From the NCBI GenBank assembly GCA_025451095.1, contig JANWLB010000004.1:1-33030 (forward strand): a stretch of 33,030 nt of DNA, in the 5' to 3' direction. Both the position numbers and the translations under genes were made by a program. The notes under the pieces were generated by a model. The model saw only the letters and a program-made list of their open reading frames with translations, searched no databases and had not been told where the DNA came from. This document shows, one piece after another, positions 1 through 33,030 of the stretch. This DNA is from Alphaproteobacteria bacterium (GTDB taxonomy: Bacteria > Pseudomonadota > Alphaproteobacteria > Micavibrionales > Micavibrionaceae). Each line of letters starts with the position of its first letter. Positions within the stretch are counted from its first letter, which is position 1.

Positions 1-146
1 CTGATATCCATCATTCTAACTACAAGAATTTAATTGAAAAAACGAATTTATTCAATATTTTTATAAGATATATAGAAAAAATCTTGACTTTTCTTTTCAT
101 AAGCGTTAACAAGGTCAGGTTTGTGTGTATGTTACTCGCAGAGCTT

Positions 147-180
147 AGCCCTCATCCGCTCCCACACCCGGATGAGGGCT
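147..180. repeat. 12-bp perfect inverted repeat (hairpin)
   Basis: The arms AGCCCTCATCCG (147-158) and CGGATGAGGGCT (169-180) are perfectly complementary around a 10-base loop. The plus-strand continuation ATGTTTTGAT has only a short T run, so this may be a weak terminator of something to the left or a REP-like palindrome. Confidence 0.7.
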
Positions 181-282
181 ATGTTTTGATATCGGCAGTG
201 TCCTGGGTTGAAACGCTCCCTTTTGTCCGATCCCCCAATAATCGTCTGACAGCTTCGCCGCATCCTGAGACACGACCGGGGC

Positions 283-311
283 TTGACAAAAGAACATTTG
301 TAGAACATCAT
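283..311 (+). promoter_or_regulatory. Probable SOS promoter with LexA box
   Basis: A perfect -35 TTGACA (283-288) is followed by the direct repeat GAAC-N7-GAAC (292-306, GAACATTTGTAGAAC). That matches the alphaproteobacterial LexA operator GTTC-N7-GTTC read on the other strand. The -10 at 17-bp spacing (CATCAT, 306-311) is poor. A box lying between -35 and -10 is the usual arrangement for LexA repression. The first gene downstream is the small protein at 414, with a terminator in between. Confidence 0.6.
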
Positions 312-342
312 GGCGGTGAAAACGCCCGAACTACGTCCTGAG

Positions 343-365
343 ACCCGCCTTCTGGCGGGTTTTTG
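343..365 (+). terminator. Rho-independent terminator
   Basis: A 7-bp stem ACCCGCC/GGCGGGT (343-349 with 354-360) with a 4-base loop is followed by TTTTGCATTTTT. It lies about 25 bases after the expected start of the LexA-box promoter and about 50 before the next gene, so it would end or attenuate transcripts entering that gene. Confidence 0.75.
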
Positions 366-413
366 CATTTTTACCGCCGTTTTGCCCCTCATTTTTACAA
401 AGGAGAAAAAATC

Positions 414-749
414 ATGCCCACGCTTCTGCCCCTGGACTCGGACAACAACGTCATCCCGGCCGTCCGCCTGCGCGACGGCGGCGCCCACGCCATCAGCGCG
501 ACCGCTGTTTCGGGCAGAAACAGCACCGCCTTCAATGCCGAGACGCGCATCGTCAGCCTGATCGCCACAGGCCCTGTTTACATACGCTTTGGCAATAACA
601 GCGTGACGGCCACTTCATCGGACCATTATTTCCCCGAAGGGCTTTATTATGATTTCGCCATCGGCGGCGGCCGTGTCAAACAATACACCCATGTCGCCGT
701 GCTGCGCGCGGACCAAGACTGCACCGTCTATGTCTCGGAGAAAGAATGA
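414..749 (+). CDS. Small hypothetical protein, phage-like
   Basis: This 111-residue protein of unknown function starts at the ATG at 414 because AAAGGAG lies 8 bases upstream (400-406). An earlier in-frame ATG has no such site. The sequence has no signal peptide or membrane segment. It is rich in short beta-prone stretches (around residues 46-60 and 90-108), which suggests a compact beta-sandwich. The composition recalls small virion or tail-associated proteins found in alphaproteobacterial prophages, but I cannot name a family. It lies downstream of a LexA-type promoter with a terminator in between, so expression may be DNA-damage linked and attenuated. It ends 10 bases from the convergent recR. 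No other phage genes are nearby. Confidence 0.75.
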   Translation: MPTLLPLDSDNNVIPAVRLRDGGAHAISATAVSGRNSTAFNAETRIVSLIATGPVYIRFGNNSVTATSSDHYFPEGLYYDFAIGGGRVKQYTHVAVLRADQDCTVYVSEKE

Positions 750-759
750 GTGATTGCGC

Positions 760-1368
760 CTAAAGCGCAGCGCGGGATTTAAGTGCCGTAACGATCGTGC
801 CGTCATCAAGATGGTCAAGCTCCCCGCCTACCGGTATGCCATGCGCGAGGCGCGTGACTTTCAGCGCGCCCGCGGGCAGACGGTCCATCAGGTAATGCGC
901 GGTCGCCTGGCCGTCGACCGTGGCGCTCAGCGCCAGGATCAGTTCCTGTATGCCTTCGTCCTTCACCTTTTGCAGCAGGGAGGCAATGCGCAGATCGTCC
1001 GGCCCCACGCCGTCCAGCGCCGAAAGGACGCCGCCCAGCACGTGATAACGGCCCTTGTATGCGCCCGTGCGCTCCAGCGCCCAGAGATCGGCCACGCCAG
1101 CGACGACGCACAGCGTCTGGCGGCTGCGTCGTTCATCACGACAGATGCGGCAGATATCGGAAAAATCGAGATTGCCGCAGGAGCGGCAGGTGTGCACACT
1201 TTCAGCCGCCTGCGCCAGCGCTGCCATGAACGGCGCCATCACTTCCGTCTTGCTGGCGAGCAGATGCAGCGCGATACGGCGGGCAGAGCGCGGACCAAGG
1301 CCCGGCAGGCCGGCCAGCGACCTGATCAGCGCATCAAGCGGCCCCTCGTCTTTCCTGTCCGTGCCCAT
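760..1368 (-). CDS. recR: Recombination mediator protein RecR
   Basis: RecR works with RecF and RecO to load RecA on single-stranded gaps during cytoplasmic DNA repair. The 202-residue length is normal. An N-terminal helix-hairpin-helix (around residues 10-30, [20 protein letters not shown]) is followed by a C4 zinc finger (CRSC...CRIC, about 61-75). A Toprim domain comes next, starting near [16 protein letters not shown] and including the GG(V)LS segment. The gene lies 29 bases downstream of lolA on the same strand and is probably co-transcribed with it. The more common partners dnaX and ybaB are not in this window. The ATG start is at 1368. Function rests on clear family resemblance. Confidence 0.95.
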
Positions 1369-1397
1369 CCCTTGTCCTGTCCCTGAAAGAGAGAAAC

Positions 1398-2057
1398 CTA
1401 CCGGTTGAAGTTATCCGCCGCGCCGCGCTTCGGATCAATATAGACAAAAAGAGATCCGTCCAGCTTGGGGCCTGTTTCAACACGGAACAGCTCGACCTCC
1501 GTGATCGCGCCGGCAGAGTCAACCACGCGCCATTTTTTCAGACGGATCGGGTTTTCCTCAAACCCCAGCGTAAGCGACCCCGCATCGGGATCTGCCGTCT
1601 GGACCAGCGCGATCTGCAGCAAGCCGCCGCCGCGGCTGACCTTTTTGACGGTGACGTCACCGCTAAAAGATATATCGCGGCGCAGCAAGAAGTCGGCGAG
1701 CGTCTGACCGATGGGCGCGTTCGTCTGCTCACCCAGCTGCGCGTCGTAAAAATAAATCAGGAGGCCGTCGGCAACGACAAAATCCTTGATCGGATCGTCA
1801 TATTCGAAACGCAGTTTGCCGGGGCGATCGAGATAAAACGTGCCCAGCATCTGGGTCCCGTCGGGCGCCGTCTGCAGGAACCGGGCCTTGACCGTGCTCA
1901 GACCGCGTAAATATTCCTCCGCCTTGGTCACGGAAGGGGGCCTGGTGGTGCTGGCCGGGTTCGCACCGGCAAACGCCGCCGGAGGCGCAATGACCAACGG
2001 GGCTAGGAGGAGAACAGCCGCCGCAAGCGCGGCAAGGAACGAAAATAAATGCTTCAT
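1398..2057 (-). CDS. lolA: Outer-membrane lipoprotein carrier LolA
   Basis: LolA is the periplasmic chaperone that takes lipoproteins from the LolCDE transporter across the periplasm to the outer membrane. I start at the ATG at 2057 because it begins a classic signal peptide, basic MKH followed by a long Ala/Leu/Val segment ending near PPAAFA. An upstream GTG at 2114 would add 19 residues before it. The mature part carries the family pattern: a '[14 protein letters not shown]' opening, '[16 protein letters not shown]', a 'DG..IYFYD' strand, 'LADFLLRRD', and a C-terminal '[10 protein letters not shown]' strand. Length is 219 residues, typical for alphaproteobacteria. It is divergent from clpX1 and leads into recR. 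The ribosome binding site is weak. Confidence 0.88.
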
Positions 2058-2212
2058 GCCCAAGGAATAACGGAAAAAAGCGGCAAAAGAAAGGCTTCCG
2101 CCTGCCTCCGCCACCAGCAGGCGCCCTGAAAATTTATGTTGCGCTCCGCCGCCGCCTGTGTTTGCATAACCCCTAAATCTTTAGAAAAAACGGGAAACAG
2201 GGGCCGCTTTCC

Positions 2213-3607
2213 ATGTCGGACAAAAAAGACAAGGGCATTAAAGACAAGGGCATTATAGGGACTTTCAATCGTTGCGCCTTCTGCACTGAGCCTTACGAGC
2301 CCAGCATGCCGTTTTATCCCGCGTCGGATGAACACCCCGATATCGCCATATGCGTTGATTGCGTCCTAGAAATATGCGAGGAGATGCGCGGCGAGGGTGA
2401 CCCCGATATGCCGCCGTACTTTGATGCCGATGACTGGGAAGGCCTGCCGGACAAGCCGCGACTCATTGCCCCCAAGGGCGGAAAAACCCCGTCGCAGATT
2501 ATAGACCATCTCAACCAGCATGTGATTGGCCAGGATGGCGCCAAGGAAATCCTGGCGGTTGCCCTGTATAATCACTACAAACGGCTGCGCCACAGCGCCG
2601 ATTCCGCTTCTGCCAAAGGCCGGAGAGACAGGGATCCAGACGACGACGTCGAAATTGAAAAATCGAATGTCCTGCTGCTGGGCCCGACGGGATCGGGCAA
2701 AACTCTTCTGATCCAGACGATGGCGCATCTCCTGAATGTGCCCTTTGCCCACGCCGACGCCACCGCGCTGACCGAGGCCGGCTATGTCGGGGAAGATATC
2801 GAAAGCATTGTCCATTCGCTTCTGCAGTCTGCAGATTATGATGTCGAGCGCGCGCAAACCGGCATCGTTTATATAGATGAAGTTGACAAGATCGCGCGTT
2901 CGGACGAGAACAGATCGATCACACGCGACGTATCAGGCGAAGGCGTTCAGCAGGGCCTGCTGAAAATCATCGAAGGCGCCTCCGTTTCCGTGCCGGCGCA
3001 GGGCGGACGCAAAACATCCAATACAGAGATGGTCAAAGTGGACACGAGAAACGTTCTGTTCATCTGCGGCGGCGCCTTTATCGGACTGGAAGAGATTATC
3101 CAAAAGCGTCTGCAGCAGGGCGGCAAAAGCCTTGGTTTTGGTGCCAATATCGAAAAGCCGGATCCGGCAAAGACCGCCGCGCTTTTGAAGCAGGCGCAAC
3201 CCGATGACCTCAAGAAATTCGGCATGATCCCCGAATTTGTCGGACGCCTGCCCGTCCTGACCACGACCGAGGCGCTCGATGAGGCGGCGCTGATCCGCGT
3301 TCTGACCGAACCCCGAAATGCCCTGATCAAGCAATTCCAGAAGCTCTTTGCCATGGAGCACGTGAAGCTGAGTTTTACGCCGGATGCCGTTTCCGCCATC
3401 GCCAAAAAAGCCATGGCCATGGGCACGGGCGCCCGCGGCCTGCGTGGCATCGTCGAAGGCGCCCTGACATCCACCATGCGCCGCATCCCCGATGAAAAGG
3501 GTATCGCGGAAGTCATCGTTACCGTCGACACAATTAATATCGGCGCTCCGCCCACCTATATCCACAAGGCCGCCGCCCGAACAAGGCCCGTGCCGGCAGC
3601 AGGCTAA
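2213..3607 (+). CDS. ClpX-type AAA+ unfoldase, paralog 1
   Basis: This is a 464-residue hexameric unfoldase of the ClpX family. Visible parts are a C4 zinc-binding domain (Cys21, 24, 47, 50, with a spacing four residues longer than usual), Walker A GPTGSGKT (157-164), pore loop GYVG (190-193), Walker B IVYIDEVDK (218-226) and sensor 2 GARGLR (406-411). The ClpP-docking loop is LGF (307-309), close to the standard IGF. The pore-entrance loop is RKT (266-268) where classical ClpX has RKH. The first 20 residues are Lys/Asp/Gly-rich. It is followed after 42 bases by a second clpX. Neither tig nor lon, the usual neighbours of the housekeeping clpX, is present, so I infer an accessory paralog. No clear promoter was found. 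Confidence 0.9.
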   Translation: MSDKKDKGIKDKGIIGTFNRCAFCTEPYEPSMPFYPASDEHPDIAICVDCVLEICEEMRGEGDPDMPPYFDADDWEGLPDKPRLIAPKGGKTPSQIIDHLNQHVIGQDGAKEILAVALYNHYKRLRHSADSASAKGRRDRDPDDDVEIEKSNVLLLGPTGSGKTLLIQTMAHLLNVPFAHADATALTEAGYVGEDIESIVHSLLQSADYDVERAQTGIVYIDEVDKIARSDENRSITRDVSGEGVQQGLLKIIEGASVSVPAQGGRKTSNTEMVKVDTRNVLFICGGAFIGLEEIIQKRLQQGGKSLGFGANIEKPDPAKTAALLKQAQPDDLKKFGMIPEFVGRLPVLTTTEALDEAALIRVLTEPRNALIKQFQKLFAMEHVKLSFTPDAVSAIAKKAMAMGTGARGLRGIVEGALTSTMRRIPDEKGIAEVIVTVDTINIGAPPTYIHKAAARTRPVPAAG

Positions 3608-3649
3608 GAAAAACATAACAGAAAAAGCGGAACGGGAAGGAACATATAG

Positions 3650-5071
3650 ATGGCAATTTTTGGAGGAGACGTCAGCGCGCATTTCAACGAATGCTCCTTC
3701 TGCGGAATCCGCGCCTCGCAGGCCGAGGTCATGCTGACCGGCGATAGCATCGCCATCTGCGGCGGCTGCGTCGATATTGCCGGAGACCTGGCCCGCCAGA
3801 AAAGAGACGAAAAACACGCGCGCATCATCAGCTTTCCTGAAATGCAAAAGGTCATGACTCCCCGCGCCATCAAGGGATTTCTTGACGATTATGTCGTAGG
3901 GCAGGACCCAGCGAAGAAAGTTCTGGCCGTCGCCGTTTACAACCACTTCAAGCGCCTGCAGACCGAACAGGATCTTGCCGCGATTGAAAAAGAGAAAGAA
4001 GAGAGCAAAAAATACGCGCCAAAAAGGCCCGGCGCGCCTGTAATGGAAGCCGTTACCGTGCCGCCCGAGGTCAGAAAATCCAACGTTCTCGTGCTGGGAC
4101 CGACGGGCTCGGGCAAAACCCTGCTCGCAGAAACCATCGCCCGCTTTCTTGATATTCCGTTCATCGCCGCCGACGCCACCTCCCTGACCGAGGCCGGCTA
4201 TGTCGGCGAAGATGTCGACAGCATGCTCAGCCGCCTTATACAAAAAGCCGACGGCGACATCGAAAAAGCGCAAAGAGGCATTATTTACATCGATGAAATC
4301 GATAAAATCGCCCGCGCCGGCGAAGCCAGATCTTCTTCCAGAGATGTTTCCGGCGAAGGCGTCCAGCAGGGTTTGCTGAAAATGCTTGAGGGCAGCATTG
4401 TGCTGGTGCAGCCTACCGGCAACAAGCGCGGCATTACGCCTGACCCGAAGCCTTTTGACACGCGCAATGTTCTGTTTATATGCGGTGGCGCTTTCAGCGG
4501 CATTGATAAAATCGTCGCCGAGCGCACATCAGGAAGAGGGACCTTGAGCTTTGCCGCCCGGCTGTCCCAGGAAAGCGGCCGGAAGAAGCCGGCGACCGTT
4601 ACGCCGGATGATCTGCATAAATTCGGTATGATCCCGGAATTTGTCGGCCGCCTGCCGATCATCACCTCGACCGAGGCTCTGGATGAAAAGGCGCTGGCCA
4701 AGGTTCTGACGGAGCCAAAAGACGCCCTGGTCAAACAATACCAGCATCTGGCCAGCATGGATGACATCGATCTGGAGTTCACGCCCGGCGCGCTGACGGC
4801 CATCGCCCGGCTGGCGCAGGATCACGGCACCGGCGCCCGCGGCCTGCGCGCGATCGTGGAAGGTCTTTTGCTGGATACCATGTTCGAGCTGCCGGAGCTG
4901 GCCGGGAGATCCGTAAAGAAAGTCGTGGTCACGGAAGCGGCGGTCGAAGGCAAGGCCACACCTCTCCTGCTGCGCGAAAACGAAAGCCTGGAGCAGGCCG
5001 AGGCCAGGGCCACACCACTGGTACTGGCGGCACACCCGCCGGCGCCCTCCCTGCAGCGGACCCCGGGCTGA
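3650..5071 (+). CDS. ClpX-type AAA+ unfoldase, paralog 2 with altered docking loop
   Basis: This 473-residue ClpX-family protein starts at 3650 behind GGAAGGAA. It has a zinc domain (Cys15, 18, 37, 40), a charged linker (about 103-140), Walker A (150-157), pore loop GYVG (183-186), Walker B IIYIDEIDK (211-219) and sensor 2 GARGLR (395-400), so ATPase and unfolding functions look intact. Two functional loops differ from classical ClpX. The RKH loop is replaced by NKRG (258-261). The ClpP-docking IGF is LSF (299-301, context TLSFAARL). The same type of change occurs in the divergent ClpA at 7012-9435. The C-terminus carries a roughly 30-residue Ala/Pro/Glu-rich tail. It lies between clpX1 and clpP and probably serves that ClpP. 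Substrates are unknown. Confidence 0.9.
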   Translation: MAIFGGDVSAHFNECSFCGIRASQAEVMLTGDSIAICGGCVDIAGDLARQKRDEKHARIISFPEMQKVMTPRAIKGFLDDYVVGQDPAKKVLAVAVYNHFKRLQTEQDLAAIEKEKEESKKYAPKRPGAPVMEAVTVPPEVRKSNVLVLGPTGSGKTLLAETIARFLDIPFIAADATSLTEAGYVGEDVDSMLSRLIQKADGDIEKAQRGIIYIDEIDKIARAGEARSSSRDVSGEGVQQGLLKMLEGSIVLVQPTGNKRGITPDPKPFDTRNVLFICGGAFSGIDKIVAERTSGRGTLSFAARLSQESGRKKPATVTPDDLHKFGMIPEFVGRLPIITSTEALDEKALAKVLTEPKDALVKQYQHLASMDDIDLEFTPGALTAIARLAQDHGTGARGLRAIVEGLLLDTMFELPELAGRSVKKVVVTEAAVEGKATPLLLRENESLEQAEARATPLVLAAHPPAPSLQRTPG

Positions 5072-5087
5072 GAGGACACAGGAGACG

Positions 5088-5142
5088 GCCGGCCTTTGTT
5101 TTTACATGATTTTTACGTGTAAAATTATTTGCAAAGACCGGC
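5088..5142. repeat. Nested inverted repeat between clpX2 and clpP
   Basis: The outer arms GCCGGCCTTTG (5088-5098) and CAAAGACCGGC (5132-5142) pair over 11 bases with one G-U. Inside them TTTTACA (5100-5106) pairs perfectly with TGTAAAA (5118-5124). It starts 17 bases after the clpX2 stop and could end the clpX transcript or act as a protein-binding or RNA-processing site. Confidence 0.65.
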
Positions 5143-5157
5143 TATTTGTCCTAATCT
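5129..5157 (+). promoter_or_regulatory. Probable sigma70 promoter of clpP
   Basis: TTGCAA (5129-5134), a 17-base spacer and TAATCT (5152-5157) give a good match to the housekeeping consensus about 95 bases before the clpP start. The -35 overlaps the right arm of the hairpin at 5088-5142. The 13-mer TTTGCAAAGACCG here recurs at 19111-19123, also at a -35 with 17-bp spacing. Confidence 0.55.
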
Positions 5158-5251
5158 GTGCTCTTACACAGACAGAATTATGTAACCAAAGCCGCCTGCG
5201 GGCGCTAAAAGCAAATAAAACACGGATACTTAAAACAGGGAGACGCCGATC

Positions 5252-6139
5252 ATGACAACCCAACCCCTCGCCGCCGCGTTCAACCCCCAGGGCAGTCTGG
5301 TGCCCATGGTCATCGAGAAAACGCATGCCGGCGAGCGCAGCTACGATATTTTTTCACGCCTTCTAAAAGAACGCATCGTTATGCTCTGCGGGCCCGTGAC
5401 TGCGGACAGCGCCCAGCTGATCGTTGCCCAGCTCAAGTTTCTTGATTACACAGACCCCGGAAAAGATATTGAGTTTTTCATTGATTCGCCGGGCGGCAGC
5501 GTCACGGCAGGACTTGCCATTTACGATACCATGAAATCGCTTACCTCGGACGTTGCCACGTATGGCATGGGCTCCTGTGCCTCGATGGGTGCGTTCCTTC
5601 TGTCGATGGGCACACCCGGAAAGCGTTTTGTTTCGCCGAATACAACCGTCATGATTCACCAGCCTCTGGGCGAAGCAAAGGGACAACATACCGAGATTGC
5701 CATCACAGAGAGCTTTATGCACAAGATGCGCTGGCGCCTTGAAAAGCTGCAGGCACATGCCATGAAGCTGACCGACGCAGAATTTGCCGCATTGAGAACC
5801 GCGACCGAGCGCGATTCCTATCTCAACGCCGTAATGGCGCAGAAGCTGGGACTCGTGGATCACATCGCCATGCCCGGAGATGAAGCCTCGCCCATCACGA
5901 GGGAGATCCGGGAAAAAAGAGGCGCGGAAGCCGAGGCCATTCTTGCACAAAGACGGGAGGAAGCCGCCCTTTCCATTGCGATCTCTCTTGAGGAGATTGA
6001 GGACATAGGCGCGGACAATGTGCGATATCCGCTTGGAAACATGAAAGTGATCAAGAGCCTGATGCTCGCCCGCGAAGCCCGGCTGGCCGCCGAGGGCGGC
6101 ACGCCGCCGCAGGCCGCAACGCCTCCGGCCCCGACATAA
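5252..6139 (+). CDS. ClpP-type serine peptidase with C-terminal extension and altered docking cleft
   Basis: This ClpP-family peptidase would form the barrel that degrades proteins fed by Clp ATPases. It starts at 5252 behind AGGGAGACG. It aligns without gaps to E. coli ClpP over the first 140 residues, so numbering coincides with the E. coli precursor: catalytic Ser111 (CASMGAF), His136 (MIHQPLG) and Asp188 (ERDSY) are all present. The length is 295 residues against about 200 for the family. The extra 90 residues (206-295) hold a charged Glu/Arg helix, a segment around [16 protein letters not shown] and a Pro/Ala-rich end. Cleft residues that normally bind the IGF loop are changed, for example Glu74 for Tyr, Ser96 for Phe, Tyr104 for Ile and Ser128 for Leu. 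I infer a specialised second ClpP. Confidence 0.9.
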
Positions 6140-6171
6140 CAACCCTAAAAGCCGGCTTTTCTGCATTTTTT

Positions 6172-6198
6172 AGGGGCCCCTGAAAAAGGGCCCCTTTT
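6172..6198 (+). terminator. Rho-independent terminator after clpP
   Basis: AGGGGCCC (6172-6179) pairs with GGGCCCCT (6188-6195) across an 8-base loop, followed by TTTT. It lies 33 bases after the clpP stop and separates clpP from the pilin-like gene. Confidence 0.8.
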
Positions 6199-6245
6199 AC
6201 TTTCGCCCCCTGTTCGACGCAGGCGCCCTCTGTTAGCATCAGAAC

Positions 6246-6962
6246 ATGAAGTCCCGTACACCGGCCCAATCCGGCAGCATTCTTTTCTATATCCTGATCG
6301 GCATCGTCCTGTTTGCCGCCTTGAGCTTTACCATGAGCCGAATTAACCGTGGCGGGAGCAACTTTGCCGGCGCGGAACAGCTGGGTCTGCGGGCCGGAGA
6401 GATACTGGACTATGCCCGGAGCCTGCGTACAGCCGCACAGACCCTGCAGGCGGCCGGCATTCCCGATACACTGATCAGCTTTGAGAACCCGCAGGAGGCC
6501 GGCTACACCAATGCGTCCTGCGCCAAGGATTCTTGCAAAATTTTTGAGCGGGGCGGCGGCGGGCTTTCCTATACAGACCCTCTGGTCATGTGGCTTGATG
6601 AAAGCCGCAGCGCCAGCCCCAATTTCGGTCACTGGCTCTTTTCCGGCCTGAATGCCGTTACGGACATCGGCACCGACGGCGCAGGAAATTCGTCAGTTGA
6701 ACTTCTGGCGATTCTGCCCTGGATTAAAAAAGACCTTTGCGTAAAACTGAATGACCTTCTGGGCGTCACCAACCCGGGCGGCGACCCGCCGCAGGATCCC
6801 GGCACCGCAGAAGTCAGCGGCAAATTCACGGGCGCCTACAGCCTGTCCCGCACCATTGGCGGCGCAGCGGAAATCGATGGCCAGCGCGCCGCCTGCTTTG
6901 AAGGCGGCGGTGCGCCACCGGCAGGAACCTATCATTTCTTCCAGGTCCTTCTGGCGCGTTAG
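6246..6962 (+). CDS. Single-pass, pilin-like protein of unknown function
   Basis: This 238-residue protein has a short polar N-terminus (residues 1-10) followed by one strongly hydrophobic helix (about 11-27, ILFYILIGIVLFAALSF). The rest is a Gly/Ser/Asp-rich, probably extracytoplasmic domain. The layout resembles type IV pilin-like or pseudopilin-like proteins, but there is no clear prepilin peptidase site with a Glu at +5, so this is only a shape comparison. Three or four cysteines in the soluble part (around residues 92-97, 159 and 219) could form disulfides. No secretion or pilus genes are nearby. It lies after the clpP terminator and converges on the divergent clpA. No clear ribosome binding site was seen. 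Function unknown. Confidence 0.75.
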   Translation: MKSRTPAQSGSILFYILIGIVLFAALSFTMSRINRGGSNFAGAEQLGLRAGEILDYARSLRTAAQTLQAAGIPDTLISFENPQEAGYTNASCAKDSCKIFERGGGGLSYTDPLVMWLDESRSASPNFGHWLFSGLNAVTDIGTDGAGNSSVELLAILPWIKKDLCVKLNDLLGVTNPGGDPPQDPGTAEVSGKFTGAYSLSRTIGGAAEIDGQRAACFEGGGAPPAGTYHFFQVLLAR

Positions 6963-7011
6963 CAGGCTGTCCGCCTGTGCTTCCTGAAATTACCGGGAAA
7001 TAGTGAAAAAA

Positions 7012-9435
7012 CTACGCGGGGGGCGGCAGTTCGGGCGGCGGCAGCGGTGCCGGCAAAACCAGCGGTGGTGGCGATGGAGCATTTTCGGGCGCGGAGGGCT
7101 CCGGCGCCGCCCTGCTGTTGAAATTGAATGTCAGGCTTTCTTTTCCGCCTTCCCGGCTCAACCCCACATCCACATGGCCGCCTTTTTGCAGCGCGCCGTA
7201 AAGGATTTCTCCTGACAGGGGCTTCTTGATCTCTTCCTGGATGACGCGGGCCAGGGGCCGCGCGCCCATCTCCGCGTTATAACCGCGCCGGGAAAGATAA
7301 GCCCGCGCCTCATCGGTCAGGTTGATCGTCACCTTTCTTTCTGTAAGCTGCGCCTCCAGCTCGGCTGTGAATTTTTCAACAACCTGCATGATCGTTTTCG
7401 CATCCAGGCCGGAAAATTCGACAACAGCGTCCAGGCGATTGCGGAATTCCGGCGTGAACAGGCGTCGTATGCTCTCGCTGTGATTGTCATCATCTTGCGA
7501 TTGCACCACACGCCCGCTGAAGTTGAGGTTGCCTTTTTTCTTCTCGCCAGCGCCGGCGTTGGTGGTCATGATCAGGATCACGTTCAAAAACGAAACGGTC
7601 TTTCCATTGTTGTCGGTCAGGCTGGCGTTGTCCATGACCTGCAGCAGAAGGTTATAAATGTCGGGGTGCGCCTTTTCGATTTCATCCAGCAACAGCACGC
7701 AATAAGGCTGCCGGCTGATGGCCTCGGTCAGCAGCCCGCCCTGGTCGAATCCGACATAGCCGGGCGGCGCGCCGATCAGCCGGGCCACGCTGTGTTTCTC
7801 CATATATTCGGACATGTCGAACCGCTTTAACGGCACACCCAGGGTGCTGGCCAGCTCTTTGGCCATTTCCGTCTTGCCCACGCCTGTAGGACCGGCAAAA
7901 AGATAGCTGCCGATGGGCTTGTTCGGGCTGCGCAACCCCGCCCGGGACACGCGGACAGCGGATGCCACGGCATCCACGGCCTTGTCCTGGCCAAAAACCG
8001 TGGCTTTTAGATTCGTATCCAGAAGGCGCAAGGCTTCCTTGTCTCCCCGCGTCACGCTTTTCTCGGGCTGGCGGGCGATGCGGGCGACGATGCGCTCGAT
8101 GTCCCTGACTTCGATCTGCTTGCGCGCCGGGAACTCGCTGCTCATTTTCAGGGACGATCCTGCCTCGTCCATCACATCGATCGCCTTGTCGGGCAGCTTG
8201 CCTTCGCTGATGAATTTTGCCGCCAGTTCAACGCAAGTCTCAATGGCATCGTCCGTGTAGACGACGTCATGCGCCTTTTCATAGGCGGCTTTTAGTCCAA
8301 ACAGGATTTCCTTGGCGGCCTCAAGTGTCGGCTCGGGTATATCGACCTTGCCGAAACGGCGGCGCAAGGCCGGATCTTTCTGAAAATACTTGCGGTATTC
8401 ATCATACGTCGTGCCGCCGATACATTGCAGGCTGCCATCGGCCAATGCCGGCTTGAGCAGGTTCGAGGCGTCAATCGGACTGCCTGCGGCGCCGGCGCCA
8501 ATGACCATGTGCGTTTCATCGATGAACAGGATCACGCCTTCTGTATCCTGCGCTTCCTTGATAAGGTCTTTCATGCGCTGCTCGAACTCGCCGCGATAGG
8601 TCGTGCCCGCGACAAGAAGCCCCATATCGACAGAGAAAATATTCTTTCCTTTCAAAGCCTCCGGCACGCGGCCCTGAACCATCCGCAAGGCAAGGCCCTC
8701 GACGATCGCCGTCTTGCCCACGCCGGGGTCGCCGACCAGAATCGGGTTCCTTTTTTTGCGTTTGCCCAGAACATCCTGCATCCGCAGAATTTCGTTTTCG
8801 CGGCCGATAACGGCGTCGATCTCGCCTTTCATGGCCCGCTGGTTGATATTGACGCAGAATTTCTGCAGCGCCCCGCCTTCCTTTATTTTTGTAAGGCTGG
8901 GGGCTGTCGCCTTGCCTGCTCCCGCAATACTGGAAAGTTTGCCGCCGGTAGTCGGGCCCTTGGCTTCCGGCGGGACAACGACGGTTAAGCCGCCGATGAG
9001 GCGTTTATCCATGTAGGAAAAATCCTTCAGGACGAACTCTGCCGCTTCGAGCTGCATGCCATGTTTTTGCAGCAGGCCCGAGGCGTAGCAGCGCGGCTCG
9101 GCCAGAATGGCCACCAGCAAATCAATTTTTGAAAATTCGTTTGTTTTCCGGTTTTTTTCGCTGTACTGCCCGGCCCGGTATATGCCGGTATGCACAATTT
9201 GCGGCACCGTGATTTTACCGGGAGAGCCGCGCAGGCCGTCGGAATCTTTCAGATATTCTTCGAGATTGTCCCTAATTTCATCGGGCCGGACCCTGAAATA
9301 GACCAGGAAACTCTGTACATCACTGTCCTCGAGCAGGGCGAGCAGCATATGCTCCAGCGTCAGAATATGATGTCTGTTCTGGGCGGCAATCTCATGCGCG
9401 CGCGCATATGTGCTGCTTTTTATAAACTCTCCCAT
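7012..9435 (-). CDS. Divergent ClpA-type double AAA+ unfoldase (ClpA2)
   Basis: This 807-residue class I Clp ATPase has two nucleotide-binding modules: Walker A GDPGVGKT (235-242) with Walker B ILFIDE (302-307), and GPTGVGKT (515-522) with [10 protein letters not shown] (581-590). The pore motif GYVGF is at 559-563. The N-domain (1-150) keeps the Clp repeat start ([13 protein letters not shown]) but then differs strongly from the ClpS-binding ClpA domain. The ClpP-docking loop is LNF (637-639, context NLNFSGRV) rather than IGL/IGF. The C-terminus is a Pro-rich tail (777-807) not present in the neighbouring ClpA. It has its own promoter (9513-9541). I infer partnership with the extended ClpP at 5252 rather than with the housekeeping ClpP. 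Confidence 0.92.
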
Positions 9436-9512
9436 ATACGGCCTTCGTTCCCTGTTTTTTTTAAGACCCGGCGCTTGGGCACCGTTTTGTCACCGTCTCG
9501 TCCCTCAATTTT

Positions 9513-9541
9513 TTCATAATATATTACGGGGGCGATGTCCA
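9513..9541 (-). promoter_or_regulatory. Probable promoter of clpA2
   Basis: On the minus strand TGGACA (9536-9541) and TATGAA (9513-9518) are spaced by 17 bases, about 80 bases upstream of the clpA2 ATG at 9435. This lets the divergent gene be expressed apart from clpS-clpA. Confidence 0.5.
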
Positions 9542-9634
9542 GTGCTGTTCGCATTATGCGGCCTGGCCGGGTTTAAGGGAAGGGCAAAGGAGGCAGGGAG
9601 AAGATAAGGTATGGGGAAGGAAAACTCTTAAAAA

Positions 9635-11941
9635 TCAGGCGATTTCCTCGTCCGTCTGCTTCTTGCGGCGCAGCGGGGCCTCTTCATCCCGGTCAAAGGC
9701 AAAGACCAGCTTGCCGTCCTTCAGGGTCACGTGGACGACACCGCCGTCCATAAGCTTGCCGAACAGGAGTTCCTCGGCCAGGGGGCGTTTGATCTGTTCC
9801 TGGATCACACGGGCCAGCGGGCGGGCGCCCATCGCCGGGTCATAGCCGGTGCGGGCCAGCCATTCGCGCGCTTCCGTCGAAAGATCGATCGAAACGTTCC
9901 GGTCGGCCAGCTGGCCTTCCAGCTGCATGATAAATTTGTCGACGACGCGGATGACCGTTTCCTGCTTCAGCGGCTTGAACGGCACGACAGCATCCAGGCG
10001 GTTGCGAAACTCGGGCGTGAACAGGCGCTTGATGGCTTCCTGATCATCGTCGATGCGTACATCCCGCTCGAACCCGATCGGCGCGCGCGCCAGTTCCGTG
10101 GCCCCCGCGTTTGTTGTCATGATCACGACGACGCTGCGAAAGTCGATCGTCTTGCCATTATTGTCAGTCAGCTTACCGTAATCCATCACCTGCAGCAGGA
10201 TGTTAAAAATATCCGCATGCGCTTTTTCAATCTCATCGAGCAACAGCACGCTGTGCGGTTGCTTGTCGACCGCATCTGTCAGCAAACCGCCCTGATCGAA
10301 ACCGACATAGCCGGGCGGTGAGCCGATCAGGCGGGAGACTGAATGGCTTTCCATGTATTCCGACATGTCGAAGCGCAGCAGTTCCACGCCCATGGTTTTG
10401 GCAAGCTGGCGCGCCACTTCGGTCTTGCCGACGCCGGTTGGACCGGAGAAAAGGTAGCATCCGATCGGCTTTTCCGCGTCACGCAGACCCGCGCGTGCCA
10501 TTTTGATGGAATCGCACAGCAGATCAATCGCCTCATCCTGATCGAACACCAGCGTCTTGATATCGCGACTCAGATTCTTCAACGCCTCGCGGTCGTCACG
10601 CGTAACGGTCTTGGGAGGAATGCGGGCAATCGCCGAGACAACGCCCTCAATGTCCTTAACGGTGATCGTCTTCTTGCGCTTGGACAGAGGAACAAGCATC
10701 TGGGCTGCACCAACCTCGTCGATAATGTCGATCGCCTTGTCGGGGAGCTTGCGGTCGCCGATATAGCGGGCCGAGAGTTCCACCGCCGCGCGGATGGCGT
10801 CGTTTGTGTATTTCACGCCATGATGCTTTTCGTAGTGGCTCTTGAGTCCCTTGAGAATCTTGACCGTGTCCTCGATGCTGGGCTCGTTGATGTCGATCTT
10901 CTGGAAGCGACGCACCAGCGCGCGGTCCTTCTCGAAATGGTTGCGGTATTCCTTATAGGTGGTCGAGCCAATACAGCGGATCGCTCCGCTGGACAGGGCG
11001 GGCTTGAGCAGGTTGGAGGCGTCCATCGCGCCGCCCGAGGTGGCGCCAGCGCCAATCAGCGTATGAATTTCATCGATGAACAGGACGGCGCCCTTGATTT
11101 TCTCGATCTCGCCTATAACGGCTTTCATGCGCTCCTCAAAATCGCCGCGGTAGCGCGTGCCTGCCAGAAGCGAGCCCATATCCAGCGCGTAGATGATGGC
11201 GCCGCGCAGGACGTCGGGCACATCGTTCTCGACTATTCTTTTTGCCAGCCCTTCGGCGATGGCGGTCTTGCCGACGCCGGGATCGCCGACATAAAGCGGG
11301 TTATTCTTGGAACGGCGGCAGAGAATCTGGATGGTACGGTCAATCTCCTGCTCCCGCCCGATCAGGGGATCGATCTTGCCGCGCCGCGCCTTTTCATTAA
11401 GATTGGCGCAATAGGCCTCCAGCGCATCGCGCGTGGCGCGGCCGCCGGCCGCTTTTTCCTCGCCTTCCGGCTCGGCCCCTTCGGGCGTGCGCATCTCGGA
11501 CTGGCCGGCCACTTTGGCAATGCCATGGGAGATGTAGTTCACCGCGTCGAAACGCGACATATCCTGTTCCTGCAGAAAATAGACGGCATGACTTTCACGT
11601 TCGGAAAACAGCGCGACCAGAACGTTGGCGCCGGTCACTTCCTCGCGGCCCGAGGACTGCACGTGGATCGCCGCCCGCTGCAGAACCCGCTGAAACGCCG
11701 TCGTCGGTTTCGATTCCTCAGCGCTTCGGTTCACAAGATAGGCAAGCTCATTGTCCAGATAATGGCCGAGCTGATCCCGCAGATCCTGCAGCGAGATACC
11801 GCAGGAGCGCAGAACCGCCATCGCATCCTGATCTTCCGTCAGGGCCAGCAGCAAGTGTTCCAGTGTCGCGTATTCATGATAGCGCTCGTTGGCAATCGAG
11901 AGCGCCCGGTGCAGCGTATGTTCAAGATTTCTTGATAACAT
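9635..11941 (-). CDS. clpA: ATP-dependent Clp protease ATP-binding subunit ClpA
   Basis: ClpA unfolds substrates, including N-degron proteins handed over by ClpS, and feeds them to ClpP. I start at the ATG at 11941, which begins the conserved MLSRNLEHTL and lies 14 bases after clpS. This gives 768 residues, as usual. The N-domain (1-145) keeps FQRVLQRA and EVTGANVLVALFSE. Module 1 has GDPGVGKT (219-226) and LFIDEIHT (287-294), module 2 has GPTGVGKT (500-507) and [10 protein letters not shown] (566-575). The ClpP-docking loop is a standard IGF (622-624). One oddity is VFDQDEAI (465-472) where most ClpA proteins have VFGQD. It is the normal member of the two ClpA proteins in this window. Confidence 0.96.
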   Translation of the reverse strand: MLSRNLEHTLHRALSIANERYHEYATLEHLLLALTEDQDAMAVLRSCGISLQDLRDQLGHYLDNELAYLVNRSAEESKPTTAFQRVLQRAAIHVQSSGREEVTGANVLVALFSERESHAVYFLQEQDMSRFDAVNYISHGIAKVAGQSEMRTPEGAEPEGEEKAAGGRATRDALEAYCANLNEKARRGKIDPLIGREQEIDRTIQILCRRSKNNPLYVGDPGVGKTAIAEGLAKRIVENDVPDVLRGAIIYALDMGSLLAGTRYRGDFEERMKAVIGEIEKIKGAVLFIDEIHTLIGAGATSGGAMDASNLLKPALSSGAIRCIGSTTYKEYRNHFEKDRALVRRFQKIDINEPSIEDTVKILKGLKSHYEKHHGVKYTNDAIRAAVELSARYIGDRKLPDKAIDIIDEVGAAQMLVPLSKRKKTITVKDIEGVVSAIARIPPKTVTRDDREALKNLSRDIKTLVFDQDEAIDLLCDSIKMARAGLRDAEKPIGCYLFSGPTGVGKTEVARQLAKTMGVELLRFDMSEYMESHSVSRLIGSPPGYVGFDQGGLLTDAVDKQPHSVLLLDEIEKAHADIFNILLQVMDYGKLTDNNGKTIDFRSVVVIMTTNAGATELARAPIGFERDVRIDDDQEAIKRLFTPEFRNRLDAVVPFKPLKQETVIRVVDKFIMQLEGQLADRNVSIDLSTEAREWLARTGYDPAMGARPLARVIQEQIKRPLAEELLFGKLMDGGVVHVTLKDGKLVFAFDRDEEAPLRRKKQTDEEIA

Positions 11942-11955
11942 GAGGCCTGCTCTCT

Positions 11956-12360
11956 CTATTCCTTTTCCATGGTGCACTGAAGGGGCTGTTCGCTGGCGCG
12001 GGCAAAGTCCATAACCTGCGCCACCTTGGTTTCCGCAACCTCAAACGTATAGATGCCGCAGATCCCGACACCCCGCCTGTGAACATGAAGCATGACGTCG
12101 GTCGCTTCCTGCCTAGTCTTGTTGAAAAACCTTTCCAAAACGTGAACGACGAACTCCATCGGGGTGTAATCATCATTCAGCAGCAAAACCTTGTACATCG
12201 CCGGTTTCTTGGTCCGGGGCCGTGTCTTGAGCAGAAGACCGGTCTGTTTGCGCTCCTGCGGCTCAGCCCCCCCCGGCATGTCCGGAGACGTACCCTCATG
12301 ATCGGGATCCTGGTCATCTCCTGCCATCATCCGTCCGTTATGCCCGCCGTTCTTTTTCAT
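11956..12360 (-). CDS. clpS: Clp adaptor ClpS
   Basis: ClpS recognises proteins with bulky hydrophobic N-terminal residues and delivers them to ClpA. The protein is 134 residues, with a disordered N-terminal tail of about 50 residues followed by the folded core. Core hallmarks are [17 protein letters not shown] (about 56-72), with the NDD(Y)TPMEFV pocket, then [27 protein letters not shown] with the conserved histidines, and TFEVAETKV. The stop lies 14 bases before the clpA start, so the two form an operon. An internal Met at residue 11 or 12 is an alternative start. Upstream runs a phasin gene that ends in its own terminator. Confidence 0.96.
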
Positions 12361-12540
12361 AAAAAAATCTCTGTACTTCCCGCCCGCTCATTCCCGAATG
12401 ATATAGGGCGCTCCCTTAATTTTGGCATTCCCTGCCTAAAAAACCAACTAACTAAAAACGGGCCTATGCAGAACCGAAAGTGATTAACCTGTTGATTTTA
12501 AAAGAAACACAATTGGGCCAATCTTAAAAAGGCTGCTTTT

Positions 12541-12581
12541 TGATACAAAAACCCCGGTCCCGTTGCACCGGGACCGGGGTT
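12541..12581 (-). terminator. Strong terminator after the phasin gene
   Basis: A perfect 13-bp stem (12550-12562 with 12569-12581, core ACCCCGGTCCC) with a 6-base loop is followed on the minus strand by TTTTGTATCA. It lies 45 bases after the phasin stop and isolates clpS-clpA from phasin transcription. Confidence 0.88.
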
Positions 12582-12625
12582 CGGTTGTCATGCCGGGACA
12601 AAATCCCGACAAACCCCTTTATATC

Positions 12626-13117
12626 TCAGGCAGCCATTACGTCGGAAGCCTTTTTGATCGTGCTGCTGAACTGATCGCCGATCGGCCCGAATGTTTCGGT
12701 GGCCACTTTAACGCTCAGCTCCGAAAGCTGGGTGAAGCCCGACATAAAATCATCAAAGCTCTCCTGCGCGACCTTGTTCTGTGTCTCGGTCAACTCGCTC
12801 AGCGTCTTGCAGGCCAGCAGTGAGCGAAACGCCTGATTGTTTTTCTCGGCCGTAGACTGGGCCATGGAAACATAGGCGTTGATGATGTTTTTAAAGCCTT
12901 CGGCGAAAATGTTGCCCGATTCAACCAGCGCCTCAAACTGTTCCTTGCCGTTACTGGCGGCTTCATGGGTGAATTTTTCAAACTTCTCTTTGCTTTTGGT
13001 CATGACGCTCTCCATAGCTTCATTGTTGGGAATCTTGAAAAAAGCATCGTAGCCGGTAACTTTCGGCCAAGCGCTTTTCCGATCTTCGGTGGTCGTGGTT
13101 TTCACTTTTGCCGACAT
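12626..13117 (-). CDS. Phasin family protein
   Basis: Phasins coat polyhydroxyalkanoate storage granules and control their number and size. This 163-residue protein is almost wholly amphipathic helix with no cysteine-rich or membrane part. It shows the family pattern FEALVESGNIFAEGFKNI, then NQAFRSLLACKTLSELTETQNKVAQESFDDFM, then a Ser/Thr-rich C-terminal helix. It has its own near-consensus promoter (13218-13246) and its own terminator, which fits high, separate expression. The position next to clpS-clpA is common in alphaproteobacteria. No PHA synthase gene lies in this window. Family assignment is firm, the individual role is inferred. Confidence 0.9.
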   Translation of the reverse strand: MSAKVKTTTTEDRKSAWPKVTGYDAFFKIPNNEAMESVMTKSKEKFEKFTHEAASNGKEQFEALVESGNIFAEGFKNIINAYVSMAQSTAEKNNQAFRSLLACKTLSELTETQNKVAQESFDDFMSGFTQLSELSVKVATETFGPIGDQFSSTIKKASDVMAA

Positions 13118-13217
13118 GGTGAACCTGCCTTTGCTAGGTATATGTTGGTTGCATCTCTCACCGCCCGTTATGTAAGCGCGGGCCGCGGCATCGCCTTATC
13201 TTGCGGTGCACAATAAA

Positions 13218-13246
13218 AATGTATCACTTCAGGGGGTGAAGGTCAA
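13218..13246 (-). promoter_or_regulatory. Promoter of the phasin gene
   Basis: On the minus strand TTGACC (13241-13246), exactly 17 bases, then TACATT (13218-13223). The transcript would have a leader of about 95 bases before the phasin ATG at 13117. Confidence 0.65.
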
Positions 13247-13308
13247 GGGGATTTTTTGCACTGCAGCAATTTTATATCGCATTGATTATAAAGGCTTTTT
13301 TGTCTTTG

Positions 13309-15222
13309 TTAGCGGCGTGGACCCCGGCGGTGCTTTTTCTGGGACGGGCCGCCATCCAGGCGCATGCCCGCGACCAGGGCGTCGTCGGTGTTCGCCGGCT
13401 CCAGCAGCAGGCTGCCCCGGAAAATATCGGTTTCGACCAGCCGCACTTTCATGAAGGCGCCCGTGCAATAGGTCCGTCCCTTGCGCTCGCCTTTCAGAAG
13501 GCGGCCTTCCTCGTCCAGCCGGTACTTGTCCTGCGGCAGGCGGGAGACGGGCAAAAGCCCCTGCGCACCCACGCCGGGCAGCTCGATGAAAAGCCCGCTG
13601 TTTGTCGCCGACTTGATAAGCCCCTGCATCTCCGTACCTTTTGACGCCGCCAGGAACGAGGCCGCGAAGCGGTCGTGCGACATCCATTCGGCAAACGCTG
13701 AGGCACGCTCGCACGTCGATGTGCGCAGGGCAACCTCCGGCAGGCGTTCGTATTCACTGGCAGGTAGACCGCCCTCACCCAAGCCGTAGGCATTGATCAG
13801 CAGGCGGTGTACTTCCAGATCAGGATAGCGGCGGATCGGCGACGTAAAGTGCGCGTAACGATCCCGCGCCAGGCCGAAATGACCGTCATTCTTCATGCTG
13901 TACTCGGCGCGGGCCTGCACCCGCAGCACTGCGTCATGAATCAGCTGGCCGTAGGGCTGGGATCCGGCCTGCTCCAGAACATCCTTGAAATCGCCGGGAG
14001 CGTTGATCTGATCCGGCAAAGACAGATGAAACTTTTTAAGATAACGGCGCAACTGATCAACGCTGTCTTTGCTGGGGGGACGGGAATGCACACGGTACAT
14101 GCAGGCCTCCTTCGCGTCCTCGAGTGCCACGGCCACCGTCACGTTGGCATTGACCATGTATTCCTCGATCAGCATGTGGCTGTCCATCCGACCGCGGCAA
14201 TTGATTCCCGTCACGACACCCTGGGGATCAACAACAGCGCGGTATTCGGGCTTTTCCAGGTTCAGAGCTCCGCGCTTCTCCCGCGCGGCCTTCAGCACGT
14301 CATAGGCCGCATAAAGCGGCTTGATCACGGTATTCATAAGGGGTGAGGTCACCGCATCCGGTTTACCATCATGAGCCTCCTGTACCTGTTCATAGGTCAG
14401 GCGGGCCGCCGAGCACATCAGGCCGCGAACCGGTTTATACGACGTCAGATTACCCTGCCTGTCAAAATGCATGTGAACGGCAAGACACGCCCGGTCTTCG
14501 TTCGGCTTGAGCGAACACAGGCCGTTAGAAAGCGCCTCCGGCAGCATGGGCAGAACGCGGTCGGCAAAATAGGTCGAGTTTCCGCGCTGATAAGCGTCCT
14601 TGTCCAGGCTCGAGCCGGGCCGCACGTACCAGGCCACGTCAGCGATGGCGACGATCAGGTGGAAGCCATCGGGCGTTTCCTCGGCGAACACGGCATCGTC
14701 AAAATCACGCGCATCGGCGCCGTCAATCGTGACAAGCGGGATGTGGCGCAGATCTTCACGGTCTCCCAGTTCAGGAACTGTTAGACCCTGCGTTTCGTCC
14801 AGCGCCGCCTTCGTGAATTCGGCGCACAGGCCCTGCTCAAGGTAGCTGACTTTCGTGATCATGCCGGGGTCGGTCATCCGGCCGACGACCTTGGTGACCC
14901 GCGCCCCCGGCATGCCTTTTTCCGGCGCACGGTCAGCGGTTACAATATCGCCGGGCGTGGCGCCGCCCAGATTTTCAGCGGCGACGCGATATGTTGTGCG
15001 ATCTTTTTTATCGGAAGGAATGAGCTGGTGATCAGCTCCCGGCCCTGTTATCACAAGACCAACCAGCGGGCCTTCCTTGCGCTTGGGCTTTTGCGGATCC
15101 CCGCCCTGCCTGTGGCGGCCCTTATCGGCGTTTCGATGATGCTGGCCGTGATTTTTGCCAGAGCCAGAGGACGATCCGCCGTTATGGGCGGAACGCTTTT
15201 TATGATTGTGATATCGTCCCAT
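13309..15222 (-). CDS. rnr: Ribonuclease R (short form)
   Basis: RNase R is a processive 3'-5' exoribonuclease that degrades structured RNA and takes part in rRNA and mRNA quality control. I start at the ATG at 15222, preceded by GGGAGAG, giving 637 residues. The order is a basic His/Lys/Gly-rich tail (1-50), a cold-shock-like RNA-binding segment (about 50-115), the RNB catalytic domain from about 150 with the acidic motif DGADARDFDDAV (167-178), then an S1 domain (about 545-605) and a short basic end. Common RNase R proteins have 730-810 residues. The N-terminal winged-helix region seems absent, replaced by the basic tail. It lies directly downstream of topA, a common alphaproteobacterial order. 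Confidence 0.92.
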   Translation of the reverse strand: MGRYHNHKKRSAHNGGSSSGSGKNHGQHHRNADKGRHRQGGDPQKPKRKEGPLVGLVITGPGADHQLIPSDKKDRTTYRVAAENLGGATPGDIVTADRAPEKGMPGARVTKVVGRMTDPGMITKVSYLEQGLCAEFTKAALDETQGLTVPELGDREDLRHIPLVTIDGADARDFDDAVFAEETPDGFHLIVAIADVAWYVRPGSSLDKDAYQRGNSTYFADRVLPMLPEALSNGLCSLKPNEDRACLAVHMHFDRQGNLTSYKPVRGLMCSAARLTYEQVQEAHDGKPDAVTSPLMNTVIKPLYAAYDVLKAAREKRGALNLEKPEYRAVVDPQGVVTGINCRGRMDSHMLIEEYMVNANVTVAVALEDAKEACMYRVHSRPPSKDSVDQLRRYLKKFHLSLPDQINAPGDFKDVLEQAGSQPYGQLIHDAVLRVQARAEYSMKNDGHFGLARDRYAHFTSPIRRYPDLEVHRLLINAYGLGEGGLPASEYERLPEVALRTSTCERASAFAEWMSHDRFAASFLAASKGTEMQGLIKSATNSGLFIELPGVGAQGLLPVSRLPQDKYRLDEEGRLLKGERKGRTYCTGAFMKVRLVETDIFRGSLLLEPANTDDALVAGMRLDGGPSQKKHRRGPRR

Positions 15223-15377
15223 CGTTACTCTCTCCCAAGCTGGACCCGGACCTTCTCCGGCGGCGGACAAATGCCTTTTCCCGGGTGTCCAGCGAACCCG
15301 GGCCCACTAAACTAAATTACGAAAAATAATGCAAGTTTTTTTACGGGCAGGAAAAAGGCCCGCCGGAAAACCCCGAT

Positions 15378-18014
15378 TTAAATAGCGGTTTTTTTACGGG
15401 AGGCCTTGGCAGGCTTATCCAATTCCTTGTCGGCAGTCTTATCGGCAGCCTTGGCAGGCCCTTTGCGGGCGCTTTTTTTACCGGCGGTTGGTGCTTTTCC
15501 GGCTTCCGTTGCCTCTCCGTCCCCGGTGGCGGGAACAGCGTCTTTTTTGCCTTTGCCCGCCCCTTTTTTGCCCGGGCGGCCCTTGCCCGCGGCTTCGCGT
15601 TTGGCGCGCTTTTCAGCGGCTTCGGCGATAACCGTCACGGCACGGTTGATGCCGATCATCATCAGGTCGTCATCCTTGGGAATCGACGAATAGACACCGT
15701 TGTGAAACAGGAAGGGGCCGAAGCGGCCGATCCCCGCCTTGATCATCTGGCCGGTTTCGGGATGCAGCCCCACCTCGCGCGGCAGGGCCAGAAGCTTGAG
15801 CGCCGCCTCAAGCGTGACGTCGGCGGGCGCCATGCCCTTGGGCAGGCCCTGACGCTTGGGCTTTTCCGGCTTCTCAGCCTTTTCGCCTTTCTTGCGCTTT
15901 TCCTTCTTCTCGCCTTCTTTGGGCGCTGCCACTGGCGGGGGGTCGATCTGGACATAGGGGCCGTAGGGGCCGCGACGCAGTGATACGGTGCGTCCCGTGG
16001 CCGGATCCGTGCCCAGAATCTTGGGCTCGTTGCTCAGACGCGCAGCGTCGCCGTCCTCGCCCTCCTCACCTTCCGGCACGATCAGCGGACGGGTGAAGCG
16101 ACAGTCGGGATAGCTGGAGCAACCAATGAAAGCGCCGAACTTGCCCAGCTTGAGGGACAGCTCGCCGGTTTCGCAGGCCGGGCATTTGCGCGGATCGCCG
16201 CCGTCTTTCAGCGGCGGGAAGAAATGCTGGCCCAGCTCGACATTCAGGTGATCGATCACTTCAGTGATGGTCAGATCCTTGGTCGCGGCAACCGCCTTGT
16301 TGAAATCCTGCCAGAACTGGCGCAGCGCCTCTTTCCAGTGCACATGGCCGGCGGCAATGGCGTCCAGCTCTTCTTCCAGGTTGGCGGTGAAGTCGTAATC
16401 GACATAGCGCGCAAAGAACTTCATCAAAAAGCTGGTGACCAGCCGGCCGCGATCCTCGGGCATGAAGCGTCTTTTTTCCAGCGTGACGTATTTGCGGTCG
16501 CGCAGGACCTGCAGAATCGAGGCGTAGGTCGAGGGGCGGCCGATCCCCAGCTCTTCCAGTTTCTTGACCAGCGAGGCCTCGGAATAGCGCGGCGGCGGCT
16601 GGGTGAAGTGTTGGGACGGATCAACGCCAACAAGCTTGAGCGCGTCTTTTTCCTTGAGCGGCGGCAGACGGCGGTCCTGGTTATCGTCCTCGGATTCCGC
16701 GGCGTTTGTGTCCTCGTCTTCCTCGCGGTACAGGGTCAGGAAGCCATCGAAGGTCACGACAGAGCCGGAGGCGCGCAGCACGACGTCCTGCGTGCCGTCT
16801 GATATGTCGGCACCAACCTGATCGAGGACGGCGCTTTCCATCTGGGAAGCCATGGTGCGCTTCCAGATCAGCTCGTAGAGGGCGGCCTGCTCTTCGTCCA
16901 GATAGCGGCGCATCTCATCCGGATGGCGGTTCAGGTCGGTGGGCCTGATGGCTTCGTGCGCTTCCTGCGCGTTCTTGACCTTTGATTTATATTCGCGCGG
17001 CGCATCGGGAAGATATTTGTCGCCAAACCGGTCTTTAATGACGCTGCGGCATTGGGCGATCGCATCGTTTGAAAGCGTTATGCCGTCCGTTCTCATATAG
17101 GTGATAAGACCGACCGTCTCGCCGCCTATGTCCTCGCCCTCGTACAGGCGTTGGGCCAGGCGCATCGTGTGGCTGGCGGAAAAGCCCAGCTTGCGCGAGG
17201 CTTCCATCTGCAGCGATGAGGTGATGAAAGGCGGATAGGGGTTACGCCGGACCTGCTTCTTTTCGATCTTCTGGACCGAAAGCGCCTTGTTCTTGATGCG
17301 GGCGACGGCCTGCGCCGCGTCGGATTCCGTTTTAATATCGAACTTATCCAGCTTGTTGCCCGCCAGATAAGTCAGGCGCGCTGTGAACGGCGCGCCGTCG
17401 GGCGTGTGCAGGCGGGCCATAATGGTCCAGTATTCCTGCGCCCGGAATTTCTCGATCTCGGACTCGCGCTCGCAGATGAGGCGCAAGGCGACGGACTGCA
17501 CCCGTCCGGCAGAGCGTGACCCGGGCAACTTGCGCCAGAGAACCGGAGAAATGTTGAAGCCCACCAGATAGTCCAGCGCCCGGCGCGCCAGATAGGATTC
17601 GATCAGATGCTCGTCCAGGTCGCGCGCCTGGTCAAAGGCATCCTTGACCGCTTTCTTGGTAATTTCATTGAAGGTAACGCGGCGGACCTGTTTGCCCTGC
17701 AGCAGACCGTCAGCGTCGAGAAGTTCGCGCACGTGCCAGGAGATGGCTTCTCCTTCGCGGTCCGGGTCAGTCGCCAGATAAAGGGTCTTGGCCTTTTTGA
17801 CAGCGCGCCTGATGTCGCCCATCGGCTTGCCGGCGCGCTCACCCAGCTGCCACGACATGCTGAAATTGTCGTTCGGACGCACCGAGCCGTCCTTGGGCGG
17901 CAGATCCCGCACATGCCCATAAGATGCAATCACGGTATAATCCGGGCCCAAGTACTTATTAATGGTCTTGGCCTTGGCCGGCGATTCGACGATGACGAGG
18001 TTCGGGGCGCTCAA
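15378..18014 (-). CDS. topA: DNA topoisomerase I
   Basis: This type IA topoisomerase relaxes negative supercoils. It has 878 residues. The start is TTG at 18014, which gives the normal N-terminus (LVIVESPAKAKTI). The Toprim domain has Glu10 and the DPDRE motif (83-87). The catalytic tyrosine is Tyr306 in ITYMRTDG. A C4 zinc finger (CPAC...GCSSYPDC) lies around 613-640, followed by repeats typical of the alphaproteobacterial C-terminus. The last 90 residues or so are a Lys/Ala/Gly-rich tail likely to bind DNA or RNA polymerase. dprA, often found upstream, is absent. The gene upstream on the opposite strand is the ferritin-like gene, so the 222-base gap holds divergent promoters. Confidence 0.97.
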   Translation of the reverse strand: MSAPNLVIVESPAKAKTINKYLGPDYTVIASYGHVRDLPPKDGSVRPNDNFSMSWQLGERAGKPMGDIRRAVKKAKTLYLATDPDREGEAISWHVRELLDADGLLQGKQVRRVTFNEITKKAVKDAFDQARDLDEHLIESYLARRALDYLVGFNISPVLWRKLPGSRSAGRVQSVALRLICERESEIEKFRAQEYWTIMARLHTPDGAPFTARLTYLAGNKLDKFDIKTESDAAQAVARIKNKALSVQKIEKKQVRRNPYPPFITSSLQMEASRKLGFSASHTMRLAQRLYEGEDIGGETVGLITYMRTDGITLSNDAIAQCRSVIKDRFGDKYLPDAPREYKSKVKNAQEAHEAIRPTDLNRHPDEMRRYLDEEQAALYELIWKRTMASQMESAVLDQVGADISDGTQDVVLRASGSVVTFDGFLTLYREEDEDTNAAESEDDNQDRRLPPLKEKDALKLVGVDPSQHFTQPPPRYSEASLVKKLEELGIGRPSTYASILQVLRDRKYVTLEKRRFMPEDRGRLVTSFLMKFFARYVDYDFTANLEEELDAIAAGHVHWKEALRQFWQDFNKAVAATKDLTITEVIDHLNVELGQHFFPPLKDGGDPRKCPACETGELSLKLGKFGAFIGCSSYPDCRFTRPLIVPEGEEGEDGDAARLSNEPKILGTDPATGRTVSLRRGPYGPYVQIDPPPVAAPKEGEKKEKRKKGEKAEKPEKPKRQGLPKGMAPADVTLEAALKLLALPREVGLHPETGQMIKAGIGRFGPFLFHNGVYSSIPKDDDLMMIGINRAVTVIAEAAEKRAKREAAGKGRPGKKGAGKGKKDAVPATGDGEATEAGKAPTAGKKSARKGPAKAADKTADKELDKPAKASRKKTAI

Positions 18015-18161
18015 ATAGATTTTCCCTAATATTGTTAAATAACGTCAGCTCGTTAAGGAATTGACATGAGCGGCCCCCTTCGTCAACCGATTTGCGCCGC
18101 GACTGCCGGGCCCCGGACCGAAAAAACGTCGTTTTGCAGCCTTCCTGCCCCTGTATATCAA

Positions 18162-18190
18162 TTGACAGGCCCTCGCCTTTTGCGTAATAC
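18162..18190 (+). promoter_or_regulatory. Near-consensus sigma70 promoter of the ferritin-like gene
   Basis: A perfect -35 TTGACA (18162-18167), 17-base spacer and TAATAC (18185-18190). The start point should be near 18197, leaving a 40-base leader to the ATG at 18237 with AGGAG at 18226-18230. No operator-like repeat was seen, so strong constitutive expression is expected. Confidence 0.75.
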
Positions 18191-18236
18191 CGCTGTGACG
18201 GAATTACATCGACAACGCCGCACACAGGAGCGCCGC

Positions 18237-19070
18237 ATGACCTACCAGCACTGGACGATCGAGAGCCTGCCCTGGAGCCAGCTTGACCCCGCGAAGGTCG
18301 GCCCCGACCTGTTGAAGGTCATCAAGGCCGCCGCCCTGGTCGAGTACGGCGCCGATGCCTATGCCGAATATCTGTGCCGCGTGTTTCAGGACGATCCCGG
18401 CTTTCAGGCAGCCGCCAGGCAGTGGGCCGTCGAGGAAGTTCAGCACGGCAAGGCGCTGGGCCTGTGGGCCGAGAAAATTGACCCGTCCTGGAGCCTGGAA
18501 GGCGCCATGGCGAAGTTCCGCGCCGGATATACGCCCGAGCATTTCCTGGGCGGCCCGGCAGGTTCGGTGCGTGGATCGCGCAGCGGCGAGATGGTCGCAC
18601 GCTGCATGGTTGAAACCGGCACCAGCAGCTATTACAGCGCGATCGGCGATTCCTGCGAGGAACCCGTGCTCAAGGAAATCTGCAAACACATCGCCGCCGA
18701 CGAATTCCGGCACTACAAGCTTTTCTACGATACGCTCAACCGCTATCTGGAGAAGGAAGATCTCGGTCGCCTGAAGCGCCTTAAAGTCGCACTGGGCCGC
18801 ATCGCCGAGAGCGAGGACGATGAGCTGTCCTATGCCTATTACGCCGCCAACGCGGCCGAGGGCGAAGCCTATGACCGCCAGAAAAGCAACCGGGCCTATG
18901 TTTCCCGCGCCTACAGTTTTTATCGTCCCAAGCACCTGGACCGGGCGGTGGCCATGATTTTCAAGGCCTGCGGCTTCAAGCCTCACAGCCTGGCCTATAA
19001 GCTCGCGACGCGCGTCGCCTGGTGGCAAATCGAATCGCAGACAAAAAAACTGCAGAAAATGGCTGCCTGA
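18237..19070 (+). CDS. Ferritin-like (diiron) domain protein
   Basis: This 277-residue cytoplasmic protein starts at 18237 behind a clear AGGAG. The first two thirds form a four-helix ferritin-like domain with the expected iron ligands: Glu36, Glu67-x2-His70 (EEVQH), Glu126, and Glu156-x2-His159 (ADEFRH). That is the diiron arrangement of the rubrerythrin/ferritin-like superfamily. The C-terminal third is Lys/Tyr-rich, helical and without a known motif. There is no rubredoxin centre. The reaction is not predictable, and oxidase, peroxidase or iron handling are all possible. It is transcribed alone from a near-consensus promoter between topA and phoH. Confidence 0.8.
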   Translation: MTYQHWTIESLPWSQLDPAKVGPDLLKVIKAAALVEYGADAYAEYLCRVFQDDPGFQAAARQWAVEEVQHGKALGLWAEKIDPSWSLEGAMAKFRAGYTPEHFLGGPAGSVRGSRSGEMVARCMVETGTSSYYSAIGDSCEEPVLKEICKHIAADEFRHYKLFYDTLNRYLEKEDLGRLKRLKVALGRIAESEDDELSYAYYAANAAEGEAYDRQKSNRAYVSRAYSFYRPKHLDRAVAMIFKACGFKPHSLAYKLATRVAWWQIESQTKKLQKMAA

Positions 19071-19111
19071 TTTTTTAAGGCTTCCGTTTAAGGCTCTGTA
19101 TGGCGGCTTTT

Positions 19112-19140
19112 TTGCAAAGACCGCGAATCTCTGATACTAT
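19112..19140 (+). promoter_or_regulatory. Probable promoter for a small RNA or the phoH leader
   Basis: TTGCAA (19112-19117), 17-base spacer, TACTAT (19135-19140). The bases TTTGCAAAGACCG at 19111-19123 are identical to the clpP -35 region. The same bases can also form a small hairpin with GCGGCTTT just upstream, so part of this may end the ferritin-like transcript. Confidence 0.5.
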
Positions 19141-19146
19141 GGGGTC

Positions 19147-19306
19147 AGAGTGAATCGTTTACGTTTCTTCTCCTCCTGAAGGTCCCCTCGTTTGAGTCTT
19201 CCCGATCCTTCATCCGATCATCCTCCGCCGGGCGGCCCCCCTCTAACCGCCGCCCGCTCCAGCGCCGCAAGAACTGAACTGACCGTGCCCCTGAGCACGG
19301 TTTTTT
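19147..19306 (+). ncRNA. Candidate small RNA or attenuated leader upstream of phoH
   Basis: The segment begins about 7 bases after a promoter-like pair and ends at a Rho-independent terminator, giving roughly 160 bases with no gene. It is C/U-rich and contains CTCCTCCT (19170-19177) plus further CCTCC and CCCC runs, the kind of anti-Shine-Dalgarno patches seen in some alphaproteobacterial small RNAs. It matches no RNA I can name: no tmRNA, 6S or SRP features. Alternatively it is the attenuated 5' leader of phoH, which starts 98 bases after the terminator. Confidence 0.35.
19282..19306 (+). terminator. Rho-independent terminator upstream of phoH
   Basis: ACCGTGC (19282-19288) pairs perfectly with GCACGGT (19295-19301), 6-base loop, then a T run (19301-19306) followed by GTTTTT. 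It stands alone in the intergenic region, too far (about 210 bases) from the ferritin-like stop to be its obvious terminator. Confidence 0.8.
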
Positions 19307-19403
19307 GTTTTTCATCCTTTCCCCCTCTCTCCACCCGCCTGGTTTCTTTTCTCTCCCCTTCGTCCCGCCCTTAAAAAACACCTCTAAAAAAAGGAGCTTT
19401 CTA

Positions 19404-20159
19404 ATGGCCAAGAAGTCCCGCAGAAACAAAAGAAATTCCATTCATCACGAAAACGGCAATATCGTTCATCCTGCCTTTGAATCGACCACCGACTGGCACC
19501 CGATGGACGACATCATCGATTCAAACCGGGACCAGCGCTATTTGAAAAAGGTCAAGCCCCGCACGGCCGGACAGCACGCCCTGATGGACGCCATCGCCAC
19601 GCACAGCCTGACGCTGGCGATCGGCCCGGCGGGAACAGGCAAGACTTATCTGGCAATCGCCGCCGCCGTCGAAGCGCTTGAAGCCGGGCGCATCGAGCGC
19701 ATCATCCTGTCCCGTCCGGCCATGGAGGCCGGCGAATCCCTGGGCTATCTGCCCGGCGACATGCATGAAAAAATGGCGCCCTATCTTCGCCCGTTATACG
19801 ACGCACTGGGCGACCGCCTGGGCGGCAAGCGCGTGCGGCACTATCTGGATGACGGCACGATCGAAATCGCGCCCGTCGGCTTCATGCGCGGCCGGACTCT
19901 GAACAATGCCTTCGTCGTCATCGATGAGGCGCAGAACTGCACTTACATCCAGCTCAAAATGCTGCTCTCCCGCCTCGGCTGGCATTCCACCATGGTCGTC
20001 ACCGGAGACCCGGCGCAAAGCGATCTTCTGGAGGGCATGTCCGGCCTCGCGCAGGTCGCGCAGAAGCTGGAGAACGTACCAGGCATCGGCCTTGTGCGGC
20101 TGGCGCAGGTTGACATCGTCCGTCATCCGCTGGTCGCGGAGATGCTCGAGTTTCTATGA
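19404..20159 (+). CDS. PhoH family ATPase
   Basis: PhoH proteins are P-loop ATPases with a helicase-like fold, usually linked to RNA or ribosome metabolism though rarely with a defined reaction. I start at the ATG at 19404, which has AAGGAG 8 bases upstream (19391-19396). The product has 251 residues. Walker A is GPAGTGKT (74-81), then ILSRPAMEAGESLGYLPGD, an FVVIDEAQN Walker B (about 171-179), and VTGDPAQSDL. These are all core PhoH motifs. The N-terminal 50 residues are basic and polar and replace the KH-like part of longer PhoH proteins. ybeY, the common neighbour of the longer paralog, is absent, so this is the short standalone form. A terminator 98 bases upstream suggests regulated read-through. 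Confidence 0.92.
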   Translation: MAKKSRRNKRNSIHHENGNIVHPAFESTTDWHPMDDIIDSNRDQRYLKKVKPRTAGQHALMDAIATHSLTLAIGPAGTGKTYLAIAAAVEALEAGRIERIILSRPAMEAGESLGYLPGDMHEKMAPYLRPLYDALGDRLGGKRVRHYLDDGTIEIAPVGFMRGRTLNNAFVVIDEAQNCTYIQLKMLLSRLGWHSTMVVTGDPAQSDLLEGMSGLAQVAQKLENVPGIGLVRLAQVDIVRHPLVAEMLEFL

Positions 20160-20166
20160 TCGCGGC

Positions 20167-21090
20167 CTAGCGCCCGCTTTCGCGGACAATGCGGGCCGAT
20201 TCAAGATCGGCGTTGCCGAATGAGTGCGGCAGAAGGTTTACCTGCAGATCTTCATACACGTCACCGGCGGTATTATAACCGGCGACCAGGGTATCCTTCG
20301 TCGCGAACTCGTTGATGTGCTGACGGCAGCCGCCACAGGGTATCCCGGGCGTGCCTTCGGTCAGGACGCTGATGCGGCGGATGCGTGCCGCCGGGCCCAG
20401 CATACTTATCATACTGGCGATGGCTATGCTTTCCGCGTGAAGGCATTTCGCGTAGCCCGGCTCGCAGTTGCCGCCGTAAAAGAATTTCCCGCAAGTGGTT
20501 TCCACCATGCCGCCGACCGCGTAGAGGCTGACCGGACAAAACGAATCCAGCCGCGCCTGGAAAAGTTTTTCAAACGGGGAATCCCGGAAAATAGGCGGCA
20601 CCACGCCGGACAGCGCGCGGCGGCGGCGCTCCCGCGCATAATCGAGATACTGGTCTTTATCAAAGTGGGAATGAGAAAGCCGGGCGAGCAGCGCCTCTGA
20701 CACCACGCTGTCGAACACGCCTTCCCTCTCGGTGGCAAAATGAAGCTGCGTGTCCGGCGCGCCGAAAATGCGCAGCAATCCCACGCCCAGCGGGCCCGGC
20801 AGATAGCCGTAACGCGGATCAATCGTCTCGAAACAATGAAACACTTCAACGATCTCGGGTGTTTTGCCGCGGGCAACCCAGCCTGATCCGGCAATCATCG
20901 CGCCAATGGCGGATTCCAGAGCCTCGAAACCGTGCATATAAGCAGCATTCTCGACATTGCAGCCCGAGAAAACCTGGCCGTCGCTTAGGCGCAGCGCGGC
21001 GCCCACCTTGTATTTTGAATAAGGCGCATAGGCATGGCGTAAAGCCTGCGCCGCCGCGGCGAAGAGATCCTGTCCCCCGTTTGCGCTCAT
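20167..21090 (-). CDS. Two-domain cytidine deaminase, catalytic site in the C-terminal domain
   Basis: This 307-residue protein is made of two cytidine-deaminase-like domains. It should convert cytidine and deoxycytidine to the uridines in pyrimidine salvage. The N-terminal domain opens with YAPYSKYKVGAAL (21-33) and GCNVENAAY, but the zinc and catalytic motif reads EAL (56-58) where CAE or HAE is expected, and the PCxxC pair is missing. The C-terminal domain has the full site: HAE (218-220) and PCGGC (251-255), so zinc ligands are His218, Cys252 and Cys255 with Glu220 catalytic. In E. coli Cdd the order is the reverse, active domain first. The start overlaps the small membrane protein gene by 4 bases. 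It converges with phoH. Confidence 0.88.
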   Translation of the reverse strand: MSANGGQDLFAAAAQALRHAYAPYSKYKVGAALRLSDGQVFSGCNVENAAYMHGFEALESAIGAMIAGSGWVARGKTPEIVEVFHCFETIDPRYGYLPGPLGVGLLRIFGAPDTQLHFATEREGVFDSVVSEALLARLSHSHFDKDQYLDYARERRRRALSGVVPPIFRDSPFEKLFQARLDSFCPVSLYAVGGMVETTCGKFFYGGNCEPGYAKCLHAESIAIASMISMLGPAARIRRISVLTEGTPGIPCGGCRQHINEFATKDTLVAGYNTAGDVYEDLQVNLLPHSFGNADLESARIVRESGR

Positions 21091-21365
21091 GCGTTGTCCA
21101 GCTCGTCCCTGCGGGGTCTCAGATCACCGCGCACCCAGCGATACGCCGCGAACATGACAATCACGCAGACGAATGAAACCAGATTGACGATAAGGATGAG
21201 GGTGATAATGGTCCAGACGGAAAAGCTGTGTTTGAGCTCATCGATCATCTGGTCGCTGAAAAAATGAATCAGGCCCGCGAGGACTAAAAGCACCACCGCG
21301 AGGATCGAAATCATTTTCAGCACGGCGCGGCGCGGATTGACCGGTGGTACGGCAGTCTTTTCCAT
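21087..21365 (-). CDS. Small two-helix membrane protein
   Basis: This 92-residue protein of unknown function has two hydrophobic segments (about 16-36 and 48-73) joined by a short polar loop (FFSDQMIDELKHSFS). The N-terminus is Pro/Arg-rich and the C-terminal tail is charged (RWVRGDLRPRRDELDNA). The positive charges at both ends suggest that both termini are cytoplasmic. Its stop overlaps the cytidine deaminase start by 4 bases (ATGA), so the two are translationally coupled, but that does not reveal a role. No family recognised. Confidence 0.75.
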   Translation of the reverse strand: MEKTAVPPVNPRRAVLKMISILAVVLLVLAGLIHFFSDQMIDELKHSFSVWTIITLILIVNLVSFVCVIVMFAAYRWVRGDLRPRRDELDNA

Positions 21366-21393
21366 CTGGCATTAACCTTTTCCCTTTCCGTAT

Positions 21394-21421
21394 AGCATAT
21401 TTTTGCTGCGCCGCGCGACAA
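21394..21421 (-). promoter_or_regulatory. Possible promoter of the membrane protein-cytidine deaminase operon
   Basis: On the minus strand TTGTCG (21416-21421), 16 bases, TATGCT (21394-21399), about 30 bases upstream of the ATG at 21365. A moderate match only. Confidence 0.4.
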
Positions 21422-21477
21422 GTTTGCATCAGGCCTCTTTCTACGTGCGAAAAGCCTCTATTCTCACGGGGGTTTCA

Positions 21478-21507
21478 TTGATAAAATTATGACTGATTCT
21501 GTATTCC
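21478..21507 (+). promoter_or_regulatory. Possible promoter of the fadL-like gene
   Basis: TTGATA (21478-21483), 18 bases, TATTCC (21502-21507). It lies close to the gene: AGGAG follows at about 21514 and the ATG at 21526, so the leader would be very short. A moderate match. Confidence 0.35.
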
Positions 21508-21525
21508 CATAGCAGGAGAATTCCT

Positions 21526-22806
21526 ATGATCCGCCTCCCCCCAAAAGCAAAAGAGCATTTTTTCCTTTTCGCGGTTTTAAGCGCCGGCACCGCGTTGTCC
21601 TTCGCCGCCGCGCCAACGAAATCCTACGCCGCGGGTTTTTACCTGCAGGAACAATCCGTCTCCGCCATGGGCGCCGCCTATGCCGGCGCGGCGGCCTTGC
21701 CCCGCGATGCCAGCATCGCCTATTTCAATCCTGGCGCCATGCCGGCACTGGAAGAAGGTCAGCTTGCCGCAGGCGCCAACGTCATATTCCCGAATGCTGA
21801 TTTCCAGGACCGCGGCTCGACCCTGCTGGGCGCCCCGATTGCCGGCGTTGATTCCGACGACCCGGTCGACACCGCCATGATACCCAACTTCGACGTAGCC
21901 ATGCCTTTTTATGACGGCGCGCTTTGGGGCGGCCTGACCTTCTCCTCGCCTTTCGGTCTGTCCTCGAAATTCGATGACAACTGGCTGGGCCGCTATGATT
22001 CCATCAAGGCGGATCTGCGTACTTATGATGTGCAGGCCAGCCTGGCCGGCCAGGTCAATGACTGGGTGTCCGTCGGCGCCGGCGTGAGCGTCCAGTACGC
22101 CGACGCAGAGCTGACATCGGCCGCTTTCGACGGCCTTGAAGGCCGCTCTAAGCTTTCCGGCGACGATACAAGCTGGGGCTGGGACGTCGGCATTCTGATC
22201 ACGCCCATGGAAGAAACCAAGATCGGTATCAACTACCGTTCAAAAATTGATCACACGCTGGACGGCGACCTGACCGTGACGGGCACCGCCGCCTCCAACG
22301 GCGTCACGGGCGCTAAAGCCGACCTCAACCTGCCCGACATCGCGTCTGTCTCGGTGGCACAAGAAGTCACCCCGCAACTGACCCTGCTGGGGCAGGTGAC
22401 CTGGTATGGGTGGGGCCGGTTTGAAAACATTACCGTCGTGCGCGACAACGGCACGATAGCCAAGGTGATCGAGGAAAACTATGACGACACAGCCAACATA
22501 GCCGTCGGCGCGGATTACAAGCTTAACGACAAGATCACGCTGCGTGCCGGTTATCAATTCGATCCGACGCCCGTCACCTCGCCCGACCGCACCACCAGCA
22601 CGCCGGACGGCGACAGGCACTGGATCACGGCAGGCATGAGCTACAACATGAACGAGAAGATCTCCTTCGATATCGGCCTTGCCCATATCTTCCTGAGCGA
22701 CGAGCCGATCGATCTTTCGCGTAATGCCGGCCTGGCCGCGGTTCACATGGATCGTGAGGACAGCTCGATCGATATCATCGGGATCGGATTCAAATATAAG
22801 TTCTGA
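21526..22806 (+). CDS. FadL-family outer-membrane transporter
   Basis: FadL-type proteins are 14-stranded outer-membrane barrels that let long-chain fatty acids or other hydrophobic compounds pass. The 426-residue protein starts at 21526 with AGGAG upstream. It has a signal peptide ending near KSYAA (about residue 36) and then the family signature AGFYLQEQSVSAMGAAYAGAAAL with the N-terminal hatch, followed by AYFNPGAMPAL. Alternating amphipathic strands continue to a terminal Phe (FKYKF), which is the usual outer-membrane insertion signal. It fits functionally with the acyl-CoA dehydrogenase at 25649, but they are not in one operon. The substrate is not predictable. Confidence 0.92.
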   Translation: MIRLPPKAKEHFFLFAVLSAGTALSFAAAPTKSYAAGFYLQEQSVSAMGAAYAGAAALPRDASIAYFNPGAMPALEEGQLAAGANVIFPNADFQDRGSTLLGAPIAGVDSDDPVDTAMIPNFDVAMPFYDGALWGGLTFSSPFGLSSKFDDNWLGRYDSIKADLRTYDVQASLAGQVNDWVSVGAGVSVQYADAELTSAAFDGLEGRSKLSGDDTSWGWDVGILITPMEETKIGINYRSKIDHTLDGDLTVTGTAASNGVTGAKADLNLPDIASVSVAQEVTPQLTLLGQVTWYGWGRFENITVVRDNGTIAKVIEENYDDTANIAVGADYKLNDKITLRAGYQFDPTPVTSPDRTTSTPDGDRHWITAGMSYNMNEKISFDIGLAHIFLSDEPIDLSRNAGLAAVHMDREDSSIDIIGIGFKYKF

Positions 22807-22809
22807 TTT

Positions 22810-23112
22810 CTAGCCTTCGAGGATTCCGTTGAGCTTCATGGCAATGCCCATGGAGCCGCGGACCTTGAGTTTGCCCATCATGAAGGCGATGTTCGGGTCC
22901 TGCGTGCCGTTCAGTATGCCCTGAAACGTCGTAATGGAACAGGCCAGGGTCGTGTCAGCCTCGGCGTCTTCGTGGCTGATGACGGGCGGGCTTTGCGTTG
23001 CGTCGATGAACACGATCCCGTCATCGCCGAAGTCGAACTTTACCTTCGCGTTAATCCGGGGCGCGTAGGAAAGTTTCTGGCGGATCTGTTCGGTGGCTTC
23101 GGCAAGGCTCAT
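22810..23112 (-). CDS. SCP2 sterol-binding domain protein
   Basis: This 100-residue protein is a single SCP2-type lipid-binding domain, a small fold with a hydrophobic tunnel that binds sterols, fatty acids or acyl-CoA in other organisms. The pattern is typical: INAKVKFDFGDDGIVFID, ISHEDAEADTTLACS, then FQGILNGTQDPNIAFMMGKLKVRGSMGIAMKL. Its start overlaps the panC stop by 4 bases (ATGA), so it is translated with panC. Its end is 3 bases from the convergent fadL-like stop. The ligand in bacteria is unknown. No link to pantothenate synthesis follows from the linkage alone. Confidence 0.92.
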   Translation of the reverse strand: MSLAEATEQIRQKLSYAPRINAKVKFDFGDDGIVFIDATQSPPVISHEDAEADTTLACSITTFQGILNGTQDPNIAFMMGKLKVRGSMGIAMKLNGILEG

Positions 23113-23957
23113 GTGACCAGTATAGCGTCTGCCGCGATATTATCAATGAGGCGTGCACGGCCCAGCCGTACGGCCGCCAGAATTCGTAAAGGCCCGTGGC
23201 CCGGCGGACCCAGGGTCGCGGCATCGCGCACCTCGATATAGTCTGCGGAATCGAACCCGGCAGCCAGCACCTCCTGCCGGGCCCAGCTTTCGGCGGCAGC
23301 TATGTCGCCTGTTTTGAGTTTTTCCGCCGTGGCAAAAAGTATCTTATTGAGCCGGGCGGCGATTTTATATTGCTCGGGGCTCAGGTAAGCGTTGCGCGAG
23401 GACAGGGCCAGCCCGTTTTCATCGCGCAGGGTCGGCACGCCGATAATGTCGACCGGAATGTCGAGATCCGCCTTCATATGCCTGATTACCTGCAGCTGCT
23501 GCCAGTCTTTTTCCCCGAACAGGGCGACATCCGGCAAAGCCTGCAACAGCAGCTTCGCCACCACCGTGGCCACACCGTCAAAATGACCGGGGCGCACCGC
23601 GCCGCACAAACCGGAGCTCACCCCCGCCACGCTTATTTTCGTGGCAAAGCCTTCCGGGTACATTTCCCCGGCGGGTGGATGATACACGGCCTGCGCCCCG
23701 GCCGGGGTGAGCGCGGCCAGGTCAGCCTCCCATGTGCGCGGATAGGCGGCGAAATCCTCATTCGGGCCGAACTGCGTGGGATTGACGAAAATGCTGACGA
23801 TGCAAACCTCGGCGCGGGCCAGCGCCTGCCGCACCAGCTCCATATGGCCCTGATGCAAGGCCCCCATGGTCGGAACCAGCGCGATGCGCCGTCCCTCGCG
23901 GCGCGTAGCTGCGGTGAAAGCGCGCAGCTCCCCTCTTGTTTTCAGGATTACGGGCAC
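23109..23957 (-). CDS. panC: Pantoate-beta-alanine ligase PanC
   Basis: PanC joins pantoate and beta-alanine with ATP to make pantothenate, the precursor of coenzyme A. The 282 residues match the usual length. The nucleotidyltransferase HxGH motif is HQGH (35-38) in PTMGALHQGHMELV. Also present are FVNPTQFGPNEDFAAYPR, the pantoate-binding region around LCGAVRPGHFDGVATVV, FGEKDWQQL and the LSSRNAYLS lid motif. The start is GTG at 23957 and overlaps the end of the upstream HAD/YunG gene by 10 bases. panB is not adjacent. The downstream neighbour SCP2 overlaps by 4 bases. Confidence 0.97.
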   Translation of the reverse strand: MPVILKTRGELRAFTAATRREGRRIALVPTMGALHQGHMELVRQALARAEVCIVSIFVNPTQFGPNEDFAAYPRTWEADLAALTPAGAQAVYHPPAGEMYPEGFATKISVAGVSSGLCGAVRPGHFDGVATVVAKLLLQALPDVALFGEKDWQQLQVIRHMKADLDIPVDIIGVPTLRDENGLALSSRNAYLSPEQYKIAARLNKILFATAEKLKTGDIAAAESWARQEVLAAGFDSADYIEVRDAATLGPPGHGPLRILAAVRLGRARLIDNIAADAILVT

Positions 23958-25054
23958 AACCGGCTTTTCAGGAGCTCATACCGCACGGCGGTCTTGGTGA
24001 AGGACAACACATAATCCCGCGTGGTGGGAAACTCTTTCTTTTTAGGCTGGCCCGGCGCTATCACCGTGCCGGCAGGAAACTGCTCGCGCGTAAAATCCAG
24101 CTCTTCGCCATTGTCGAGCTTGTTGAAGTAATGGGAAATCTTCCGGCCGTCGGGAAGCGCTGCCTCTGCCCAGACCACCTCGCCACCCAGCTCATCCTGC
24201 ACGGCGCAGGCCGTCACCGCGCACTGGCCCCAGGCCGGGTTCCGCTCTGTCCAGCCATCGGGATCGCCTGTGGTCGCAATTGACCAGTGGCGGCGGATTT
24301 TCTCCTTCAGCTGCGCAGTCTGTTCCGGAGTTACGTTCATTTTTTTCTCCTTGTCTTGAATAGTGTTAAGAGCGGACATCAGGTCCGGCACTGTGATCGT
24401 ATCAGCCGGGATATCGCCTTTTTTCTCCAGCTCCCACGTATGGGACTGAAGCAGAATCGTATGCAGACCCGCCTCACGCGCGGGAATGATGTCGGATGAT
24501 ACGCTGTCGCCCAGACTGAACGACGCGGCGGGATCGATATCATGATCAATGATCAGGTCGTCAAAAACCCCCCACGTCTTCTCCGACACAATATGGGTGA
24601 CATCGATCAGGCCGATATAGTCGAATTCCTGCAGACGCTTCTCCTGCACCCACTCCTCGCCCTTGGTCAGGATGATCAGCTTATAGCCCGCGTCTTTCAG
24701 CGCCTTCAGAACATCGCCGACGCCGGGCATAAGCGCGGCCTTGCGCTCGAAAACGCCATTGGCCAGCGCCGTCGCCTGTTCGACATCGGCCTGCGCCACC
24801 TCCGGCAGGAAAAAACGCAGCGTGGCCTCGAAACTCGCCGGAAGGCGCGCGGCTGTATAAAGATATTTCTGGCCCGTGGCAGGGTTTATTTTGTTTATAT
24901 AGGCGGCGGAGAATTCCTTGCTGCGTGTCCGGGCTTCGTTCCTGTCAATGCCGCGGCTTTGCAGCAGGTCGAGAAAGCGCTCCCGCGCCTCATCATAGAG
25001 CACCTGCAGCTGCCAGAGCGTATTGTCCGCATCCAGAATAACGGCTTTTTGCAA
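23948..25054 (-). CDS. HAD-family hydrolase fused to a YunG-like domain
   Basis: This 368-residue protein has two parts. Residues 1-230 are a HAD-superfamily phosphatase: motif I DADNT (8-12, nucleophile Asp8 and acid Asp10), a helical cap, motif II IILTKGEE, a motif III lysine in SEKTWG and motif IV LGDSVSSDI. Residues 239-368 resemble the YunG family of unknown function (HWSIATT..., NPAWGQCAVTACAVQDELGGE, ELDFTREQF). The join is unusual: residue 239 is a Met preceded by a perfect AAGGAG with 6-base spacing, so the second part may also be made alone as 130 residues. The start is TTG at 25054 behind a near-consensus promoter. The substrate is unknown. Confidence 0.8.
   Translation of the reverse strand: MQKAVILDADNTLWQLQVLYDEARERFLDLLQSRGIDRNEARTRSKEFSAAYINKINPATGQKYLYTAARLPASFEATLRFFLPEVAQADVEQATALANGVFERKAALMPGVGDVLKALKDAGYKLIILTKGEEWVQEKRLQEFDYIGLIDVTHIVSEKTWGVFDDLIIDHDIDPAASFSLGDSVSSDIIPAREAGLHTILLQSHTWELEKKGDIPADTITVPDLMSALNTIQDKEKKMNVTPEQTAQLKEKIRRHWSIATTGDPDGWTERNPAWGQCAVTACAVQDELGGEVVWAEAALPDGRKISHYFNKLDNGEELDFTREQFPAGTVIAPGQPKKKEFPTTRDYVLSFTKTAVRYELLKSRLCP
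24338..24352 (-). promoter_or_regulatory. Internal Shine-Dalgarno and ATG within the HAD-YunG gene
   Basis: Reading on the minus strand, AAGGAG (24347-24352), six bases of spacer, then ATG (24338-24340) in the same frame as the long gene. This is one of the best ribosome binding sites in the window and falls exactly at the boundary between the HAD and YunG-like domains. Confidence 0.65.
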
Positions 25055-25083
25055 AGTGTTTCCCCGCTGTGATCAATGCGGGA

Positions 25084-25112
25084 ACATTAGGAAAAATGCC
25101 GGAATTTGTCAA
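25084..25112 (-). promoter_or_regulatory. Near-consensus promoter of the HAD-YunG/panC/SCP2 operon
   Basis: On the minus strand TTGACA (25107-25112), 17 bases, TAATGT (25084-25089). It begins right after the GNAT stop codon, so this operon is separable from the acyl-CoA dehydrogenase-GNAT transcript. Confidence 0.7.
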
Positions 25113-25643
25113 TTACGGCGAAGGCGGCGCATGGGGCAACAGCGGTCGCGCATACCACATCTCATCTTCCCGGCTGCCATCCGGCCAGGACACGTCCTTC
25201 TGCGTATGGGTATAGATAAATCCCGCTTTCTGGTTCGCGCGGCGGGAGGCCTCATTGCTGGCCCGGTGCGAAATGACGATTTTTTTGAAAGTGCCGTTGG
25301 CCGCCGCCCATTCGATCGAGTCATTGAACAGACGCTCTGACAATCCGCGGCCCTGAAAACCGGGATCGATATAGAGCATGCCCAGAAAGGCGGTTTCGCC
25401 CGCCGGGTCGTCCCGCCAGCGAAACACGGCCATCATGCCTGCCAGTTGCGTTCCGCTGAACATGCCAATGACGGCGTGATCCTTATCCGGCGTGGCAAGA
25501 TCGCGCCAGCGCTGATCTTCATACGCCGCTTCGCGCGCATAGCTTGATGAAAAAACGCCCGGGTTTTCCTTGAGCATCTTCAGGCGCAGATCGCGCACCT
25601 GATCGCTGTCAGCAACATTCGTAAGGCGGGAGACAATCTCCAT
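25113..25643 (-). CDS. GNAT-family N-acetyltransferase
   Basis: This 176-residue protein is a single GNAT domain that should transfer an acetyl group from acetyl-CoA to an amine. The acetyl-CoA-binding motif A is clear: FLGMLYIDPGFQGRGLSERL (about 87-105), with the GFQGRG pyrophosphate loop. The strand before it (AGMMAVFRW) and the later RRANQKAGFIYTHTQ segment, where the second half of the domain ends, also fit. It starts 5 bases after the acyl-CoA dehydrogenase stop and is co-transcribed with it. The acceptor substrate cannot be predicted. Confidence 0.9.
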   Translation of the reverse strand: MEIVSRLTNVADSDQVRDLRLKMLKENPGVFSSSYAREAAYEDQRWRDLATPDKDHAVIGMFSGTQLAGMMAVFRWRDDPAGETAFLGMLYIDPGFQGRGLSERLFNDSIEWAAANGTFKKIVISHRASNEASRRANQKAGFIYTHTQKDVSWPDGSREDEMWYARPLLPHAPPSP

Positions 25644-25648
25644 GGTGT

Positions 25649-27436
25649 TTAGAAAGCTGCTGCCTCCAGCGCCATCAGCGTTTCGCCGCCAGCCATAATG
25701 GCTTTGGCGCGGGCATCGACGTCAGGCAGCATTTTCTGGAAGAAAAAGCGCGCGGTCTTGATCTTGCTGTCATAAAATTCCGCTTTCGCGCCGCCTCCGG
25801 CGCCTGCCAGCGCGGCCTTGACCATGCGGCCCCACATATAACCCATGGCCACGAGGGCAAACAGACGCAGGTAATCGGACGAAGCGGCGCCCGCCTCATT
25901 CGGGTCTTTCAGGCCCTTTTGCGCGATGATGGCCGTGACCTGTTGCAGCTTGGCAAATGACTTTGCCAGCGGGAAGATAAATTCCTGCATCTGCGGATCG
26001 GCCTGATTTTCTTCGATGAACTGCGATACCGGGTGGAAGAACCGGCGCAGCAGGCGGCCGTAATGCTGCGGCATTTTTCGCCCGACCAGATCCAGCGCCT
26101 GAATGCCGTTGGTCCCTTCGTAAATCATGGCGATGCGGGCATCACGGGCATATTGTTCGACTCCGTGTTCCCAGATATAGCCGTGACCGCCGTAAATCTG
26201 AATCGCCAGATTGGCGACTTCAAAACCCATATCGGTCTGGTAAGCCTTGATCACCGGCGTCAGCAGCGCGACGAGATCGTCCGCTTCCTCCCGCACGGCG
26301 GGATCGGGGTGCTTGTGCGAAATGTCGAGATTCATGCCGACCCAGTAAGACAGGGCCCGCGCGCCTTCGCAGAAAGCCTTGCAGGTCAGCAGCATGCGCC
26401 GCACGTCGGGATGTACGATAATCGGATCGGCCGCCTTTTCCGGGGCCTTGGCACCGTCGAGCGCCCGCATCTGCAGGCGTTCCTTGGCATAGAGAAGGCC
26501 GTTCTGCCAGGCCACTTCGGCAATGCCGAGACCCTGCATGGCCACGCCGAGGCGGGCCGCGTTCATCATCGTGAACATGGCGCGCAAGCCCTTGTGCGGC
26601 TCGCCCACCAGCCAGCCTTTGGCTTCGTCGAGATTCATGACGCAGGTAGCCGAACCCTTGATCCCCATCTTATGCTCGATGGAGCCGCAGGCGATGCCGT
26701 TGCGCGGACCGGCGCTGCCATCATCCTTGGGCAGGAATTTGGGCACCACAAACAGGGAGATGCCTTTTACGCCTTCCGGCGCGTCAGGCAGCTTGGCCAG
26801 CACCAGGTGAATGATATTGCCGGTCAGGTCATGTTCGCCGGCGGAGATGAAAATCTTTGTGCCCGTGATCATGTAGGAGCCATCATCCTGCGGGATTGCC
26901 TTTGCCTTGATCAGGCCGAGATCTGTGCCGCAGTGAGGTTCGGTCAGGCACATGGTGCCGGACCACTCGCCGCTGACCAGCTTGGGCAGATAGATGTTTT
27001 TCTGCTCTTCTGTTCCGAACTGGTGCAATGCTTCGTAGGCGCCCTGCGAAAGGCCGGGATACATGCCGAACGACATGTTCGCGGCGCAGATCATTTCCTG
27101 CATCACTGTGTTGACCAGCATCGGCATGCCCATCCCGCCATAGGCGGAATCGGAGGCCAGGCCGCACCAGCCGCCTTCGGCGAAAGTCTTGTAGGCTTCC
27201 TTAAATCCTTTCGGCGTGCGCACGACACCGTTTTCCAGCACGCAGCCTTCCTTGTCGCCGCTCTGGTTCAAAGGAAACAGAACCTCCTGACAGATTTTTG
27301 CCCCCTCTTCCAGAATCTGATTGACCAGATCCGGCGTGGCTTCAGCATAGCCCGGCAGGGATGTGAGACTCTCGGCCTTCAGGATTTCATCAAGGACGAA
27401 GCGGATATTTTCGAGGGGTGCTTTGTATACGGGCAT
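25649..27436 (-). CDS. Acyl-CoA dehydrogenase with C-terminal extension domain
   Basis: This FAD enzyme would oxidise an acyl-CoA to the 2,3-enoyl-CoA. The 595 residues exceed the roughly 380 of short-chain members. The order is an N-terminal helical domain, the middle beta domain with MCLTEPHCGTDLG (162-174) and ITGTKIFISAG (190-200), then the C-terminal helical domain with IYGGHGYI (414-421) and the catalytic-base region IYEGTNGIQ (438-446, Glu440). The final 130 residues form the extra C-terminal domain found in the long bacterial subgroup that includes DmdC. That subgroup covers 3-methylmercaptopropionyl-CoA dehydrogenases as well as general ones, so the substrate is open. The GNAT gene follows after 5 bases. 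Confidence 0.93.
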   Translation of the reverse strand: MPVYKAPLENIRFVLDEILKAESLTSLPGYAEATPDLVNQILEEGAKICQEVLFPLNQSGDKEGCVLENGVVRTPKGFKEAYKTFAEGGWCGLASDSAYGGMGMPMLVNTVMQEMICAANMSFGMYPGLSQGAYEALHQFGTEEQKNIYLPKLVSGEWSGTMCLTEPHCGTDLGLIKAKAIPQDDGSYMITGTKIFISAGEHDLTGNIIHLVLAKLPDAPEGVKGISLFVVPKFLPKDDGSAGPRNGIACGSIEHKMGIKGSATCVMNLDEAKGWLVGEPHKGLRAMFTMMNAARLGVAMQGLGIAEVAWQNGLLYAKERLQMRALDGAKAPEKAADPIIVHPDVRRMLLTCKAFCEGARALSYWVGMNLDISHKHPDPAVREEADDLVALLTPVIKAYQTDMGFEVANLAIQIYGGHGYIWEHGVEQYARDARIAMIYEGTNGIQALDLVGRKMPQHYGRLLRRFFHPVSQFIEENQADPQMQEFIFPLAKSFAKLQQVTAIIAQKGLKDPNEAGAASSDYLRLFALVAMGYMWGRMVKAALAGAGGGAKAEFYDSKIKTARFFFQKMLPDVDARAKAIMAGGETLMALEAAAF

Positions 27437-27523
27437 GGCTGTTTTTCTCTGGCTTTAGTAATCGACAACGAACAATATACGGCATAGTGTGTTAACAAAT
27501 AGCCCCTGACATTTGCGATAATT

Positions 27524-28168
27524 ATGAAGGCGATTACAATTCAGCAAATAAAGGCCGCGCGGGCCCTGATGAACTGGAGCCAGACCGATCTCGGCGAACG
27601 GTCGGGCCTTTCACAGACCGCTATCGCGAATATCGAAAATGGAAAGCACCGCGCCTCGGAAAACACGCTGCAATCTTTTTTGCAGGCTTTCGACAAGGCC
27701 GGGGTCGAATTTATCGAGGGCGGCGTCCGCCTGAAGCCCGACAGCATTGAGATCCTGGAAGGCGACGACTGCGCCAGCCGCATGCCCGACATTATTTTTG
27801 AATCCATGCTGCGCCATGATCTGGATGAATATCTGGTCAACGGTGTCGATTTCGGCCTGATTGATCAAGCCACCCACGACAGCATCAAACGGCAGGTCAG
27901 CCGTCTGCAGCAGTCCGGACGCAAGCAGCGCATTCTGGTTGAGGAGGGTACGCCGCGGGAAAAAATCATCGGCCCACTGGAATGGCATCGCTCCCTGCCG
28001 TCGGATATTTTCTCGGCGGCCACGCCGTCCTTCATTTACAATGACTGCTTTGCCATCATGCTTCTGGAGAAAAAGCAGGTTATTATTATCCGCAACACCA
28101 GCCTGGCCGATTTCCAGCGCCGCCAGTTCGACTGGCTCTGGGAACGCGCCGCGCCCTTTTCACAGTAA
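27524..28168 (+). CDS. XRE-type HTH regulator with C-terminal domain
   Basis: This 214-residue protein has a Cro/C1-type helix-turn-helix at residues 5-60 (IKAARALMNWSQTDLGERSGLSQTAIANIENGKHRASENTL), followed by an unrecognised domain of about 145 residues with FIYNDCFAIMLLEKKQVIIIRN near the end. That segment could bind a ligand or mediate dimers. The gene is 29 bases upstream of gcvH on the same strand and is divergent from the acyl-CoA dehydrogenase, sharing an 87-base intergenic region. Either could be its target. No clear operator was picked out except the small palindrome TGTTAACA in that region. Confidence 0.85.
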   Translation: MKAITIQQIKAARALMNWSQTDLGERSGLSQTAIANIENGKHRASENTLQSFLQAFDKAGVEFIEGGVRLKPDSIEILEGDDCASRMPDIIFESMLRHDLDEYLVNGVDFGLIDQATHDSIKRQVSRLQQSGRKQRILVEEGTPREKIIGPLEWHRSLPSDIFSAATPSFIYNDCFAIMLLEKKQVIIIRNTSLADFQRRQFDWLWERAAPFSQ

Positions 28169-28197
28169 CCACAGCCACAGAAAAACCGGAGAAAACC

Positions 28198-28578
28198 ATG
28201 GCCGACAGTCTGAAATTCACCAGTGAACATGAATGGGTGCGGCTGGAAAATGGCAATGTGGCCGTCATCGGCATTACCGAATTCGCGCAGGACGCGCTGG
28301 GGGACCTTGTCTATGTCGAGCTGCCCGCTATCGGCCGCCGCGTGGGCAAGGGCGAGGACTTCGCCGTTGTCGAATCAGTCAAGACCGCCGCTGAAATATA
28401 CACGCCCGTCGCCGGCGAAATTGTCGCGATCAACGATAATCTGTCCGCCGATCCCGAGCTGATCAAGAAATCGGTCGAGGAAGGCTGGATTGCCAAGATC
28501 AGAATGACGGATCCTTCAGAGCTTGCCGCGCTTATGGACCGCAAGGCCTACGATGAATTTCTGAAAAACCAGAAATAA
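28198..28578 (+). CDS. gcvH: Glycine cleavage system H protein
   Basis: GcvH carries the aminomethyl group on a lipoyl arm between the P and T proteins of the glycine cleavage system. The 126 residues and the fold are typical. The lipoyl attachment site is Lys62 in VVESVKTAAEIYTP, preceded by GDLVYVELPAIGRRVGKGEDF and followed by SPxAGEIVAIN-like and LIKKSVEEGWIAKI segments. It has GGAG upstream of the ATG. No gcvT or gcvP is present in the window. It sits after the HTH regulator, an arrangement that could mean the H protein is regulated separately or has an additional lipoyl-transfer role, but that is inference. Confidence 0.97.
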   Translation: MADSLKFTSEHEWVRLENGNVAVIGITEFAQDALGDLVYVELPAIGRRVGKGEDFAVVESVKTAAEIYTPVAGEIVAINDNLSADPELIKKSVEEGWIAKIRMTDPSELAALMDRKAYDEFLKNQK

Positions 28579-28585
28579 AAAAACC

Positions 28586-28750
28586 TCAGGCTGCTTTTTT
28601 AAACAGAGCCTCGACAGGAGGCCGGGCTTTCTTCGTGAACTCCTTCACGACGCCCGTCAACTCCGGCGTTTCGACCACCGGCTCAGAGCGCACCGGCACG
28701 GTAAAAACCAGGCACATGGCGCCGCCGCCTACGGTTGATGCGAAAAACAT
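28586..28750 (-). CDS. 54-residue small protein of unknown function
   Basis: This is a short frame with good support: an ATG at 28750, GGAGAG ending 7 bases before it, 54 codons and a TGA at 28586-28588. The product begins MFFASTVGGGAMCLVFTVPV, a short hydrophobic N-terminal stretch, and continues with a polar, Lys/Glu-rich C-terminal half (GVVKEFTKKARPP...LFKKAA). That suggests a membrane-anchored or exported peptide. It converges with gcvH, 7 bases apart. Upstream lies a 10-bp inverted repeat and a 14-bp palindrome. No family recognised. Confidence 0.55.
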   Translation of the reverse strand: MFFASTVGGGAMCLVFTVPVRSEPVVETPELTGVVKEFTKKARPPVEALFKKAA

Positions 28751-28767
28751 GTGGAACCTCTCCCAGT

Positions 28768-28833
28768 ACGTTTTGTTCTTTGATACTCCCTGTGTAAGCC
28801 AGAGTCCTTAACAAAACGTTTACCGGCCGGTAA
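28768..28833. repeat. Inverted repeat and 14-bp palindrome upstream of the small ORF
   Basis: ACGTTTTGTT (28768-28777) and AACAAAACGT (28810-28819) are perfect 10-bp complements 32 bases apart. They are followed immediately by the palindrome TTACCGGCCGGTAA (28820-28833). The first pair would fold in the leader of the small ORF. The palindrome looks like a dimeric protein site. Confidence 0.65.
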
Positions 28834-28851
28834 TAATTCCTGCGTATGCAC

Positions 28852-28890
28852 ACAAAGAGAAACCCCGCCCCTGGGTTTCCAGGAGCGGGG
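28852..28890 (-). terminator. Terminator hairpin of csp
   Basis: CCCCGC-x-CCTGG (28863-28874) pairs with CCAGG-x-GCGGGG (28879-28890) with one internal mismatch. On the minus strand it is followed by GGTTTCTCTTTG, a broken T run. It lies about 20 bases after the csp stop. Confidence 0.55.
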
Positions 28891-28893
28891 CTG

Positions 28894-28913
28894 AATTCAG
28901 AAATTTCTGAATT
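28894..28913. repeat. 20-bp perfect palindrome at the csp stop codon
   Basis: AATTCAGAAATTTCTGAATT is its own complement over 20 bases and overlaps the csp stop codon. As a palindrome without loop it would act on DNA or as a dimeric protein site rather than as a stable RNA hairpin. Confidence 0.7.
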
Positions 28914-29124
28914 ATTCCTCGAGAACTTTCAGGTTAGCGGCGGCTGTGCGGCCGCGATTTTCCTGAAGTTCAAACTCCAACTTCTGGCCTTCGTTGAGAC
29001 CGCGCAGGCCTGCACGCTCAACGGCGCTGATATGAACGAAAACGTCTTTACCGCCTTCATCAGGAACGATAAAGCCGAAACCTTTTTGGCTGTTAAACCA
29101 TTTTACTGTGCCGCGCTGGGCCAT
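28912..29124 (-). CDS. Cold-shock protein, CspA family
   Basis: This 70-residue single cold-shock domain is a small RNA-binding beta barrel that melts mRNA structure at low temperature or in stationary phase. Both RNA-binding motifs are present: KGFGFI (14-19) and DVFVHIS (27-33). The opening [15 protein letters not shown] is standard. TAAGGAG lies 10 bases upstream of the ATG. The mRNA leader continues into a gene-free stretch of 225 bases, long enough for a regulated cold-shock leader, though I see no clear promoter. The stop overlaps a 20-bp palindrome and is followed by a terminator hairpin. Individual csp genes cannot be told apart by sequence. Confidence 0.96.
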
Positions 29125-29349
29125 AGTCAGACTCCTTAGTCAGATTTGTATTAAAACAACCGGCCTAAACAGCAGCCGAAACGGGGCTATCCTAGGGGAA
29201 AAGCGGAGAAAGGAAAAGAGGAAAAATTTGCCTCGAGAGACCCATAGACCCCCCTCGGAAACCCTCTGAAAACAGCGGAATCCCGCCCTTTACCGCGTTG
29301 ATTCCGAAAATCCCCTTGCTTCCAGTAGCGACTCTGGCAAACAAGAGCG

Positions 29350-30261
29350 ATGGCTCTGGAAACTTCAGGAAATATTCTGGCTGACCGCCGCCTTGATATG
29401 GCCCGGCAACTGGCGGCGCGCGGCGCACATGAAGAAGCCGCCGATCTTCTGGCCCAGGCAGCCGAACTGACCCCCGGCTGGCCCCTGCCCCTTTTTCGTC
29501 GCGGCGAAGCGCTGATGGCGGCAGGCCAGGTGGCGGACGCTGCCGAATCCTTTCGTCTCTATCTGGCGCTTGATCCGGCCGACCGGCTGGGCGCGACCCT
29601 GAAGCTGGCTTTGCTGGACGCCGCTCCGCCGCCCCCGCTGCCGCCACCCGCCTATGTGCGCGGCCTTTTCGACGAATACGCGTCGCGCTTTGAAGACGCC
29701 TTGCTGCAAAAACTCTCTTACGCCATACCGCGCCTTTTGCGGCAGGCCGTCGATCAGGCCCGCCCGCCGTCTGGAAAGACAGACCGGATACTTGATCTGG
29801 GCTGCGGCACCGGCCTTGGCGGAGAGGCCTTCGCCGACCGCGCGGCGCGTCTGGACGGTATCGACCTTTCGCCTGCCATGCTGGCGCAGGCGGCGCGCAA
29901 AAACATATATGAAAGGCTGTTGGAAGGCGACCTTCTCCCGGCCCTGCAGGCGCTGGACGGTCCGTACGATGTGATCCTCGCCGCCGATGTACTGGTTTAT
30001 TTCGGGGCACTTGAGACGCTGTTCAGCGCCGTGCCGCGCCTCCTGGCGCCGCACGGTGTATTCGGATTTTCCGTGCAAAAAGCGGACGAAGCCGGCTGGC
30101 GGCTGGGTGCGGATTGCCGCTACGCGCACAGCGCGGCTTATATCGAAAAATGCGCGCAAGGGGCGGGACTGCGCGTCACGGTGATGGAAGATGCGGTTTT
30201 ACGCCAGGATGCGGCTGCATCCGTGCACGGGCTTATTTTTGTGCTGGAAAAATCTTCTTAA
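29350..30261 (+). CDS. TPR-containing SAM-dependent methyltransferase
   Basis: This 303-residue cytoplasmic protein has TPR-like helical repeats in the first 85 residues (ARQLAARGAHEEAADLLAQAAELTPGWPLP...GEALMAAGQVADAAESFRLYLALDP). A Pro-rich hinge follows (93-100). Then comes a class I methyltransferase domain with motif I ILDLGCGTG (147-155), DGIDLSPAML and FDVILAADVLVY-type motif IV (YDVILAADVLVYFG). The acceptor is not predictable: the TPR part suggests a protein substrate or partner, but small-molecule methyltransferases also have this layout. It is encoded alone, convergent with the malonyl-CoA decarboxylase-like gene. SD is weak (AAGAG). Confidence 0.9.
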   Translation: MALETSGNILADRRLDMARQLAARGAHEEAADLLAQAAELTPGWPLPLFRRGEALMAAGQVADAAESFRLYLALDPADRLGATLKLALLDAAPPPPLPPPAYVRGLFDEYASRFEDALLQKLSYAIPRLLRQAVDQARPPSGKTDRILDLGCGTGLGGEAFADRAARLDGIDLSPAMLAQAARKNIYERLLEGDLLPALQALDGPYDVILAADVLVYFGALETLFSAVPRLLAPHGVFGFSVQKADEAGWRLGADCRYAHSAAYIEKCAQGAGLRVTVMEDAVLRQDAAASVHGLIFVLEKSS

Positions 30262-30263
30262 AA

Positions 30264-31298
30264 TTACGGAACGGGCGCTGGCGCAGGACTGCCCGTTGCG
30301 GATGCGGCAGGCTTCACAAGCACGGCCTGCGCCCGATATCCGGAGGCCAGCTGATCGTACAGAGTCTCCGAAACGGGAATAAGCCCGGCACCATACAGAA
30401 CCCGGTTTGAATCAAGCAGGCCCGGGTCGGCCGGATATACGTAGTTCACCATGATGCCCAACCCGTCGATGTCATCAGACGTACCCGGTTCATTGGCGCT
30501 CATCTTGATATCGCCGAAATAGGCGCCGTTACCCAGATGGAATTTTTGTACCAAATCTTTGTTGGACATCACGTGCATGATCGCGGCGTGCCACAGATTC
30601 GATTCATCAAAAAGAGCCATCGTCAGAAGATCGTCCTGTTCCAGCGCCCCGCGCAGGCTGCGCAGCGGTGACAGCGTGGAATGCGTCAGCCCCTTGCCCG
30701 CCAGCTCCTGATGCAGCTTGCCGATCAGACGCGCGCCGGCCTCGGGAAAGAAGGACGAAATGCTGTAGAAAATAACCGTATTGGGCGATTCAGCGAGGGG
30801 CGCAGAGGGCTCTCTCAGAATATCGTTGACGCAGCCGGGAAGGTCGGGGGGAGATACCGCGCCCTCCGGCGCGGCAGGCTCGCGCGACCAGCACGTATAA
30901 ATCACCGCCAGCAGACCGTCAGCACCCGCCACGCCGGGCAGGGTCAGGGCATAGGTGCGCTTGTTGTGATCGGGCCCGCCCAGACGATAGGTCGACAGAT
31001 CAGAAGCGTCGTTCAAAGGATGAACCTTGTCTTTTTTTTCTTCCGTCACCAAAAGCGCGCGCAGATCGGCATGGGTCGCGTCATCCGGCTGAATAAGGAC
31101 AAGCTGGCTGCCCGCGTACAGAGTGGCGAGGCGGCTTCTCTGCGCGGCGCGCTCCTCGGGGCTTAAAATCTCGCCCGCCCTCTGCCGCGCGGCCGTTTCA
31201 TCGTAAAGGCGGCGCAAAACGGACAGGGATACGGCGGCCTGCCCAAAGGCCGGGCCAGGGGTCTGGGGATCAGGTGTTTGCGTGATCTTGCCTGTCAT
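30264..31298 (-). CDS. Malonyl-CoA decarboxylase-like protein
   Basis: This 344-residue protein resembles the catalytic, GNAT-like part of malonyl-CoA decarboxylase, which turns malonyl-CoA to acetyl-CoA. Visible family motifs are NTVIFYSIS (173-181), THSTLSPLRSLRG (205-217, Ser in TLSPL as the expected catalytic serine), KFHLGNGAYF (252-261, with the expected catalytic His) and GIMVNYVYP (281-289). The usual enzymes have about 450-490 residues and a longer N-terminal helical domain. Here that part is reduced. I start at the ATG at 31298, two codons inside a TTG at 31304. No malonate or matA/matB-type neighbour is present. The assignment is moderate, the reaction inferred. Confidence 0.7.
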   Translation of the reverse strand: MTGKITQTPDPQTPGPAFGQAAVSLSVLRRLYDETAARQRAGEILSPEERAAQRSRLATLYAGSQLVLIQPDDATHADLRALLVTEEKKDKVHPLNDASDLSTYRLGGPDHNKRTYALTLPGVAGADGLLAVIYTCWSREPAAPEGAVSPPDLPGCVNDILREPSAPLAESPNTVIFYSISSFFPEAGARLIGKLHQELAGKGLTHSTLSPLRSLRGALEQDDLLTMALFDESNLWHAAIMHVMSNKDLVQKFHLGNGAYFGDIKMSANEPGTSDDIDGLGIMVNYVYPADPGLLDSNRVLYGAGLIPVSETLYDQLASGYRAQAVLVKPAASATGSPAPAPVP

Positions 31299-31442
31299 GG
31301 GCAATATTCCAGCCTATACTTAAATTGTACATTTTTGTTATGAAAAGCTACAGGCTGTGCTCCTGTTTTGTCAAAGTTTTTTGTTGTGCGCCGCCGCAAC
31401 GGTGACGCCGCAACGGAGACAAAGAACCCCGGTCAAAGGAGA

Positions 31443-31829
31443 TCAGGGCAGGCCGACCGCGATACTGTCGCGCTGCATGACGCCCAGAATGATATCCCGG
31501 TTCAGGGCGGCGATATCCTCGCCGGAGGGCGCCGCGCGTCCCGATAAAATCACGGCACGCTGAAAGCGCACCGCCAGACGGCCGACGATATCCCGGACCA
31601 CGGCACGGGGCACGGGGCGCAGAAGATCGGCGGCCCCTACCTTGCCGTGATGATAGTGCGGAAAGCCGGTGACATAGCCGCGGGCCCGCGCTTCGTCACG
31701 AAAGGCGCGCAGCAGTCTCTGGATATCCTGCAAAGGCGGCGGCAAGGTATAGGCCGACTCACGGCCGGCCCGGCCAAACGCCACAAGATAGGGGCCGGAG
31801 GGAAGAAGCTGCGGATTGTCGTTTTTCAT
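31443..31829 (-). CDS. Hypothetical protein
   Basis: This 128-residue protein of unknown function starts at the ATG at 31829. A TTG 13 codons upstream is also possible, but has weaker support. It shows no signal peptide or membrane segment. The N-terminal part is proline-rich (PSGPYLVAFG, TLPPPLQDIQRLLRAF) and a HYHHGK segment (about 58-63) could bind metal. The C-terminal half is helical with a run of basic residues (RAVVRDIVGRLAVRFQRAVIL). It lies between the malonyl-CoA decarboxylase-like gene and another small gene, on the same strand. Confidence 0.6.
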   Translation of the reverse strand: MKNDNPQLLPSGPYLVAFGRAGRESAYTLPPPLQDIQRLLRAFRDEARARGYVTGFPHYHHGKVGAADLLRPVPRAVVRDIVGRLAVRFQRAVILSGRAAPSGEDIAALNRDIILGVMQRDSIAVGLP

Positions 31830-31962
31830 CCTGCCCGCCGTTCCGTAATTTTTGTTTTTTCCCGCCAAAGCCGGTGCGCGCCTTCTCCAAAATCCCTAAC
31901 TTTTTTAATTTATTACGGTCTTTTGAAAAAGGTCAACATTTGGCCGGCAGCGGCAGCGGACC

Positions 31963-32256
31963 TCAGAGATTTACGATCGCGCCCCACCAATGCGGATCTA
32001 TCTGCATACGGTCAGCCAGCGTGCGGATCAAAGAAACAGAAGGCGCGGGAATAGTCTTCTGTTCCTCAGTGATGATCCCGCACAAAGTCTCGAAGGCGAC
32101 GCCGTACTCACCGACATCCAGAAAATGCTGCACTTCCTGGCGCTCGGCTTCCGAAAAAACAGGGGAGAGGGCATCAAGAAGATCTTTCAGCGCCGATTCC
32201 AGCGCTTCGTAATAAGCCTGATCATAAACCTGATCCGGAATTTTTCCTGCGCTCAT
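31963..32256 (-). CDS. Small protein with MafI-like immunity pattern
   Basis: This 97-residue, wholly helical, acidic cytoplasmic protein carries the pattern AERQEVQHFLDVGEYGVAFETLCGIITEE...LADRMQIDPHWW. That is similar in shape to the small MafI-type immunity proteins (short helix, GEYGxAFExLC, final DPxxW). Such proteins neutralise polymorphic toxins, but no toxin gene is adjacent, and many relatives of this fold are solitary. It is the first gene after the rRNA operon terminator on the same strand, with 30 bases between hairpin and start. Function is therefore only suggested. Confidence 0.6.
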   Translation of the reverse strand: MSAGKIPDQVYDQAYYEALESALKDLLDALSPVFSEAERQEVQHFLDVGEYGVAFETLCGIITEEQKTIPAPSVSLIRTLADRMQIDPHWWGAIVNL

Positions 32257-32286
32257 TCACGCCCTCCCGCAGTTATTATATGCGGC

Positions 32287-32323
32287 CAGAACAAAAAACA
32301 AAACCCGGCGCAAAGCCGGGTTT
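32287..32323 (-). terminator. Terminator of the rRNA operon
   Basis: AAACCCGGC (32301-32309) and GCCGGGTTT (32315-32323) pair perfectly around a 5-base loop. On the minus strand the stem is followed by TGTTTTTTGTT. It lies 63 bases past the 5S 3' end. Confidence 0.8.
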
Positions 32324-32360
32324 GAAAAGTCCTGAAAACATCGTCAACAGGCTATGAAAT

Positions 32361-32529
32361 GTGTCTTTTCCAAACGGGCTTGGAAGACCTGGCAATGACC
32401 TACTCTCCCACGTCTTAAGACGAAGTACCATCGGCGCTGGGGCTTTTCACGGTCCTGTTCGGAATGGGAAGGCGTGTTACGCTCCCGCCAAAATCACCAG
32501 GTCATCAAAGCCCGCCTGGAAAAAGACAC
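32361..32529 (-). other. Processing stem flanking 5S rRNA
   Basis: The bases 32508-32529 and 32361-32381 are complementary over about 20 positions, with two G-U pairs and one bulge, and flank 5S exactly. In the precursor this would form a long stem with 5S in its loop, a likely site for RNase III or RNase E-type processing. Confidence 0.6.
32386..32503 (-). rRNA. rrf: 5S ribosomal RNA
   Basis: The segment of about 118 bases matches 5S rRNA: terminal helix GACCTGG/CCAGGTC, the CCATTCCGAAC loop, and GCGCCGATGGTA followed by TGGGAGAGTAGG near the 3' end. Ends are estimated from the terminal helix and may be off by one or two bases. Confidence 0.96.
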
Positions 32530-32636
32530 CAAATTTAAGTCTGAACAAAATCGCACGTCAGATCTTTAACAATCAAGACGACGAACTTAACACTGTGCGT
32601 GTCCGTCAGCGCCCGAAAGCACTGAACGGGTTGAGA

Positions 32637-33030
<394 letters not shown>

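Follow-up and report, generated by a model that had tools for sequence, protein, structure and literature searches.

A candidate second Clp protease with changed motor docking loops and a changed ClpP cleft at one alphaproteobacterial locus

Judged from its genes, the DNA analysed here stands about an even chance of encoding a second, dedicated Clp protease whose docking interface has been rewired. This stretch, the window, is an entire contig (C4, 33,030 bases) of a draft alphaproteobacterial genome (2.0 Mb, 85% complete, 6.8% contamination). Cells with several Clp proteases need to have their parts sorted, and the role of loop and cleft in partner choice is poorly known. In the mechanism that we propose, ClpX2 and ClpA2, and possibly ClpX1, would deliver substrates to the adjacent ClpP paralog. 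The motor side would have been remodelled by replacement of the central Gly of the docking tripeptide, by Ser in ClpX2 and by Asn in ClpA2, and the ClpP side by the gain of polar or charged residues in the cleft (K48, E60, S82 and S114) and the disappearance of R192, with a helical C-terminal extension adjoining. From left to right, the window carries recR and lolA (minus strand), clpX1, clpX2, the clpP paralog and a pilin-like gene (all plus strand), and clpA2, clpA and clpS (minus strand). The open reading frames of clpX1, clpX2, clpP and clpA2 lie where an initial annotation of this DNA had placed them, and the relevant features are as follows:

2213-3607, plus strand: clpX1, a ClpX paralog of 464 aa with the docking tripeptide LGF, not the housekeeping ClpX
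3650-5071, plus strand: clpX2, a ClpX paralog of 473 aa with intact ATPase and zinc-binding motifs and a changed RKH loop
4544-4552, plus strand: LSF docking tripeptide of ClpX2, residues 299-301 (codons TTG AGC TTT)
5252-6139, plus strand: clpP paralog, 295 aa, with altered docking cleft and intact triad (PF00574, 197.8 bits)
5870-6136, plus strand: C-terminal extension of ClpP, residues 207-295, with helices 214-251 and 264-280 predicted by AlphaFold2
7012-9435, minus strand: clpA2, a ClpA paralog of 807 aa with both AAA+ modules intact
7519-7527, minus strand: LNF docking tripeptide of ClpA2, residues 637-639 (codons CTC AAC TTC)
9635-11977, minus strand: clpA, the housekeeping ClpA, loop IGF
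11956-12360, minus strand: clpS adaptor (NF000669, 164 bits against a cut-off of 149)

The separate housekeeping ClpP and motor that an insulated dual Clp system calls for are present in the same genome. As the initial annotation had supposed, a housekeeping ClpP (213 aa) is encoded elsewhere, on contig C3 between tig and lon, and the housekeeping ClpX (434 aa, loop SIGFGA, that is, IGF) on contig C26. ClpB is encoded on C79, and C107 and C112 add one further ClpA-like protein and one further ClpP, respectively. In total, the genome has three proteins each of the ClpX, ClpP and ClpA-like types. The window ClpA scores 1125 bits with TIGR02639, above the cut-off of 993.15, and its identity across the family is 75-80%. 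It is unlikely that the second Clp set is a contaminant of the draft genome, because clpA and clpS, on the same contig, show this level of identity to the family. The housekeeping operon itself (L013:11972-16846) is tig-clpP-lon without clpX, the latter lying on a separate contig.

Both ClpX proteins of the window exceed the equivalog cut-off of TIGR00382 (370.75 bits), with 509 bits for ClpX1 and 487 bits for ClpX2. The hallmarks of ClpX (C4 zinc domain, Walker A/B, arginine finger and sensor 2) are found in the alignment, and zf-C4_ClpX was detected in ClpX2. The docking tripeptide [ILVM]-G-F is satisfied by ClpX1 (LGF) and violated by ClpX2 (LSF), whose T298-L299-S300-F301 is encoded by ACC TTG AGC TTT. 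The two proteins are tandem duplicates that form one clade in the tree (bootstrap 97): after a local duplication, ClpX2 acquired LSF and a loop flank shorter by three residues, and ClpX1 retained LGF. clpX1 is divergent from lolA-recR, related ClpX paralogs are found likewise in genome G119 and, near recR, in G021, and no ClpX2 ortholog above 54% identity was found among 142 genomes of the order. The initial annotation had used ClpX1 as a near-standard comparison, but such a control had to be discarded, as ClpX1 is the sister of ClpX2 and has Leu first in its loop, the housekeeping ClpX (IGF) being that of C26. Leu at loop position 1 characterizes the ClpX paralogs of recR or recR-lolA sites (ClpX1, ClpX2 and those of G021 and G119), as against one of 79 other ClpX, and the mutation I268L in E. 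coli ClpX leads to a severe ClpP-binding defect (PMC7112951). Therefore ClpX1 too, contrary to what was initially thought, may belong to the second protease. The RKH substrate loop reads NKR in ClpX2 and RKT in ClpX1, and its loss in ClpX2 makes a different substrate range likely, by analogy with ClpX2 and ClpX3 of Myxococcus (PMC11423568).

ClpA2 scores 901 bits with TIGR02639, under the ClpA equivalog cut-off of 993.15, which makes it a ClpA paralog and not an equivalog. Its loop, N636-L637-N638-F639, is encoded by AAC CTC AAC TTC, and the LSF and LNF tripeptides reported initially are both confirmed at the codon level. To assess how frequent such loops are, loci were collected from 142 genomes of the order, from 385 of the class (queried with ClpX2) and from 80 named clpA loci; the loop sequences read represent a subset of the genomes searched. 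The central Gly was present in 82 of the 83 distinct ClpX collected and in 93 of 94 ClpA/B-like open reading frames with a readable motif; the sole exceptions are ClpX2 and ClpA2, so that both Gly-less loops sit at one locus, beside the altered ClpP. Two seeming AAF loops were actually FGF, read early. ClpA2-type paralogs occur in about nineteen genomes of the order, and Gly is kept in all those read, in one case as PGF. The loss of Gly in both motors at one locus thus appears unusual; since the chance of co-location is about 1 in 20 (a rough estimate, counting only fast-evolving ClpA paralogs), it is suggestive, short of proof. A DNA pattern for ClpX with a non-Gly centre retrieved no true case over the 385 class genomes, a weak negative, given that the pattern failed to pick up even the window genome, where its first Gly codon is GGT. 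As to the co-occurrence of L[SN]F loops and altered ClpP that the initial annotation had proposed to search for, the pair is found together in the window and the search turned up no further L[SN]F genome, which leaves one case. In E. coli ClpX, loop positions 268, 270 and 274 pack into ClpP (PMC7112951), and hydrophobic residues are retained at the equivalent positions (L-F-L in ClpX2 and L-F-V in ClpA2), as expected if both motors still dock. Some ordinary ClpX and ClpA carry LGF as well (L247; L132).

The ClpP of the window reaches the PF00574 threshold, conserves the catalytic triad (S97/H122/D171) and is predicted to adopt the ClpP fold (AlphaFold2 mean pLDDT 84.9; target-normalised TM of 0.96 to S. 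aureus ClpP). With TIGR00493 it scores 218.8 bits, below the equivalog cut-off of 308.6, and it is thus a ClpP-family paralog and not a ClpP equivalog. It aligns without gaps to E. coli ClpP as far as a three-residue insertion, and all seven cleft changes listed in the initial annotation are present (L48K, Y60E, Y62F, F82S, I90Y, L114S and L189A, in mature E. coli numbering). However, E. coli ClpP is a poor reference, because the housekeeping ClpP of this genome already has S60, Y82, V90 and V189; against the latter, the telling changes are L48K, S60E, Y82S, V90Y, L114S and R192G. The last had been overlooked, and Arg192 of E. coli ClpP is required for ClpX docking (PMC7112951). Hydrophobic residues occupy seven of 12 cleft positions, versus 10-12 of 12 in housekeeping ClpPs. 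Among the positions at which 90% or more of the housekeeping ClpPs have a hydrophobic residue, the loss amounted to 4/11 in the cleft versus 5/52 elsewhere (one-sided p = 0.04, uncorrected), a concentration that orthologs do not show. The QxT ring-stacking motif and the AAA+-facing N-terminal hairpin are kept, the hairpin being nearly E. coli-like. Also overlooked was an 89-residue helical C-terminal extension (207-295), absent from the housekeeping ClpP and partly common to the orthologs of genomes G001 and G066. In the AlphaFold2 prediction, it starts at about cleft residue 189, next to the cleft, and the long C-terminus of Listeria ClpP2 can fill the docking site (PMC9035409).

The comparison with relatives was informative for both sides of the interface. 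The congener G001 has the layout of the window (clpP, pilin-like gene, clpA2, clpA, clpS) with the clpX pair missing, and layout variants are found in G066, G021, G119, G022 and G064. In the ClpP tree, the window protein groups with that of G001 (support 0.76) and then, weakly, with that of G066 (0.24). Cleft, residue 192 and loop compare as follows:

Window: cleft 7/12 hydrophobic; residue 192 G; ClpA2 loop LNF
G001: cleft 11/12 hydrophobic; residue 192 K; ClpA2 loop VGF
G066: cleft 9/12 hydrophobic; residue 192 D; ClpA2 loop VGF
G021: cleft 12/12 hydrophobic; residue 192 H; ClpA2 loop LGF
G022 and G064: cleft 5/12 hydrophobic; residue 192 D; ClpA2 loop IGF
G119: cleft 7/12 hydrophobic; residue 192 H; no ClpA2, ClpX paralog at recR-lolA with LGF

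By the closest comparisons, cleft and loops would have diverged together in the window lineage, one lineage, because the orthologous ClpPs at the same clpA-clpS site in G001 and G066 keep a largely hydrophobic cleft and the ClpA2 loop there has its Gly. To this extent the co-divergence of loop and cleft initially proposed holds. It does not extend further: because G119, G022 and G064 pair equally altered clefts with Gly loops, an altered cleft does not predict an altered loop, and the evidence falls short of a general loop-cleft code. The ClpP of G022 has lost its N-hairpin.

The clustering of the genes, the separate housekeeping ClpP, ClpX and ClpA, the rare loss of Gly, the orthologs that combine a largely hydrophobic cleft with Gly loops, the intact catalytic and ATPase motifs and the intact N-hairpin are all observed. 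From them we infer that ClpX2 and ClpA2 would dock on the window ClpP, that the loop and cleft changes would compensate one another and that the second Clp system may be kept apart from the housekeeping set. Against a dedicated protease, the case would come from a single genome, and altered clefts coexist with Gly loops in G022, G064 and G119. The polar cleft residues and the loss of R192 could also merely abolish docking, by analogy with Mycobacterium tuberculosis ClpP2, in which the change of two patch Tyr to Val abolished motor-dependent degradation (PMC4416901). A stronger proposal, that of a natural orthogonal docking code in which the ClpX and ClpA families both replaced the central Gly to fit a polar ClpP cleft, with parts not exchanged with the housekeeping protease, is in our view doubtful, though possible.

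Three other explanations have to be weighed against the dedicated protease. The window ClpP might stack on a housekeeping ClpP ring in an asymmetric hetero-ring, with the motors docking only on the housekeeping face and the polar cleft marking the non-docking one. The retained QxT motif and the disappearance of R192 and of much of the hydrophobic cleft would fit such an arrangement, for which M. tuberculosis, with docking on the ClpP2 face only, offers a precedent (PMC4416901). Yet it gives no reason for the loop changes in two adjacent motors that kept the contact hydrophobics, and the N-hairpin on the AAA+ side closely resembles its E. coli counterpart; we consider this arrangement improbable. 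We hold it quite unlikely, too, that constraint was simply relaxed, that is, that the second set was weakly selected for docking after duplication, loops and cleft drifting independently and the motors acting perhaps mainly as ClpP-free unfoldases. ClpX2, ClpA2 and ClpP do lie on long branches, many other ClpP paralogs of the order have altered clefts, and the ClpX2 loop flank is three residues shorter, loop-length changes in E. coli being known to lower ClpP affinity (PMC7112951). However, in a genome of 2 Mb every open reading frame of the set is intact, the catalytic and ATPase motifs included, the loops are still hydrophobic at positions 268, 270 and 274, and the loss in the cleft is concentrated and not spread.

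The last explanation places the specificity switch in Leu at loop position 1 (ClpX1, ClpX2 and ClpA2) together with the C-terminal extension of ClpP, instead of in the loss of Gly, and assigns all three motors to the second protease. It draws on the Leu-first loops of the ClpX paralogs at recR or recR-lolA sites (again versus 1/79), on the LGF of G021 ClpA2, on the severe defect of I268L (PMC7112951) and on the Listeria ClpP2 C-terminus that can occupy the docking site (PMC9035409), considering that the extension of the window ClpP has 89 residues and is predicted to be helical. On the other hand, LGF in some ordinary ClpX and ClpA (L247; L132) and in the M. tuberculosis motors means that Leu alone is not insulating, and the ClpA2 loops of G001, G010, G022 and G066 begin with V, M or I; we regard this explanation as unlikely.

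Multiple divergent ClpX/ClpP sets are already known from Myxococcus and dedicated pairings from cyanobacteria; what is new here is the paired change of the docking tripeptide. In Myxococcus xanthus (two ClpP and three ClpX, PMC11423568), extra ClpX and ClpP likewise exist beside an essential housekeeping pair and have separate roles, and the RKH loop of the extra ClpX is changed. However, those copies are scattered, whereas the window groups two clpX genes with clpP and clpA2 next to clpA-clpS; the IGF loop goes unmentioned in the text of that paper (PMC11423568). Cyanobacteria also have two Clp proteases per cell with assigned motors (ClpX with ClpP1P2 and ClpC with ClpP3R; PMC7966870), but the pairing involves an R motif of ClpC and mixed-subunit cores, whereas the window set has a single ClpP and its changes affect the docking tripeptide and the cleft. 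ClpP1P2 of M. tuberculosis (PMC4416901) similarly combines a docking-competent ClpP with a paralog whose hydrophobic patch is poor, although its motors retain LGF and dock on one face of a mixed particle, which for the window ClpP would be hypothetical. In Listeria monocytogenes ClpP2 (PMC9035409), a C-terminal tail also lies by the docking site and is able to modulate docking; the tail in the window is unlike it in having 89 residues and two predicted helices, and its contact with the cleft would be an inferred one. Being changed on both sides, with more ordinary relatives at the same site, the window set offers a ready test case for specificity residues and might furnish an orthogonal degradation system.

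Several further observations concern the locus and its relatives. No convincing sigma-32-type promoter was found 5' of the Clp set. A palindrome, TTTTACA-N11-TGTAAAA (window ~5100-5124), is located upstream of clpP and is a possible operator, and a terminator-like hairpin, GGGGCCCCTGAAAAAGGGCCCC followed by TTTTA (~6173-6194, plus strand), lies between clpP and the pilin-like gene. This gene (6246-6962, plus strand) encodes a short membrane-anchored product with the N-terminus ESGSVLxYIFIAIALFAALSF, for which the family search gave no match and the AlphaFold model was poor. In at least nine genomes, homologs of this gene are convergent with clpA, with ClpP alongside or absent. On these grounds, and given that the hairpin terminator separates it from clpP, the gene was treated as a neighbour and not as a Clp partner.

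In relatives, ClpP-like paralogs at L111:1140-2021, L122:6723-7406 and L373:1146-2147 have export-signal-like N-termini and polar clefts, and are possibly periplasmic ClpP-like proteases. Complete extra tig-clpP-clpX-lon sets occur in G029 (L123:5229-11067) and G090 (L250:3062-8624); they group separately from the ClpX and ClpP native to the order and are probably horizontal acquisitions. A ClpX-like protein of G001 (L112:3319-4698) has an altered Walker A (GDSGTGKT) and a docking tripeptide that is not recognisable. Lastly, ClpP paralogs at L265:6684-10506, L267:6658-10484 and L269:3198-7003 adjoin a large protein of ~960-1000 aa, whose copy in G107 matches the ResB and cytochrome c assembly families.
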